From the NCBI GenBank assembly GCA_016192035.1, contig JACPUW010000026.1, positions 16,779-80,778 of the forward strand: a DNA stretch of 64,000 nucleotides, in the 5' to 3' direction. The stretch's first letter is position 1. Every line of letters starts with the position of its first letter. Position numbers and translations under genes: made by a program. Shown here one piece after another: positions 1 through 64,000 of the stretch. The notes beneath the pieces are model-generated. The model was not told the DNA's origin. It ran no database searches and saw only the letters and a list, made by a program, of their open reading frames with translations. Source of the DNA: Bacteroidota bacterium. GTDB taxonomy: Bacteria; Bacteroidota; Bacteroidia; CAILMK01; JACPUW01.

Positions 1-1660
1 CGGTGTTGGCTGTTTGGCCATCGCCAAAATCCCAACTCCATGAGGATATGGAGTAAAAAGTTGTATTGTAGGTAAATGACCTGTCGCTAAATTCGGTACT
101 GTCGCCTGCACACACCGTGGAATAGACAAAGCTGGCCACTGGCTCCCCTTCATCGGTTATATATATTGTATAGTCTTCTACTTCACCTATTTCTACTGTC
201 CTGTCGCATGCCTGTGGCGCAGGTTTCCACGGAGCCATATCGGCTTTAGACCCAGTGCTTACCCTCATGCGGGTAGGGCCCACATTGGCATTGGTAGGCA
301 CTTGTACCATGGCCAGCACCGGGCCGTAGGTAAAGTTGGTTGGCGAGGCGTTCGATATGCTATCGGCCAAGACCAATTCACCGGCATCATGGAAATCACC
401 ATCGGCATTAAAGTCTATCCACACCCTTGTATTAGAATTGTTTACCCCGTTTCCTATCTCCACCACCAGTTGCATGGAGTCTCCCCTGGCCACCTCCGTG
501 CTGCGGTTGGTATAGTCAGCGTATCCAGTGGTATTGTAGGTGCTGTAAAGGTTTATGTTGCCAAAATTGACCCTTCTCACATACACAAACATGCTCCTAT
601 TGCCCTTGCTTATGCAGTATCCCAAAGGACGGTCGCCAAAGGGGCTCACGGTCTTGGGCACCCTTCTGGTAATTACATGTATGCCGTTGCATCGTGCATC
701 AACCTTACTCGACAACAGGGCTGTATTGCGCACATCAAGTGCCAACCAGAAGAAGTTTGTTCCCTGCCGCAACTCCACATTAGAGCCTAGGGAAAATTCC
801 AATCCTGGGCGCGATAACGTGTCAACCAAGTTGTTAGTGGCAAATTCGGGGTTCTTTCCGGTGTAATACAGTTTTGCCTTTGCTATGTCTTTGGGGTCGG
901 TGGTACCCATAAGGCTCAGGAAGAAAGTGTCCACGGTCAATGGGCTAATCACGCCATCGGGATTGGTAGTGACATCAATGCGCAGGATTTCATTGTCATA
1001 ACTACCTATTTCTATCTCGTCGAAACTTGGGTGCGACACATCCAATGACTTGAATAACTGAATGTTTGGTTTAACAATTTCTATGGCATAATCTTGAAAG
1101 TGCTGGGCCCAATCGGCTATTTGAGCCGGAAAATTGTCAGCGCGGCTGTTGTTGCACGGGTCGGGCACCTTGTTGCCATAGAGCGTACCCACCCGCATGC
1201 GGGTAAATCCCAGTACCGCATTCTTAGGAATAGTGACCGTAAAAGAGTAGTTGTGGTTGCCCACATTGGCCACATCAGTCCTAGAGGCCACTAGTTCGGT
1301 GGACTCAAACGTCTTGTTCTGGTTGAAGTCTATCCAAACCGCAAAAGTCTGGGTATTAGCCCCATTGCCCAATGCAATATTGAGCGGGTACTTCGCTGTT
1401 TGGGTGAGACGGGCCGTATCTGAAGCCGTAAAATCGTCATACACGCCGCTGTAATACACACTGGTTGGTTCAGTAGTATTGCGGTCTATCTCACTGATAG
1501 ACACCTTCAAGAAATGGGTATAAAATGGGGTTGCTTGACCTGACGTGGGGTTTCCAAGCCCTGAATACTTGGGGGTACAGTACTTGGTTTGGGCTGTGGA
1601 GTAGAAGCTGGTACACAAGGAAGCCAAGATGATGACCAGTAGGGTTACAGTGGAGCGCAT
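1..1660 (-). CDS. Secreted GEVED/PKD-domain protein, 3' end outside the window
   Basis: This gene is absent from the ORF track because it runs off the left edge. I read it from the ATG at 1660 and saw no stop in the stretches checked at both ends (about 553 codons visible). It begins with a signal peptide (MRSTVTLLVIILASLCTS). Two copies of a GEVED-type beta-sandwich module follow, each with the VWIDFN core and the 'TRMRV' strand, and the second ends in the name-giving 'IGEVEDYTIYI'. A PKD-like 'SWDFGDGQ' strand lies at the window edge. Bacteroidota proteins of this build are normally secreted by T9SS and carry a C-terminal sorting domain, which would lie to the left and is not seen. The role is probably adhesion or an accessory to surface enzymes; no catalytic domain is visible. 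Confidence 0.85.
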   Translation of the reverse strand, partial: MRSTVTLLVIILASLCTSFYSTAQTKYCTPKYSGLGNPTSGQATPFYTHFLKVSISEIDRNTTEPTSVYYSGVYDDFTASDTARLTQTAKYPLNIALGNGANTQTFAVWIDFNQNKTFESTELVASRTDVANVGNHNYSFTVTIPKNAVLGFTRMRVGTLYGNKVPDPCNNSRADNFPAQIADWAQHFQDYAIEIVKPNIQLFKSLDVSHPSFDEIEIGSYDNEILRIDVTTNPDGVISPLTVDTFFLSLMGTTDPKDIAKAKLYYTGKNPEFATNNLVDTLSRPGLEFSLGSNVELRQGTNFFWLALDVRNTALLSSKVDARCNGIHVITRRVPKTVSPFGDRPLGYCISKGNRSMFVYVRRVNFGNINLYSTYNTTGYADYTNRSTEVARGDSMQLVVEIGNGVNNSNTRVWIDFNADGDFHDAGELVLADSISNASPTNFTYGPVLAMVQVPTNANVGPTRMRVSTGSKADMAPWKPAPQACDRTVEIGEVEDYTIYITDEGEPVASFVYSTVCAGDSTEFSDRSFTYNTTFYSISSWSWDFGDGQTANT

Positions 1661-2006
1661 AGGCGGAGATTTAGATGGCAAGGTAACAATTTTGGAATGA
1701 GGCTTCGTGTATTTTGATTTTTTGGGTATTTGTAGGAATACAATTTCCTGGATGGCCGGTCAGTGCATTGGGGGCGAGTTCCGAACACGGGTCCATTATT
1801 GTTCGGCGCACGCATATTGGCGGGAATGCGCCAGGATGAATATCTATGAATTAATGTTTTACCCAGTATAGTTTATTCAAATCACCCGGTGAGAAAGCGT
1901 TCAGCTGCCAAACCGAGTTTAGGCAAGTGGCACTTCATTGCCCGCGAACCCTTGCAGGCCAAATGGGGCAAGTCCTACATTCGCAACCAAAAGGACAACC
2001 TAAAGG
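1661..2006. other. Intergenic region between divergent genes
   Basis: About 346 bp separate the leftward GEVED gene from the rightward hisS, so promoters for both should lie here. The ORF-track line 1889-2119 overlaps hisS in another frame and has no recognisable content. I see one short inverted repeat (GGCGCA at 1805 and TGCGCC at 1827) with a 16-nt loop. I see no tRNA, T-box or other clear RNA element. Confidence 0.5.
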
Positions 2007-3374
2007 ATGACCAGTACAAATACGGCCAAGGGGACGCGCGATTTTGCAGGGGTGGAACTCTGGAAACGCAATTACCTTTTTGGGGAGATAAAAGCGGTGT
2101 TTTTAAAATACGGTTTTGAACCCCTGGAAACCCCTGCCATGGAAAACATAGAAACCCTTACCGGCAAGTATGGCGAAGAAGGTGACCAGCTGTTGTTTAG
2201 GGTATTGCGATCGGGTGATTTTCTCCAAGGGCTAGATGATGCAGGCCTGCGCAAAGAGAAACTGCGGACCATTCGGCAGGCCATAGTTGATAAAGGGTTG
2301 CGCTATGACCTAACCATACCCTTTGCCCGGTTTGTGGCCCGCTACCATGCCGAGCTGCCCATGCCATACAAACGCTATCAAATACAACCGGTGTGGCGGG
2401 CCGACCGCCCAGCCAAAGGAAGGTATAGGGAGTTTTATCAGTGTGACGCCGACGTGGCCGGAAGCACCTCCTTGCTGCTCGATTCCGAATTCATTCCCAT
2501 GGTAGATGAGGTGTTTGGGCGTTTGTCTTTGCCGCCATCCATTTTCAAAATCAATAACCGCAAAATTCTGGCAGGTATTGGTGAGTCATTGTCAGGCCAT
2601 TACAGCTTGGAGTCTCTTACCGCGTCCATAGACAAACTTGACAAGATAGGCATGGAAGGGGTGCGCAGCGAATTGATAAACAGAGGCTTTAGCAATGATG
2701 ATGTAGAAAGGATAGGACAGTTTATGGCAATAGATGGAAACAATGCAGAAAAAATGCACCGTTTGGCCCAAATGCTGCCGAGCGGAAGCTTGGGGCAAAC
2801 TGGCTTGGTTGAATTGAATGAAGTGCTTTCCTATCTTTCTAATTGCCCGCTAGATAATACTCAGGTGCAAGTGGACTTTAGCCTAGCCAGGGGGCTCAAC
2901 TACTACACGGGCACTATTTATGAAGTGGTTCTCAAGGGTATAGACATGGGTTCTGTGGCCAGTGGCGGCAGGTACGACAACCTAACCGAGGGATTTGGGG
3001 TGAAAAACCTTCCTGGGGTAGGTCTTTCATTCGGTGCAGAGCGACTTTATGACGTGATGGAAAACCTGGGCCTCTTTCCACAGGGAGTGGGCCGCCACTG
3101 CCAGTTATTGGTGATAAACCTAGATGAGAAACTCAACCCAGTTTATCTGGGGCTGGTGCAATCCCTTAGGAAGCAAGGCGTAGCCACTGAGATATACCCT
3201 GCCAAAGTCAAAATAGGGAAACAAATGAAATATGCTGAGAAAAAAGGCATTCCCTATGCATTAATTGCTGGTGAACCGGAATTTGAACAAGGGAAATACC
3301 AACTTAAAAACCTGGAAACCGGTCACCAAGAAGCATTTGATTTACCCACACTCATCCATCAACTTACGGCATGA
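2007..3374 (+). CDS. hisS: Histidine--tRNA ligase
   Basis: Cytoplasmic class II aminoacyl-tRNA synthetase that charges tRNA-His using ATP. The 455-residue length is normal for the family. Motif 2 is visible at about residues 129-150 (RADRPAKGRYREFYQCDADV), the histidine-binding HisA block at about 293 (ARGLNYYTGTIYE), and motif 3 at about 318-350 (SGGRYDNLTEGF, then GLSFGAERLYDVM). An anticodon-binding domain fills the C-terminal ~90 residues. The ATG at 2007 has an 'aaagg' a few bases upstream and gives the expected 'TAKGTRDF' N-terminus. The stop overlaps the ATG of hutH (ATGA), so the two genes are probably co-translated. Confidence 0.96.
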   Translation: MTSTNTAKGTRDFAGVELWKRNYLFGEIKAVFLKYGFEPLETPAMENIETLTGKYGEEGDQLLFRVLRSGDFLQGLDDAGLRKEKLRTIRQAIVDKGLRYDLTIPFARFVARYHAELPMPYKRYQIQPVWRADRPAKGRYREFYQCDADVAGSTSLLLDSEFIPMVDEVFGRLSLPPSIFKINNRKILAGIGESLSGHYSLESLTASIDKLDKIGMEGVRSELINRGFSNDDVERIGQFMAIDGNNAEKMHRLAQMLPSGSLGQTGLVELNEVLSYLSNCPLDNTQVQVDFSLARGLNYYTGTIYEVVLKGIDMGSVASGGRYDNLTEGFGVKNLPGVGLSFGAERLYDVMENLGLFPQGVGRHCQLLVINLDEKLNPVYLGLVQSLRKQGVATEIYPAKVKIGKQMKYAEKKGIPYALIAGEPEFEQGKYQLKNLETGHQEAFDLPTLIHQLTA

Positions 3375-4876
3375 AAACAGGGGGTTTTTCCATAGGCAAT
3401 GCCCACTTGGGGCTAGTGCATCTTTACCAAATACTCCAAAGCGAATCACCGATTACTATTGATCCCCAGCTTGTTGAGAAGGTAATGGCTAATCGCCAAT
3501 TTCTGGAGGCATTGCTTGCCACCGAAAGCAAGACCATATATGGTATCAATACAGGATTTGGTTCCTTGTGCAATACGGCCATACCAAGCCATGAGCTTGA
3601 CGAATTGCAGGTTAACCTTGTGAGGTCACACGCCTGTGGAGCGGGACAAACGGTGGACAATGAAATAGTGCGCCTAATGCTTTTTCTCAAGGCCAAATCA
3701 TTGGCCAAAGGTTATTCAGGTGTTAGGATTGATGTTATCCATGCTTTGATTGCCTTTTGTAATCGCGGCATATATCCACAGGTTTTCAAACAAGGCTCCC
3801 TGGGTGCTTCAGGAGATCTAGCCCCGCTGGCCCATTTGAGCTTACCCTTACTTGGCGAAGGAATGGCTGCTTATAAGAACAAGTTATACAGCGCCCAAGA
3901 CCTCTTGCCCGAGCTGGGTATGCACCCGCTCACGCTCAAAATGAAAGAAGGCTTGGCATTGCTGAATGGCACCCAGTTTATGCTGGCGCATTTGTGCCAC
4001 TGCCTTATGCATGGCTTTATGCTGTGGCATGCCGCACATCATATCGCAGCCGTATCACTCGAAGCGTTCAATGGCAGCCTGGGCCCCTTTCACGAAGGCA
4101 TTGGCGCCGTGCGGCCACATGCAGGACAGGTCAAGAGCGCTGCCTTGATGCGCAATATACTTGGCAGCAGCGGCCTAGGGCAGTGGCCGGGCAAGGCAGT
4201 GCAGGATCCATATAGTTTTAGGTGCATACCCCAGGTACATGGGGCGGTATATACCACGTTGGAGCATTGCCGTATGGTAGCTGAGGTGGAAATGAATGCC
4301 ACCACCGACAATCCCATCGTGCTCCACGAACATGGGGCAGTACTATCGGGCGGCAACTTTCACGGCGAAGAATTGGCTTTTGCGCTTGATTTCCTAGCAA
4401 TCGCCCTTAGTGAGCTGGCCAATATCTCGGAGCGCCGACAGTATTTATTGATCAGTGGGTCAAGGGGATTGAATCCTTATTTGAGCCCAGCTCCCGGCAC
4501 TCGCAGCGGGTATATGATTCCGCAGTACACCGCCGCCTCTATCGTGAGCCAAAACAAGCAACTCTGCGCCCCGGCAAGCGTAGATTCCATCCCTTCGTCA
4601 AACGGGCAAGAAGACCATGTGAGCATGGGGGCCAATGCAGCCACAAAATGCGCAGAAGTACTTGAAAACGTGGGCACCGTGCTGGGAATAGAGCTTATGC
4701 TGGCAGCCCAGGCATGGGAAATGAGGAAAGAAGGGCCTAAATCAGTAGTCACTACTAAGTTGGTTCAGGATTTCCGACAAGTAGTGCCACAGCTCACGGA
4801 AGATCGGGTGCTGGCACCCGACATTAGGAAGAGCAAGGAGTTTGTATCACAGCACTTTACCCCTTTGTTCGGCTAG
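3371..4876 (+). CDS. hutH: Histidine ammonia-lyase
   Basis: Catalyses the non-oxidative deamination of L-histidine to trans-urocanate and ammonia, the first step of histidine breakdown. The self-forming MIO cofactor triad Ala-Ser-Gly is visible at about residues 145-147 (GASGDLAPLAHL). The selectivity positions favour histidine over phenylalanine or tyrosine: 'VRSHACGAG' near residue 80 and the Glu in 'SSNGQEDHVSMG'. At 501 aa it has full family length. It overlaps hisS by 4 nt, and hutU/hutI are not in this window, which is unusual because hutH normally sits with them. Its 3' end overlaps the convergent lgt gene by 20 bp. Confidence 0.94.
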   Translation: MKTGGFSIGNAHLGLVHLYQILQSESPITIDPQLVEKVMANRQFLEALLATESKTIYGINTGFGSLCNTAIPSHELDELQVNLVRSHACGAGQTVDNEIVRLMLFLKAKSLAKGYSGVRIDVIHALIAFCNRGIYPQVFKQGSLGASGDLAPLAHLSLPLLGEGMAAYKNKLYSAQDLLPELGMHPLTLKMKEGLALLNGTQFMLAHLCHCLMHGFMLWHAAHHIAAVSLEAFNGSLGPFHEGIGAVRPHAGQVKSAALMRNILGSSGLGQWPGKAVQDPYSFRCIPQVHGAVYTTLEHCRMVAEVEMNATTDNPIVLHEHGAVLSGGNFHGEELAFALDFLAIALSELANISERRQYLLISGSRGLNPYLSPAPGTRSGYMIPQYTAASIVSQNKQLCAPASVDSIPSSNGQEDHVSMGANAATKCAEVLENVGTVLGIELMLAAQAWEMRKEGPKSVVTTKLVQDFRQVVPQLTEDRVLAPDIRKSKEFVSQHFTPLFG

Positions 4877-5984
4877 GGAGCCAGGTTCGGGCCATTAGCC
4901 ATAAACCTATGGCAATAAAGGGAATGCTTAAGTTTTGGCCCATATTGAGTGCCAGACCGCTCTCAAAGTCCACCTGATTTTCTTTGATAAACTCAATAAA
5001 AAACCTGGCGGAGAACAAACCTATCAGGAACAACCCAAAGATGAAGCCTTCTTTTAGGGAGTTGCCGTAGCGATGATATACCCATAGCAAGAGGAAAAAC
5101 AAGAGAAGATAGGAAACAGCTTCATAAAGTTGGGCTGGGTGCCGAGGAAGGCCAAGCACGGTCAGGTTAACCGAAATAAGCCCATCTTCCACGGCTTGTA
5201 CTTCATAGGGTTGAAAATTGTCTATATAGGTATTGCGGTCTGCGTCATATGTGGTGTTAAACACATAGTTGAGGTTGTATAGAATGAAGTTTTCCAAGTC
5301 TTCCTTCTCTCCCACATAGTTTAGCTTCAAATCATACTCTTGGTACACCTGGTTGTTCATTACCTGTGTGTCACCCTTAGAATCAAAAGAATACGACGAC
5401 AATCCAGGGCCTTGATCCACTAAATAAGAGTTCAAGCGGTCCAGAGGGTAGTAAGCGAATACCACGCCGGTGGAAGCATCGGTAGGAGTCCCCACAATTT
5501 CGGAGTTGGCAAAATTGCCCATACGCACAAACATGCCCCCCAGGGCTACCACAATCACCAGTCGGTCCACCAACCACAAATAGGATTTCTGAATCTTCGC
5601 CTTGCGGATGAAAAGAAATAGGGCAATCAAGATACCAATGGCAGCGCCATGGCTGGCCAACCCACCTTCCCTGATATTTAGTATGCTAAGTGGGTTGTCA
5701 AAATACCCTTTAACCAACACGTTTCCTAGTTCGTCCACCTCGTTCCACCAAGGGCCATAAAACAATACATGCCCCAAACGAGCCCCCAGCAGGGTGGCAA
5801 TAATGACAAACCATGACAGGGTATCCAGGGATTTCTCCGACTGCTTTTCCTTGAGCCATATACGCCTAAAGACTAGGTAGCCCGCATAGAAGGCCAGGGC
5901 AAATAAAAGACCGTACCACCTGGGTGCCAACATGGGCAAGTGGACAATCTCAGGATCGGGGTGCCAGGTGATATAGAGCAGCAT
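4857..5984 (-). CDS. lgt: Prolipoprotein diacylglyceryl transferase
   Basis: Inner-membrane enzyme that moves a diacylglyceryl group from phosphatidylglycerol onto the lipobox cysteine of prolipoproteins. Hallmarks are 'PRWYGLLFALAF' in the first membrane helix, 'REGGLASHGAAIG' and the signature 'VRMGNFANSEIVG' mid-protein, then 'LPRHPAQLYEA' near the C-terminus. At 375 aa it is about 90 residues longer than the enterobacterial form. The extra length is a hydrophilic insert between the signature and 'HPAQLYE', as I recall for other Bacteroidota Lgt proteins. It starts 3 nt after the stop of a small lipoprotein gene, so it is likely co-transcribed with one of its own substrates. Confidence 0.95.
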   Translation of the reverse strand: MLLYITWHPDPEIVHLPMLAPRWYGLLFALAFYAGYLVFRRIWLKEKQSEKSLDTLSWFVIIATLLGARLGHVLFYGPWWNEVDELGNVLVKGYFDNPLSILNIREGGLASHGAAIGILIALFLFIRKAKIQKSYLWLVDRLVIVVALGGMFVRMGNFANSEIVGTPTDASTGVVFAYYPLDRLNSYLVDQGPGLSSYSFDSKGDTQVMNNQVYQEYDLKLNYVGEKEDLENFILYNLNYVFNTTYDADRNTYIDNFQPYEVQAVEDGLISVNLTVLGLPRHPAQLYEAVSYLLLFFLLLWVYHRYGNSLKEGFIFGLFLIGLFSARFFIEFIKENQVDFESGLALNMGQNLSIPFIAIGLWLMARTWLPSRTKG

Positions 5985-5987
5985 AGC

Positions 5988-6554
5988 CTATTGATGCGCG
6001 TTCACGTCGCCCGCCTCATTCATGGCTCCGTCCACATGGGGAGCGGCCTTCATGAGCTCTTCTATAATGGGCGTTTCAATCTTGGCCTTCTGCAATTCAG
6101 CCAGCAACTTTTGATAGCTGTTCAAATACAATTGGCCTTGGTTTCTCAGCTCATCAATGTGCATGAGACTATTTTTTCTAACTTCATCTTTTGATGTAGC
6201 GTTTGATAGGCTGTTCAGCATTTTGTCAACAAACATGTTGCGCTCCATATCATAGTGGTTCTTGGTTTGAAGTAGCTCCATCATAGCGTTTGAAACCCCC
6301 TGATATTTAGTCCTTAACTCTGCATTTTCCATAAAATATACCTCATTGATCATGATGGTAAGCTCAGGTAGGCGCGATTCAAATTGGTGAATTTGTGAAT
6401 TTGATTCTTCCCGCATTTTCTGCAGCTCATCCACCAGGGCTTGATCTAAGAGCTTGGCTGCGTGTACAGACGATACGCTGCTCTCTTTACTGTTGCAAGA
6501 AAAAATTGAAAAAGAGATGATTAACAAAAAAACATAGGTTACGAATTGGTTCAT
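5988..6554 (-). CDS. Small hypothetical lipoprotein, coiled-coil rich
   Basis: I place the start at the ATG at 6554 rather than the ORF-track start at 6692, because it opens directly into a lipoprotein signal peptide (MNQFVTYVFLLIISFSIFSC) whose cysteine sits in an 'IFSC' lipobox. The mature protein, about 165 residues, is charged and mostly helical, with Glu/Lys/Gln heptad-like stretches. I recognise no domain. It should be lipidated, possibly by the Lgt encoded 3 nt downstream. The function is unknown; a periplasm-facing structural or assembly role is only a guess. Confidence 0.75.
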   Translation of the reverse strand: MNQFVTYVFLLIISFSIFSCNSKESSVSSVHAAKLLDQALVDELQKMREESNSQIHQFESRLPELTIMINEVYFMENAELRTKYQGVSNAMMELLQTKNHYDMERNMFVDKMLNSLSNATSKDEVRKNSLMHIDELRNQGQLYLNSYQKLLAELQKAKIETPIIEELMKAAPHVDGAMNEAGDVNAHQ

Positions 6555-7141
6555 TTGATTGTCTATTAAAACGGGGTTCAAATATAGGCCCCACCTAAGG
6601 TGCTTGGAATTGCCCTGGGGTACCATTGAAATTGGATTTACCACTAAGTCCCCTTGATGGGCCAATTCTACCCATGCGTCCTTTCCGTTCAATTAGGATT
6701 CGTATGACCAACACACTTAAAACCAATTCATAGTGCCAAATTGCGCACTATAGTGGCTTTCTGTGTATAAACAAGTCCATTCAAATAGGGAGGCCGGTTT
6801 GTGTGTAGCAAGACATATCCTAGTGTGCCATAACGGGTTTTCCTTATCAAGTTCAATATTTAGCGTGAAAGCACAGCATGCGCCTAACCCTTTCGGGGGC
6901 ATGGCCCATAATCTGGTGATTTATTGGTCTGCACTCCCATTTCGATAACAAAGCCACCATTACCCTATGTATAAGCACAATGGATCCAATGAGGTCCAAG
7001 CACATCAAAGGGAATTTGTTTGCTTATCAAGCATAAAACACCTACCACCGAATCAAAGCCAAGTGGTTTGCGGACATGATGCCCACCCCATGTTGGCAAT
7101 TCAAATACATGAAGTTAACCCCATTAGCAAGGGAAATCATT
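6555..7141. other. Intergenic region without a convincing gene
   Basis: About 590 bp lie between the lipoprotein gene and the end of the giant PKD protein. The ORF-track lines here (61-66 aa on both strands) overlap each other and show no domain, signal peptide or biased codon use. There is one 7-bp inverted repeat (ATAGTGC at 6730, GCACTAT at 6745). The region could be decayed coding DNA, but I cannot name a parent gene. Confidence 0.5.
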
Positions 7142-10100
7142 CTACTCCTTGGCCACGGTCTGTGTAAGTGTTTCTCCTTCTTTGTCCACCAGTGCCGCTA
7201 GGTATAGGCCCTTGGGCAGGGCATGGCCAAATGAAACCGTGCCACCTTGCCCCAGTTCTAGTGTTTCCACCTCGCGTCCCTGGGCATCATACAGCCGCAG
7301 GACAAGATACCCCATGGATGGGGGGCATAGCAGGTTAAACGCCCCGCTTGACGGGTTGGGGAATATGGCCGGCATGGCCATTCCCTCAGATTTGGACAAG
7401 CCTACCGGTGTAGCCTCTATGGCATCGGGAAAAGTGGCCTCGTCCGAACAGTACCCCGTGCCGTCGGTCGAAATCAACCTTACGGTGTACTTGCCTATGT
7501 TTTGATAGGTATAAACCGGGGTGTCCAGGTTGCTGTAGTCGCCGGTGCCAAAAAACCACTTGTGGTACACTCCACCGGTACCCGTGGGCCTGAAGTGTAC
7601 GGTTAGCGGCGCCGCGCCCTTTGACGGGCTGGCAGCATAGGCCACCTCTACCCGGTCGCCCACATAGATCACCAGGGTATCGGCCCCTGTGCAGCCATAG
7701 GCATTGGTGGCCGACAGGCCATAGTGGTACTCGCCGCGCGGGTCGAGTGGATAGAACGCCGTAAGGGGCTGGCCGCCAACCACCCTGTGCCCGGTCCAAC
7801 TGCCCTTGGCCGATTTGCGGAGCGGGTGCTCAAAGGTATCTGTCCCAAGGCACAGCACCGTGTCGTCGCCCGCATATACCGTTGGAAGGCTTATGGTCCT
7901 TACGTGCGTTTGGCCCTCCTTGTGGCAAGAGCCGGAACTTACCTTCTTTGTGAGCGCGTGTACCGTGCCGCTGGCGCGGTCGGGGTTAAAATAATAGTAG
8001 CCGCCCTTTTCTACCACCCCTGGCCCGCTCCATTCCGTGTTCGGCCTCTGGCCGTCAAGCGCCAGCTCCGCATGTGCACAGGCATGGAGGGAGTCCTTGA
8101 TGTTGGGCTGTATCCCCCCTCCGCTGCCCACGCGCACCATCACATCTGCGCCCATGACGTAACAGTGCGTAACGGTATAGGGCGCCTTGGGCTTATACGC
8201 AAAGTAGTACGTGGACGTGTCGCCCTTGCCAAAGACCACCTGTGATGGGGTGCCGTTGTCAACCGTCACACCCCCGTAGCGCTCCTCCCAGTAGCCCGGC
8301 AACAACATCTTCTTGAACACAAAGGTATCGCCCGTGCACAGCGAGGTATCTACCCTTAGGGATACCAGGTAAGTATCGGCCACCGAAACATAGAAACTCT
8401 TGTAAGACACGCACTGGCCGTTGCCAAACTTGCCCATCAACAGGTAGTTGCCAGGTTGTTTCCCGTCCGTGTCGAAGTAGAACGCCGTGTCGGCATCTAC
8501 TACGCCACCGGTCCAGGACAGGGCCACCGGGCTGGTGACGATGGCCTCCAGGCCCGAACCCAGGCACATGGCCTTTGAGGGGCTGCCCAGGGTGATGGGA
8601 AAGGAACCCTTGTACCTCACCAACATGTTGAACGCGTCCTTGCAATAGTTGCTGTCGGTCATGCTGCCGCTTATGTATTGCTTGGGCTGCAGCTTGGACA
8701 GGTCTATGTGGTACTGGCCCTTCTTGACAAACAGCAGCTTCTTGCCGCCCGAAAAACGGATGGAACGGTAACCGCCTATGGGCAGCGCCGTGTCCCGCTC
8801 GCTGGAGCACAAGGAGATGCTGTCGGCTGACCAGTTAATGGAATTTACACCTCCTGTTATTATGTACAAATTAGCACTATCTGAGCAATATGCATTAGAT
8901 GAAATGGCCTTAATGGGATAAATAGCGGCAGGATTGTTTGGCAAAAAAAACAACGCTTGGCCTTTTACCACTCCTGGGCCACTCCAAATTGTACTGGATG
9001 TACTGCTCCGAAGTGGTATGGTATCATGGGAGGTACAAGTGAAGATGGTATCGTCTAACAAGGACCAATATGGCATTTTAGACCATAGGAGTGAAAAATC
9101 TTCCTGAAAACACTCCCCATCCCTTTTAAGCCATTGGACATATGAGTACTTCCCTTCTAATTTTCCTTTATTGGCAAAAGACTTAACCCATTGACCATTG
9201 TTAAGCCAACTATTTCCCGCAGGCCCTACGGGCAGCTTAAACCGTTTTATAGAATCAGTGCACAATACTGTATCATTCAAATAATTAATACTCTGATTGG
9301 TCACCTGCTTAAGCTCAATTTCATGCGTGAAGCTACATTGTAGGGTATCAGTAGCCGTTATTCGAATTCGACGTATAAATGGTTGTGCATACAATGTGTC
9401 TTCTAATTTGATATTGTCAGATTTGTATAAGCGCTTTAGGTGGGTGTCGTACCATTGATAACTGAGCTTTCCTGTTCCGCCACTAGCGACTATTGTATCA
9501 AGATATGGTTCTCCTGAGCAGATAAATGAGTCGTGTGGATTAGCAAATTTTATTGAAGAGCTACTTTTAGGAATAGTATAAACCTTGCTATCATAAACCC
9601 AACAGGTTGAATTATAGTAGGCAAAGGTGATTAGCTGCGTATCCCCAAAAGTAGGGTTCATGGCGTAAGTAAGGGTTCTATCAGCAACAATGTTGCTGTC
9701 AACCAACCATCTATAATTTTTTACTTTTGTCGTATTCAGCCCTGATGCGCTTATTATACGTACCGGACAACTACTATTTGTCAATGAATCTGATAAGGTC
9801 ACGTTGTACGTAGGCGGCTGTTTAATGTACACCGTGATCCGCTTGGAGCTCTTTGCCGCCACCGGGCAGGTATTGTCGCTCACCTCGAAATCGAAAAATA
9901 GTGGGGAATTGGCGTATTCTGCATCGCTTACCGTGAACGAAACAACCCCCTGTGGCCTGTTTGTGGTGTCACTGCTAACGGTAAACTTGGCTCCGGGAAC
10001 CGGGCTTGACAAGAGCCTTAGGGATAGGGAATCACGGGAGTTTGAATCGCTGGTGCACACCGAAAAGCTTACCGTGCTGCCCTTGCAGGCCGTGAGCGTG

Positions 10101-11065
10101 AGGGTGGATGACTTCCCGCAGTTGGCATGGGAAATTACGGGCGAGGAGTTGCGCGCAGCTTTCAGCACGATCACCATCATTTCTCGGCGGACTACCCCCA
10201 CGAGCATGGCATTCCTAAACTCTGTGACCCTGAAAGACATGACCGTCACTTCCTCTTTCATGGGCCTAAAACGCATGGTGCCATCTGTTCGATCCAAGTG
10301 AAAACCTTCGGGCAATGACTTTGTGGTGGTTGGAAACCCAGCGAAATAAATAGGCTTATCGTACGAATAAGGGCTTGAATACCCCAAATTCGTATTTGGG
10401 CTTGTTTTTGGCTCCACAAATGAGAACTTAAGGCTATCCAGAATTTTGTTCTTGGCATTCGCGTCCAGTCCATAAGCCCCAGGGTAAAACTCAATATCGC
10501 GCTCCTTTGGCACAAGAATTACCGGTAATGTAGTGAATTTTACAGAGTTGTTGCAATATTTCCGGCATACATCAAAATAGGCTTCGGTATGAAAGTCCTT
10601 GTCCTTTCCACCAGTTGTAATACTTGATGCCCGCGTAATTCCAGAACCCCCAAACCAAAATTTTACCTTGCAATCTCCTGATTTAACCATACTGGATGCA
10701 TTAACCACGCTGGTATAAACCCTCCTTTCTACCCCATACTTTATCTTAGTTTTGGTAGAAGGACAAGTTTTACAATTGGAACAAGCTGAAGAACAAATTG
10801 GGGTTACCTCCATCGATGATTGCAAACTCATGGTAAAATAACCAACCAGGGTATGAATTGCGGTGTCTTTAGACTTTCGCATAGCGATATAGGGATCTGA
10901 CATGCTAGAGCTTCCGCACTCTTTGTACACTATGAGGGTGAGCCTAAAACTGTCGTTTCCCAGGCAATCCCACTCCCAGTCGCTGCCCATTATGCCCTGT
11001 GAGTGAACGGGTGCTGATAATAGCACCAATGCCACCATAGTGGCAAGTATAGAAAATACTTTCAT
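7142..11065 (-). CDS. Giant secreted PKD/Ig-repeat protein with T9SS sorting domain
   Basis: A secreted surface protein of about 1307 residues. The start is placed at the ATG at 11065, which gives a clean signal peptide (MKVFSILATMVALVLLSAPVHSQ); the longer ORF-track start adds 12 unlikely residues. After an N-terminal beta-rich region with a cysteine cluster ('CSSACSNCKTC'), the body is a chain of Ig/PKD-like repeats with recurring 'WSGPGVV' and 'CSD/CTG' motifs. A PKD domain lies near the C-terminus. The protein ends in a type A T9SS CTD ('PNPSSGAFNLL', 'LYDAQGREVETL', 'LPKGLYLAALVD'). No catalytic residues are evident, so adhesion or matrix building is the best guess. Base composition changes sharply several times inside the gene (see findings). 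Confidence 0.9.
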   Translation of the reverse strand: MKVFSILATMVALVLLSAPVHSQGIMGSDWEWDCLGNDSFRLTLIVYKECGSSSMSDPYIAMRKSKDTAIHTLVGYFTMSLQSSMEVTPICSSACSNCKTCPSTKTKIKYGVERRVYTSVVNASSMVKSGDCKVKFWFGGSGITRASSITTGGKDKDFHTEAYFDVCRKYCNNSVKFTTLPVILVPKERDIEFYPGAYGLDANAKNKILDSLKFSFVEPKTSPNTNLGYSSPYSYDKPIYFAGFPTTTKSLPEGFHLDRTDGTMRFRPMKEEVTVMSFRVTEFRNAMLVGVVRREMMVIVLKAARNSSPVISHANCGKSSTLTLTACKGSTVSFSVCTSDSNSRDSLSLRLLSSPVPGAKFTVSSDTTNRPQGVVSFTVSDAEYANSPLFFDFEVSDNTCPVAAKSSKRITVYIKQPPTYNVTLSDSLTNSSCPVRIISASGLNTTKVKNYRWLVDSNIVADRTLTYAMNPTFGDTQLITFAYYNSTCWVYDSKVYTIPKSSSSIKFANPHDSFICSGEPYLDTIVASGGTGKLSYQWYDTHLKRLYKSDNIKLEDTLYAQPFIRRIRITATDTLQCSFTHEIELKQVTNQSINYLNDTVLCTDSIKRFKLPVGPAGNSWLNNGQWVKSFANKGKLEGKYSYVQWLKRDGECFQEDFSLLWSKMPYWSLLDDTIFTCTSHDTIPLRSSTSSTIWSGPGVVKGQALFFLPNNPAAIYPIKAISSNAYCSDSANLYIITGGVNSINWSADSISLCSSERDTALPIGGYRSIRFSGGKKLLFVKKGQYHIDLSKLQPKQYISGSMTDSNYCKDAFNMLVRYKGSFPITLGSPSKAMCLGSGLEAIVTSPVALSWTGGVVDADTAFYFDTDGKQPGNYLLMGKFGNGQCVSYKSFYVSVADTYLVSLRVDTSLCTGDTFVFKKMLLPGYWEERYGGVTVDNGTPSQVVFGKGDTSTYYFAYKPKAPYTVTHCYVMGADVMVRVGSGGGIQPNIKDSLHACAHAELALDGQRPNTEWSGPGVVEKGGYYYFNPDRASGTVHALTKKVSSGSCHKEGQTHVRTISLPTVYAGDDTVLCLGTDTFEHPLRKSAKGSWTGHRVVGGQPLTAFYPLDPRGEYHYGLSATNAYGCTGADTLVIYVGDRVEVAYAASPSKGAAPLTVHFRPTGTGGVYHKWFFGTGDYSNLDTPVYTYQNIGKYTVRLISTDGTGYCSDEATFPDAIEATPVGLSKSEGMAMPAIFPNPSSGAFNLLCPPSMGYLVLRLYDAQGREVETLELGQGGTVSFGHALPKGLYLAALVDKEGETLTQTVAKE

Positions 11066-11311
11066 GGTTCCATAGTTTGGTTGGTCAAATATAGAATACA
11101 ACCCAGCTATGAACTATTCCTTAATGGCTATTTTGGTAAAATTAAACGGGGAATAATGGCCCGCCCGTTTTTGAGTCAAGGTATATAGCTTACCGTATAT
11201 TCAATTCATTAGCAATAACATAAAGACCATGGACAACAAATTGAGCAACGGCCAGAACCACTTAAAGTGGTCGAAATCAGTTAATATTTGACCATCGGAC
11301 TTTGGCAGTCG

Positions 11312-12160
11312 TTAAACGCCCATATGCCCCGTGCTATCACGTTTATCATCGTCCTTCCCCGCCCAGCCTGGCGCATGGTATTGAAAAACAACTTCCTGAT
11401 TGTTCCAATCATGCGATAAGCCAGAAGGCAATGATTCCTTTTCTAACCCAGGTTTGAACACAATGGCGTCAGTACCTGACATCCAGGCGTCGCCAATAAC
11501 ATCGGGTGCCTCAGGCAGCGGTTGATCAAAAGACTCTACCCCCGAAGGACTGTGGCGGTAATATACTGCGGTTACCACACCGACCAATGCTCCAATGAGG
11601 TGGGATTCCCATGACACCCCTGGCTGGTTTGGCAAAATGCCATATACCATTGAGCCATAAAACAAGGCCAATAACAGGGATAGCACAGCTAACCGCCTGT
11701 TTCTACGCACAATTCCACTTATAAATAGAAAAAAAGCCAAGGCATATACAAAACCGCTAATCCCTATATGTAGGGTGTTGCCCCGCGCCAAGCCCCACAC
11801 CAGTACGGCCGTGGATACGTACATGATAAACCACACCTTAGTTGCTAGGTGCCAATAAAAGAAATAGAGTGCCGAACCAAACAGAAACAGGCTTATACCG
11901 TTGCTTGCCAAGTGCATCCAATCGCCATGGTGCAAAGGTCCCAATAGAATGCCAACCAAGAACTGGGGATTTCGGGGCATGATGCCCATCCAATCCAGCG
12001 AGGCATGGCCTACTTGCTCTATCACGGTGGGTATGGCCATACACAATATAGTAAACAGTGGCATGGCAAACACCGCCTTTAGACTGGGAAATGAGGAATG
12101 CTGTGAATATTGGGCCATTTGAGTATCACAAAAATGTGCGGCACATGCCGTTGACGCCAT
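11312..12160 (-). CDS. Rhomboid-family intramembrane serine protease
   Basis: A six-helix membrane protease of the rhomboid family. Visible hallmarks are the 'HHGDWMHLASN' helix-2 block, the catalytic serine in 'HIGISGFVYA' (GxSG) and the catalytic histidine in 'SWESHLIGALVG'. A hydrophilic tail of about 60 residues follows the last helix. The ATG at 12160 overlaps the stop of the upstream SirB1-like gene (TAATG), which suggests coupled translation. An internal ATG at 12118 (MAQYSQHSS) gives an equally plausible shorter protein, and I cannot decide between them. The substrate is unknown. Confidence 0.88.
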   Translation of the reverse strand: MASTACAAHFCDTQMAQYSQHSSFPSLKAVFAMPLFTILCMAIPTVIEQVGHASLDWMGIMPRNPQFLVGILLGPLHHGDWMHLASNGISLFLFGSALYFFYWHLATKVWFIMYVSTAVLVWGLARGNTLHIGISGFVYALAFFLFISGIVRRNRRLAVLSLLLALFYGSMVYGILPNQPGVSWESHLIGALVGVVTAVYYRHSPSGVESFDQPLPEAPDVIGDAWMSGTDAIVFKPGLEKESLPSGLSHDWNNQEVVFQYHAPGWAGKDDDKRDSTGHMGV

Positions 12161-13056
12161 TAAGGCATAATCACGGCCAAAAGTTCAGCTATTTCACCGC
12201 GCCTCCGTTCGTCGCCCATTTTTTCGTAGCTGTTCAACAAGTTGCGGAGTACCCTGGCCACAATGAGGGTATTTTGGCAGGGCCTGTAATATGTATCATT
12301 TGGCTCAAGCTGGGCATCCCTAAGAAACCGCTCTATATTGTACTTGGTAAAAATGGCCCCTCCATTAAACACATTGACATAAAAAATGACGTTTCCACCT
12401 ACATGGTAGGGTATGATGCCGTCACTGCTAAAACCTGGCTGGTCGGTAAGTCCATTATCGTCCATGTAGGCCAGCACAAAGTGTTTAGGGAGATCAACCC
12501 CCAAGATGGGCAGGTACAGTCGCTGTGCTATGACCGAATACAAAATGGAAAGGGATAGCGGGTTTCCACGGCGGTGATCTATCACCTTATTGATATACGA
12601 ATTCTCGGGTGCGAAGAAATCTTTGTTTTCGCCCTGAAAACGGTACTTACCAAAAAATATATCGTTGATTACCCGCACGTTGTCAATTGGCGAGAACTTG
12701 TAATTGAGTTGTAGCCAGATATCCAGTTTCATTTTGTCTATGTAGGCCGATAGGGGGGCTAATTCCAACTCTGGATATCGATATTTGGCCACAATAAAAA
12801 ACCCCTCAAGCAAATCGTCGGCACGGTGCTGGGCCCAGGCGGCCAGGAGGCCCTTGATATGGGCCAAATGCAAATGGCCAAGCACCTCTGTGATGCGCTC
12901 ATGCTGCAACTCATTCTCAGCCCGCAAGGCGTACTCGTTAAGGATAGCGTATGCTTCTGGCCCTAACCCAATTAGTTGATCCCGGACATGCACATAAACC
13001 GCATTGTCTTGATCGTCTATAAGGCGGATTAGCGCGTCTATGTTGGGGAATTGCAT
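12160..13056 (-). CDS. SirB1-family transglutaminase-like protein
   Basis: A soluble protein of 298 aa. The conserved SirB1/transglutaminase-like core is seen in 'NSYINKVIDHRRGNPLSLS' followed by 'LPILGVDLPKHFVLAY', where the family carries its conserved Asn/Gly/His positions. A helical, HEAT-like N-terminal half precedes it. Members of this family occur in most proteobacteria and Bacteroidota, but their biochemical role is poorly defined; an enzymatic activity is inferred from fold only. It overlaps the rhomboid gene by one base and sits 36 bp after topA in the same direction. Confidence 0.85.
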   Translation of the reverse strand: MQFPNIDALIRLIDDQDNAVYVHVRDQLIGLGPEAYAILNEYALRAENELQHERITEVLGHLHLAHIKGLLAAWAQHRADDLLEGFFIVAKYRYPELELAPLSAYIDKMKLDIWLQLNYKFSPIDNVRVINDIFFGKYRFQGENKDFFAPENSYINKVIDHRRGNPLSLSILYSVIAQRLYLPILGVDLPKHFVLAYMDDNGLTDQPGFSSDGIIPYHVGGNVIFYVNVFNGGAIFTKYNIERFLRDAQLEPNDTYYRPCQNTLIVARVLRNLLNSYEKMGDERRRGEIAELLAVIMP

Positions 13057-13092
13057 AGTGACTATAAGGCCAATATGTGCAAGGCAATATCC

Positions 13093-15405
13093 TTACTTCT
13101 TTTTGCCTTTTTTCTTGGGTTTATCAGCCTGGCTGTTGATGATGCCCAAAATATCATTGATACCCAATGCGGTAGCCTCTGTACCCTTAGGTATCTTATA
13201 GTTCTCCTTTCCCAACTTTATATAAGGCCCCCATCTTCCATTGAGCACTTCTATGGTTTTTCCCTCATGTTCAAACTTGGATATTGACCGATTGGCATCG
13301 GTTATTTTCTTGTTTTCTATCAGTTCAATTGCTTCTTCCAATCTTATGGCAAGTGGGTCTGTAGCCTTAGGTATGGACACAAACATTCCAGCGTGTTTCA
13401 CATAAGGGCCAAACCTGCCAGAATCAACTACTACCTCCTTTTCATCATGGCTGCCCAAGTGGCGTGGGAGCTTGAACAGTTCCATTGCCTCATCTAGACT
13501 GATTGACTCAATCAACTGACCTGGTTTCATTTTGGCGTACCTCGGCTTATCGCCTTCGGCGGCAGGGCCTAGCTGCACATAAGGCCCATATTTGCCAAAC
13601 CGTGCGCTCACCTGCAATTTGCTTACTGGATCCACGCCCAGTTCTCGCATCTGGTTGACATAACCCGCCTCTTTTGTAGCCTTTTCTACAGTTTGGTGAA
13701 AGGGCTTATAAAAGGAGCCTATCATGTGTTGCCACACCACTTTCCCTTCAGCAATATCATCAAACTCTTGTTCCACCTTGGCCGTGAACTTATAGTCCAT
13801 GACCGTGCTGAAATGCTCATCGAGAAAATCACTTACCATCATGCCCACATCGGTAGGAAAGAGCTTATTTTTTTCAACTCCAAATACTTCTTTAGAGAGG
13901 GATTCTTCTATTTTATTGGCTTTGAGGACCAAGAGTTCTAGTGTTCGCTCTATCCCTGGTCGGGATTCTTTGGCCACATAGGCCCGTTTTTGAATGGTAG
14001 AAATTGTTGGCGCATAAGTAGATGGCCTCCCTATGCCCAATTCTTCCAGCTTTCGCACAAGTGATGCCTCGGTATATCGGGGAGCAGGGCGGGTATAGCG
14101 TTGTTTACACTCTATATTTTCTAAGGCCAATTCTTGTCCCTTCTTCAGGTTTGGCAATAGCCTTTCGGCTTCTTCATCTTCTTCCTCATCATCCACCGAC
14201 TCCATGTATAGCTTAAGGAATCCATCAAACTTAACCTGTTGCCCGGTGGCAATAAATCGATATGCACTGGTGGAAATGGAAATGGTCACGGTGGTATTCT
14301 CCAATTGGGCATCAGCCATTTGCGATGCCACTGCCCGTTTCCAAATCAAGTCATACAGCCGCTCTTCATCCTTGCCCATACCGGTGGTGCGCCGGTCAAA
14401 ATAGGTGGGCCGTATGGCCTCATGTGCTTCTTGTGCCCCCTGGGTTTTGGTGGCGAATTGCCTGGGTTTGCTGTATGGCGCGCCAAACAGTTGGCCTATG
14501 GTTTCTTTGGCTGTGTTAATTGCTAATGATGAAAGGTTTACAGAATCGGTACGCATATAGGTGATATGGCCGGCCTCGTAAAGTTTTTGGGCCACGGTCA
14601 TGGTGCGCGATACGGAAAACCCCAGTTTTCGGGAGGCTTCTTGCTGTAAGGTAGATGTGGTAAAAGGAGGTGCCGGCGATTTCTTGGCCGGGCGTACCTG
14701 TATGTCGTCAATGGAATAACTGGCACCTATACAGTCTTGCAGAAAATTTTTACAGGCCGCAGCGTCTTTTAGTCTTTCGTTCAATTCGGCCAGCACCTTT
14801 CCGCCGTTTGCCTTGAAGTTGGCCTTGGGCCTAAAACTGCTCTCAGTGGCGAATGCCATGATTTCCCTTTCGCGTTCCACAATAAGTTTCACGGCTACCG
14901 ACTGTACACGCCCAGCAGAGAGGGATGGGCGCAGTTTTTTCCAAAGGACCGGCGATAGTTCATAACCCACCAATCTGTCTAGCACCCTTCGTGCCTGTTG
15001 GGCATTCACCAAATTCACGTCAATTTTTCTGGGATTGGAAATCGCCTGCAAAATGGCCGGTTTGGTAATTTCATGGAAAACAATGCGCTTGGTCTGAGCA
15101 ATGTCAAGTTCAAGAGACTCGGCTAGGTGCCAAGAAATGGCTTCCCCTTCGCGGTCTTCGTCAGTTGCCAGCCAAACATCCCCGCATTTGGCCGCTAGAT
15201 CTTTCAATTCCTTGATTACCTTTTTCTTATCTGACGATATTTCATACCTTGGAGCAAAGTTGTTGTCTATATCAATGCTAATATCATCTGAATGGAGGTC
15301 GCGTACATGGCCAAACGAACTGGCCACCACGTAATCACTGCCCAAGAATTTCTCTATTGTTTTGGCCTTGGCCGGTGATTCTACGATCACTAGGTGCTTT
15401 CCCAT
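13093..15405 (-). CDS. topA: DNA topoisomerase I (type IA)
   Basis: Relaxes negatively supercoiled DNA by transient single-strand cleavage. The Toprim domain begins at residue 3 (HLVIVESPAKAKTIEKFLG) with its acidic motif 'TDEDREGEAISWH' near residue 85. The active-site tyrosine is at about residue 283 in 'GHITYMRTDSVNLS'. The C-terminus carries several topoisomerase-I C-terminal repeats ('FGKYGPYVQLG', 'GRFGPYVKHAG', 'GRWGPYIKLG') in place of the zinc fingers of E. coli TopA, and ends in a lysine-rich tail (KPKKKGKKK). The length of 770 aa is normal. Confidence 0.96.
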   Translation of the reverse strand: MGKHLVIVESPAKAKTIEKFLGSDYVVASSFGHVRDLHSDDISIDIDNNFAPRYEISSDKKKVIKELKDLAAKCGDVWLATDEDREGEAISWHLAESLELDIAQTKRIVFHEITKPAILQAISNPRKIDVNLVNAQQARRVLDRLVGYELSPVLWKKLRPSLSAGRVQSVAVKLIVEREREIMAFATESSFRPKANFKANGGKVLAELNERLKDAAACKNFLQDCIGASYSIDDIQVRPAKKSPAPPFTTSTLQQEASRKLGFSVSRTMTVAQKLYEAGHITYMRTDSVNLSSLAINTAKETIGQLFGAPYSKPRQFATKTQGAQEAHEAIRPTYFDRRTTGMGKDEERLYDLIWKRAVASQMADAQLENTTVTISISTSAYRFIATGQQVKFDGFLKLYMESVDDEEEDEEAERLLPNLKKGQELALENIECKQRYTRPAPRYTEASLVRKLEELGIGRPSTYAPTISTIQKRAYVAKESRPGIERTLELLVLKANKIEESLSKEVFGVEKNKLFPTDVGMMVSDFLDEHFSTVMDYKFTAKVEQEFDDIAEGKVVWQHMIGSFYKPFHQTVEKATKEAGYVNQMRELGVDPVSKLQVSARFGKYGPYVQLGPAAEGDKPRYAKMKPGQLIESISLDEAMELFKLPRHLGSHDEKEVVVDSGRFGPYVKHAGMFVSIPKATDPLAIRLEEAIELIENKKITDANRSISKFEHEGKTIEVLNGRWGPYIKLGKENYKIPKGTEATALGINDILGIINSQADKPKKKGKKK

Positions 15406-15472
15406 GCCGCGAGTTTAGGCATTTTCCCACGTAATGGTGGTAGTACAGGGGGCGTGCCCCTTCTTCAATACT

Positions 15473-17518
15473 TTATTCCTTGGCAAATCTCAATGCCATA
15501 ACATTCTCACCACTATATATTTGAATAAAATATATGCCTGGTAATAACGAGGACGTGCTGACTTGGGCCCCGTACGTCCCCTCACCTTCCAAACCTACCT
15601 CCCTGCCATAGAGGTCTATCACCTTCCAGCTAAACGAAGAAGCTGAACCAGGGCCCTGAATGAGGAGTGCGTCACGGGCAGGATTTGGCCAGCAGTCCCA
15701 GCCCTGGGCCATGCGTTCTTCCAGGCCCATGGGCCAATCGCTTCCCACTACCAGGTTGTCAATAAATATATTTTGTTCCCCATTGGATGTAAATCTGAAC
15801 TCAATAGATGCGGCGGTAAGGGATTTGGCCAATGCCATGTCAACCACTATATTCTTCCATTGATCGGCCTTGGGGATGAAGGATGCATTCATTTCTTGAG
15901 TGATGGACCGAAGTGATGCACCGGAATTGGATAGCCGCAACAATTCTACCCCCCGGCAAGCATCCACCGCATACACCTCCAATACTTCCCTACTTCCGGC
16001 ATTTTGCAAGGCGTAAGCCAGGTCAAAGCTTAGCACATGTGCCTGTGATGTGCTTAGGTCAATTGGTGGGGTAGAAAAGGTGTATGTAGATGATTCCACC
16101 TGTTTGCCAAAGTTTTGGATCCATAGGCTAGCGGCACCTCCATAGGATGCATCTGTGGTGCGTTGCCAGGAATCCCCGTTGCCCGACTGAATTCCCCATG
16201 CTTCATAGGGAAAATCGGCCAATTCAAAATCAACCCGATACGGGGCTTTTAGCGATGCTACTTTAGGCGCCACGCGCACCGCTCCCATAGAAATCAGGGT
16301 GTCGGTCCCCGATTTGTTGGTGATGATAAGGGTTACATCATACAATCCGGCATTGGCATAGGCCACCTGAGGGTTTGGCTCGTAGGCTATACTTGGCACA
16401 CCACTAGGAAACAGCCACTTATACTCCGTATTGGCTACTTCGGTGCAGGAGAAATCTGTAAACTGAATGCTTCCGCCTTCACAAACCACATTTTTATCGC
16501 TCTGAAAGGCTGCTATGGGTTCCCCCAGTGTTTCGTTTGAATCAAGCACGCCGGTAGCCAAAAGATTATCCCTGCTAATCAAGGTTTTGCGGTATTGCTC
16601 GAAGGTATAGTCCACCCGGGCTTTTTGCCCACGTGTAAATATCGTTCGGCAATCGGAGTAGTCCATGATGTTTTCTATTTGGTCGGGCTGGTCAGGCGAG
16701 TCGTTGGAACAACTATTTCGGCCACGTGGGCAGCCAAAGTTTTGGCCGCTGCTGGGGGGAGTATCACACACGCGGTCGCCGGTGACGCGGCAATCTTCAC
16801 TTCCACAACTACCCTCAAAAGGGTGGTAAAGATTGAGATAATGTCCCAACTCATGGGGTAGGGTAGCCCTGTTTAGCACATCTGAACGGATGACAATGCC
16901 CGAATTGGTGGATGACTCCATCCACGGGAAGTAGGCATATCCAAGAATGGTGCTTGAGGGGGTACTGCCGCTAATGGTGCGCACCACCCAGATATTCAGG
17001 TATTTTTTGGGATCCCACATGCTCAGGGTTTTCACGTTGTCGCCGGCATTGGCCGTGGTAGATGACTGTACGCGGACGATTCCATTGGTGTTAATTCCAT
17101 TAGGGTCTATTTGGGCCAACCGCAGCTCCACCTTCATATCTACTACCACCTTGCGCCAGGTAGTATCCACTTCTTCCATTTTTATATTCTGAAACCTATA
17201 AGTTTCATTCACCTTCTGAACATACTCAAGTACCGTAGCATCGCTTATGTTTTCAGAACCATTGTCATGAATGATGTGAAAAACAGTAGGAATAATCCTT
17301 ACCTCACAGCCTTCACCTGCCTTAAACTGGGTATGGTGTATATGTTTATAGATCTTTTCTTCTGATTCAACCTGTTTGAGCAATAACGAGGGGTCATTGG
17401 CCACTTGTTCGCGTACTTTTTCATCGGTGTGGCAGGGAATCTCCCTCAGGGTTTGGCCATATAGGCCTAGGGAAAAAGCCACAAGGCATAAGGTCGGGAT
17501 TGTTTTCTGAATTGACAT
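15473..17518 (-). CDS. Secreted M43 (pappalysin/cytophagalysin) metalloprotease, copy 1
   Basis: A secreted zinc endopeptidase with a signal peptide (MSIQKTIPTLCLVAFSLGLYGQ) and a propeptide-like segment. The extended metzincin zinc site HELGHYLNLYH is at about residue 221, and the Met-turn lies in 'ENIMDYSDCRTIFT'. Cysteines around the site are conserved, as in M43B. A PKD-like domain ('EYKWLFPSGVPS') and a MAM/jelly-roll-like region ('NGDSWQRTTDASYGG') follow, then a type A T9SS sorting domain ('CWPNPARDALLIQG', 'IDLYGREVGLEG', 'LLPGIYFIQIYSG'). It is first of three M43 genes read leftward, with 9 bp between it and the next. Confidence 0.93.
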   Translation of the reverse strand: MSIQKTIPTLCLVAFSLGLYGQTLREIPCHTDEKVREQVANDPSLLLKQVESEEKIYKHIHHTQFKAGEGCEVRIIPTVFHIIHDNGSENISDATVLEYVQKVNETYRFQNIKMEEVDTTWRKVVVDMKVELRLAQIDPNGINTNGIVRVQSSTTANAGDNVKTLSMWDPKKYLNIWVVRTISGSTPSSTILGYAYFPWMESSTNSGIVIRSDVLNRATLPHELGHYLNLYHPFEGSCGSEDCRVTGDRVCDTPPSSGQNFGCPRGRNSCSNDSPDQPDQIENIMDYSDCRTIFTRGQKARVDYTFEQYRKTLISRDNLLATGVLDSNETLGEPIAAFQSDKNVVCEGGSIQFTDFSCTEVANTEYKWLFPSGVPSIAYEPNPQVAYANAGLYDVTLIITNKSGTDTLISMGAVRVAPKVASLKAPYRVDFELADFPYEAWGIQSGNGDSWQRTTDASYGGAASLWIQNFGKQVESSTYTFSTPPIDLSTSQAHVLSFDLAYALQNAGSREVLEVYAVDACRGVELLRLSNSGASLRSITQEMNASFIPKADQWKNIVVDMALAKSLTAASIEFRFTSNGEQNIFIDNLVVGSDWPMGLEERMAQGWDCWPNPARDALLIQGPGSASSFSWKVIDLYGREVGLEGEGTYGAQVSTSSLLPGIYFIQIYSGENVMALRFAKE

Positions 17519-17527
17519 GATATATAG

Positions 17528-19570
17528 TTAGTTAATAACGAATTGCTTTATAACGGCCCCTTCTTCGGTTTGTATTTTGGCCAGGTAGAAACCAGCAGAA
17601 AGGCCCTGTACCTGTACCACGGCAGTAGTGGGCAACGCATGAAAGGCCCCGGCCGCCATGACCCTTCCGGCGTGATCTAGCACTTGCCATTTTTCCAAGC
17701 CTGCCCTGGGTGATTCCAAGGTGAACCAACCGGTAGATGGGTTGGGATATAGGTGTACCTGCAAATCTTTCCCTGCGCCGTCTTCATCAATAGAAATGGC
17801 CGTCGTGCCAACCCGAATATTGTCTATGAAAAGGTTGTTTCCTCCACCTGAGGTAAAAATAAATTTGATATGTGTTGGCATCATGTTCTTGTAGAAACTT
17901 AGGTTCACCTCATAGTTGCGCCAATGTCCATCATTCTTGGGATAAAATGCCCCAGCAGATTGATTGACGGTTGATAGCCTAGAAGAGACGTCTTGTCGCA
18001 CCAAATTCCAATTCTCCCCGCAGTCTATTGATACGAACACGGAAAGCACATCTTGGCTGCTATCATCGTAGGCATGGGCCACCTGATACCTCAGGTAGGG
18101 ATCCTTGCTCCGATACAAGTTAATAGGCGGAAGGTGCATGACCGCTTCCTTGCCCTTGATTCCCATAGAATAGTTATTGACAAACAAACAATTGCCCCCA
18201 TTATACCCATGATAGGAATTCGTCCATTTCAAGCCATCGGTTTGAGTGAATAACCAATCCTCAGGTGCCCCCAATGGAAAATCAAAATCTACATTCATTA
18301 CTCCTCCTGCACGGCTGGTGTTGGCCACCATAAAGGCATCTGGGCGGATCAACTTTCCCTCCCGGTCACCATTGGTTACCGTGAGCTCCACGCTGTAGCG
18401 CCCAGGGCTGTCAACCACCACCACAGGGTTTGTATCGGTGGATGTAAGGCGCTGCCCACCCTTAATGACCCACAAATACGTAGCATTTGTATCGAGGGTG
18501 CAAGAGGCATTGCTAAGCCGCACAGCCTGCCCAAGGCAAACATAGGGCTCGGCAATAGAGAAATCGGCTACAGGCAATGTGTTGACATTTTCGGAAGTCA
18601 CACCGGTCAATGCCAGATTATCTTGTGAGTATAAGGTACTTCTGTAATAATATAGGGCGGCAAGCATTCTTGTTTTTTGCCCTTTGGTAAACATGACCCT
18701 ACAGTTGGAATAATCCATATGGTTTTCTACCTGGTCGGGCTGGTCGGGTGAATCCGTGGTGCATGAATTGGTTTTACGGGAACATCCAAAATTTGGGGCT
18801 GCGGCTGGAGGGGTATCGTCCACCAAGTCATTCTCGCTATTACATCCTGCATCAAAAGTGTGTAGCAAGTTAAGGTAGTGACCTACCTCATGGGTCAGGG
18901 TGGCGCTCGTCATTTGGTCAAACCGAATCACTATGCCGTCATTTTCATTGCTTGAACCGGGGTAATAGGCATAGCCCAAGGTAGTTCCTTCGCCAAATGG
19001 TTTAATCGATTTTACCACCCAGATATTTAGGTATCTTTCTTTATTCCATTTAATTAGGGACTTAACATTATTCTCGCCATAATCATCTACCTGACTGGTC
19101 TTGGCCGACCAAGTCCGGGTAATGCCATTGGTACAATTGCCTTTTGGATCTGCCCTGGCCAAACGAAATTCAATACCCACATTGGCTACAAGGCCCCTAA
19201 ACACGGGACGAATAAGGGACGTGTCAGGATGTGACTGCGAAAAATCCTCGTTAAGCCTGGTGATAAGCCCGGTTACCTGGGCATCAGTCACGTTTTCCGG
19301 CCCGCCTACATGTATTATATGAACTACCACTGGTATGATATAGGATGCCTTTTTTTTCAAACTGGCACCTTCGTTCATTAGCATGGTTTGGTAGTATCCT
19401 TCAAATGCCGCGTGACCCACCGGGTCTCTTTCAGGCATTTTGGTGCCACACCAGCCTAATTGCCCCCAAGAATCCTGTGCCCACGTTAGGGATAGAAAAA
19501 ACGCGGGTATGAATATAAGCCACATAGGTATTGCAATGATAGGCCTTCCTTGTATTTCAGTATATCTCAA
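17528..19570 (-). CDS. Secreted M43 metalloprotease, copy 2
   Basis: This is a paralogue of the neighbouring copy with nearly the same length (680 aa) and domain order. The zinc site HEVGHYLNLLH is at about residue 227, the Met-turn is in 'ENHMDYSNCRVMFTKGQ', and a PKD-like domain, a jelly-roll domain ending in 'NNLFIDNIRVG' and a type A T9SS CTD ('LYPNPSTGWFTLES', 'LSAGFYLAKIQT') follow. The hydrophobic signal core is preceded by about 15 extra residues at the annotated start; an ATG at residue 16 is an alternative but leaves no positive charge. Copies 1 and 2 are clearly related by duplication. It is probably an extracellular protein-degrading enzyme. Confidence 0.92.
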   Translation of the reverse strand: MRYTEIQGRPIIAIPMWLIFIPAFFLSLTWAQDSWGQLGWCGTKMPERDPVGHAAFEGYYQTMLMNEGASLKKKASYIIPVVVHIIHVGGPENVTDAQVTGLITRLNEDFSQSHPDTSLIRPVFRGLVANVGIEFRLARADPKGNCTNGITRTWSAKTSQVDDYGENNVKSLIKWNKERYLNIWVVKSIKPFGEGTTLGYAYYPGSSNENDGIVIRFDQMTSATLTHEVGHYLNLLHTFDAGCNSENDLVDDTPPAAAPNFGCSRKTNSCTTDSPDQPDQVENHMDYSNCRVMFTKGQKTRMLAALYYYRSTLYSQDNLALTGVTSENVNTLPVADFSIAEPYVCLGQAVRLSNASCTLDTNATYLWVIKGGQRLTSTDTNPVVVVDSPGRYSVELTVTNGDREGKLIRPDAFMVANTSRAGGVMNVDFDFPLGAPEDWLFTQTDGLKWTNSYHGYNGGNCLFVNNYSMGIKGKEAVMHLPPINLYRSKDPYLRYQVAHAYDDSSQDVLSVFVSIDCGENWNLVRQDVSSRLSTVNQSAGAFYPKNDGHWRNYEVNLSFYKNMMPTHIKFIFTSGGGNNLFIDNIRVGTTAISIDEDGAGKDLQVHLYPNPSTGWFTLESPRAGLEKWQVLDHAGRVMAAGAFHALPTTAVVQVQGLSAGFYLAKIQTEEGAVIKQFVIN

Positions 19571-19598
19571 GCCCTTTTCATAGGTTTTTTTAAAAAAA

Positions 19599-19617
19599 TC
19601 CCCGGCAGTACCGGGGA
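19599..19617 (-). terminator. Rho-independent terminator after M43 copy 3
   Basis: A perfect stem TCCCCGG/CCGGGGA with a 5-base loop lies about 30 bp past the stop of the 456-aa M43 gene. On the minus strand it is followed directly by a run of seven T. It separates this gene from the two larger M43 genes, so the downstream pair probably has its own promoter. Confidence 0.85.
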
Positions 19618-19646
19618 CTTCTCTCTCATCCTCACTTATAAAAAAA

Positions 19647-20996
19647 CTAATTCATTGGTTTGTAATGTATGCGCCTGGTAATGGTAGCATCCGGGGTGCG
19701 TATTTGGAGCAAGTATATGCCCTCGGCACCCATGTTCATTTCACTGGCGTCTATCTCAAAACGGTTTTGGCCCTGAAGCAATTTCTTCTTACAATCGCGG
19801 TAGGCCTCCCTGCCAAGCAAGTCACGGATTTCTATGCACGAGGTGGTTTCATTTTGGCTCTCTACTTCCACTATTATCTTGTCAAAGAAAGGGTTAGGAT
19901 ATACTTCCACTTTCTCGCCTATGTCAGCTACCGCGATCGTGCCAATGCCGGTACGGAGCAAGTTTTCGTATGATACCAACTCAGACCTAAAGGAAACGAG
20001 GGTGCCCCGCATCCGGGTTACCTGTCCCTTTGAAAACATGGCCGGGCAATAGCGGTAGTCCATGATATTGGTCAAATTGTCGATCCGGTTTTCGTTAGTA
20101 CAAGTCATTTCATTTCTCACACAAGTTCTTATAATTTCTTTCACCTGTGGTATGTCACATATCTTGTCTCCCCCAAACCTACAGTCCACGGTGCTGCAAC
20201 CGCTGGAAGTCCCATCGCTATTCAGCACCGAATTATCGCCTTGAAAAGGGTGCCTAAGTCCAAGCCAATGCCCGGTTTCATGTGACAGGGCATGTCGGTA
20301 AAACCTATCGCCTATGTTCTGACGAAACACGTCGAGCAGTCCCATCACACCGTCTTCGCTCATGCGGGTACTGCCCGATGCAGAATACTCTGGGAGCGTG
20401 GCATGGGCAAGTATTCCCTCTTCCCCTTCTAGTTCCTTTACTATCCAAAAGTTCAGGTACTTGGTGGACGGCCAGTAAGACATATACTTTATCTCATTGT
20501 CCGTGTTTCTGTTGCGGTTATAGGTCAAATCGGTAGAAATGTAATTGATGCCGGTGGTGGGGTTACCATCGGGATCCAACTGTGCGCGGATAAGCTTGAT
20601 ACGCGCATTGCCACGTCTAAAAGTGGCATAGTATGGCTGTATGTCATTTGAATCGGCATTGTTGCGGTTCATGTCGTCATTTATTCTCTGAATCACGGCA
20701 TTGGCAGCGTCCTCCCCAAAAAAACTCGTGTAATTGCCCTCAGTGGTGGGGTGAAAATAGTGAAAGACCACGGGGATATAAAAGGTGCGGCCATCGTCCA
20801 CTTTGCCCAATTGGGATGCGTACTCTACTACCGCTTCGTCAAGTTGTCTTTCAATGGCCTTAAAGGCATCAGGATCCTCCTTGTAGGCTTCTTCATACCG
20901 TTGGTGTGTTTGGCACCAATGGCCTGACACCTGAGCCCCGGCGGGCAAGGCGGCTACAATCAGCACAACCGCAGTAAAAAGTAATGTTCGCATCAT
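19647..20996 (-). CDS. Secreted M43 metalloprotease, copy 3 (short form)
   Basis: This is a shorter M43 paralogue of about 449 aa with a signal peptide starting MMRTLLFTAVVLIVAALPAGA. I moved the start from 21017 to 20996 because the first seven residues of the ORF-track call precede the natural N-region. The zinc site HETGHWLGLRH is at about residue 237, and the Met-turn is in 'TNIMDYRYCPAMFSKGQ'. It lacks the PKD and jelly-roll domains of copies 1 and 2, and the catalytic domain leads straight into a type A T9SS CTD ('EVYPNPFFDKIIVEV', 'GAEGIYLLQIRT'). A terminator follows it. Confidence 0.93.
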   Translation of the reverse strand: MMRTLLFTAVVLIVAALPAGAQVSGHWCQTHQRYEEAYKEDPDAFKAIERQLDEAVVEYASQLGKVDDGRTFYIPVVFHYFHPTTEGNYTSFFGEDAANAVIQRINDDMNRNNADSNDIQPYYATFRRGNARIKLIRAQLDPDGNPTTGINYISTDLTYNRNRNTDNEIKYMSYWPSTKYLNFWIVKELEGEEGILAHATLPEYSASGSTRMSEDGVMGLLDVFRQNIGDRFYRHALSHETGHWLGLRHPFQGDNSVLNSDGTSSGCSTVDCRFGGDKICDIPQVKEIIRTCVRNEMTCTNENRIDNLTNIMDYRYCPAMFSKGQVTRMRGTLVSFRSELVSYENLLRTGIGTIAVADIGEKVEVYPNPFFDKIIVEVESQNETTSCIEIRDLLGREAYRDCKKKLLQGQNRFEIDASEMNMGAEGIYLLQIRTPDATITRRIHYKPMN

Positions 20997-21093
20997 AATG
21001 GATTTTACAGGGTACAAATTAAATTAATGTCAGGCAATATAGCCTTACATGAAAGAAGCTTTGCCTGAACAATACATAAGTGTCGGCTTTTGT

Positions 21094-22494
21094 TCATTCC
21101 TGAGGCAATTCGTGATCTAGGGATGCCATAACCCCTGCCACGGCTGCATCACCGGTCACATTTACCACCGTCCGGCACATATCAAGAATGCGGTCCACGG
21201 GCAGGATTATGGAGATCCACAGCGGATTTAGCCCCACCGACTGGAGCACCATGATCATCATGATGAGTCCGGCACTGGGCACAGCCGATGCGCCTATGGA
21301 AGCCAGTGTGGCAGTAAGCACTATGGTAAGCTGCTGCAAAAGGTCTAACTGGATAAGATGAATCTGGGCCAGATATACCACTGCTACCGCTATGTACAGA
21401 CTGGTGCCATCCATATTGACCGTGGCCCCTATGGGCAATACGAAACTGCCAATACGCGGAGGCACTTTTAACTCATGCTCCACGCACTGCATGGTGACCG
21501 GTAAGGTGGCCGCCGAAGAACTGGTGCTAAATGCCAGCACCTGGGCTTTTTGCATACCCTTGTAAAACCGCTTCAATGTCAATCCCTTAGCCATCCATTT
21601 CACCAACATGGCATACACACCAAACACCTGCAATGCCAAACCCAGCACCACCACTAGGGCATAACTGGTGAGGGAATACAGCACCTCCCCCAAATGTGCG
21701 AGATTGCCCCCGGCCATTTTACCTAATGTGGCGGCCATCAGAGCGAAAACAAAAAACGGTGCCCCGAGCATCACCACGTCCACCATCTTGAGAAAAACGG
21801 CGTTCAAACCGTCCACCAACAGCAATACAGGAGCTGCCTGACCAGGGGAAATAAGCAATAGCACAATGCCAAAGAATAGGGCGAAAAAAATGATCTGAAG
21901 CATTAATCCATTGCTACTGAGAGCCAAAAAAATATTTGAAGGCACCATATCCAGCAGGAATTGCAGCGGGCTGGCATGGCTTCTATCATTCACCGTTTCG
22001 CGCTGTCCAACCACAGGGTCATTTTCCTTGAGTGATTCCAGTGCCGCTTGGCCCTGGGCTAGATACCCGGCATAGGCTGGGTCGGCAGTAAATGAAAGGC
22101 CGTCCAGCACCTCCACCCCTTCGGTCTCATGTGCCCATAGTTCATAGGCTATCCGGTTTTTTATGCGCATCTCCTGGTCCATGGTTTTGCCGGGCCCAAG
22201 CAGGTTCACCAATAACAGCCCAATACACACGGCCATAACCGTGGTTAACAAGTACAATATGAGGGTGCGGATACCCAAACGGCCCAGTCTGCGGATGTCC
22301 TTTAGGTCGGCTATACCCTTAATGATAGAAAACAGAACCAGGGGCAGAGCAATGAGTTTGAGCAAGTTGATAAAAATATCGCCAAATGGGGCTATCCAGT
22401 TCTGGGTTATCCCGTCCATATGCAGGACAGTGGCCAATAGAGCCCAAGCAACCCCCGCCGCCATGCCCAATACAATCTTCCAGTGCAGTGCCAT
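21094..22494 (-). CDS. Dicarboxylate/amino acid:cation symporter (DAACS family)
   Basis: An inner-membrane secondary transporter that couples uptake of C4-dicarboxylates or acidic amino acids to Na+ or H+. The serine-rich re-entrant loop is visible as 'FSTSSSAATLPVT', and the ion/substrate helix as 'LPIGATVNMDGTSLY'. The late motif is 'VDRILDMCRTVVNVTGD', as in GltP/DctA. I start at the ATG at 22494 (MALHWKIVLGMAAGV), which gives a 466-aa protein of normal family length; the ORF-track start adds 16 unlikely residues overlapping the divergent gene. The substrate cannot be assigned from sequence. Confidence 0.93.
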   Translation of the reverse strand: MALHWKIVLGMAAGVAWALLATVLHMDGITQNWIAPFGDIFINLLKLIALPLVLFSIIKGIADLKDIRRLGRLGIRTLILYLLTTVMAVCIGLLLVNLLGPGKTMDQEMRIKNRIAYELWAHETEGVEVLDGLSFTADPAYAGYLAQGQAALESLKENDPVVGQRETVNDRSHASPLQFLLDMVPSNIFLALSSNGLMLQIIFFALFFGIVLLLISPGQAAPVLLLVDGLNAVFLKMVDVVMLGAPFFVFALMAATLGKMAGGNLAHLGEVLYSLTSYALVVVLGLALQVFGVYAMLVKWMAKGLTLKRFYKGMQKAQVLAFSTSSSAATLPVTMQCVEHELKVPPRIGSFVLPIGATVNMDGTSLYIAVAVVYLAQIHLIQLDLLQQLTIVLTATLASIGASAVPSAGLIMMIMVLQSVGLNPLWISIILPVDRILDMCRTVVNVTGDAAVAGVMASLDHELPQE

Positions 22495-22605
22495 AGAATA
22501 ATGAAAGTTAGAAAAATGCAGGCCCAGCAAACCCTTGGGCACGCTGGGCCAAAACTAGGCATTGAATACGTATGCCAAAAGGGTGGTAAAGCCCAACTTT
22601 GTGCC

Positions 22606-23874
22606 ATGCAGTCCGAACTCGCCATAGTACTTGCCTCACTGGCCCTGTCGGCTTTTTTTAGCGGAAGCGAGATTGCTTTTGTGAGCACCAACCGGCTTAG
22701 AATAGAAATCAAAGGCAAAAAGTCTGGGTTTGTGTCATCCCTATTGGCCACTTATGTGAAGAAACCCTCCCATTTTATCACTGCCATGCTCATAGGCAAC
22801 AACATAGTGATGGTGATATATGGCATTTTCTTTTCATCGCTGGTGCTAGGTGCGTGGCAGGCTAACCAATGGCCCGGCCTGGACCAAGCCCTGGTAGTTT
22901 TCCTACTCCAAACCGTGCTTGCATCACTGGTGGTACTGGTAGTGGGTGAGTTTATTCCCAAGGCGCTGTGTTCACTAAGCCCTTTTAAGATACTGAGTTT
23001 CTTTGCGCTGCCCCTTGCTTTTTTTTACTATCCCTTTCAGCCTTTGGTGCTGGGTTTCGTATGGCTGGCCAAATCCATACTCAGAATTTTCAGGGTGAAC
23101 ATAGTAGAAGACAACGAACCGTTTGACCGGGTGGACCTATTTCATATGCTTGACGAAAACCAGGAAAAGGGGCCTGAGGAAATTGATGAAATCAATACTG
23201 AGATATTTAAAAACGCCCTTGAATTTGCCAATACCAAGGTCCGCGACTGCATGGTGCCCAGGCCCGAGGTAGAGGCTATTGAAATAAAAGAAGATATCAA
23301 TGCCCTAAAGGCACTTTTCCTGGAGTCTGGCCGGTCAAAATTGGTGGTGTTTAGGGACAATATAGACAATGTGCTTGGGTATGCCCACAGCATTGACCTT
23401 TTTGCCAATCCGCAAAATATCAAAGACATGATTATCCCCATGCCATTTGTGTCAGAATCCACCCAGGCCAGTGAAGTGCTTAGTACCCTTATTGACCGTC
23501 AGCGCAGTATGGCACAGATAGTTGATGAGTTTGGCGGCACCGCAGGCATAGTGACGGTAGAAGATTTGATTGAAGAGATTTTTGGTGAAATAGACGATGA
23601 GTATGACACCGACGAGTTTACCGAAAAAGAGGTGGACAACGGGGATTTCATATTTTCGGCAAGGCTTGAAATTGAATACCTTAACGAGAAATATAAACTT
23701 GGGCTGCCCGAAGGTGATTATGATACGCTTGGAGGGCTGGTGATAAGTGAGTTGCAGCATATCCCCGAAAGCGGTGAGGTCTTGGAAATTGGCCGGTTCA
23801 AGATTACCATCCTGTCGGTAGAAGGGGCCAAGATCAACGAACTGCACCTGGAACTCATGGATAGGCATGGCTAA
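22606..23874 (+). CDS. CorC/HlyC-type membrane protein (DUF21-CBS-CorC_HlyC), GldE-like
   Basis: An N-terminal DUF21 membrane domain with four hydrophobic segments ('FFSGSEIAFVSTNRL' is its typical first loop) is followed by a CBS pair at about residues 205-330 ('RDCMVPRPEVEAIE', 'DEFGGTAGIVTVEDLIEEI'). A C-terminal CorC_HlyC domain ends the protein. Family members act in Mg2+/Co2+ homeostasis or, for GldE in Flavobacterium, support gliding motility; the sequence alone does not separate these. I start at the ATG at 22606 because the 41 residues before it are non-membrane and overlap the divergent symporter gene. It overlaps the next gene by 8 nt. Confidence 0.9.
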   Translation: MQSELAIVLASLALSAFFSGSEIAFVSTNRLRIEIKGKKSGFVSSLLATYVKKPSHFITAMLIGNNIVMVIYGIFFSSLVLGAWQANQWPGLDQALVVFLLQTVLASLVVLVVGEFIPKALCSLSPFKILSFFALPLAFFYYPFQPLVLGFVWLAKSILRIFRVNIVEDNEPFDRVDLFHMLDENQEKGPEEIDEINTEIFKNALEFANTKVRDCMVPRPEVEAIEIKEDINALKALFLESGRSKLVVFRDNIDNVLGYAHSIDLFANPQNIKDMIIPMPFVSESTQASEVLSTLIDRQRSMAQIVDEFGGTAGIVTVEDLIEEIFGEIDDEYDTDEFTEKEVDNGDFIFSARLEIEYLNEKYKLGLPEGDYDTLGGLVISELQHIPESGEVLEIGRFKITILSVEGAKINELHLELMDRHG

Positions 23875-24574
23875 ACAACCACGGCTATACCTTATACCCA
23901 ACCTTCTCGCTGAATCTCACCCAGATTCAGTATTTCCTCCCCAAAACCTGGCCATAGTGAGGACGCTCAACCACTTTGTGTGCGAGCATGAAAAACCCTT
24001 GCGGATTTTGCTCAAGCTGGCGGGCGTGCACAGCCCATTTGACCACCTTTCCATTTGTGTATATAACCACCATGAGCATGACGCACTTTCCTGCCTAGAG
24101 CCCCTGCGGCTTGGCCATGACCTGGGCCTGGTAACCGATGCGGGATGCCCGGGCATAGCCGACCCCGGCGCTGAACTGGTGGGACTTGCCCATTCCTTAG
24201 GCTTCCCCGTGGTGCCACTCACCGGTCCTTCGTCTATTCTACTCTCCATTATGGCATCGGGGTTTAGCGGCCAGCAGTTCTCTTTTAGGGGCTACATGCC
24301 CACCGATCTGGCCGCCCTGCGCAAGGAAGTGTTGGCACTGGAAAGACGGGCAAACGAACAGGCGGAAACACAGGTATTTATAGAAACACCCTATAGAAAC
24401 CAAAAGATGTTTGAATTCCTGCTAAAACACTTGCGCCCCGAAACCCGCCTTTGCATAGCCATGGACCTAACCGGCCCTGATGAGTGGATTTGTAGCCAGG
24501 AGGTGTGGGCCTGGAAATCGGCAAAAAGGCAGTTAGATAAAAAACCTACTGTGTTTTTGTTAGGCCGTGTATGA
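23867..24574 (+). CDS. RsmI-like SAM-dependent methyltransferase (tetrapyrrole methylase fold)
   Basis: This cytoplasmic methyltransferase belongs to the tetrapyrrole methylase fold family that includes RsmI, the 16S rRNA C1402 ribose 2'-O-methylase. Recognisable blocks are 'LYLIPNLLAE' at the N-terminus, 'LGLVTDAGCPGIADPGAEL', 'VPLTGPSSILLSIMASGF' and 'VFIETPYRNQKMFEFLL'. At 235 aa it is shorter than classical RsmI (about 280) and lacks the C-terminal extension, as in the second RsmI-like gene typical of Bacteroidota. It overlaps the CBS-protein gene and, at its 3' end, the convergent thioesterase. Confidence 0.86.
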   Translation: MAKQPRLYLIPNLLAESHPDSVFPPQNLAIVRTLNHFVCEHEKPLRILLKLAGVHSPFDHLSICVYNHHEHDALSCLEPLRLGHDLGLVTDAGCPGIADPGAELVGLAHSLGFPVVPLTGPSSILLSIMASGFSGQQFSFRGYMPTDLAALRKEVLALERRANEQAETQVFIETPYRNQKMFEFLLKHLRPETRLCIAMDLTGPDEWICSQEVWAWKSAKRQLDKKPTVFLLGRV

Positions 24575-24989
24575 TGGATATAAATGATTTAGGAACAGGG
24601 ATTGAGGTACGCAATCCATAATCAAAACATACCATCCTGGTTTTGGCTATGGCCAGCGGGGCATTTCGTGTTAGGTTGAGCAATTGATAGTACATGTCAA
24701 ATGAAGCATTGCCAAACTCGGCCACAGTCAAGGATATCTCAATAACATCGGCCAGAAAACCTTCCGATTGATAAACTATGGCCACATCACCCTGTATCAG
24801 GCTGGCGCCTTGGCCAACATTGAATTCACTAAGCCCATGAGCACGCAAAAAATCCATCCGGGCTTCTTGTAAATAGACCTGTACCACATGGTTGGCCAAA
24901 TGATTTCCATAGTTCAGGTCGGTTACCCGCACCACGGTTTCAAAGCGGTGCATCACCTGGCCTGGGTACCTCAGTATCACACGTGCCAC
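24546..24989 (-). CDS. Hotdog-fold acyl-CoA thioesterase
   Basis: A 147-aa single hotdog domain of the 4-hydroxybenzoyl-CoA thioesterase/YbgC type. The N-terminal 'RVTDLNYGNHLANHVVQVYL' matches the family's active-site helix region (usually D-x-x-G/N-H-x-N). Start is a GTG at 24989 that overlaps the stop of the upstream secreted-protein gene (TAGTG), indicating translational coupling. Its physiological substrate is unknown. The last 29 bp overlap the convergent methyltransferase gene. Confidence 0.82.
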   Translation of the reverse strand: MARVILRYPGQVMHRFETVVRVTDLNYGNHLANHVVQVYLQEARMDFLRAHGLSEFNVGQGASLIQGDVAIVYQSEGFLADVIEISLTVAEFGNASFDMYYQLLNLTRNAPLAIAKTRMVCFDYGLRTSIPVPKSFISIIHGLTKTQ

Positions 24990-26425
24990 TAGTCAGTAGG
25001 TATAAAATAGTATAACTTGGATTTGCGCAAATAAAAGCAATAGAAGCTTTTGCCATATAGCTGTGCAAAAGCGGGTTGCATGGCAATGGCACCTTTTCTT
25101 GACAAATCATGATAGGTTTTGGCCGCCCGGGCCCAGGCCTTATTGGGCTCGCCCATATACGGCCCCATATTCCCCTCGCTGTCCATCGAAACATATAGGG
25201 TACTTGCCATACACTGGCTATACAAACGCGCAGACTGTAAGAGGCCCGACTGAGACCGGTGTGAAAGGTGGACCGGCGTGGGGCCGCTTTTCCCTAGCAC
25301 CTCACCAGCGGGCAAGGCTATGGTGCTGGCCAACCAGTTGCCATAGCGCTCTAAAGGTTCCACCTCGGTGATGGCGTAGTGGTCAAATGGCCCCTTTTTA
25401 TAGGCTGTTATCCCCATGTATTTCAATGTTTTTTCGCGATGAAAAGCAAATGGCCGGTCGGTGGCCGATACCAATTCACCTGTTTCCCCACGGTTCATTA
25501 AAAAAATCTCTGACTGCGTGTTTGGTGAATACTCATACCCTATGTGGGCAGTGTACGCACTTGTCCCTGTGTGCATATCAAATCTTTGAACCACCGCGCC
25601 TGAGGCACATAAGGCAGCCTGGTATAGATAGTGCCCCCTCACACACGAATTGCTTACTGCCCCTACCGGTGAAAAGGCGCCCAGTTCCATATCCGCCCTG
25701 TACTGGGCCACGGCGTTTGCTTTTCTTTGAACCTGAATAATATAGGTAGAATAATGACCTTCTACCGTGAGGTACAGGTACCGGTGTTGCAGGTAGGCTT
25801 TGTTCCTGGAAATGTTGCAAGTGTGGTAATTTGTCAAATCGCCGTACAGCACCGCCCATTTTTGTACTTGCGGCAGCATGGCCTTGGCTTGTTGTGCAGC
25901 TATCAGCAGCGCAGGCTCTACCCTTATCTCCAGTTTTTGCACTTCCTCACCGGCTACCAATTGCCTGTATTGCAGCTGGTCACTCCCTATTGCCCAGAAT
26001 GCATGGAGGGTATCGGCGTGGGAGAAATAATAAAAGGGGGGATTCATGACATCCCATTCTTTCATGACCAATTGCTTTTTCCATTTACCATTTATGGTGT
26101 TGAGTGCGCAGCACCAAAGCCCTGCTGAGTCCACCCGTTCATAGTATAGGTATATATGGCGGTGATTGGCATTCAGTTCCACCCATTCAGGCCTCAATCC
26201 CAGCCCGCCAAGCCAGGTATTGCCAGAGCTAGCCATATTAAAGTCGGGCCCCATGGTATGGTAAATCAGCATGTTGCCATCTAAAAAGGCACCGTGAAAT
26301 CCATTTTGAAAGGGCAGCAAGTACGCTGCCGCCTGTTTTGATAGGGTAACCGAAATGGCCGCTTCATTATTCTGTGCCATGACAGGTACAGGCGCCCATG
26401 CAGCCCACAACCAAAACGCTGCCAT
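24989..26425 (-). CDS. Secreted protein of unknown function
   Basis: I choose the ATG at 26425 (MAAFWLWAAWAPVPVMAQ) because it begins a signal peptide; the ORF-track start at 26521 lies inside the upstream M4 protease gene. The mature ~460 residues are beta-rich with many aromatic residues, repeated 'YLYLTVEGHY'-like strands and no enzyme motif I recognise. The pattern of strand-turn repeats would suit a beta-propeller, but that is an inference. No T9SS CTD is apparent; the C-terminus is 'KLYYFIPTD'. It follows the M4 protease by 44 bp in the same direction and may be its partner. Confidence 0.7.
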   Translation of the reverse strand: MAAFWLWAAWAPVPVMAQNNEAAISVTLSKQAAAYLLPFQNGFHGAFLDGNMLIYHTMGPDFNMASSGNTWLGGLGLRPEWVELNANHRHIYLYYERVDSAGLWCCALNTINGKWKKQLVMKEWDVMNPPFYYFSHADTLHAFWAIGSDQLQYRQLVAGEEVQKLEIRVEPALLIAAQQAKAMLPQVQKWAVLYGDLTNYHTCNISRNKAYLQHRYLYLTVEGHYSTYIIQVQRKANAVAQYRADMELGAFSPVGAVSNSCVRGHYLYQAALCASGAVVQRFDMHTGTSAYTAHIGYEYSPNTQSEIFLMNRGETGELVSATDRPFAFHREKTLKYMGITAYKKGPFDHYAITEVEPLERYGNWLASTIALPAGEVLGKSGPTPVHLSHRSQSGLLQSARLYSQCMASTLYVSMDSEGNMGPYMGEPNKAWARAAKTYHDLSRKGAIAMQPAFAQLYGKSFYCFYLRKSKLYYFIPTD

Positions 26426-26469
26426 GAACAATCCCGCTGCCCTATTCGCTGGCCTTATTCCCAAGGGCC

Positions 26470-29400
26470 CTAATATTTTACTATTGTGGATCGGTGATGT
26501 TGATTGCCCAACTCCAACCACAACGAATATGGGCCAGGCTGCAAGTGCCCAATGTCAATAGGCTCACCGGGAAATACTTGACCTCTTTTCACTTCCCTTC
26601 CCATTAAGTCAAACAGGCGGTAACCCGACCCTGTGGTCAAGCCAGCTATATGCAGTTGTTGGCTAGCCGGTATAGGATATACGGTAACCGTTTCGATGGC
26701 AGGCGCTTCCTGCAGGCCCACACGGATCCCTACCGTAAACCACCTGGGATTCTGCCTATCTGACAATATTTTCATGGGAATTAAACCCGGCTTTATGGTC
26801 ATCTTGTCCCGTTTGAGTTGGACAAGGTATAGGGCAGGGTCACCGTTTTCGTCCAAATCGGTAATAACCAAGCCCGAATCGGTATTGGTGTAGGACGCAT
26901 GTGCCGGGACCTTGGTCCGTATCACTTCGGTAAGTTCAGCGAGTGTGCCTCCCCTATTCCAGGCTAGCACCGTGTTTATCCCTCTTGCCTTATCATAGGC
27001 ATCATGCACCATCAGGTGAGGTGAATTCTTGGCAAATGAGGGAAACCTCAAGTCCAGGCCACTGCTAAGCTGGGTATAATAATCCACTTGGCTGCCTTGT
27101 ACAAACACATTGCGGGTACTATCCCAAACCCGTAGCTCAGCTATGTTCCATACCCTATGGTCCTGCCCAAGCATATCGGTAAAGTCACAGGCATACTCAA
27201 AAAGCAATTTGGTGCCATAGTGGTCCCACTCCATCACCCCCACATGGACTGCCCTGAGCGGATAGGTCTTACCCTCATGCACCACCTGTGCCTGGGTGTG
27301 AATCACATACTTGTTGGTCAAGCCGGTAACCCTATCGTACACGTGTATGGCCGTGTCAGTAACTGCCATGGAGAGTGCCAGCCTTTCGTCCTTGCGGCTC
27401 ACGGCTACCTGTGCATATCCAGCGCCCAATTCATGGCCCAGGTTGCTCGCCTCCACCTGCTCCCCATAGCTCACCCTCAACACTTCGCCAAGGGCATTTA
27501 CCCCATAAATCAATTGGCCATTATCGGTAATACTGGCATCACTGGTAAGGGTGACCGCATGGTTAAAATCGTCGTCATCCTTGGCCTCCGCCATGCTAAA
27601 GAGCAATAGCTTGGGTTCGGCATTCGCTTCCTTGCTCAGTATGTAGTTTTCCCCAATAAGGGCAGGTAAATCATTGGTTTTTATTGTGTTATTGGCAGTT
27701 TCAATTCCCACCTCGTGGAAGGCATCCTTGATCACGCTATAGTACCCGCTACCTGCCCCATAGCGCATATCGGCAGCCAGGAGCAGGGCATCCTTAAAGT
27801 CATGAAAATTGGCATTGTTGCCCAAGTAATTTGTCACTACGTCAAAAAACAATTCTGAAGCTACCTCCATACCAATTCCCGAACCCTGGTTGGCATTGGC
27901 AAGCAGATAAAAGGCATGGGCCACAATGGTAGAATTGTACTGGGCGGCATCATAGCTGTTCACAAATTCACGCAGGTGGTCGGCGGTATATCCATTGGCC
28001 TGGTTGGTGGCCCAGTTACCTGCACTTGACAACCCATTGTGAGGAGCTATGGCATTTCTCACCAAACCACTCTGGCGTAATTCCTTGTTAATGTTAGCAT
28101 TTTCGCCTATGGTAAAGTTTCCGTCCACCACCATGGCCATTATATCGCATATGGCCTCTATGAGCGCCGCTGTTTGATAAGAGCTGGCCCTGGTAAGCCC
28201 ACTTCCGTGCTCCAGCAGACCATGGGTAAGTTCATGTGCCACTACATCAAGGCTGCGCGAGAGGGGCGATTTAAACAGCGTATTGCCATAGCCAAAAAAA
28301 GCGACCCTACCGTTCCAACTGGCATTTTCCCAACCAATAAAGGGTTTAATAGGGTCTTGAAGACCCACATACATGGTGATATTGCTCCCCTGGTTGTCAT
28401 ACGAACTATAGCTAAACGGAGCCTGGGCCAATTTATCAAAATAGGTGGACGCATGGGCATGGGCTGATACGGCAGCTTTTTCGGCAGTGGTAGTACCAAA
28501 GGTATTGGTGCCCTGCTGTGGGATAAAGGCCTTGTCCAACTCATCGCGGGTCAACCCATCGGCTTGGTAGGTCAGTATGGCCCCTTTTGGGTTGTGTGGC
28601 ATGAGGCTTTCACTGGCCTTGAACATAGGTTTGCCTGCATCTACCATGTAGAATGCATCGCCTATTTTGTACGTACCAATTTCATATTGCCGGCCATCAA
28701 GCCCCGTGCTGTTGCGGGAGGTGCGCGCCCCGTCTATGTAGCATGAAAGCTCTACACACTTGAGCACCTGTAGGCTAGAAGCCGAAACCAGCACCTCCCA
28801 GGTTTCGCTAAAATTGGGACAGTAGCGCACCTGCCAGCACAGGTGTAAATCACCATCATAGGAGTAATACACCAGTTGGGCACTCGGGCCGTCGTACTCA
28901 AGGAGTTTTCGCTGTATGGCGTTGAGATAGTGCGCGCGGGTAAGGCGGTTCACATGGCCGGTTGCTGCAGCTATCCCTTCACCCTGTTGAGTTTCAGCGG
29001 TTTTTGCATTGGCCTTTAGTTTACAGCCCGCTCCGTTCAAACCCCTCAATTGCCCATTGGGTGCGTAGTGTAGCACAATATCAGAACCATAAATGGGGAT
29101 TCCATTCAGGCTTTGGGCAAAGGAATAATGGTGGGAACCAAATGGGCTGGATTTAAGATCTTTGGCAACAAATTCAACCGAACTGCCCGTGAACGCTACC
29201 TGGCTGTTGATAGACCTTAGATATGCCACGGAAGTAGCCTGCTGTTCGGCCAGTGGCACCTTGTACAATGCCCCACCATTGGTAAGGAAAAAATGGGTGC
29301 TTCCGGATAGGTCATTGGTAGTAACCTGATACTGCACCAATCCACCCGAAACAGGGTCGGTACCCAGGTATGATGTGGTGGAAACATGATCGCCCTTTTG

Positions 29401-29490
29401 GGCAAACCCATTGAATACCAGTAAACATCCCTGCCCGATAAGGGCGAAATGCCTACTAATGCTATAAAGGGTGTTGTACGCCAATGCCAA
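26470..29490 (-). CDS. Secreted M4 (thermolysin-like) metalloprotease with T9SS CTD
   Basis: An extracellular zinc endopeptidase of 1006 aa. An FTP-type propeptide ('YSFAQSLNGIPIYGSDIVLHY') precedes an M4 catalytic domain. Its zinc site HELTHGLLEHGSG lies near residue 415, and the third ligand and its block are in 'AALIEAICDIMAMVVDGN', aligning with thermolysin's INEAMSD region. A ~350-residue beta-rich region follows, ending in a type A T9SS CTD ('VYPIPASQQLHIAG', 'RLFDLMGREVKRG', 'LQPGPYSLWLELG'). The propeptide suggests autocatalytic maturation after secretion. Confidence 0.92.
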   Translation of the reverse strand: MALAYNTLYSISRHFALIGQGCLLVFNGFAQKGDHVSTTSYLGTDPVSGGLVQYQVTTNDLSGSTHFFLTNGGALYKVPLAEQQATSVAYLRSINSQVAFTGSSVEFVAKDLKSSPFGSHHYSFAQSLNGIPIYGSDIVLHYAPNGQLRGLNGAGCKLKANAKTAETQQGEGIAAATGHVNRLTRAHYLNAIQRKLLEYDGPSAQLVYYSYDGDLHLCWQVRYCPNFSETWEVLVSASSLQVLKCVELSCYIDGARTSRNSTGLDGRQYEIGTYKIGDAFYMVDAGKPMFKASESLMPHNPKGAILTYQADGLTRDELDKAFIPQQGTNTFGTTTAEKAAVSAHAHASTYFDKLAQAPFSYSSYDNQGSNITMYVGLQDPIKPFIGWENASWNGRVAFFGYGNTLFKSPLSRSLDVVAHELTHGLLEHGSGLTRASSYQTAALIEAICDIMAMVVDGNFTIGENANINKELRQSGLVRNAIAPHNGLSSAGNWATNQANGYTADHLREFVNSYDAAQYNSTIVAHAFYLLANANQGSGIGMEVASELFFDVVTNYLGNNANFHDFKDALLLAADMRYGAGSGYYSVIKDAFHEVGIETANNTIKTNDLPALIGENYILSKEANAEPKLLLFSMAEAKDDDDFNHAVTLTSDASITDNGQLIYGVNALGEVLRVSYGEQVEASNLGHELGAGYAQVAVSRKDERLALSMAVTDTAIHVYDRVTGLTNKYVIHTQAQVVHEGKTYPLRAVHVGVMEWDHYGTKLLFEYACDFTDMLGQDHRVWNIAELRVWDSTRNVFVQGSQVDYYTQLSSGLDLRFPSFAKNSPHLMVHDAYDKARGINTVLAWNRGGTLAELTEVIRTKVPAHASYTNTDSGLVITDLDENGDPALYLVQLKRDKMTIKPGLIPMKILSDRQNPRWFTVGIRVGLQEAPAIETVTVYPIPASQQLHIAGLTTGSGYRLFDLMGREVKRGQVFPGEPIDIGHLQPGPYSLWLELGNQHHRSTIVKY

Positions 29491-29586
29491 AAATGCTCAT
29501 GTAAAATTATACATTTTACCCTCAAACCTTGTTAGCCCCGGCCATCATTTTGGTTTTTGTGGTGAGTGGCCAATGAGTGCTAATGA

Positions 29587-30066
29587 TCAATCGATATTGG
29601 CGGGTTTCACTGCCTCCCAGTCAGCCCTGGCTACCAAGGCCCTCATGTGTTGGGCAAATGCCTGCACTTCTTGGGGATAATCTAAGATTGCCTCCAGCCT
29701 CTTTTCCGTACCTGCACAATCGGCCACTACGACTATAGATGGCAAGTCGGCCACTCCAAGGCCATATAACTCTTCTAGGCCACAAAAGCCCATTTGACCA
29801 AAAACTTTTTTTAAGTCTTTCATTTCCTTACTCGTAAGCCGCAAGCTATACGTACCAATTTTGTCCATGAATGCTTCCCCTTCCAGCTCTAAGCGGCCAT
29901 TGGCAAACACTTGTACGCCATATACCGGGCAGTTGCCAAAACACGCGGTTTGGGCATAGGTAAACAGCGTGGTTTCAATTTTTGCCCGTTGTGGCCCTCG
30001 ATGGCAGGAAAGAATGGCAGATGAAAGGATAACAGCGAAAGCAAAGAAAGAAACGGTTTTTGGCAT
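29587..30066 (-). CDS. DUF6438 lipoprotein
   Basis: A small lipoprotein of 159 aa with signal peptide and lipobox 'SSAILSC'. The mature part contains 'ACFGNCPVYGVQVFANGRLEL', the conserved Cys-x-x-x-Cys-P-x-Y block that I associate with DUF6438. A helical region and 'GLGVADLPSIVVVADC' follow. The two cysteines could form a disulfide in the periplasm. Function is unknown. It stands alone between the M4 protease and the ABC operon. Confidence 0.78.
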   Translation of the reverse strand: MPKTVSFFAFAVILSSAILSCHRGPQRAKIETTLFTYAQTACFGNCPVYGVQVFANGRLELEGEAFMDKIGTYSLRLTSKEMKDLKKVFGQMGFCGLEELYGLGVADLPSIVVVADCAGTEKRLEAILDYPQEVQAFAQHMRALVARADWEAVKPANID

Positions 30067-30168
30067 GACGGTATTTTGCAGGGCGAAAGTAGTAGTGCTG
30101 GGCAGGGAAGCAAGCCCCTGGCCATTAGGCCAAAGGTGTTCCAGCCTGCTTTAGGGCTGTGTATTCAC

Positions 30169-31344
30169 TCAATAACTCCATCGCATACGGGCAAAAAACC
30201 CCGTGCCTCCATGCCCTATGTTGGATGAAGCACCTTCCATAAACATGGATTGGACCACCAGGTCTATGTCCCAGTTGTTGGCTATGGAATAGGCCAATGA
30301 AGGAAAAAGGATGATCATATTGCTGCCCGGCGCATACATGGCCACCACCGATAGGGAAGATTTCATGCCAAGCGATTTAGATGTCATGACAGCCAGGGTA
30401 TATTTTGTGGGCATTAGCCGCTTGACCGATATGTGGGCCGACATGAGTGAGTTGCTCCCCCCAAAACCCAATGGGGCGGTAGAGCCTTGGCCTACATAAA
30501 GGCCCCCTACTGACACGTACCATCCGGTGCCAAACGTGCGGTCAATGGCCAGGGTACCAGTGGCCTCTAGGGGTGACTGCAAGAGCTGGCCGCGCGGTTG
30601 AAATATGGATACCTCAGCCTTGATCCCCGAACCGCCTATCTGTCCGGCCATGCCCATGCCTACCATTGCATCACGCTTATAATTGGCCACTATATACTGT
30701 AAATCAAATCCCTTGTAGTTATGGCCATACTTTATTCCAAACACCCAATCCTGGCCACTGCTGCCGGGAGCCACCGCCACATCTAGGCCCGACATGTCGC
30801 CGGTTTGCCATTCCCACCGCAGGGCATCTACGCCAGGGCGTTCTTCATAGTCAAAATCGAAGTAGTTAAAGGCGTTGAACACATCATTGGGGGTGAACAG
30901 GGTACTTATGCCCCAATTGATGCGCTGGCGGCCCAATCGCAGGGTATAATTGTCGGCTTGATGGGTGAGATTGAACCGGTCAACCATACTGTGTACCACG
31001 AGCGAGGAATGGTCAATCCAGGCATGTGAAAGGTCAAAAAAACCCGGATCTTGGCCCAGTCCTGCCCCGCTACCGGATGAGGCCTTGGTGAGCTCGCCAT
31101 AAAAGACCCTGTTTCTCACCTCAACCTTGAGCGCGGTAGATTTGGCTAGATACCACACAAGGTTCAATCGGTTGTGAATCAAGTTGTCGGTTGCCAATAC
31201 CCATTGTTGTTGGTTTTGTCCCACCATGTTTATCTGCATGTATTTCACATACCCGTGTATTTCCAGCTTGGCGGTGCTGTCTTGGGCCTGTGCCAAACTG
31301 ACTCCTACCGCCGCACAGGCAAAAATTATGGGCCACTTAGCCAT
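30169..31344 (-). CDS. Outer-membrane beta-barrel protein, last gene of the TetR/ABC operon
   Basis: A predicted outer-membrane beta-barrel of about 391 aa with a signal peptide (MAKWPIIFACAAVGVSLAQAQ). Strands alternate hydrophobic and polar residues, and the chain ends in an aromatic (FFARMRWSY), the usual barrel insertion signal. 'RLGRQRINWGIS' and 'PNDVFNAFNYFDFDYEERPGVDALR' resemble blocks in DUF1302-type or lipid-associated barrels, though I do not assign a family. The start at 31344 overlaps the ABC ATPase gene by 8 nt, so it is tied to that transporter. It may form the exit or acceptor at the outer membrane for whatever the pump exports. Confidence 0.78.
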   Translation of the reverse strand: MAKWPIIFACAAVGVSLAQAQDSTAKLEIHGYVKYMQINMVGQNQQQWVLATDNLIHNRLNLVWYLAKSTALKVEVRNRVFYGELTKASSGSGAGLGQDPGFFDLSHAWIDHSSLVVHSMVDRFNLTHQADNYTLRLGRQRINWGISTLFTPNDVFNAFNYFDFDYEERPGVDALRWEWQTGDMSGLDVAVAPGSSGQDWVFGIKYGHNYKGFDLQYIVANYKRDAMVGMGMAGQIGGSGIKAEVSIFQPRGQLLQSPLEATGTLAIDRTFGTGWYVSVGGLYVGQGSTAPLGFGGSNSLMSAHISVKRLMPTKYTLAVMTSKSLGMKSSLSVVAMYAPGSNMIILFPSLAYSIANNWDIDLVVQSMFMEGASSNIGHGGTGFFARMRWSY

Positions 31345-32023
31345 TGTACACATCGGCAGTAATGCGGCCATCTTGTAGGGTAATTACCCGTCTGGCGCGG
31401 TCTATCACCCGCTGGTCGTGGGTAGAAAACACGAAGGTGGTATGTTCCTCGGCGTTTAGCCGAGCCATGATATCCAATAGGTTGGCCGTGGACTCAGAGT
31501 CAAGGTTGGCCGTGGGTTCATCGGCCAGCACAAATCGGGGCTTGGCAGCCAGTGCGCGTGCCACGGCCACCCGTTGCTGCTGGCCACCGCTCATTTCGGC
31601 GGGACGCTTGTGCAATTGCCCTTCAAGGCCTACGGCCAATAGGAGCTCATCGGCCCTCTGCCTCCGCGCTTTCTTGTCCACGCCCTGTAGGAGCATGATA
31701 AACTCCACGTTTTCCCTGGCGCTGAGCACCGGAATGAGGTTATAGGCCTGGAAAACAAATCCAATATGCTGCAACCGGAAATTGGTTAGTTCCTTGTCTT
31801 TCAGGGTAGTTATATCTCTTCCATCAATGAATACCTGCCCGCTGGTACAGGCATCCAATCCCCCTATAATATTGAGCAGGGTGGTTTTGCCCGAACCGGA
31901 TGGCCCCACGATAGCGGTGAATTCCCCCTGCGCTATTTCAAGGTCCACTGCCTGTAAGGCATGGATGGTATTGGGGCCGTCTATATAGGCTTTGGCCAGT
32001 TGTTTGGTGATTATTACACTCAT
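31337..32023 (-). CDS. ABC transporter ATP-binding protein (LolD/MacB type)
   Basis: This cytoplasmic ATPase powers the two FtsX-type permeases encoded just upstream. It has Walker A GPSGSGKTT near residue 40, Q-loop 'FVFQAYNLIPVLS', signature 'EMSGGQQQRVAVARAL', Walker B 'RFVLADEPTANLD' and the H-loop 'FVFSTHD'. The 228-aa length and motif style match the LolD/MacB subfamily of mechanotransmission or lipoprotein-export ABC systems. It is in a tight operon: 19 bp after a permease gene and overlapping the barrel gene. Confidence 0.94.
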   Translation of the reverse strand: MSVIITKQLAKAYIDGPNTIHALQAVDLEIAQGEFTAIVGPSGSGKTTLLNIIGGLDACTSGQVFIDGRDITTLKDKELTNFRLQHIGFVFQAYNLIPVLSARENVEFIMLLQGVDKKARRQRADELLLAVGLEGQLHKRPAEMSGGQQQRVAVARALAAKPRFVLADEPTANLDSESTANLLDIMARLNAEEHTTFVFSTHDQRVIDRARRVITLQDGRITADVYNG

Positions 32024-32042
32024 CTTGTTTTATTTATCTACG

Positions 32043-33257
32043 TTAAAATGCTCTTACGGCTTCTGCGGGCTTAAGCCTTATGGCCCGTATGCCCGGCACA
32101 ATGGCGCTGAGCAGGGCAGTGGCCAATACCATGGCCATAACCTGCATGATTTCGGTAGCGGTGATGACAGGATACACCACATTGGAAATACCAAAAGCCT
32201 CAAGTCCTTGGTCAAACCCGGTGAGGGGAATGCCGGCCTTGCCATAATATGCAGAAAAACTTGCGCCCACTGCCAGGCCCAGAGGCCCCCCGATAAGGGA
32301 TAGAAGGGCGGTTTCTATCATGATCATAACAAAGACCTTGACGCGGCCCATACCCACACAGCGCACCATGCCGAGTTCTCTGGTGCGCTCTAGTACTGCC
32401 ATAAGCATGGTATTGACAATGCCGCCCATTAAGGCCAACATAATGATTCCCATAATGATAAAAAGTGATGACGACATGGTTTCATCGGCATATCCCAGTT
32501 CGGGCGATACTTCTTGCCAAGCCCTCACGGTGAGTGAGGGCAGTGCAGCCTGGAGTTGTGCAGCGCCGGTACGCGCCTGGCCGGCCTCTTGCATCACTAC
32601 AGCCACCTCGTGGAATTCGGACGGCATGCCCAACAGGTTTTGCAAATCATGAATTTGGGCAAAAACCAAGGTTTCATCAATCTTAGAACTGATGGATTTG
32701 TATATGCCCACCACCTTGCACCGGGCAGAGACCACTTCACCCAGCTTGTCCTGAAAGGTAAATACCACGTATTTGCCCACTTGGGTCTTGAGCTTTTCGG
32801 CCAGTTTGGTGCCTATGAGTACGGGGTTTCTCGACTTGGTGTCAAAATATGAGCCGCTAATCACCTTTTGGTGCATGTCGGTAACCGTAGCTTCGGCCAC
32901 AGGGTCAATGCCTTGGACCATCACCCCTGCGCTATTGGCCGCCGTTTGGGCCAAGCCCTGCACCACTACGCGTTTGGTATAGGCTTCCAGCTGGGGTAGG
33001 CGCTCCAGTTCTTGTTGCACTTGACCGTTGTCCATGGTCTTGTCGGCGGCATACTCCCCCACAAATCCTGGGTGGTGTATCTGAATGTGGCTCACCATGC
33101 TGCGAAGCATGGACTCGGTGCGTTGTTGGTTAAGCCCGTAGCTAAAGGCAATGGTAAACACGCCGGCAAAAATTCCAACCACTATAGATAGTATGACCAC
33201 CAGGCTCCTGAGCTTGTTGCGCCATATGTTTCTCCAGGCAATTTTAAATAGTACCAT
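32043..33257 (-). CDS. FtsX/LolC-type ABC permease, second copy
   Basis: An inner-membrane permease of 404 aa with the MacB/LolC layout: one N-terminal helix ('LRSLVVILSIVVGIFAGVF'), a large periplasmic domain of about 230 residues, then three C-terminal helices with the FtsX core ('ERTRELGMVRCVGMGRVKVF'). 'FKIAWRNIWRNKLRSL' at the start is typical. It pairs with the homologous permease just upstream (12 bp gap) to form a heterodimeric transporter, as LolC and LolE do. Confidence 0.92.
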   Translation of the reverse strand: MVLFKIAWRNIWRNKLRSLVVILSIVVGIFAGVFTIAFSYGLNQQRTESMLRSMVSHIQIHHPGFVGEYAADKTMDNGQVQQELERLPQLEAYTKRVVVQGLAQTAANSAGVMVQGIDPVAEATVTDMHQKVISGSYFDTKSRNPVLIGTKLAEKLKTQVGKYVVFTFQDKLGEVVSARCKVVGIYKSISSKIDETLVFAQIHDLQNLLGMPSEFHEVAVVMQEAGQARTGAAQLQAALPSLTVRAWQEVSPELGYADETMSSSLFIIMGIIMLALMGGIVNTMLMAVLERTRELGMVRCVGMGRVKVFVMIMIETALLSLIGGPLGLAVGASFSAYYGKAGIPLTGFDQGLEAFGISNVVYPVITATEIMQVMAMVLATALLSAIVPGIRAIRLKPAEAVRAF

Positions 33258-33269
33258 ACAGTTGATTTT

Positions 33270-34487
33270 TTATTTTTTCATGGCTGCCACCGGCTTGAGC
33301 CACTGTAGTTTGATAAATGGATATGCGCATAGTGCCATGGAAATTAGGGTAACGACAAGTGCTTGGTTTATACCAATGACAAAATCGGTGCTGGCATACA
33401 TGGCCGCTTCAAACCCCATGCTATTCATGCTTTCGGCAGCCTGCCCGCTAAAACGGATGGGATAATGGTGAAAATAGGCCACTACCGGGGCAGCCACTGC
33501 CAGGGAAACCACTGCGCCCAGGAGTGCCAGGAGCGCGGTTTCAATCACCAGCATATTGGCCAGGGCAAAACGGCGCATCCCTATGGCATTGAGCACTCCG
33601 TACTCATACTGCCTTTCGGTAGTCATCATGAGTATGGTACCAAAAATCCCAAAAGCTATGACCATATATAGGATAAAGATGATGAGCATGCCGCCCGATT
33701 GGTCGCCCTGAATACCCTGGTAGAGCTCTGGGTTGAGTTCTTGCCAGTTGAGCAGGCTGAATCCAACGTTGGGCAAAAAACCGGTAAGTTGGTGTTGGAC
33801 GGTTTGCAGGTGAGCGTTAGGCGATATGTTTATGACCACATGGGTAATGCGCTTGCCCGTGCTAAAGAGCTCTTGTGCCCACTGCAGCGGCATGAATACC
33901 GTGTTTTCATTGAGCAAGGGGTTGGCAAATAGCAATATGGCCTCAACGCGGTAAAGGCCGGCCGCGGTTTGGGCCTGGTAGCCCTGGCCCAGGAGCACCA
34001 GTGAATCACCCACGCCCAGGCCAAGTTTTTCGGCCAGTTTCTGCCCCACCATTATGCCGCGCTGTTCATTGGACGGAAGGGCCCCTGACTTAATTTTTTT
34101 GTTAAGTTCCAATGTTTCACGTTCCAAGTCCACATCAAGCCCTATGATGGACAGTGGTTTTGTTTTCTTGCCATACGAACCCAGCGCAAACCCCTCAAGC
34201 CGGGGAGCCACTGATTCCACCTGTCGATTTTGTTTTAGCCCCTGGAGGTCAATGGTGTCAGCACTCCAGGCGCGGTCCAGAGATTTGTCGTCATCATAGC
34301 CGGTAGGCTGTACTTGCAGGTAGCCTGATGTATAGCGCACCAAACCATCAATCATATGGTGATAGGTGCCCAGTTGAAGGGAACGCATGACCGTGCTGAG
34401 AAACACGGCGATAAACACCATCATGACGGTGATAAGGGTGCGCCGCTTGTTGCGCCATATGTTTCGCCAGGCGAGCAGAAGGATCAT
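33270..34487 (-). CDS. FtsX/LolE-type ABC permease, first copy
   Basis: Same build as its neighbour: N-terminal 'LLAWRNIWRNKRRTLITVMMVF' with the first membrane helix, a periplasmic domain, and three C-terminal helices around 'ERQYEYGVLNAIGMRRFALANML'. It overlaps the LolA-like gene by 4 nt. The two permeases are clearly paralogous but well diverged, which suggests different contacts with substrate and with the periplasmic partner. Confidence 0.92.
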   Translation of the reverse strand: MILLLAWRNIWRNKRRTLITVMMVFIAVFLSTVMRSLQLGTYHHMIDGLVRYTSGYLQVQPTGYDDDKSLDRAWSADTIDLQGLKQNRQVESVAPRLEGFALGSYGKKTKPLSIIGLDVDLERETLELNKKIKSGALPSNEQRGIMVGQKLAEKLGLGVGDSLVLLGQGYQAQTAAGLYRVEAILLFANPLLNENTVFMPLQWAQELFSTGKRITHVVINISPNAHLQTVQHQLTGFLPNVGFSLLNWQELNPELYQGIQGDQSGGMLIIFILYMVIAFGIFGTILMMTTERQYEYGVLNAIGMRRFALANMLVIETALLALLGAVVSLAVAAPVVAYFHHYPIRFSGQAAESMNSMGFEAAMYASTDFVIGINQALVVTLISMALCAYPFIKLQWLKPVAAMKK

Positions 34488-35248
34488 GGCCGCTGTTTTT
34501 TCATGTTTTGTGGGGTGAAAAAGGACTCATCAATACCGGGCACATCAAACTGTGCCGTTTTCTGTATGAATACCGTTTTGTAACCGGGCTGGTTGGCGGG
34601 CAGCATTTCAAGTCGGGTAGCCATTATCCTGCCGCCCAAGGTCTTCACTTCAGAGGCGTTGAGCGTGTTGACCAATTGAAAATCTTCATCAAAGCTTTTG
34701 ACTTTCAATTGAATGTAGTCCTTCTTATCTATCCATACCACTACCTTTCCCCATACCACCACGGCATCAGGCTTGGGCCTAAGCACAATTTTCCAACACA
34801 GGCGGCCTTCAATGGTAGAGTCACTTTGTAGCTCGTGGGTGTAGTCGTCCAGGATGCTTGATTGGTTCACCAAGTCGTCATTGCTAAAATCGGTGCCCAT
34901 CCAACTCTGGGCCATCATGGAAGGCGGCAGTTTGATGAGTTTGTCAATGGAAGGCACCCAGTTCCACACTTCCTTGTCGCGCTTAAGAAAACCGGTTCCC
35001 CGGTCTTTTGCGGGGTCGGTAATGATGGTCATGCTGTGTGATGTGCCCAGGCTCCAGGTTTTCATGCTCATTTCGCGCGTCCACTTGGGCCTTACTATCT
35101 GAATGGTGACTTCGCCAAAAGATGAGGTTCCATTGGCTTGTGCTTCGGCCCTGGCTATGATGTCGCGGGCTGTTTGGGCATGGGCTGTGGTAAGGCACGC
35201 CATACCCATGACCAATGTGGTCAATAATTTCATTTTTAAATGATTCAT
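34484..35248 (-). CDS. Outer-membrane lipoprotein-sorting (LolA-like) periplasmic protein
   Basis: A periplasmic carrier-like protein of 254 aa with a signal peptide (MKLLTTLVMGMACLTTAHAQ). The ATG at 35248 overlaps the tetR stop, and an internal ATG six codons on is also possible. The fold family is LolA/LppX-like: 'ARDIIARAEAQANG', 'WTREMSMKTWSLGT', 'RDKEVWNWVPSIDKLIKLPPSMM' and 'SKVKTLGGRIM'-type strands are those of outer-membrane lipoprotein-sorting proteins found with ABC permeases. It probably shuttles a lipid or lipidated substrate from the FtsX permeases toward the outer membrane. Confidence 0.87.
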   Translation of the reverse strand: MNHLKMKLLTTLVMGMACLTTAHAQTARDIIARAEAQANGTSSFGEVTIQIVRPKWTREMSMKTWSLGTSHSMTIITDPAKDRGTGFLKRDKEVWNWVPSIDKLIKLPPSMMAQSWMGTDFSNDDLVNQSSILDDYTHELQSDSTIEGRLCWKIVLRPKPDAVVVWGKVVVWIDKKDYIQLKVKSFDEDFQLVNTLNASEVKTLGGRIMATRLEMLPANQPGYKTVFIQKTAQFDVPGIDESFFTPQNMKKQRP

Positions 35249-35829
35249 AATGGCTTACAATATTTATCAATGAGGGTTTGTTTCATTTTGTCCAATCCCA
35301 TTTTATCGCCCACCGAAAGGTATTGCAGGGCCAATCCATCCAGGGTAGCGCCCAGAAGAAAAGCTTCGGACAATGGGTCATCGTAACCCATGTCCCTGAA
35401 TAAGGACTCATAGAAGGTGGTGGCTCCTTGAATCTTGGCTTCTACCACCGCCTGCATTTGCGGAAACATGCCAACCTTTAGGCTGAGTGCCAGGAGCATT
35501 CGCGCATATTCCGCATTATGGGTAAACCACTGGAAGCTAAACTCAATAATGAATTTGATTTTGAGTGCTGGGTCAGGAAGCGTGGCCATGTGGTTTGCCA
35601 TTTCCAGACCTGTGGCCATGGCCTGGTCAACAATGGCCACCAGGAGCCCTTCCTTAGTGGAGAAATAATTGTACATAAGCCCTTTGCTAACCCCGGCTTC
35701 CCTTGCTATCTGGGCTATGGATGTGGCATGATAGCCATTGTTGGCCATGAGTTTAAGGGCGGCGGTTACAATCCTGCCCTTTGCGTTCACGCGCATTTCC
35801 TCAAACTGATCGGCTGTTTTGGGTGGCAT
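35245..35829 (-). CDS. TetR/AcrR-family transcriptional regulator
   Basis: A DNA-binding repressor of 194 aa. The helix-turn-helix is at residues ~18-60 ('GYHATSIAQIAREAGVSKGLMYNYFSTKEGLL'). The C-terminal ligand domain is helical and diverse. It is the first gene of the six-gene ABC operon, overlapping the LolA-like gene (ATGA), so it most likely controls its own operon through the operator-like palindrome 30 bp upstream. The inducer is unknown; such regulators often sense fatty acids, lipids or drugs. Confidence 0.93.
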   Translation of the reverse strand: MPPKTADQFEEMRVNAKGRIVTAALKLMANNGYHATSIAQIAREAGVSKGLMYNYFSTKEGLLVAIVDQAMATGLEMANHMATLPDPALKIKFIIEFSFQWFTHNAEYARMLLALSLKVGMFPQMQAVVEAKIQGATTFYESLFRDMGYDDPLSEAFLLGATLDGLALQYLSVGDKMGLDKMKQTLIDKYCKPL

Positions 35830-35858
35830 TGGGGAACTATGGATTGTTCGGTTGATTT

Positions 35859-35878
35859 TTGACTGAACGGTCGGTCAA
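35859..35878. promoter_or_regulatory. Operator-like palindrome upstream of tetR
   Basis: TTGACTGAACGGTCGGTCAA is a 20-bp imperfect palindrome with 8 of 10 matching half-site positions, centred about 40 bp upstream of the tetR start. Its length and position fit an autoregulatory TetR operator. The six-gene operon has no other obvious promoter spacing. Confidence 0.65.
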
Positions 35879-35971
35879 AGATATAGGGAATCATGGATGC
35901 CCTTACCATTTTCATGTCACCATAGAACCGCTGGTGTAAAGCCCAAGGCCAAAACCAAGTCCATAGAAGCT

Positions 35972-35997
35972 GAAAGCCCGGATTTCTCCGGGCTTTC
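35972..35997 (-). terminator. Hairpin terminator after the PorP/SprF-SPOR gene
   Basis: A perfect 10-bp stem (GAAAGCCCGG / CCGGGCTTTC) with a 6-base loop lies about 20 bp after the stop at 36019. There is no clean T-run on the minus strand, so it may be a weak or bidirectional terminator. It marks the boundary between the PorP/type B operon and the TetR operon. Confidence 0.65.
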
Positions 35998-36018
35998 ATT
36001 AGTAAGTAGTTAAGAAAG

Positions 36019-38181
36019 TTAGCGTTTGAAGAGCCAAACCGCAGGGTCGGCCGATTTCTGCAATTCCGCAAGTTTAGACCGTGCTTCGGTAGCGTCAAGC
36101 GAACTGAAAAGTGCTACACGGTACATGTTCTTGTCCTTGTCAAAGAGTATTTTGGGGCTAAATCCCTTGGCTGCGTAGCTGTCGCGCAGCTTAATGGCAT
36201 TGTCTATGGTGCCAAAAGTTCCGGCTATCACGTGGTAAAACTTGTTGTTCTCATCCAGCACTTCTATCCTCAGGCCTTTTTCATCCTTGTACGTGAGCTC
36301 CACCGACTTTTTGATGACGGGCTGCTCTTTGGCAGATTTTTCTTCGGATTCCTCCTTTTTTTCCATCTTCTTGAGGTCGCGCTCGTATTTTTTGCCTTCG
36401 AGTACCCAAATATTTGGATTGTTTAGGGCGGCACGCATTTTCATTTTGTACTGCTCCGCATCGGCTGAATCCACTGTTTTGTAGAGGCTTACCCTATAGA
36501 AACTGCGCTCCTTATGTTCAATAATGTCGGCCTTGTACCCTTTAGAAATGAGTTCGTCCCTGAACCGTTTGGCATTTTCAAAACTGCCAAATGAACCCGC
36601 AATCACATAATTGAAGGTATTTGAAGCGTCATAATCCTCTACGGTAACGCCTTCTATAACCTTCTTTTTAGCCCGCGCCTCAGCCTCTTCGGCTTCCTTC
36701 TTGGCCGCTGCTTCGGCCTCCTTTCTTGCGGCTTCTTCTGCCTCCTTTTTTGCGGCCGCTTCAGCTTCCTTTCTTGCCGCTTCTTCGGCTTGCTTTCGGG
36801 CTGCCTCTTCCGCTTCTTTCTTTGCTTTGAGGTTGGCTTCATTCTCAGCTGCCAGTGCGGTTTCTATTGCCGCCAACTGCTCGTTGGGATAGGCCTCATT
36901 AGGTTTCACACCGAGCGCTTCCCTATACTTGGCCGCAGCGGTTTCCCAGTCTTTGGCTGCATAAGCAGCGTCGGCGGCGGCTATCAGTTCCGCATATTCC
37001 ATATCGGCAGCCTCCCTTTCTGCCCTCGACATGCGGTCTTCTTCATCCGCTATGGCGGCATCTATGGCTTTGAGTTGGTCACTTGGGTAGGCTTCTGCCG
37101 GCTTTAAGCCCAGGGCCTCTGTATATTTTTCACGCGCTGTAGCCCAGTCCTTTGCATCAAACGCCGCGTCGGCTTCGGCAATCAGGGCTGCATAAGCCAT
37201 TTCGGCAGGATCTTCCACGGCCGGGGTGTCTTCCACCATCAGGCTGTCGTTCACCACCAATCGGGAAGTATCGGGCAGTTCCTCTTTCTTTTCTACCAGG
37301 GTGTATTTAATGGTAACCTCATGGCTAGGGCCTGAGAAATAGGTCAAGGCACCGGCATGATGGTCATAGGAATAACCCACATCTATCATTTCCTTTACCT
37401 TGAGGCCTACGGCACCCACATAGGTGTTGGGTGAGCGATAGGAAGCTCCAAACCATATGAAATCCTTAAATAAGAACCTGCCGTTTAGGTCGGCCTGGAG
37501 CGGCTGGCCCATGGCATAGCGGATCATAAACGAAGGTTCAAAAAACCAAACGCTGTCCACAATGGGAATATTAAACCCTGTAATCCAGTAGAAATGCCTT
37601 GCGTTTGTGATCATGGCTGCTCCTCCATCGTCAAACTTGTTCTTGGTTTGGGCCAGGTTTAGCGCACTAAAGCTGGTATAGAAATTTTCGGTGCTCAAAG
37701 CCAATCCCGCATTGGCATCAAAGGATGTGGCACTTGCCGCGCCGCCAAGCACCGGATCGGTCATATCAAACTCATCACTGGTAAAATACATGAAATCCAG
37801 ACCTTTATTGAGCACGCTTGCACCCAGGCCAAAAGAGAAGTTCACCTTGTCGCGCAGGTGAATATGGTAGGCATACGAGGCCTGGAAGTTGGTGCTTCGC
37901 AGGGGGCCTATCGTATTGTTCATGAGGTAGGCACCCAATCCAAACTTCTGCTCCTTAAACGGCATTTCAAAGGATAGCATTTGGGTTTTGGGCCCATCTA
38001 TAAACCCAATAAAATCTTGCCTATAGGCGGCCAATGCCGAAAGCTGACCGCTTGCTCCGGCCAAGGCAGGATTGAATATATAGTTGTTGAGGTAATACTG
38101 GCTTATGACGGGATTTTGTGCCCTAAGGGAACCAGCTAGTACAATCAGGAGGACGGCAGATACTGTTAGTCGCTTTTTCAT
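36019..38181 (-). CDS. PorP/SprF-family outer-membrane protein fused to a TPR-like/coiled-coil/double SPOR tail
   Basis: The N-terminal ~300 residues are a PorP/SprF-type barrel: signal peptide, then 'NPVISQYYLNNYIFNPALAGA', 'EMPFKEQKFGLGAYLMNN' and 'GASYRSPNTYVGAVGLKV'. Two TPR-like repeats follow ('AKDWATAREKYTEALGLKPAEAYP' and a near-copy). Then come about 60 residues of Ala/Glu/Lys coiled coil and two SPOR domains ('FNYVIAGSFGSFENAKRFRDEL', 'FYHVIAGTFGTIDNAIKLRDSY'). PorP/SprF proteins normally end after the barrel (about 300-340 aa). SPOR domains bind peptidoglycan lacking stem peptides. The gene is 2 bp downstream of the type B CTD gene, its likely partner. I infer an outer-membrane anchor tied to the cell wall. 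Confidence 0.88.
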   Translation of the reverse strand: MKKRLTVSAVLLIVLAGSLRAQNPVISQYYLNNYIFNPALAGASGQLSALAAYRQDFIGFIDGPKTQMLSFEMPFKEQKFGLGAYLMNNTIGPLRSTNFQASYAYHIHLRDKVNFSFGLGASVLNKGLDFMYFTSDEFDMTDPVLGGAASATSFDANAGLALSTENFYTSFSALNLAQTKNKFDDGGAAMITNARHFYWITGFNIPIVDSVWFFEPSFMIRYAMGQPLQADLNGRFLFKDFIWFGASYRSPNTYVGAVGLKVKEMIDVGYSYDHHAGALTYFSGPSHEVTIKYTLVEKKEELPDTSRLVVNDSLMVEDTPAVEDPAEMAYAALIAEADAAFDAKDWATAREKYTEALGLKPAEAYPSDQLKAIDAAIADEEDRMSRAEREAADMEYAELIAAADAAYAAKDWETAAAKYREALGVKPNEAYPNEQLAAIETALAAENEANLKAKKEAEEAARKQAEEAARKEAEAAAKKEAEEAARKEAEAAAKKEAEEAEARAKKKVIEGVTVEDYDASNTFNYVIAGSFGSFENAKRFRDELISKGYKADIIEHKERSFYRVSLYKTVDSADAEQYKMKMRAALNNPNIWVLEGKKYERDLKKMEKKEESEEKSAKEQPVIKKSVELTYKDEKGLRIEVLDENNKFYHVIAGTFGTIDNAIKLRDSYAAKGFSPKILFDKDKNMYRVALFSSLDATEARSKLAELQKSADPAVWLFKR
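36665..36835. repeat. Imperfect tandem repeat encoding an EAAxKEAE coiled coil
   Basis: About 170 bp inside the PorP/SprF-SPOR gene repeat units such as 'gcttccttcttggccgctgc' with small changes. They encode alternating EEAARKEA and EAAAKKEA blocks. Such a tract could vary in copy number by slippage, changing the length of the rod between barrel and SPOR domains. It is coding sequence, not a CRISPR array. Confidence 0.7.
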
Positions 38182-38183
38182 TT

Positions 38184-40322
38184 CTATTTCTTTGATCTAA
38201 TTATGGTTACAGTTCCCCTTTCTTCTTCCCATACCTCATTGACCAGCACCCTGACCACATACATATAGGTATCTTCGGCTACCAATTGTCCGCTATAGGC
38301 ACCGTCCCAGCGATTGTCGTAGTTTTTGGTACTGTAGATGATGTCGCCCCATTTATTGATTACAATGAGCTCATTTTCATATTTGGCTATATCGCGTACC
38401 ACAAAGTAGTCGTTAACCCCATCTCCATTCGGAGAAAAGAACTTAGGCACAATTACATAAGGTTTGCCACAGCGTTTGGTAATTACCGCTATGTCCAGGG
38501 TATCGGTAGTGCACTTGCCATCATTGCCCACTACCCTAAACACCTTCCGGGTGTTTACTTCATCCACTTTCACTATGATTTTGTCAGAAGATTCACCCGT
38601 ATTCCACCAAAAATTGGTGGTTCCGGTAGCGGCAAGGGTTACTTCGGTGCCCACACAAACTTCATATTCGGTCTTTTCCGCGCTGATTGTAGGTTTTGGG
38701 TTCACGGTTATGGTGAGTGAATCAATACCTGGGCAGCCTGTTCCGGACAATATGAGCCCATAAGTAGTGGTTGACAAAGGAAAAGCCTTTGGGTTTGGCG
38801 CGAAGGCATCGCTGAGCGTTTCGGAATTGCTCCATTGAAATATGCCGGTACCCGCAGCACTGAGCTGCACGGTGTCACCCTGGCAAATTTCCAAGTCAGG
38901 CCCTGCATCAACCGTGATGCTCTCAACCACACGTACCATAATGGTGTCATAATCGGGGCAGGAGTTCACATCTTCTATCTCCACAATAAATTCCGTATCG
39001 GAGCGTACAAAGGCAATTGGATCAGGTATATCCTCCCTATTTACGCTATCCTTTGGTTCCCAGCTATAAAACACCCCACCGCTTGCCTTGAACTGCACGG
39101 AATCGCCCTTGCAGAGCGTGGTATCATGGAAGGTAAGTTTCCCATCCGTTTGCCGCTTAATGTCCAATACCACCGAATCTATACCTGGACATTTTTCGCC
39201 CGCCGAAATGGTAGCCACATAAACCTTGACCGTTTCGGTTGGCTTGCACCAGGGGCTTACCACCTCATCATTGCTGAGAATGTGTGAAGGTGACCACTTA
39301 AAGAAGGTGCCTCCCCTTGCTTCTAATTGCAAACTATCACCCAGACAGAGGAAAGTGTCACTGGAAGGAATGCTTATTTCGGCAGGACGGGGAACGCCGA
39401 AATCAATAAAAACTTGGTCGGTCGATTTGCAGGAACCAATGCTCACTGCCACTTCATAAGTCTGGGCCTTAGTAGCTTTGAGCAGAGGGGTTGGAATATC
39501 GTATTTGGAAAGGATGTCGGCCCCAGAGGTAACGGCAGTCCAGAAATAGCTGGCACCGCCCGAGGCATTGAGCCTGACGCCCCTTCCTTGGCAAACTATG
39601 GTATCCCTTCCTGCATTGGCCACTACTTTGGGAAAATCCACGGTTAGCCGCGGACGATATTGTGGCACATCATAATCACTGCTGCAGAAGTGTACTTGGC
39701 GTTCGGTAGTTTCATCGGCCAATACGACCCTAAATCCGAAGTTGCTATCGGGGTATTCCAACCAAAAGCGCACCATATCGGTCATGTCTATGGTCACATC
39801 TTCGGTGGCTGTGGACGTGGCCGGCACCAGTATTCGGTGGGCGTTTCCGGTCATCTTGGTCACATTGGGCATTCTGAGAAAACCCGATGACACCGGCACT
39901 TGCCAACGGATGGTGTCCTCTGCCCAATCACCCGTTACACGCTCTATATAAAACGCGTTGTTGCCAGTGTTCAGGTGTTCATCACCGGCCAGCGCCGCCC
40001 TATAATAGTAGAGATCCAGTTTGGCCGAATTGGGCAGGGCGGTAGGATCCAATTTGCCAAAGGCAGAAAGGTCAAACTTAACAAACGACCTCATGAGCCG
40101 GGTAACACCTCCCAGTTGTTTGGCAGATGCGTAAATGTGCTTCGTTTCGGCCCTATTGGTGGTGTCACAGGGCACGGCGGGTACCCCACATAAGGGGTAA
40201 CGGTGGCAAACGGCGTCAATCCCATCGGTGGGGCCAGGCTGGGCCACATACACGCATTGCGCACTTACCCAATGGGTTAATACAAGGGATAACAGCAGGA
40301 AAATTGGGAGTTTTCTGGGCAT
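38184..40322 (-). CDS. Secreted DNRLRE/Ig-repeat protein with gliding-motility (type B) T9SS CTD
   Basis: A surface protein of about 712 aa. I start at 40322 (MPRKLPIFLLLSLVLTHWVSAQ) for the signal peptide. A DNRLRE-type beta domain occupies the first ~235 residues ('SFVKFDLSAFG', 'IDMTDMVRFWLEYPDSNFGF'). Four or so Ig-like repeats with 'LCLGDSLQLEARGG'-type cores follow. The C-terminus is a type B CTD: 'PKFFSPNGDGVNDYFVV', 'INKWGDIIYSTKNYDNRWDG' and 'DTYMYVVRV'. Type B proteins such as SprB rely on PorP/SprF partners, and exactly such a gene follows 2 bp downstream. Confidence 0.92.
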   Translation of the reverse strand: MPRKLPIFLLLSLVLTHWVSAQCVYVAQPGPTDGIDAVCHRYPLCGVPAVPCDTTNRAETKHIYASAKQLGGVTRLMRSFVKFDLSAFGKLDPTALPNSAKLDLYYYRAALAGDEHLNTGNNAFYIERVTGDWAEDTIRWQVPVSSGFLRMPNVTKMTGNAHRILVPATSTATEDVTIDMTDMVRFWLEYPDSNFGFRVVLADETTERQVHFCSSDYDVPQYRPRLTVDFPKVVANAGRDTIVCQGRGVRLNASGGASYFWTAVTSGADILSKYDIPTPLLKATKAQTYEVAVSIGSCKSTDQVFIDFGVPRPAEISIPSSDTFLCLGDSLQLEARGGTFFKWSPSHILSNDEVVSPWCKPTETVKVYVATISAGEKCPGIDSVVLDIKRQTDGKLTFHDTTLCKGDSVQFKASGGVFYSWEPKDSVNREDIPDPIAFVRSDTEFIVEIEDVNSCPDYDTIMVRVVESITVDAGPDLEICQGDTVQLSAAGTGIFQWSNSETLSDAFAPNPKAFPLSTTTYGLILSGTGCPGIDSLTITVNPKPTISAEKTEYEVCVGTEVTLAATGTTNFWWNTGESSDKIIVKVDEVNTRKVFRVVGNDGKCTTDTLDIAVITKRCGKPYVIVPKFFSPNGDGVNDYFVVRDIAKYENELIVINKWGDIIYSTKNYDNRWDGAYSGQLVAEDTYMYVVRVLVNEVWEEERGTVTIIRSKK

Positions 40323-40683
40323 CGTAGCAAGAAATTTAGAGTTTTCAATATCCGTTAAGGGGAAATCGAAGGTCAATATTAGGTCATTTACTTAAATGTT
40401 AAGCCTATGGTTAGCTTTTATATGATATGCCAAGCATAAAGCCGAGTACGTACAAAAGTAGGGTTTGACCCTATTCATGCCGTTGCCTCACCATTTGAAA
40501 TCGCCCTAAACCTTCCTGCAATACCTTTGTTGTTTGAAATCGGTCTAAATAACGCAATCAAAAGGATTTGGCAATTGATGTAACAACCCGTTTCGGCAAG
40601 GCAGAAATGGCCTTTGTGGCAGCCTTGCAGATGGGCCAAACCCGGGATTATGACCGATTTATACTTTGAATCAAATTGTTAGC
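40323..40683. promoter_or_regulatory. Regulatory region upstream of sufB with repeated AAATCG elements
   Basis: This 361-bp region between divergent genes holds a 17-bp direct repeat, TTTGAAATCGCCCTAAA at 40494 and TTTGAAATCGGTCTAAA at 40533 (15 of 17 identical, 39 bp apart). A third, inverted copy of the core lies at 40652 (GACCGATTT). A Bacteroidota-style -7 box TACCTTTG (consensus TAnnTTTG) lies at 40522, between the two direct copies, with a TTTG at 40494 whose spacing is a little long. This looks like an operator/promoter for the suf operon. Confidence 0.5.
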
Positions 40684-42132
40684 ATGAACGGCCAAGAAGA
40701 AGATTTGCTAAGTGAAATCACCGGTTCTGACTATAAATATGGTTTTACCACCAACATAGAACAGGAATTTGCCCCTATAGGGCTGGATGAGAGTACCATA
40801 CATTTTATTTCTCAAAAAAAAAATGAACCTGAATGGATGCTCCAATGGCGGCTGAACGCATTTGCCAAGTGGAAAAAAATGCAGGAGCCCGAATGGGCTA
40901 ATGTTCAGTATCCCAGGGTGGACTATCAATCCATTTCATACTATGCCGCGCCCAAGAAAAAGGATAAGCTCCAGTCGCTTGACGAAGTGGACCCCACCTT
41001 GATAGATACCTTCAACAAATTGGGTATCCCCCTTGAAGAGCAAAAAATCTTGGCAGGCGTAGCCGTGGATGCCGTAATTGACTCAGTATCCATAAAAACA
41101 ACATTTAAGGAAAAATTGGCGGAGGCAGGTGTCATCTTTTGCGCCATAAGTGAGGCCATTCGCGAACACCCCGAATTAATCAAGAAATACCTGGGCATGG
41201 TGGTGCCGGCAAACGACAACTTCTTTGCTTCGCTCAACTCAGCGGTTTTTAGTGATGGGTCTTTTGTGTATGTGCCAAAAAATACCCGCTGCCCTATGGA
41301 GCTGAGCACCTATTTTAGGATCAATGCCCAAAACACAGGCCAGTTTGAGCGCACACTCATCATAGCCGACGAAGGGGCATACGTAAGCTACCTGGAAGGG
41401 TGTACTGCACCCATGCGCGATGAAAACCAGCTGCATGCCGCGGTGGTTGAGCTCGTGGCACTTAAAGATGCCGAGATAAAATATAGCACTGTACAAAACT
41501 GGTACCCAGGCGATAAGAATGGAAAGGGTGGGATTTACAATTTTGTTACCAAGCGGGGAATTTGTAAAGGTGCCAATTCAAAAATATCCTGGACCCAAGT
41601 AGAAACCGGCTCGGCCATTACTTGGAAATATCCATCTGTGCTGCTCACCGGTGACAATTCCATAGGCGAATTCTATTCGGTAGCCGTGACCAATCACCAC
41701 CAGCAGGCCGACACCGGCACCAAAATGATACACGTGGGCCGCAATACCAAGAGCCGTATTGTATCCAAGGGCATTTCGGCGGGTAAAAGCCAGAATTCTT
41801 ACCGGGGACTGGTAAAGGTGATGAACCGGGCTGACGGAGCCAGAAATTACTCCCAGTGCGACTCCCTCCTCATAGGCGATGCCTGTGGCGCCCACACGTT
41901 TCCCTACCTGGAAATTGACAACCAAACCGCCAATATAGAGCATGAAGCCAGCACCAGCAAGATAGGTGAAGACATACTCTTCTACTGCAATCAGCGCGGA
42001 ATAGACAACGAAGAAGCCACTGCCATGATCGTAAATGGTTTTAGCCGCGAAGTGCTCGACATGCTCCCCATGGAGTTTGCCGTGGAAGCCAAAAAACTAC
42101 TGGCCATTAGCCTGGAAGGCAGTGTTGGATAA
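40684..42132 (+). CDS. sufB: Fe-S cluster assembly scaffold SufB
   Basis: Scaffold subunit of the SufBCD complex that builds Fe-S clusters in the cytoplasm. The beta-helix core and typical blocks are present: '[24 protein letters not shown]', '[19 protein letters not shown]' and '[10 protein letters not shown]'. I use the ATG at 40684 (MNGQEEDLL). The ORF-track start at 40666 is a TTG six codons earlier with no support. The 482-aa length is normal. It heads the operon sufB-C-D-S-E-T. Confidence 0.96.
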
Positions 42133-42174
42133 CCTAAATAAATATGCACCAATAACCTACAAGCTAGATTAGAC

Positions 42175-42930
42175 ATGCTACAAATACAAAACCTTCACGC
42201 ATCGGTACAGGGCAATGAAATACTAAAAGGGATAAACCTAGAGATCAAACCCGGCGAGGTACACGCCATCATGGGCCCCAATGGTTCGGGAAAAAGCACC
42301 TTAGCCTCTGTTTTGGCCGGCCGCAATGATTACGAGGTGGGCACTGGCTCGGTGCGGTACATGGGCAAAGACCTCTTGGACATGGACATTGAAACCCGCT
42401 CACGCGAAGGCATTTTCCTCGCTTTTCAGTATCCGGTGGAAATACCCGGCGTTTCAAACACCAACTTTATGAAAGCCTGTGTAAGCGCCCATAGGAAACA
42501 CCTAGGCCTGGAAGCCCTTAAACCCAACGAATTCCTTAAAATGATCCGCGAAAAGGCAGCCTTGGTGGACCTAGATCCCAAATTCCTGCACCGATCAGTA
42601 AATGAAGGTTTTTCGGGCGGAGAGAAAAAACGCAACGAAATTTTCCAAATGGCCATGCTCAATCCCAAGTTGGCCATCATGGACGAAACAGATTCAGGCC
42701 TTGACATAGATGCACTCAAAGTGGTGGCCCGTGGCGTAAACGCGCTTAGGAATTCGGATAATGCCTTCTTGGTCATTACCCACTACCAGCGCCTGCTTGA
42801 GTACATAGTGCCCGACTATGTGCATGTGCTCTACAATGGGCGCATGGTAAAAACCGGGGGCAAGGAGCTGGCCCTGGAACTGGAAGAAAAAGGATATGAC
42901 TGGATCAAAGAACCCCAAACAGCGGTGTAA
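42175..42930 (+). CDS. sufC: Fe-S cluster assembly ATPase SufC
   Basis: ABC-type ATPase that drives conformational change of SufBD. Walker A 'GPNGSGKSTLASVLAG' is near residue 34. The Q-loop region 'IFLAFQYPVEIPGVSN' is SufC-specific, as are the signature 'EGFSGGEKKRNEIFQ' and Walker B 'LAIMDETDSGLDIDAL'. The 251-aa length is standard. It lies 42 bp after sufB and 3 bp before sufD. Confidence 0.97.
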   Translation: MLQIQNLHASVQGNEILKGINLEIKPGEVHAIMGPNGSGKSTLASVLAGRNDYEVGTGSVRYMGKDLLDMDIETRSREGIFLAFQYPVEIPGVSNTNFMKACVSAHRKHLGLEALKPNEFLKMIREKAALVDLDPKFLHRSVNEGFSGGEKKRNEIFQMAMLNPKLAIMDETDSGLDIDALKVVARGVNALRNSDNAFLVITHYQRLLEYIVPDYVHVLYNGRMVKTGGKELALELEEKGYDWIKEPQTAV

Positions 42931-42933
42931 GCC

Positions 42934-44220
42934 ATGGACCTGTTGCCAGAAAACTACAAGGAGCTCTTGCTCCACTACATAGACAATTGGACAGCCTGTC
43001 ATACGGCACCAGCTTACCTACAAAACCTGCGCGCACAGGCCAAAGGCGCCATTCAGGGCCTGTCATTCCCCACCCGCAAAATGGAAGAGTGGAAATACAC
43101 CACCCTTGACCGCGCCATTGGACACCAACCACTGCCACCCGACCCTCTCACCGGCATAGACCCCGATTGGCTTGAACAGTATGCATTGCCCGGATTGGAG
43201 GCCACCAGGCTAGTGTGCATAAACGGCGAAATACTCTACCACGACCCCCTGCCAAAAGGGGTACGGCTGGAGAGATTGGAACAATGGCCCAGCCATTTAC
43301 CTGAGCCCGTACCACAGCCGCATGATATTTTTGAACAAATCCATACGGCACTTCTCAGCAGCCACTGGGTGCTGGGTGTGGCTCCCGGAGTTAGCGTAGA
43401 AAAGCCCATACACTGTATAAACCTTATAGACAACCGGCTAAAAAACGTGCTATGCCAGCATGGCCTACTCATGCAGTTTGGCGCTGGCGCACAATGCAAC
43501 TTACTGGAAACCCAACACTGTCTGGGCAAGCACTCGGCACTTAATAATTCATTGATGCAGCTGCAATTAGCCCCCAACAGTGTGGTAGGTCATGTGCAGA
43601 TTCAACAAGGCCATGCCTACCAGTCAACTGTGCAGCGCACACATGTGTATCAAGCGGGTGGCAGTACGTATTCCAATTACTTATTCAGCCTTTCGGGTCA
43701 AATCATCCGCAACAACCTGCACCTCTCCTTGCAGGGCGAACATACCGAGGCCAACCTTTATGGCCTATATCTGGCCAAGGACCATACCCATATAGACAAC
43801 CACACCCTGGTGGACCACCAAGTGCCCAACTGCCAGAGCAACCAATTGTACAAAGGGGTACTTGCCGGAAACGCCACCGGTGTATTCAATGGCAAGATCT
43901 ATGTAAGGCCACAAGCCCAAAAAACCAATGCTTACCAACAGAATAGGAACCTGTTGCTGAGCGAAAAGGCTACCATGAACACAAAGCCTCAATTGGAGAT
44001 TTGGGCTGATGACGTAAAGTGCAGCCACGGCTGCACGATAGGACAACTAGATGAAGGCCAATTATTTTACCTACAGGCACGGGGCATAGGCCCAGAGGCA
44101 TCAAAGGCCATGATGGTGTATGCCTTTGCCAGTGAGATAGTAGAAAAGGTGAAAAATGCCCAGGTGCGCGATTATTTGTTGGGAATCATTGCCAATCAAT
44201 TGAATTTTTCCATTGACTAG
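42934..44220 (+). CDS. sufD: Fe-S cluster assembly protein SufD
   Basis: Paralogue of SufB and partner in the SufBC2D scaffold. The N-terminal 'SFPTRKMEEWKYTTLD' and the C-terminal 'CSHGCTIGQLDEGQLFYLQARGI' are family hallmarks, with the beta-helix between them. At 428 aa it is of typical length. The stop overlaps the TTG start of sufS by 8 nt, which suggests translational coupling. Confidence 0.96.
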   Translation: MDLLPENYKELLLHYIDNWTACHTAPAYLQNLRAQAKGAIQGLSFPTRKMEEWKYTTLDRAIGHQPLPPDPLTGIDPDWLEQYALPGLEATRLVCINGEILYHDPLPKGVRLERLEQWPSHLPEPVPQPHDIFEQIHTALLSSHWVLGVAPGVSVEKPIHCINLIDNRLKNVLCQHGLLMQFGAGAQCNLLETQHCLGKHSALNNSLMQLQLAPNSVVGHVQIQQGHAYQSTVQRTHVYQAGGSTYSNYLFSLSGQIIRNNLHLSLQGEHTEANLYGLYLAKDHTHIDNHTLVDHQVPNCQSNQLYKGVLAGNATGVFNGKIYVRPQAQKTNAYQQNRNLLLSEKATMNTKPQLEIWADDVKCSHGCTIGQLDEGQLFYLQARGIGPEASKAMMVYAFASEIVEKVKNAQVRDYLLGIIANQLNFSID

Positions 44221-45454
44221 CACCACCGCCATATCCCCACTCCATGTAGGCCATATTCGCAGCCAGATACCCATTCTGAGCCGGGAAATAAAGGGCAAAC
44301 CCCTGGTATATCTGGACAATGCGGCCACTACCCAGAAACCACAGTGCGTGGTAGATGCCCTGTGCCATTATTACCTTCAGGCCAATGCAAACGTGCACAG
44401 GGGCATACATACCCTTAGCGAAGAAGCCACCCATGCCATGGAACAAAGCCGGCATTTCTTGGCCGACTACCTGGGGGCATTACCTGAAGAAATCATTTTT
44501 ACCAAAGGCACTACCGAAGCCATAAACCTGGTAGCCAGCAGTCTGGCCAAAGGCAAATGGTTCAGGCCAGGTGGACAAATACTGCTAAGCTACCTAGAAC
44601 ACCATGCCAACATAGTACCGTGGCAGATGGTAGCCGAACAACATGGCTTGGAGATTAAGGTCATTCCCGTGACAGACCAAGGCGAGTTGGACTTGGCTGC
44701 CTGCCGGGCACTCATAAGCCCCAATACCCAGATGGTGGCACTGGGCCATACATCAAATGCCCTGGGCACCGTAAACCCAGTGCGTGAAATTGTGGCCTGG
44801 GCCAGGGAAGTGGGTGCGCTTAGCCTGGTGGATGGCGCACAAGCCATGGGGCACACCAGGGTTAACATGACCCAGCTGGGTGCTGACTTTTTTGCTTTCT
44901 CGGCCCATAAGGCCTTTGGCCCCACCGGTGTAGGTGTGCTATATGGGCGCGCCAACTTGCTTGACCGCATGCCGCCATACCAGGGCGGTGGGGAGATGAT
45001 AACCGAGGTAAGGTTTGAAAAAACTACCTATAACACGCTGCCTTTCAAGTTTGAAGCAGGCACACCCCACATATCCGGAAACATAGTGGCAGCAGAGGCC
45101 GTCAAGTGGTTTACCGCACATGCGCCAGAGGCGGTAGCCCAGCATGAACAGCAGCTGTTGCAGCGCGCTACCCACCGCTTGGAAGCCATTGATGGGCTAC
45201 GTATCATAGGCCAAGCCAAGCACAAAGCCCCTGTGGTATCATTTGTGGTAGAAGGCGTACACCATCATGACCTGGCCATAATGCTTGATATAGAAGGTAT
45301 AGCGGTAAGAACTGGTCACCACTGCACCCAGCCGCTCATGGAGCGGTTTGGCATCACGGGCACCACACGCGCCTCATTTTCACTCTACAACACGCTGGAT
45401 GAAGTGGATTTCTTTGCCGATATGCTAAAAAGGGCCATCAACAAACTGCGCTAA
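44213..45454 (+). CDS. sufS: Cysteine desulfurase SufS
   Basis: PLP-dependent enzyme that takes sulfur from cysteine as a persulfide for cluster assembly, leaving alanine. The PLP lysine is in 'FAFSAHKAFGPTGVGVLYG' near residue 230 and the active-site cysteine in 'RTGHHCTQPLM' near 370. The typical N-terminus 'IRSQIPILSREIKGKPLVYLDNAATT' is intact. There is no in-frame ATG before this block, so the TTG at 44213, inside the end of sufD, is the best start. Downstream sufE begins at the next base after the stop. Confidence 0.95.
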   Translation: MTSTTAISPLHVGHIRSQIPILSREIKGKPLVYLDNAATTQKPQCVVDALCHYYLQANANVHRGIHTLSEEATHAMEQSRHFLADYLGALPEEIIFTKGTTEAINLVASSLAKGKWFRPGGQILLSYLEHHANIVPWQMVAEQHGLEIKVIPVTDQGELDLAACRALISPNTQMVALGHTSNALGTVNPVREIVAWAREVGALSLVDGAQAMGHTRVNMTQLGADFFAFSAHKAFGPTGVGVLYGRANLLDRMPPYQGGGEMITEVRFEKTTYNTLPFKFEAGTPHISGNIVAAEAVKWFTAHAPEAVAQHEQQLLQRATHRLEAIDGLRIIGQAKHKAPVVSFVVEGVHHHDLAIMLDIEGIAVRTGHHCTQPLMERFGITGTTRASFSLYNTLDEVDFFADMLKRAINKLR

Positions 45455-45883
45455 ATGACCATACCAGAAGTTCAAGAAGAAATAGTTCAGGAGTTTGCCA
45501 TGTTTGACGACTGGGCACAGAAATACGAGTACCTCATAGAATGCGGCAAACACCTGGGCAACATAGACCCACGGTACAAATCCCAGGAATTTTTGGTAAG
45601 GGGTTGCCAGTCTCAAGTATGGCTATATGCCTCTTACATAGACGGAAAAGTGAATTACCAAGTGGACAGCGATGCAATAATAGTTAAAGGATTGGCTGCC
45701 TTAGTAATGCGCGTTTATAATCACCGCAGCCCAGATGAAATCTTAGACCATCCGCCCACCTTTATCGAAAAGATTGGTATGCAGGCCCACTTGTCGCCCA
45801 CCCGCTCCAATGGGCTCCTCTCTATGGTGAAACACGTACAATCATTTGCCCTGGCATTCAAAACCAAATACAGCCAACCATGA
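45455..45883 (+). CDS. sufE: Sulfur acceptor SufE
   Basis: Accepts persulfide sulfur from SufS and passes it to SufB. The acceptor cysteine is C51 in 'FLVRGCQSQVWLYA', and the preceding 'KYEYLIECGKHLG' is typical. The 142-aa length is normal. It begins immediately after the sufS stop and overlaps the next gene by 4 nt (ATGA). Confidence 0.95.
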   Translation: MTIPEVQEEIVQEFAMFDDWAQKYEYLIECGKHLGNIDPRYKSQEFLVRGCQSQVWLYASYIDGKVNYQVDSDAIIVKGLAALVMRVYNHRSPDEILDHPPTFIEKIGMQAHLSPTRSNGLLSMVKHVQSFALAFKTKYSQP

Positions 45884-46221
45884 ACCACGAAACTGAACAC
45901 CTTCCTGAGCGCCTTGAGGAAATGCTAAGGGAAAAGGTGGTTGACGTACTCCATACCGTCTTTGACCCTGAAATTCCTGTGGACATTTATGAACTGGGCC
46001 TGATATATAAAATTGATATTATGCCCATTAACAATGTTTTGATTGAAATGACCCTCACCTCGCCCATGTGCCCGGTGGCTGAGTCGCTGCCGCAAGAGGT
46101 AAAGGATAAAGTGATTGAAATACCGGAAGTAAATGATGTGCAGGTAGAGGTGGTGTTTGACCCACCCTGGACCCAAGACATGATGACCGAAGTAGCCCGC
46201 CTAGAACTCGGGTTTATGTAA
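45880..46221 (+). CDS. sufT: SufT-type MIP18/DUF59 Fe-S maturation protein
   Basis: A 113-aa MIP18-family (DUF59) protein thought to help deliver Fe-S clusters to target enzymes. The diagnostic core is 'TVFDPEIPVDIYELGLIYKI', followed by the conserved cysteine in 'TLTSPMCPVAESLP' and 'VVFDPPWTQDMM'. It is the last gene of the suf operon, overlapping sufE. Confidence 0.92.
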   Translation: MNHETEHLPERLEEMLREKVVDVLHTVFDPEIPVDIYELGLIYKIDIMPINNVLIEMTLTSPMCPVAESLPQEVKDKVIEIPEVNDVQVEVVFDPPWTQDMMTEVARLELGFM

Positions 46222-46275
46222 TCCATTAATTTTGCATTTAACTATTTATCAACAACATATAAAGAACCACCACAC

Positions 46276-46692
46276 ATGTACCCAGCACAAATAGTACTGC
46301 CCATGAAAGCCGACCTCACCGAGGCGGGTTTTGAAGACATCACCACTGCCGAGGCTGCGGCCGAGGCCATAGAAAACACGGAAGGCACCCTGCTCATGGT
46401 TATCAATTCGGTATGCGGATGTGCCGCCGGTATGGCAAGGCCAGGAGTAAAAGCCTCACTCAAGGCCCCAAAAACCCCCAACAGGCTCTGCACGGTTTTC
46501 GCGGGATACGACAACGATGCGGTAAAAAAGGTACGGGAATACCTCCTTCCCTACCCGCCCTCCTCGCCCTCCATTGCATTGTTTAAGGACGGGGAGTTGG
46601 TACACATGCTCGAACGCCACAATATAGAAGGCTATCCGGCCGATGCCATAGCGCAAAACCTGATGGCTGCCTACGCTGCCCATTGCGGTTAA
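46276..46692 (+). CDS. Bacilliredoxin (BrxA/BrxB family)
   Basis: A small thioredoxin-fold protein of 138 aa with the unusual C-G-C active site at residues 47-49 ('VINSVCGCAAGMARPG'), diagnostic of the BrxA/BrxB (YphP/YqiW, DUF1094) family. These enzymes remove bacillithiol from protein thiols after oxidative stress. It lies 54 bp after sufT in the same direction, which suits a redox/Fe-S theme. Whether this organism makes bacillithiol cannot be seen here. Confidence 0.93.
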   Translation: MYPAQIVLPMKADLTEAGFEDITTAEAAAEAIENTEGTLLMVINSVCGCAAGMARPGVKASLKAPKTPNRLCTVFAGYDNDAVKKVREYLLPYPPSSPSIALFKDGELVHMLERHNIEGYPADAIAQNLMAAYAAHCG

Positions 46693-46828
46693 GCCGGCAT
46701 ACCATGCCATAGCCCACCTACTTTGATAAGTGGGGCCAAGCTGCCTGTGAGCCAAACTCCCACAGTTGGCATTCATACCTTTGTGCCCCGCTTCACCTAT
46801 TCCCATAGTTTTTTATCAATTCCACCGT

Positions 46829-47899
46829 ATGCCTGAATTTCATACCCTTGTAGTTAAAGACCTGGTCAATGAAACCAGCGATGCCGTATCGGTACACTTT
46901 GACATACCACTTGACATACAGGACAAATACCGCTACAAGCCCGGACAATACCTTACCCTGAAGCTTACCCTTGATGGCGAGGAGCTGCGGAGGGCCTATT
47001 CGCTGTGCAGCAGTCCCTATGTGGATTCTACACCGGCCATTGCCGTAAAAAAGGTGGCCGGTGGGCGCATGTCAAACTACATCAACGAACAGCTAAGGAT
47101 AGGCGATAAGGTGGAGGTAATGACCCCTTTAGGAAATTTCACCACCGAGCTTAACGAGTTTTACTCCAGGCACTTTGTATTATTTGCCGGGGGCAGCGGC
47201 ATTACCCCCATCTTCTCCATAATGAAGTCAGTGCTACACGCCGAACCCACCAGCCGGGTGAGCTTGGTGTATGGCAACAAAGACCAGGAATCAATCATCT
47301 TTCGCGATGAGATTTACGCCCTTGAAGGCCAGTTTGCTGACCGCTGCCAGGTAGTCCACTGTCTTGAAAATCCACCCACGGGCTGGAACGGCGCTTCTGG
47401 AAAACTCACCCCGGAGACAGCAAAGGAACTTCTGCATTCGCTGGAATGCAATGTAAAACAGGCCATTCATTTTATCTGCGGCCCCACACCCATGATGGCC
47501 AATGTGCGCCAAGCACTGGAGCAAATAGGCGTATCCAAGGATTCCATTCACATAGAATACTTTACCGCAAAATCTGAAGGATTGTCGGTGCCGCCCCCGC
47601 CGCCGGAGGCTGCCACATTTAGCGGAAAGGCAGCGGTAACGGTAGAGCTGCACGGCGACACCTACCACATACAAGTGGACCAAAAAGAAACCATACTGGG
47701 CGCAGGTCTGGAGGCCGGTATAGACCCACCTTTTGCCTGCCAAATGGGCATTTGTACCACCTGCCGGGCAAAGCTTTTGGAGGGTACCGTGCACATGGAT
47801 GAGACCGAGGGCCTCACCAATGACGAGCTGGACCAAAACTACATACTCACCTGCCAGGCCCACCCCAGGAGCCCCGTAATAAAAGTGCGGTACGAATAG
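46829..47899 (+). CDS. PaaE-like NAD(P)H ferredoxin reductase with 2Fe-2S domain
   Basis: A flavin reductase fused to a plant-type ferredoxin. FAD domain block: 'LRRAYSLCSSPYVD'; NAD-binding region: 'FAGGSGITPIFSIMKSVL'; C-terminal 2Fe-2S cysteines: 'FACQMGICTTCRAKLL...ILTCQAH'. I use the ATG at 46829 (MPEFHTLVVKD) for the natural start. PaaE works with the phenylacetyl-CoA oxygenase PaaABCD, but none of those genes is here, so the electron acceptor is open. Stand-alone homologues are common in Bacteroidota. Confidence 0.9.
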   Translation: MPEFHTLVVKDLVNETSDAVSVHFDIPLDIQDKYRYKPGQYLTLKLTLDGEELRRAYSLCSSPYVDSTPAIAVKKVAGGRMSNYINEQLRIGDKVEVMTPLGNFTTELNEFYSRHFVLFAGGSGITPIFSIMKSVLHAEPTSRVSLVYGNKDQESIIFRDEIYALEGQFADRCQVVHCLENPPTGWNGASGKLTPETAKELLHSLECNVKQAIHFICGPTPMMANVRQALEQIGVSKDSIHIEYFTAKSEGLSVPPPPPEAATFSGKAAVTVELHGDTYHIQVDQKETILGAGLEAGIDPPFACQMGICTTCRAKLLEGTVHMDETEGLTNDELDQNYILTCQAHPRSPVIKVRYE

Positions 47900-48032
47900 C
47901 GGATCCTGCGACCTTTTACCCGCATTTCATACTTAAGTAGGTGGTATAACCCTAATACTTACGGTGATTACCGTAGGATTGGCTGCAACTGCCTACCTTA
48001 ATCTTGCCCCTTCATTCTTTAAAACAAGCACC

Positions 48033-50801
48033 ATGAGGAAGGCAATAAGTACGTGTTGGTTTATGATGATGGGGATGCTGGCGGCTACCGCCCAAACGGG
48101 CGATAAATACTTTAGCAACAAGGATTACCGTTCGGCGGTAATAGCCTACGAGAAAGAAGTGGGCAAATCGCCGGATAAGTACCTAAACCTGGCCAAGAGC
48201 CATTTTGCACTAAAACAGTTTGACGAGGCTGCTGCCGCCATGCGCGGATACCGCGACAACTACGGCAGTGCAGACAAGACCATGGCCGAAAATTGGATTC
48301 AACTCCTGGAGCGCAATGACGACCCCGTGAGGATCAATAACTTGGGCAGTGCCGTAAATACTGATGTCAATGAATACCTACCGGTGGTGTCGGCTGATGG
48401 CAAAACACTGTATTTCTGCTCTGATGGAAAGGCCGGGGGCCTAGGTGGAGAAGACATTTGGTACTGCGAAAAACAGGGCGATGGTAGCTGGACCGCGCCA
48501 AAAAACTTCAGTTCGCTCAATACCAGTTCACATGAAGCCATGATGTCCATATCGGCCGATGGCAATGTGGCCATTCTCTTTGGCAATTACAACGGCTCCT
48601 TTGGCTCAGGTGACCTGTTTTACTCCGTAAAAACAGCCAATGGATGGTCGGTGCCCTGTAACCTGGGCGGTGACGTGAACACCACCGGTTGGGAAAGCCA
48701 GGCCAATCTTTCGGCTGATGGCAAAACGCTCATATTCACATCTAGCCGTGACGGCTCCCGTGGCATAGGCGACCTGTGGATGACCCGCTTGGGCGAAAAC
48801 GGATGGAGCACCCCCGTGAACCTGGGCAGCCAGATAAATTCCACCGCCGATGAGGGTAGCCCTCAGTTGGCCGCTGACGGCAAAACCTTGTATTTCAAAT
48901 CAAACGGCCACCCCGGATTTGGGGGTTATGACATGTTTATGTCACGCCGGCTTGACGATACCTGGCAAAACTGGTCAACCCCGGTAAACATGGGCAAGTA
49001 TATCAATACCGTGGAAGACGATTCTTACCTAACCATACCCTCTTCGGGGGTAAAGGCTTACCTCAATAAAAGCAATCTTCTTGACGGCTACGGGGGGACC
49101 GATCTGTACGAGTTTATCCTGCCGCTCGATATGAGGCCCGAGTCCACCATCAACGTATATGGCAAAATCAGGGATGAGAACAACCGCAACGTGGCAGCCA
49201 TCATTCGCTACCATGACTGGGAAACCGGAAAGGAAGTGGCACAAACACAGAGCAATCCAGCCGATGGAATTTATAAGACATCCCTGCCCCTGTTTAAAAA
49301 GTACCGGGTAGTGATAGACATGAAAGGATACCTGTACTACAATACCGAACTGGACCTTACCGACCCTGAGGCCATTTGGGGCAAAGAGTACATGAATACC
49401 ATACTGGGGATGCACGCCATGAACGACCTAATGGCCCTGCAGCAGAAAATGGACAATCTCAATGAAGAGTTGAAAAAACTGCTGTTGGCCAACTCATCCC
49501 AAATAAAAGAAACATTTGATGAATACCAAAAGACGGTGGCCGAATACCAGCGCACCCTCACTGCATTTGAGGGACGCATCATGGATGCCAAGTATGAATG
49601 GATGGGCCGTGAAGACCTGCGCAGTGAGGTGGAGCGTGACTACTACCTGCAATCCATCACCGTGGGGGCCGCTTTTGAGCTGAAGAACATATTCTTCGAT
49701 TTTGGAAAAGCTACCCTCAAGGATGAATCACTGCTGGAACTTGACAAACTGGTGGACATAATGAAGCGGAGCCGCATAGTGATAGAACTCGGCGGGCATA
49801 CCGACTCAGTGGGCTCTGATGAAGCCAACCTATTGTTATCCCAAGAACGGGTAAATAGCGTAAGGGCCTACCTGGTGGGCAAAGGCGTGACACAGGAGCG
49901 CATATCGGCAGTGGGATATGGCGAAACCCAGCCCATAGCCGATAACAAAACCGATGTGGGCAGGGCGGCCAACCGACGGGTAGAAGCCAAGATAACGGAG
50001 ATTCTACAAGAGGGCAAGGACGTGGCCGGGGCCTATACCGAAGAAGAGAAAGCACCTGATTTTGACATACTTTCAGCACTGCAGCGCGCTGCCCGAAACG
50101 GTGGTGTGCCCGATGGCAGCTACTGTTCGGATAAAGTGGTGCTCACCACCGATGTGGATCCCGACGAATACATAGTGGTGAAAAAAGGAAACGACAAGGG
50201 TTTCAATCCCGGCAACATAAAGCTGGGCAACGGCGACTACTTTGAGCGCGACCAATACATCTATGGTTCGTTTAATATAAGTGCCATCAATATGGGTTTT
50301 AAAAACCCCAACTACGAATGGAACCCCCTGGCCGTGGACAAATACACCTACTGGGGCATAGAGCTGAACCGGGTAAAGGAAAACTACAAGGAGGGCCGCT
50401 GGCGCTTGTATGGCCTGGGAGGGCCGGGCACCTCCTATGGACTTGGACACAGCCAGTTGTGGGACATCCGCCTGCACAAGCTCACCACGCTCAACCTGAA
50501 CCTGATGTTTGGGTTTGATGCCGATGTGTATGCCCTTTCGGAGCTTGACAACGATGACTACGAAGCAAAGGGTTTCCTCACCATTCCCGTGGGGCTTCGC
50601 TACGTACACGAGCTAGGCAGCCTCAAAATAGGCCCCGAAGTGTTCTACAACTATGGTTTATTGCAGCCATCGGGCTGGCCCTCTGCCACACACCTGCGCG
50701 TGGGTTCCAGCATACGCTGGAAATTCTTGCAGGGAGGGGTGTTCCTGAATATAGGCGAAGAAATAAACTACCTAGGCCTACGGGCAGGATTTGCCTTCTA
50801 G
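48033..50801 (+). CDS. OmpA/PD40/TPR outer-membrane protein with C-terminal beta domain
   Basis: A secreted envelope protein of about 922 aa (start at 48033, signal peptide MRKAISTCWFMMMGMLAATAQ). Order: TPR-like helices (20-95); PD40/WD40-like repeats with recurring 'SADGKTLYFCSDG' and 'SPQLAADGKTLYFKS' (about 110-360); a carboxypeptidase-regulatory-like beta domain (370-450); a coiled coil (465-550); then an OmpA peptidoglycan-binding domain ('IFFDFGKATL', 'IELGGHTDSVGSDEANLLLS', 'RAANRRVEAKI') at about 552-656. Unusually, about 260 more residues follow, beta-rich and ending in Phe, possibly a barrel. PorE-like OmpA proteins of this type help T9SS anchor to peptidoglycan. Confidence 0.88.
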   Translation: MRKAISTCWFMMMGMLAATAQTGDKYFSNKDYRSAVIAYEKEVGKSPDKYLNLAKSHFALKQFDEAAAAMRGYRDNYGSADKTMAENWIQLLERNDDPVRINNLGSAVNTDVNEYLPVVSADGKTLYFCSDGKAGGLGGEDIWYCEKQGDGSWTAPKNFSSLNTSSHEAMMSISADGNVAILFGNYNGSFGSGDLFYSVKTANGWSVPCNLGGDVNTTGWESQANLSADGKTLIFTSSRDGSRGIGDLWMTRLGENGWSTPVNLGSQINSTADEGSPQLAADGKTLYFKSNGHPGFGGYDMFMSRRLDDTWQNWSTPVNMGKYINTVEDDSYLTIPSSGVKAYLNKSNLLDGYGGTDLYEFILPLDMRPESTINVYGKIRDENNRNVAAIIRYHDWETGKEVAQTQSNPADGIYKTSLPLFKKYRVVIDMKGYLYYNTELDLTDPEAIWGKEYMNTILGMHAMNDLMALQQKMDNLNEELKKLLLANSSQIKETFDEYQKTVAEYQRTLTAFEGRIMDAKYEWMGREDLRSEVERDYYLQSITVGAAFELKNIFFDFGKATLKDESLLELDKLVDIMKRSRIVIELGGHTDSVGSDEANLLLSQERVNSVRAYLVGKGVTQERISAVGYGETQPIADNKTDVGRAANRRVEAKITEILQEGKDVAGAYTEEEKAPDFDILSALQRAARNGGVPDGSYCSDKVVLTTDVDPDEYIVVKKGNDKGFNPGNIKLGNGDYFERDQYIYGSFNISAINMGFKNPNYEWNPLAVDKYTYWGIELNRVKENYKEGRWRLYGLGGPGTSYGLGHSQLWDIRLHKLTTLNLNLMFGFDADVYALSELDNDDYEAKGFLTIPVGLRYVHELGSLKIGPEVFYNYGLLQPSGWPSATHLRVGSSIRWKFLQGGVFLNIGEEINYLGLRAGFAF

Positions 50802-50841
50802 CCCTGGGAGTTAAGGAAATTGTTCTTCCTTTTTCAACCCT

Positions 50842-50879
50842 GAAGGCCCCACACCGCCAGTGCTTGGGGCCTTCTTTTT
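50842..50879 (+). terminator. Rho-independent terminator after the OmpA/PD40 gene
   Basis: A 10-bp stem GAAGGCCCCA / TGGGGCCTTC with a 13-base loop is followed by TTTTT on the plus strand. It sits 41 bp after the stop at 50801 and between two convergent genes, so it may also stop readthrough from the stress-protein gene. Confidence 0.85.
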
Positions 50880-50894
50880 GGGCCGTTTTCGGGT

Positions 50895-51824
50895 TTATTT
50901 CATTTGAAAAAGCGCCTCTAAAAAGCCCATTACTTCCCCTTTTTGCTTTATGACAAAAATGGGTATCTGCTTGTCATGGCCCAATATTTTTTCTGTAGTG
51001 CTGCCCAGTACCACCGTGGCCAGGTCGCTTTTGCCCCTGGCGCCCACCATCACCAGGTCGGCACCTGTTACCTGGGCCATATGCATGATTTCCTCTGACG
51101 GCTCATTGTTGTCATCAATCTCAAAAATTGACCTCATATTGAGTTTGTGGCCAGTATATCCTTCCAAAAAATGCTCAAATTTCCCTATGGCATGTTTTCG
51201 CATCACCGTGTCAAACTCTTCGCGGGTCCTTCCGGTTTTTTCCCAGCCAAGTGGCAGGGAGTAGCTATTGGCCGCCACCAGTTCTATGGCATTTTCACCA
51301 AAAAGCTGTACCGCCGTGTCAACAGCCAGTTTTGACTTTTTGGAAAAATCCATGGGAAGCAATATGGTGTTGATAGGGTCGAATTTCTCCAGGTCCTCAG
51401 GCACAAACACTAAGCTACAGTCCACCTTGCGGGCTAATTTTTGGGGCAAAACACCCTTGCCGTTTTCCTTTGCTTTCTTACCCACCATCAGTAGGTCCAC
51501 ATTTTTTATATGCGACCAGTGTAGCATTTCTTTAAATGGTTCTCCTTCTACCACCTGGCACACTATCTCACAGCCCTGGCCTGTCTTGAAATACGGTGCT
51601 ACCCGCTCCTCTAGGGCACGCAGGAGCGCCTCATCGGCTGGTTTCCGCATATCGATCCCCAATTCTTCCATTACCTCTTCCGGAATGTCCAAATCGCGCT
51701 CGGCATGCACAAAATAGACAATTGATGGTTTCGCCATTTCGGCGAGCATCTTGGTGTATTTCAAAAGGGCAGCATCGGCCGAGGAAAAGTCGATACCTAC
51801 CATCCACCGTTTAAAGTTGGACAT
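50895..51824 (-). CDS. Universal stress protein, tandem UspA domains
   Basis: A cytoplasmic stress protein of 309 aa made of two Usp domains. The start at 51824 (MSNFKRWMVGIDFSSADAALL) is chosen because the upstream ORF-track extension runs into the divergent dnaX region and has no Usp content. The second domain ends with the ATP-binding-type block 'DLVMVGARGKSDLATVVLGSTTEKIL', typical of UspA. The first domain has 'NVDLLMVGKKAKENGKGVL'. Such two-domain forms are common in Bacteroidota. Regulation is not visible. Confidence 0.92.
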   Translation of the reverse strand: MSNFKRWMVGIDFSSADAALLKYTKMLAEMAKPSIVYFVHAERDLDIPEEVMEELGIDMRKPADEALLRALEERVAPYFKTGQGCEIVCQVVEGEPFKEMLHWSHIKNVDLLMVGKKAKENGKGVLPQKLARKVDCSLVFVPEDLEKFDPINTILLPMDFSKKSKLAVDTAVQLFGENAIELVAANSYSLPLGWEKTGRTREEFDTVMRKHAIGKFEHFLEGYTGHKLNMRSIFEIDDNNEPSEEIMHMAQVTGADLVMVGARGKSDLATVVLGSTTEKILGHDKQIPIFVIKQKGEVMGFLEALFQMK

Positions 51825-51960
51825 AATGCGGGTTGATTGTATTTTATTGGTGCAAAGTAAAGCAGTGCAGGCCGCCTTTGTTACCCGCTCTGCGCCCCAC
51901 GGGGTGCCACCGCGCATGGGGCATAGCCAATCACATGAAATGCCTTTACTTCGCAGCCCC

Positions 51961-53103
51961 ATGGAAGGCTATACCGTATCAGCCCGCAAGTACCGCCCGG
52001 CCACTTTTGACACCGTGGTGGGCCAGGCCCACATAACCGATACGCTGCGCAATGCAATTCTAAGCAACCACTTGGGGCACAGCTTTTTGTTTTGCGGGCC
52101 CAGGGGGGTGGGCAAAACTACCTGCGCGCGCATACTGGCCAAAACCATCAATTGCACAGCCCGGACGGCCGAAGGTGAAGCCTGCGGCAAATGCGAATCA
52201 TGCACCTCATTTGGCAGCCAACAATCGCTGAGCATTTTTGAGTTGGATGCCGCGTCAAATAACTCGGTGGACGACATACGCCGCCTGGTGGACCAGGTGC
52301 GCTTTCCGCCCCAGGCAGGCAAGTACAAGACCTACATAATAGACGAGGTACACATGCTTTCGGCGGCAGCTTTCAATGCCTTTTTAAAAACCCTGGAAGA
52401 GCCTCCGTCATACGCCATATTTATACTGGCCACGACTGAAAAACATAAAATACTGCCCACCATTATTTCAAGGTGCCAGGTGTTTGACTTTAGGCGCATA
52501 CTGGTAAAGGATATGGTAGGCCACCTGAAAAAGATTTGCGCCAATGAGGGGGTGGATGCCGAAGACGACGCACTTTTTGTGATAAGCGAAAAGGCAAATG
52601 GGGCACTGCGGGACGCACTCTCCATTTTTGACCGCATAGTAAGTTTTACGGGCAGCAAAGTGGGGTATGCCGACGTGATAGAAAACCTATCCATACTGGA
52701 CTACGACTACTATTTCAAGGCGGTAGAGGCCTTCTTGAAAACCGACATGCAATCCATACTGCTGCTGTTTGATGAAATCCTGGAAAAAGGCTTTGATGCA
52801 CACGATTTTCTGATAGGCTTGGCCGGACATTTCCGCAACCTACTGGTAAGCAAAGACCCACGCACCATAAGCCTAATGGACGTGACCGAGACCAGCCAAA
52901 AGCGCTACGCCGACCAGTCAAAGGAGGCCAGCCAGAGTTTTATCCTGTCGGGCATGAACATACTCAACCGGTTTGACGTGGACTATAAAATGGCCAAGAA
53001 CCAACGGCTGCACGTGGAGCTTGCCCTAATGAAGCTGTGCCATGTGAACGAGGCCATACAACTGGCAGTGGACAATGAGGGACTAAAAAAAAAAGTGAGC
53101 TAA
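51961..53103 (+). CDS. dnaX: DNA polymerase III gamma subunit (short dnaX product)
   Basis: Without frameshifting, translation stops at the TAA at 53101-53103, seven bases past the A10 run, giving a 380-residue gamma-like clamp-loader subunit (AAA+ motor, lid and collar, no tau tail). The protein ends 'EGLKKKVS'. E. coli and Thermus make both forms from one gene; the arrangement here mirrors that. Confidence 0.8.
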   Translation: MEGYTVSARKYRPATFDTVVGQAHITDTLRNAILSNHLGHSFLFCGPRGVGKTTCARILAKTINCTARTAEGEACGKCESCTSFGSQQSLSIFELDAASNNSVDDIRRLVDQVRFPPQAGKYKTYIIDEVHMLSAAAFNAFLKTLEEPPSYAIFILATTEKHKILPTIISRCQVFDFRRILVKDMVGHLKKICANEGVDAEDDALFVISEKANGALRDALSIFDRIVSFTGSKVGYADVIENLSILDYDYYFKAVEAFLKTDMQSILLLFDEILEKGFDAHDFLIGLAGHFRNLLVSKDPRTISLMDVTETSQKRYADQSKEASQSFILSGMNILNRFDVDYKMAKNQRLHVELALMKLCHVNEAIQLAVDNEGLKKKVS

Positions 53104-53666
53104 GCCAGGGAGATCCAAAAAGGCCTGGCAGTGAACCCACAAAGCCAAATTTGCCAAGCACCGGCGCAGCAACTGGGATGCCCATGCCGGAAACGGAAAA
53201 GCTTGGATCGCTCAAGAACATTGATAAAATGCGGGATGATGTGGCCCGCAAACACCAAGACCTGGCCCAGAAGCGCCTGCTATCAAAAGATGTGGTAATA
53301 GATGTTCCGACTTTTGAAAAACACTGGCAGGCACTGGCCGAAAACCTGTTGACAAAGGGCAAAAGCAGCTTGCACCTGGCCATGACCCAATACCCTGTGA
53401 TGGCCATGGGCCACAACAAGTTTGAGCTACCTGTAAGCAATATGCCCCTACTGGAAGCCCTGTCAATGGAAAAGGTACAGCTGCTGGAACGGATACAAGA
53501 ACAACTAGGCGGTGCTGAGGTAAAACTGGTGCTGCGCTTGGAGCGCGTGGACGAAGAGGACAAACCAAAAGTGCCCACTACCCCAAGGGAGAAATACGAA
53601 TTTATGGTGGCCATAAACCCTGAATTGAAAACTCTTATGGATGAATTGGGTTTAGATTTTAGATAG
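51961..53666 (+). CDS. dnaX: DNA polymerase III tau subunit (full dnaX product by -1 frameshift)
   Basis: Full clamp-loader subunit tau, about 568 aa, read through a -1 shift at the A10 run (53085). The start at 51961 gives MEGYTVSARKYRPATFDTVVGQ. The AAA+ motor has Walker A 'GPRGVGKTTC' near residue 47, a four-cysteine zinc module ('CGKCESC'), Walker B 'TYIIDEVHML' near 125 and sensor 'IISRCQVFDF'. After the shift the new frame is open without a stop from the A-run to 53666. It encodes a Pro/Gly-rich linker and a tau C-terminal domain ending 'NPELKTLMDELGLDFR'. Tau couples the polymerase to the helicase. A homopolymer sequencing error would also produce this picture. Confidence 0.8.
53085..53129 (+). 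promoter_or_regulatory. Programmed frameshift site: A10 run plus downstream hairpin
   Basis: Ten consecutive A residues (53085-53094) lie at the end of the gamma frame. A 6-bp perfect hairpin GCCAGG (53104) / CCTGGC (53124) begins nine bases downstream, as expected for a stimulatory structure. A purine-rich 'GAGGGA' just upstream could act as an internal Shine-Dalgarno. The gamma stop codon lies between slippery site and hairpin. Confidence 0.65.
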
Positions 53667-53793
53667 GCCTATACTGGGTGCCGGTGAAACTGGCTTCACC
53701 CGCGTCCATGGGCAGGTTTAACATACTTTGGGCAGTCTGCATCAATTGGGGGCATAATTTTGTTATTGCTCCCAGCCCCAAAAAAACACCGCC

Positions 53794-56700
53794 TTGACCG
53801 CCAATTACGATTTTTTGATACAAAAACTCGATGCCTTTATCAAGAAGTTCTACCTGAACCAATTGATGCGGGGAGCCATTTATTCCTTTGCCGTTTTGGT
53901 AGCCAGTGTACTCATTTTTAGCCTACTGGAGTACTTTGGCAATTTTGGTACCGGCACCCGTCTCCTGTTCTTTTGGGCATTTTTGTTGGGCAACCTATCT
54001 ATGCTGGGGTGGTGGGTGGCCATACCGCTGCTGGCCATGGCGCGGATAGGCAAACAAATAGACCACAAAACGGCTGCCCATATCATTGGTGCCCACTTTG
54101 GCCAGGTGAGGGACAAACTGCTTAACACACTGGAACTGCGCGATACACAGATAGGAAGCCAAGCACTGATAGAGGCCAGTATCCAGCAGAAAATGGCCGA
54201 GCTAAAACCCATACCGTTTAACTTGGCCATAAACCTGGGCGAAAACCGGAGGTACCTAAAATATGCCTTAATACCCCTGGGCATTGTGCTGCTGCTGCTG
54301 GTGCAGGTACCTGAAGTAATCCTTTCGAGTTCGGCCAGGATACTGAGCTACAATAGGGCGTACCTGCCCGAAGCCCCGTTTGAATTTGTGCTGCTGAACG
54401 ATAAGCTTGAGGTGCTGCGCCACAGTGATGTAAGGATAAAGCTACAGGTAAGGGGCAAGGAACTGCCACAATCGGTGCGGGTAGTGCTGCAGGGTCAGGC
54501 CTACCGTATGACACGTGAGGGAAACAGCGATTTTGAGTTTTTGCTTCGGAATGTGGACAGTGACGCGGATTTTTACTTTGAAGCCGTAGGCTTTAGGTCC
54601 GGGCTACACACCATCAAGGTATTGCCCAAACCCTTGCTGCGGTCTTTTACCGCCTCAGTGGAGTATCCGCCGTATGTGGGTAGGAACAACGAGAAGTTGA
54701 GCAACATAGGAGATTTTATCGTTCCCGAAGGGACCATAATAAAATGGACCTACGAAACAGAAAATGCCAAGGGCTTTAGGTTTAACTGGAACGGCAAATA
54801 CCTACCGGTGGAGCGCTTGTCGTCCAATACGTTTAGCGTGGGCCAACAGGTTTTTGCGCCCACTCAGTACTATGTGGGCACGTATAACGACTACCTGCCC
54901 AACAATGACTCAGTAGGCTATGGCATACAGGTAATTAAGGATTTGCATCCCAGCCTGGGCGTGGAGATGGTGCCCGACACGGGTTCGTTAAAGTCATTTT
55001 TCTTTTCGGGCGAGCTAAGTGATGACTACGGTATAACGGCACTTACGTTTAACTACCGTTTTAGCCAGAGCGAGCGGGAGGGCGCGGCCACTGCGGGCTT
55101 CCAGCGGGTGGGCATACCCGTGAGCAGGTCAAACCTACAGGGCTTTTTCTACCACTGGGACCTTCGCGAAAGTGGCTACCAAGCCGGTGATGTACTGGAG
55201 TTTTACTTTGAGGTTTGGGATAATGATGCGGTAAACGGCCACAAATCAACCCGATCGAAGACCATGACCCTGGAAGCGCCCACCGGCGAAGAGCTAAAAA
55301 CCCTGGTAGCCGAGTCGTCAAGCTCACTTAAGGAGCGCATGGAAATGACCATGAAAGAGGCGGCCGAGTTGCAAAAAGAACTGGCCGAGGTGGAACAGCG
55401 GGTAATGGAAAAGGAACAACTGGACTGGGACGACAAAAAGGCCCTGGAGAAACTGCTTGAACGCCAAGAGTCACTAAAAAACGAGATAGGTGAAGTGCAA
55501 AAAGACTATAAGGAGATGATGAAGCAGCAGGACGAATTTGGCGAGATGGACGAAAAGCTGAGGGAGAAGCACGAAATGCTGATGAAACTCTTTGAACAAC
55601 TTATGGACGAGGATACCAAGAAACTGTTTGAAGAGCTTGAGGAACTCCTCCAACAAAACCAGGAAGATGTAAAACAGGAGCTGGAAGACATGAAAATAGA
55701 CCAAAAGGAACTGGAAAAAGAGTTGGATGCCGCCCTGGAGCACTTTAAGCAACTGGAACTGGAGCAAAAAATGCAAGAGGCCATAGACAAGCTGGACGAA
55801 CTATCAAAAAAGCAAGAAGAACTGGCTGAAAAGACCGAAAAGGGCCAAGAAGACCCCAGTGAGTTGGCCAAGGAGCAAGATGCGCTAAACCAGGAGTTTG
55901 ATGAACTGCGCAAGGAAATGGACGAGCTGGATGCGCTAAACCAGGAACTGGAAAACCCCAACGACCTGGAAAATACCGATGCCCTGGAGGATGAAATAGA
56001 GAGCGATATGAAAGGCGGAAGTGAGGAACTGGGCAAGGGCAAAAACAACAAGGCCGGCGAGAAGCAGAAGGATGCCAAGGAGAAAATGGACGAGCTAAAG
56101 AAGAAAATGGAAGACAACATGGCGGCCATGGAAATGGAAAGCCTGGAAATGGACTACGAATCGCTGCGCCGGCTGGCCGAAAACCTGCTCTACCTGTCGC
56201 TGGAGCAAGAAAAACTCATAGACGAGCTGGGGGAAGTACACTCCTACAACCCCAGGTTTGTGGAGCTGGGCCAGCGTCAAATGAAGCTTAGGGGCGACGC
56301 CAAGATGATAGAAGATTCACTCCTGGCACTGGCCAAGCGGGTGATGCAGATTTCTGGATTTGTAACCAAGGAGGTGGGCGAGCTAAACCGGCACATGGAC
56401 AAGAACATAGAGTACATGAGCCAACGCGAGATAGCCAGTGCCCGGCGCGAACAACAGTACGTGATGACCCATGCCAACAACCTGGCCGTGATGCTGAGCG
56501 AGGTGATGGACCAACTGCAGCAGCAAATGGCCCAGCAAATGAGCGGTGAACAGAACTGCAGCAAGCCAGGCAGCAAGAAAATGAAGGGCAAAAAGGGAGA
56601 AGGCATGGATAAAAAGCTGGGCAATATGCGCCAAATGCAGGAAAACCTGAAAAACCAGATTGGCGAAATGAAAGGCCGCATGGACAAGGGCCAGCGCCCG

Positions 56701-57123
56701 CTGAGCAAGGAACTGGCCAAGGCGGCAGCCCAGCAAGAGGCCCTGCGCCGCGAACTCCAAAAGCTACAGGAAATGCAGGAAGGCGGGGAAGGTAGCCCTT
56801 CAAAAGAACTAAAAGAAATTGAAGACCTGATGGACAAGGCCGAAGAGGACATAGTGAACAGCCGCCTCACCAACGAAACCCTGAAACGGCAACAAGAAAT
56901 CATCACCAAACTATTGGATTCGGAAAAGGCGGCGCGGGAACAGGAGTGGGACGATACCCGCGAATCGATAACCGGTGAGCAAGTGGCCGACCCATCAAAA
57001 AAGGCTTTTGAACAATACAAGCGCGAGCGGCTAAAAGAGATAGAACTGCTCAACACCGTGCCCCCGCAGCTCAACGGCTACTACAAACAAAAGGTAAAGC
57101 GGTATTTCGACTCTAAGGAGTAG
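53794..57123 (+). CDS. DUF4175 membrane protein with very long charged coiled coil
   Basis: A large protein of 1109 aa. Two hydrophobic segments near the N-terminus ('IYSFAVLVASVLIFSLL', 'LLFFWAFLLGNLSMLGWWVAIPLL') and one near residue 155 ('YALIPLGIVLLLLVQV') anchor it in the inner membrane. A beta-rich DUF4175 domain follows to about 490. The remaining ~600 residues are almost entirely Glu/Lys/Gln coiled coil ('MKEAAELQKELAEVEQRV' and similar). There is no ATG in frame before residue 25, so the TTG at 53794 is the likely start. Function is unknown. It follows dnaX by 127 bp. Confidence 0.87.
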   Translation: MTANYDFLIQKLDAFIKKFYLNQLMRGAIYSFAVLVASVLIFSLLEYFGNFGTGTRLLFFWAFLLGNLSMLGWWVAIPLLAMARIGKQIDHKTAAHIIGAHFGQVRDKLLNTLELRDTQIGSQALIEASIQQKMAELKPIPFNLAINLGENRRYLKYALIPLGIVLLLLVQVPEVILSSSARILSYNRAYLPEAPFEFVLLNDKLEVLRHSDVRIKLQVRGKELPQSVRVVLQGQAYRMTREGNSDFEFLLRNVDSDADFYFEAVGFRSGLHTIKVLPKPLLRSFTASVEYPPYVGRNNEKLSNIGDFIVPEGTIIKWTYETENAKGFRFNWNGKYLPVERLSSNTFSVGQQVFAPTQYYVGTYNDYLPNNDSVGYGIQVIKDLHPSLGVEMVPDTGSLKSFFFSGELSDDYGITALTFNYRFSQSEREGAATAGFQRVGIPVSRSNLQGFFYHWDLRESGYQAGDVLEFYFEVWDNDAVNGHKSTRSKTMTLEAPTGEELKTLVAESSSSLKERMEMTMKEAAELQKELAEVEQRVMEKEQLDWDDKKALEKLLERQESLKNEIGEVQKDYKEMMKQQDEFGEMDEKLREKHEMLMKLFEQLMDEDTKKLFEELEELLQQNQEDVKQELEDMKIDQKELEKELDAALEHFKQLELEQKMQEAIDKLDELSKKQEELAEKTEKGQEDPSELAKEQDALNQEFDELRKEMDELDALNQELENPNDLENTDALEDEIESDMKGGSEELGKGKNNKAGEKQKDAKEKMDELKKKMEDNMAAMEMESLEMDYESLRRLAENLLYLSLEQEKLIDELGEVHSYNPRFVELGQRQMKLRGDAKMIEDSLLALAKRVMQISGFVTKEVGELNRHMDKNIEYMSQREIASARREQQYVMTHANNLAVMLSEVMDQLQQQMAQQMSGEQNCSKPGSKKMKGKKGEGMDKKLGNMRQMQENLKNQIGEMKGRMDKGQRPLSKELAKAAAQQEALRRELQKLQEMQEGGEGSPSKELKEIEDLMDKAEEDIVNSRLTNETLKRQQEIITKLLDSEKAAREQEWDDTRESITGEQVADPSKKAFEQYKRERLKEIELLNTVPPQLNGYYKQKVKRYFDSKE

Positions 57124-57340
57124 CTTTTGTATCATAGGCTTAGCCCATTCAGCGCAGCCCAAAGGGGTGCGCGGCGGCATTCCTGATTTAAGCAATATTT
57201 ATAATTGAATGCCCATGAGGCCATTGCCGCAGTGGCGAAAAGCATTACCTCCCATAAATGGCGAGAAAACCCAATCAACATGCCTGGGGCATTTCACCAT
57301 CCGCCTTTACGCCACTACACAGTAATTCATCGGTTGCACC
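57124..57340. other. Intergenic region, no gene seen
   Basis: About 220 bp between the DUF4175 stop and the start of a decayed gene remnant. The ORF-track line 57205-57408 overlaps the remnant in another frame and has no recognisable content. I see no terminator with a T-run. Confidence 0.4.
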
Positions 57341-57502
57341 ATGAAAGCCACACTAAAAGAGCTATTACAAATTGCAACCGAACAACTCAAGGAATTGTAA
57401 ACCATTGAATAAACAGATTTTAGGTTACAAGAAGCAGTGTTTAACAGTGATGGGAACCTTTGGGAAATAGTGGGGTTCTACATTTACCAAAAGCCGTACT
57501 AA
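57341..57502 (+). pseudogene. Decayed remnant of a small Bacteroidota protein
   Basis: One reading frame runs MKATLKELLQIATEQLKEL, stop, TIE, stop, then 'TDFRLQEAVFNSDGNLWEIV' joined directly to 'GFYIYQKPY' and a final stop, all in phase. The pattern of a short alpha-helical start, an 'F.L.EA.FN.....WEIV' strand and a '.YIYQK' end is what I recall for small immunity-like hypothetical proteins of this phylum, with the middle deleted. Two in-frame stops make it non-functional. The parent family is not named with certainty. Confidence 0.45.
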
Positions 57503-57645
57503 AACCCATTGACACCAAGGCACTGGCAGAGTTCACCACATCTTTTTAATGCCTCAGTTTTTGGGCTAAATTGCCGCTATCCCACGCCATCATAAAACCT
57601 ATGCAGCCTTGGCCAATACAGCATCACCCCCTCCCCACCCTGTCA
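57503..57645. other. Intergenic spacer
   Basis: This short stretch precedes the 3' end of the leftward T9SS gene. It is mixed in composition, and nothing in it is recognisable. Confidence 0.4.
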
Positions 57646-59256
57646 CTATTGCCGCATCACCACCACGCGCTTTACCAGCGGGCCGCTTGGGCTGTCCAAA
57701 TACATGGAATATACCCCATTGTCCAAATGCCCCAGGTCAAATTGTATTTCGTTGTTCCATGAACCCACATCCTGGCTCCCCGCAGCTACTTCTTGGCCCT
57801 TGTCGCCATACACCCTCCAGTGCAGCATACCGCCCAAACCATCCTGGTAAATAAGCCTAAAACTCCCCGCACCGGGGTTTGGATATATCCGCGCTTCTGC
57901 CAGGCCTTCGGCCACCGTATGGTCGGTTACCCGTATCAGTTCGCGGCTGCGGGCATCCAGCGCGTGCATATCCAGCACGCCGCCCATAAGGTGTACGTGC
58001 AGTTTAACCGACCCGTGCTCAAAAAAACCATTGCTTACCCAAGCCCCGGGGGCAAACGCAAGCTCATTGCCCGGGTGCAGCTCCACCTCTATCTCGCCGC
58101 CCTGGCGCAGGTCAAAGTAGTCGGCCAGCAGCAGCATACAGCCTATTTCCAGGCTGGCACCGGCTTCTAACCGCAGTCCGGCACCTGGGCGCATGGCCAG
58201 TATGCCCTCACCCTTCTCACCGTACACAAAGTGTTGTTTCTCATCCACTATCAATCGGCCGTTGCCCTGTATCATGGTGCAGGCCCGCTGGCCGTGCAGA
58301 AACACCCTGCCCCCCCTATATACCAGCTCCATGTTGTTGTTTATCACCAGTTCTATAATGGGATAAAGGCAAAGGGTGCCCTGGCTATCCAGTTGGAGCG
58401 ACAGCAGGTGGCGGGCACCGGTGGCCGCATCATACACACTGCCCCTCAGCTCGGTATAGGGCTGTAAGTACATGCCGGTATTCATATTCACTACTATCCT
58501 CACCTGTTTGCCCGTCGAGTCCTCAGGCTCAAAGTCTATGTAGGCGGTTTCTATACTGTCCTTGCCCATTATGTGGTTGGCAAACACCACATTTCTATTA
58601 TATAATTGATAGGGCAAGTAGTAGGTGGTATCGTGCAACAAGGTCACTTCTTGGCGCTTCCGTATCACTGCCACCTCCCCGTCCGACTGCACCACCGGCC
58701 TGGCCCACAGGGCGGCACCGCTGCCTATGTTAAACGGGGCAGCGCCCACCACCACGGCGCGAATCCGCCCGGAGTACACATTACCGCAAAAACAGTATTC
58801 ATTTGATTCATCGGTCACATTTACCGTGTCTATCACATACTTACCCATCAGTGGATCATATCGTTCCACCAGCATCATGGCCACGTAGTCGCGCATGGAG
58901 CAGTTTATCCGCCAGCTGTCCTGCACCAGCCTATACACGCTATCCTTGCCCATGGCCAGGCCCACCGCCGTATCGGCCAGGAAAATGGGCGTGTTCTCAT
59001 AGCCCTGCTCTAGTGCCACGTACCAATACTTGCCCAATTTGGTTAGGTCATAGCACAAGGGCACCTTTTCGCCGTCCCACTTGCCGTTTAGTGTGGTATA
59101 AACCCAGGCGTGCCGGTACTGCACTTTCTTCTTTCCCCCACATGCCACATGTACCGTATCCTGTTCAGGAAAAGCGTACCTGTTCACCCAGTCCGGCTGC
59201 GCTTGGGCCGCCCCTGCCCACATCAGCGTTACACATAGCACTATACTACCTTTCAT
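57646..59256 (-). CDS. Secreted T9SS-client protein of unknown function
   Basis: A 536-aa secreted protein with signal peptide MKGSIVLCVTLMWAGAAQA. The N-terminal half is beta-rich, with cysteines at 'VACGGKKKVQYRHAW' and 'CSMRDYVAMM', and no enzyme motif I recognise. From about residue 290 to 440 the chain has regular strand repeats ('GRLIVDEKQHFVYGE', 'GAGLRLEAGASLEIG', 'GEIEVELHPGNELAF') that resemble a right-handed beta-helix or filament. It ends in a type A T9SS CTD ('IYPNPGAGSFRLIYQ', 'WRVYGDKGQEVAAG', 'LDNGVYSMYLD'). It is 21 bp from the next gene in the same direction. Confidence 0.86.
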   Translation of the reverse strand: MKGSIVLCVTLMWAGAAQAQPDWVNRYAFPEQDTVHVACGGKKKVQYRHAWVYTTLNGKWDGEKVPLCYDLTKLGKYWYVALEQGYENTPIFLADTAVGLAMGKDSVYRLVQDSWRINCSMRDYVAMMLVERYDPLMGKYVIDTVNVTDESNEYCFCGNVYSGRIRAVVVGAAPFNIGSGAALWARPVVQSDGEVAVIRKRQEVTLLHDTTYYLPYQLYNRNVVFANHIMGKDSIETAYIDFEPEDSTGKQVRIVVNMNTGMYLQPYTELRGSVYDAATGARHLLSLQLDSQGTLCLYPIIELVINNNMELVYRGGRVFLHGQRACTMIQGNGRLIVDEKQHFVYGEKGEGILAMRPGAGLRLEAGASLEIGCMLLLADYFDLRQGGEIEVELHPGNELAFAPGAWVSNGFFEHGSVKLHVHLMGGVLDMHALDARSRELIRVTDHTVAEGLAEARIYPNPGAGSFRLIYQDGLGGMLHWRVYGDKGQEVAAGSQDVGSWNNEIQFDLGHLDNGVYSMYLDSPSGPLVKRVVVMRQ

Positions 59257-59277
59257 ATCCGTATGTTTAATAATGGT

Positions 59278-59808
59278 TTACGCAAACCTGCGGTCAGCCT
59301 CCATCACATGTCCGCACTGCCCACAGGTACGCAGCGCCTCAGATCCGTAAAACTCCCTAAACCGGGGAATAAAGTCCTTTTCTATATTGTCCAGGGCAAA
59401 CCGGTATTCGTGCAGCTTGTGGTTGCAGTTGTCGCAAAACCACATAAGCCCGTCCATGAGCGTTGTGCCCTTTCGCACCCGCTCTATCACCAGGCCCACC
59501 GTATTTGCCCCCCTGCTGGGCGAGTGCGGCACACATTTGGGCAGCAAAAAAGTCTCCCCCTGCCTGATTATCACGTCGCGGGGCTTGCCCTCTTCCTGTA
59601 TGCGCACACATATCTCGCCCTCCACTTGATAAAACCACTCCTCACTCTCGTTGTAGTGGTAATCTTTCCGGGCGTTGGGCCCACCCACCACCATCACTAT
59701 AAAATCCTGGCCAAGTGGGTATAAGTTCTTGTTACCCACCGGGGGTTTCAGCAAATCGCGGTGTTCATCAATCCACTGGTGCAGGTTAAAGGGTGCGGGT
59801 ATGGCCAT
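59278..59808 (-). CDS. 3-Hydroxyanthranilate 3,4-dioxygenase
   Basis: Iron-dependent cupin enzyme of the kynurenine pathway that opens 3-hydroxyanthranilate on the way to quinolinate/NAD or to tryptophan breakdown. From the ATG at 59808 ([16 protein letters not shown]) the iron ligands fall at H51, E57 ('[12 protein letters not shown]') and H95 ('CVPHSPSRG'). A second, rubredoxin-like metal site is formed by C125, C128, C162 and C165 ('FCDNCNH', 'CGQCGH'). The ORF-track start at 59904 adds 32 residues without homology. At 176 aa it has the usual bacterial length. Other kynurenine genes are not in this window. Confidence 0.95.
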
Positions 59809-60426
59809 TACTATAAGATTTATTGCGAATATACCCGGCCAGGCCACATACCCAGCCAGCCTATTGTGGCCGTGCAGCCCCATGGCCGCCATCCTAGGGC
59901 CCATAGCCCCCTAGTGCCTGTGTATATGCTCATTAAAAAAAGTAAATGGATCCCAAATACCCCATCCCTACCCATGGGTTTCAAGCCCCGGGCTAGCTTG
60001 CGGTAAGCGGACGGTGAGGCGCGGCGCGGGGCACGGCGCGTAGGGCTTTGGCGGGCCGGGCTACCGCCGCCCACCTTGCAGAAGTGCCACATGCATAAGC
60101 CACATCCAAGGATTGCCGGGGCATACCAGCAGCAAGACAGCGGAAAAGTTCAAAGGTCAAATTAATCAACAACAAAACGTTGCGTAGCCCTTTGGTCAGT
60201 TTGAATGAAACGGCTACTTTTGACTATGCAAAACTCAAACCTCGCACATAGTCAATATATACGCAATAGCACGGGTGGAGTGGCGTATATGCGGGTGTTG
60301 GGTGCAAGCGTAAAGAACGACCGAATTACAATCAAAAAGCGACAGAAAAACATAAATAGTTTGACAAATAAAGACTTAGGCAACAATAGTAAAAATCGTA
60401 ACTTTTTAAGTTAAAATATCACGGAA
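59809..60426. other. Boundary region upstream of the acquired DUF262 cassette
   Basis: About 620 bp between the dioxygenase and the cassette. GC content falls abruptly after about 60140, from a very GC-rich stretch (60020-60070) to AT-rich DNA. A 9-bp inverted repeat TTGACTATG (60220) / CATAGTCAA (60247) lies here. The ORF-track line 60205-60414 has no recognisable content. No att site or tRNA is visible. Confidence 0.5.
60220..60255. promoter_or_regulatory. 9-bp inverted repeat upstream of the DUF262 cassette
   Basis: TTGACTATG and CATAGTCAA are perfect inverted copies with 18 bases between them, about 170 bp before the first cassette gene. The size suits an operator for a dimeric regulator or a transcript hairpin controlling the cassette. 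No regulator gene is adjacent. Confidence 0.45.
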
Positions 60427-61812
60427 ATGAATTATATGGACATAAGCATAAAAGTCAGTGAAAACGAAGAAATGCTACTTCGTTTGAAAATTGACGAAAC
60501 CAATGCAGAAGAAGGCATTGTAGTTTTTGATTTGGCATCTGTTACAGATGGTAAAAATCTTCTGAAACTGCAACTTAAAAATGACAAGCTTACAGTTTTA
60601 GAAAATGCAATAGAGTTTGAAGAAGATATTGACCAACTCAAAGAATTGCTGGAAGAGTTTTTAGTTCAATCAAATCCTAATCAGCAATTCGGTTCAGAAG
60701 ATACAGAAACCGAAGAAGAAGATGACGAAACACCTTATGACCCTGACAAAATAAGGGTAGATACAAAGAACTTTTCTTTACATCAGATTTACGATATGAT
60801 AAATCGGGGCGACATTAACCTAACTCCTGACTTTCAAAGAAACCTCGTTTGGGACAATCAAAGAAAGTCAAGACTTATAGAATCAATATTGATGAGAATT
60901 CCTTTGCCTATGTTCTATTTCGCACAGGATGAAGAAGGTAGAATTTCGGTTGTTGATGGCTTGCAGCGATTAAGCACCATCAGAGATTTTATGGACAACA
61001 AATTTCAACTTCGTAAACTCGAATATTTGGGAGAAAAATGTGACGGGAAAGTTTATACACACAAAGACCCCAAAAAGGCAATTGATGCAAAATATTACAG
61101 ATGGTTCAATATGACACAAATTACGGTTAACGTAATTGACCCATCTTCTCCTTTCAAATTGAAGTATGATATTTTTAGAAGAATCAATACAGGCGGTCAG
61201 CCGCTTAATGCACAGGAAATTAGAAACTGTTTATCAAGTGACGAGCTTCGTATAGCACTTCGCAAGATGGCAACTCTTCCAAGTTTTAAAGAAGCAACTG
61301 GATATAGCATTAAAGATGTGCGAATGGAAGCACAGGAATTAGCTTTGCGTTTTATAATGTTTCATAGAAAATATGCTGCCGATAAAACACTAAATAATTA
61401 CAGCGGAAACATAGAATCTGAACTGAATACATTGACTGAAACTTTGAGCAAGGACAAGAAATTTGATTACTCAAATTATGTAAATCTATTTGACACTGCA
61501 ATGAAGAATGCTCACCATTTATTTGGCAGATATTCATTCAGAAAATGCAAAGTTGAACATATCAATTCAGATGCTTATCGCCAGTTAATCAACAAAGCAT
61601 TATTTGTAAGTTGGGGCGTATTACTAAGTGAAACCGATTCCAATAAATTAAAAGCAGCTAATCCATTTGAATCATTTGCTATGCCATTAGCTGAAAAGGT
61701 TTCTAATGAAACAGAACTGTTTTTGTATCTATCATACAGCACAAACTCGAAAGCAAATATTCAAGCAGCGTTTAAGGCTGCCGAACAAGTAATCAGCAAT
61801 AATTTGAAATAA
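60427..61812 (+). CDS. DUF262 domain protein (GmrS/ParB-like), first gene of a candidate defence cassette
   Basis: A 461-aa protein. An N-terminal beta-domain of about 75 residues and an acidic linker ('EDTETEEEDDETPYD') lead into a DUF262 domain: 'LHQIYDMINRGDINLTPDFQRNLVW', then 'RLIESILMRIPLPMFYF' and the core 'VVDGLQRLSTIRDFM' (family consensus DGQQRLTTL; here Leu replaces the first Gln). 'IFRRINTGGQPLNAQEIRNCL' completes the fold. The C-terminal third is helical without a visible HNH (DUF1524) motif. DUF262 proteins include GmrSD and BrxU nucleases against modified phage DNA. The gene is AT-rich and abuts the ATPase gene (overlap of one base). Confidence 0.9.
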   Translation: MNYMDISIKVSENEEMLLRLKIDETNAEEGIVVFDLASVTDGKNLLKLQLKNDKLTVLENAIEFEEDIDQLKELLEEFLVQSNPNQQFGSEDTETEEEDDETPYDPDKIRVDTKNFSLHQIYDMINRGDINLTPDFQRNLVWDNQRKSRLIESILMRIPLPMFYFAQDEEGRISVVDGLQRLSTIRDFMDNKFQLRKLEYLGEKCDGKVYTHKDPKKAIDAKYYRWFNMTQITVNVIDPSSPFKLKYDIFRRINTGGQPLNAQEIRNCLSSDELRIALRKMATLPSFKEATGYSIKDVRMEAQELALRFIMFHRKYAADKTLNNYSGNIESELNTLTETLSKDKKFDYSNYVNLFDTAMKNAHHLFGRYSFRKCKVEHINSDAYRQLINKALFVSWGVLLSETDSNKLKAANPFESFAMPLAEKVSNETELFLYLSYSTNSKANIQAAFKAAEQVISNNLK

Positions 61813-62945
61813 TGAATCACTTAAAAATTAATCAATTCAAATGCTTTGTTGATGCCGATATAAATATCAATCAACTTACTGTAATGGCAGGTGCAAACGG
61901 TAACGGAAAAAGCACAACCATACAAGCATTATTATACTTTAGAAGAACTATAGAACATTGTGGAGAGTGGATAAACAGAGAATATCAGTTAAATAAAGTA
62001 AATGGACTAAATGTTCAATTGAACGGTGCATATTGTTTAGCACTTGGGAACAGCAGTTTTGTTCTCAATAGAAATGCAGAAGTAAATGAAATTGTTCTTG
62101 GCTTGTTTAATGAGCAAGAAGAAGTAACAGTAACTTATGAAGTTGATAACCGTGATGCAAAATTGCATCTAACGCCAAAATCACTTACAAAAACAGATGC
62201 CGCTAACTTCCCAATTTTCAAACAAGAATTTTACTATTTAAATGCTGAACGCATTGGTCCAAGAGTAAGCCAACAATTACAGTTTTTTGACTACCCGAAC
62301 GCAGGTTGGCAAGGAGAAACAACGGCACAACTCTTAGGGCTGGAAAATGGTTACTACAAAGTAGAAAATGAAAGAAAATTTGGCGATACACAATCAAATT
62401 ATCTTATTGACCAAGTTAATCACTGGCTTGATTTTATAATGAAAGGAGTTAAAATACGAGTTGAAACAAGTCCAAATACTTTAACTGCACAAATACTAAT
62501 AGAAAATCAATTTACAGTTTATGACCCAACTCTATCCACCAATTTGGGTTTTGGTATAAGCTACATTCTGCCAATAATTGCAACGGGCTTAACGGCAAAG
62601 AAAGACTGCTATTTTGTTGTTGAAAATCCAGAAGCACATTTACATCCATCTGCACAATCAAGAATCGGTAGATTTTTGGCAATGGTTGCAAGTTCAGGTG
62701 TAAATGTAATTATAGAAACACACAGCGACCATTTAGTAAATGGAATTCAAATTGGCGTTGCAGAAAAGAAAATCAAAAATGATGGGGTAACCATAAATTA
62801 TTTCAGCCATACCGAAAAGAATATTCAGCCTGACGTTCAGCCAATTTCCATTACCGACAAAGGTGAATTATCAGATTGGCCAAGCGGTTTCTTTGACCAA
62901 ACTCAAATTGATTTTGCAGAACTTTTTAATCTTAGGAAAGGATGA
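61812..62945 (+). CDS. DUF3696 AAA/SMC-like ATPase, second gene of the cassette
   Basis: A 377-aa ATPase of the OLD/RecF-like class. Walker A 'MAGANGNGKSTTIQALLYF' is near residues 27-37, the ABC-like Walker B 'CYFVVENPEAHLHPSAQSRIGRF' near 265, and the H-loop 'IIETHSDHLVNG' near 297. The C-terminus has the DUF3696 hallmark 'GELSDWPSGFFDQ'. No Toprim nuclease domain follows, so any nuclease role must come from partners. It overlaps DUF262 at its start and the third gene by 4 nt at its end, showing a three-gene unit. Confidence 0.93.
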   Translation: MNHLKINQFKCFVDADININQLTVMAGANGNGKSTTIQALLYFRRTIEHCGEWINREYQLNKVNGLNVQLNGAYCLALGNSSFVLNRNAEVNEIVLGLFNEQEEVTVTYEVDNRDAKLHLTPKSLTKTDAANFPIFKQEFYYLNAERIGPRVSQQLQFFDYPNAGWQGETTAQLLGLENGYYKVENERKFGDTQSNYLIDQVNHWLDFIMKGVKIRVETSPNTLTAQILIENQFTVYDPTLSTNLGFGISYILPIIATGLTAKKDCYFVVENPEAHLHPSAQSRIGRFLAMVASSGVNVIIETHSDHLVNGIQIGVAEKKIKNDGVTINYFSHTEKNIQPDVQPISITDKGELSDWPSGFFDQTQIDFAELFNLRKG

Positions 62946-63760
62946 ACAACTTCTTTTTATTTAAAGACGCTTTAAATACAGCGACTTTAGGAGATTTTGA
63001 AAATGGCATAAAATCACTAAACGAAGTTGTTGCAAAGAAAAACGAACGAACAGATGTTCTAATTCGCTATGAAGATTTTTGGATGCAAAATTCAGCACAC
63101 GGTTTATTTTACGAAATTCCACCTAAACTTAACAAAGAGTATATTTGATTAAGTGTAAAACTATTTAACACCTTTGCACCAATTCCTATTGACATTCCTA
63201 ATGAAACAGATTTTGATGTTCTCTATAACAATGATTGCAACGGGTTTAAAGGCTTCAACTTTTTAACGACTACAATCCCTTCGAATAGGCAAGTAACTGA
63301 TTTAAATACATTTAATCTATTCAAACTTAATTGTGCTAATCAAAATGCTTACAACTCAATTCAGTCCTTTTGGGATAATAAAGAAATCCTCTTTCCAAAT
63401 TTAGTTTTTTGTGAAAGAGTTTGGAATCAAATTGAACACCTATCAGTAAATGATGATAGGTTTGGCTTAATAAACGAAAAACTTAAACGACTAAATACTT
63501 TTACAGGAACTTGGAAAACAGGTGTTTTTGATTACAAGAATTTAGGCTTAGATAATTCTCCAGACACTCCAACAAGAATTGCTAGCACTCTTGGGCTTAG
63601 AACTTTTAATTGTCCCGAAATTGGTAACAAAGTTTTTAGCCTGCATATTAAATGGAGTTTTGGAAGAGAATTTTTTAGACTGTATTACTATCCAAATGAA
63701 GCGAATCATAAAGTTTACATCGGCTATATAGGCCCTAAAGATGATATTGGTTTTTTATGA
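62942..63760 (+). pseudogene. Third cassette gene, interrupted by one in-frame TGA
   Basis: The ORF track lists only 68 aa (to 63148), but the same frame continues open after that TGA to the TGA at 63758, a total of 273 codons. The first part begins MNNFFLFKDALNTATLGDFENG. The second part includes 'FWDNKEILFPNLVFCERVWNQIEHL', then 'FSLHIKWSFGREFFRLYYY' and 'HKVYIGYIGPKDDIGF'. That end resembles a compact C-terminal domain seen in many small defence-associated proteins, but I do not assign a family. Codon use and AT-richness match the other two cassette genes on both sides of the stop, so it was one gene. A nonsense mutation, sequencing error or readthrough are all possible. Confidence 0.7.
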
Positions 63761-63858
63761 GAAATAATGACACTACGCTTGTTTACAATATGGCGTTCCA
63801 GATGCTGTGCTGGTCAAGAAAATCTGAACAACTTTGTTCAATACATAAATTAACCATC
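63761..63858. mobile_element. Probable left end of an IS3-type insertion sequence
   Basis: Upstream of the transposase start, from about 63806, the sequence TGTGCTGGTCAAGAAAATCTGAAC begins with TG as IS3-family inverted repeats do. The right end is outside the window, so the repeat and target duplication cannot be confirmed. Composition rises to the host level again after 63860. Confidence 0.45.
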
Positions 63859-64000
63859 ATGAAGACCACAAAACGTAAGCACAACACGGCACTCAAGGTA
63901 GAGGTAGCCCTAGAAGCGATCAAAGGCATCAAAACGGCATCGGAGATTGCCCACGACCACCAAATCCACCCCGTGCAGGTAGCACAGTGGAAAAAGGACT
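63859..64000 (+). CDS. IS3-family transposase OrfA, 3' end outside the window
   Basis: The ATG at 63859 opens a frame running off the right edge: MKTTKRKHNTALKVEVALEA, followed by 'KGIKTASEIAHDHQIHPVQVAQWKKD'. This is the N-terminal helix-turn-helix (HTH_Tnp_1) of IS3/IS150-type OrfA proteins, which binds the element ends. OrfB with the DDE catalytic domain should follow beyond the window. Confidence 0.88.
   Translation, partial: MKTTKRKHNTALKVEVALEAIKGIKTASEIAHDHQIHPVQVAQWKKD

Follow-up and report, generated by a model that had tools for sequence, protein, structure and literature searches.

We propose that a gene within the 64,000-nucleotide stretch of Bacteroidota DNA analysed here (the window) encodes a type B T9SS carrier (that is, a PorP/SprF shuttle) that has its own cell-wall anchor and holds its partner protein statically at the cell surface, a reading to which we assign a probability of roughly 0.7. 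The gene directly upstream encodes a protein with a type B T9SS C-terminal domain (CTD), and the carrier barrel continues, in the same chain, into TPR-like repeats, a helical rod and two SPOR domains. PorP carriers and the proposal that PorE is a wall anchor are already known, and what is new here is the SPOR-fused variant; in the open-access literature we found no paper describing a PorP–SPOR fusion (subscription journals and preprints lie outside this coverage).

Architecture and predicted structure

The open frame, together with curated profiles, bears out the initial annotation of a PorP/SprF barrel joined in one chain to TPR-like repeats, a rod and two SPOR domains (Table 1). The whole barrel matches PF11751 and TIGR03519 (T9SS_PorP_fam, E 5e-70) above curated cut-offs, and Pfam SPOR (PF05036) matches in two stretches (E 4e-13, 50 bits against a cut-off of 21). 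The two TPR-like repeats are weak by sequence (Pfam TPR_11, E 0.3) and are backed by predicted helical hairpins and by clear TPRs in the corresponding position of relatives (L072, E 9e-24; L073, E 5e-13). In a Pfam scan, the protein gave no match to PD40, CarboxypepD_reg or OmpA; it may work like PorE plus PorP, though it is not a PorE. None of its 720 residues is cysteine.

Table 1 Features of the fusion gene and its type B partner (positions in the window)
Feature	Position	Strand	Basis
PorP/SprF–SPOR fusion gene	36019..38181	-	720 aa; uninterrupted frame; PorP_SprF and SPOR domains
N-terminal signal-peptide-like stretch, residues 1-21	38119..38181	-	Sequence MKKRLTVSAVLLIVLAGSLRAQ by direct reading
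PorP/SprF beta-barrel, residues 21-293	37303..38121	-	Pfam PF11751, E 2e-68; TIGR03519
Two TPR-like helical pairs, residues about 325-440	36862..37209	-	AF2 helices; weak Pfam TPR_11
EAA/KEA rod, single predicted 73-residue helix, residues 430-502	36676..36894	-	AF2 secondary structure and sequence
SPOR domain 1, residues about 512-596	36394..36648	-	Pfam SPOR; local SPOR profile; fold matches
SPOR domain 2, residues about 638-719	36025..36270	-	Pfam SPOR, second stretch; local profile; fold matches
Partner gene, DNRLRE / Ig-like protein with type B T9SS CTD	38184..40322	-	Profile matches and sequence
CHU_C / type B CTD of partner	38205..38453	-	Pfam PF13585, E 2e-18

Only 2 bp separate the stop codon of the partner gene from the ATG of the PorP gene directly downstream (the partner coordinates are counted from an ATG, and its open reading frame reaches back to a TTG at 40376). 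Matches of the partner protein to NF033679 (DNRLRE, E 2e-19), TIGR04131 (E 1e-14), Ig_7 and CHU_C, taken with the sequence, agree with the earlier description of this immediate neighbour as a DNRLRE/Ig protein with a type B CTD, and this CTD is presumed to be the carrier-binding signal.

An AlphaFold2 (AF2) model of the fusion protein (40-row alignment, mean pLDDT 82.6) places a helix at residues 2-15, followed by the barrel (pLDDT mostly above 90), a disordered linker (300-324), helical pairs (325-425), the helix at 430-502 and two SPOR folds with a helix between them; as overall pTM is 0.46, the relative placement of these parts is not given by the model. The 73-residue helix, calculated at 1.5 Å per residue to be ~11 nm in length and modelled with low confidence from about residue 490 on, would be long enough to span much of the periplasm. 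Foldseek comparisons indicate that the barrel resembles FadL and chain F of T9SS translocon structures (8gl6_F and 6h3i_F), a chain that we take to be PorV. The SPOR pair modelled alone retrieved solved SPORs of CwlC, DedD, DamX, FtsN and RlpA (1x60, 6ztg, 2lfv, 1uta and 6i05) at Foldseek probabilities of 0.91-1.00; the E-values were weak, which is usual for so small a domain.

Distribution of PorP–SPOR fusions

We searched a profile of the fused SPOR through 395 related genomes, many of which look like draft MAGs, and read 80 loci with their neighbours in addition to 13 earlier ones and the window, using local profiles to call barrel, SPOR, CHU_C and OmpA domains. This yielded 43 PorP–SPOR fusions in 36 genomes, 16 families and 20 genera, the genomes being tallied by hand. 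All 43 lie directly downstream of a type B gene, none is followed by a PorE-OmpA gene and none ends in a short C-terminal Cys tail. Among 51 unfused PorPs, 32 directly follow a type B gene, and a PorE-OmpA gene lies downstream of 13 of these 32 versus 0 of the 43 fusions (Fisher p 3e-6, naive); given that fused copies were gathered through SPOR hits, unfused copies through best barrel hits, and the genomes are related, such Fisher values are descriptive and are not probabilities under phylogeny. The earlier statement that PorP/SprF proteins end after the barrel holds for most copies but overlooks a coherent SPOR-fused subfamily.

In a Pfam scan of nine further fusions, PorP was found in all nine and SPOR above the cut-off in six; in L072, L073 and L261, SPOR is below the Pfam cut-off or unlisted, and the call rests on the local profile. 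Divergent fusions with one or two SPORs are also present in family f52, some in genomes of one to few contigs, and five of eight adjoin a type B gene within the stretch examined. Left out of the fusion count were the ORFs L171 and L178 and the separate SPOR genes of family f40, none of which has a PorP domain, and also SPOR proteins from family f69, about 620-670 aa long, which have no PorP match and which we read, by eye on L084, as secretins. Proteins of this size with a C-terminal SPOR after an apparent secretin domain occur at L084-L106 and L109-L112 (mostly f69, from another class of the phylum).

The initial annotation had named a frameshift or an assembly join that merged two separate genes as what would refute it. 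On this explanation, to which we now give next to no credence, the fusion would mean nothing biologically. The gene is one uninterrupted frame, and a second genome of the same genus (L070/P0001), assembled separately, encodes a fusion that is 63% identical, has the same two SPORs and is accompanied, as in the window, by a DNRLRE/type B neighbour and then sufB/sufC (neighbour names read from the sequences). The 43 collected fusions also speak against a join, with similar ones found in few-contig genomes, including the single-contig genomes G172 and G188.

Carriers in the genome of the window

The genome from which the window derives has four PorP/SprF genes in total, that is, one before gldKLMN, one Cys-Pro-tailed copy before gldJ and two that are SPOR-fused, both of which directly follow a type B gene. 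The second of these fusions (contig C35) consists of PorP and one SPOR and comes directly after an 1838-aa type B protein. As the same genome has 35 matches to type B-type CTDs (32 over the cut-off), besides 99 type A matches, the four carriers would have to serve many type B proteins; most type B proteins here would be orphans that share these four, two of them SPOR-fused.

PorE-like OmpA proteins are encoded elsewhere in this genome and could act in trans. One of them lies in the window (47964-50801(+)) and has PD40 repeats, OmpA at residues 577-671 and a further ~270 residues beyond the OmpA domain that appear beta-rich by eye. A separate locus on contig C38 (L231, 70-2259(+)) joins an outer-membrane barrel, OmpA and a C-terminal SPOR-like match (local profile only) in one 730-aa frame.

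SPOR and OmpA in carriers and PorE-like proteins

In family f40, four PorPs have no SPOR and end in RGKYD, and the next gene (at L168, L174, L176 and L177) encodes a PorE-like TPR-PD40-CarboxypepD_reg protein with SPOR in the position of OmpA (CarboxypepD_reg is listed below 0.01 in three of the four). A barrel-only tree nests these PorPs among the fused ones (96/94 for the fused and f40 proteins together), and a clade that leaves the f40 proteins out was rejected (AU p 0.002). The f40 SPORs align best with PorP-fused SPORs, with best scores of 135-163 versus 84-97 for the best other SPOR. After addition of the f52 fusions, a single branch still sets all fused PorPs and f40 apart from the rest (99/96), subject to a long-branch warning. 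The most economical history is a single ancient fusion, after which SPOR passed from the carrier to its PorE-like partner. The window protein and its orthologue form a long, divergent branch and, in the SPOR tree, the window SPORs group nearer to non-PorP SPORs, with SPOR2 as sister of SPOR1, so that SPOR replacement or a separate gain is possible on that branch.

Further arrangements involve OmpA. One protein (L074, 3918-5594(+)) combines PorP, thrombospondin type 3 repeats (TSP3) and OmpA in one chain and is the cis OmpA version of the SPOR-fused design, and another (L255, 4884-7673(+)), whose gene follows those of a type B protein and an unfused PorP, is PorE-like with an N-terminal SPOR and a C-terminal OmpA. 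Taken together with the f40 swap, these cases suggest that SPOR and OmpA can stand in for each other in a common anchoring role. A SPOR plus OmpA protein similar to that of L255 was also seen at L262 (4785-7346(+)).

Tail ends of unfused carriers

In unfused PorPs, the last residues foretell which gene comes next. Copies linked to type B genes and ending in PRxF are followed by PorE-OmpA in 13 of 14 cases in the discovery set, and in the fourteenth (L184) the next gene is PorE-like and cut by a contig end. A second set of 20 other copies, many from genomes already in the discovery set, gave PorE-OmpA downstream of eight of nine PR[YF][FL] copies (the ninth, L244, again has a PorE-like gene cut by a contig end) and of none of the 11 copies with other tails; examples of PR[YF]F/PRYL copies among L182-L254 are L185 (3982-4926), L194 (3972-4937) and L250 (4419-5378). 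This tail could possibly be a PorE-docking peptide, and since the PRxF-type motif is clade-linked, we treat docking as a hypothesis.

Comparison with known systems

In Porphyromonas gingivalis, PorP is bound by PorE and itself binds the type B protein (PMC9143113), and a structure of the PorE C-terminal domain with a peptidoglycan fragment has been determined (PMC7192894). The PorP-PorE-PG1035 system resembles the window pair in its PorP barrel, type B partner, periplasmic TPR part, peptidoglycan-binding end and proposed anchoring of a surface protein to the wall, but its anchor is a separate lipoprotein, PorE, with a beta-propeller and OmpA, whereas the window anchor is in the same chain, uses SPOR and has no propeller (PMC9143113). 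In Flavobacterium johnsoniae, a type B adhesin whose gene is accompanied by a PorE-like gene is static, and no PorE-like genes accompany those of the moving type B adhesins (PMC12618676). The static set (Fjoh_3952, Fjoh_3951 and Fjoh_3950), for which wall anchoring is likewise proposed, shares with the window the order of a type B gene and then a PorP/SprF-like carrier, and differs in having a third, PorE-like gene where the window protein has a fused SPOR tail (PMC12618676). SprF, the carrier of SprB in gliding, shares the PorP/SprF barrel carrying a type B protein, but its short Cys-X-Cys tail is disulfide-bonded to GldK on the moving track (PMC12635249), in contrast to the cysteine-free window protein. 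The initial annotation's alternative of a gliding anchor, in so far as it would act through an SprF-type Cys tail, is rejected for this lack of cysteine; the Cys-tailed copy in this genome is the other PorP, beside gldJ.

Proposed model and alternatives

On the basis of the PorE literature, the static and moving type B findings and the lack of cysteine, we favour static wall anchoring. By analogy with known carriers, the type B protein would leave the SprA translocon, and its CTD would dock on the PorP barrel and stay bound at the cell surface. Judging from the anatomy of the fusion, the barrel would have its C-terminus on the periplasmic side, from which the TPR-like part and the 73-residue helix would reach towards the wall, and both SPOR domains would grip peptidoglycan, so that carrier and partner would be statically fixed. 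One chain would then do the job of PorP and a separate PorE (TPR-propeller-CarboxypepD-OmpA) in Porphyromonas and Flavobacterium, a notion that the f40 transfer of SPOR onto PorE supports. The initial proposal that one protein both carries the partner and clamps it to peptidoglycan therefore stands as the best-supported reading, given the invariable type B linkage, the lack of an adjacent PorE gene and the nested family with SPOR on PorE, with the reservation that binding of SPOR to the wall is inferred and the canonical glycan-contact Gln is absent.

The SPOR is the weakest link in this static wall-anchor reading. The window SPORs share fold and Pfam family with FtsN, DamX, DedD, RlpA and CwlC, which are division or lytic proteins; in the window, they belong to a chain that begins as an outer-membrane barrel. 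At the position of the glycan-contacting Gln of FtsN (Q251) and RlpA (Q270) (PMC6895207), both window SPORs have Ile, all 46 fused SPORs have Val or Ile, and so do 29 of 30 other SPORs sampled from the phylum with the fused-SPOR profile; two further contacts, the Phe of G-S/T-F and an Arg corresponding to FtsN R285, are retained in the window SPORs. Ligand and affinity may thus differ in the fused SPORs.

These residues bear on two other explanations of the tail. SPOR domains are best known for recognizing denuded septal glycan (PMC6895207), and the SPOR folds of the fusion might accordingly be a positional tag that binds this peptide-free glycan and gathers carrier and adhesin where the cell divides or at new poles, instead of clamping them all over the cell. 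We consider this unlikely, as the fused SPORs lack the Gln that contacts denuded glycan, and the presence of SPOR in place of the PorE OmpA in f40 argues for general wall anchoring and against septal targeting. The missing Gln could instead mean that the SPOR folds do not bind the wall and that the tail is a protein-docking device, with the carrier docked to another envelope protein such as GldK/N/J or a wall-bound OmpA protein, for which the TPR-like repeats and coiled coil (that is, typical protein-binding modules) and the several PorE-like OmpA proteins of this genome would be suitable. We doubt this explanation, given that SPOR and OmpA replace one another at one position of the PorE scaffold and that the fold still matches the SPOR structures of CwlC, DamX, FtsN and RlpA.

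Static wall anchoring by the fused tail may also be one case of a broader scheme, which we put forward tentatively and at somewhat less than even odds, in which PorP/SprF carriers bear in their periplasmic tail a modular code for their destination, and this tail alone decides whether an adhesin is fixed or moving. Under such a code, fused SPOR or OmpA would anchor in cis. Carriers with a short ...PR[YF]F end would dock PorE (OmpA) in trans, those ending in ...RGKYD would dock a PorE with SPOR replacing OmpA, and a ...CPxF end would mark gldJ-linked copies; the SPOR anchor would have moved from carrier to partner during evolution.

Implications

The fixed versus moving fate of type B surface proteins is an open question of T9SS biology, and the PorE anchor for static ones is as yet only proposed. 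A carrier with a covalent tail of wall-binding type turns this three-protein proposal into a single-gene test. The replacement of OmpA by SPOR in PorE amounts to an independent experiment of nature, and it points to wall binding as the function that the two share. In many families the fused design is found beside a partner gene of this type, and it therefore has the look of a widespread but overlooked means by which surface proteins are fixed to the cell wall. For SPOR, so far known chiefly from cell division, outer-membrane surface anchoring is a likely further use.
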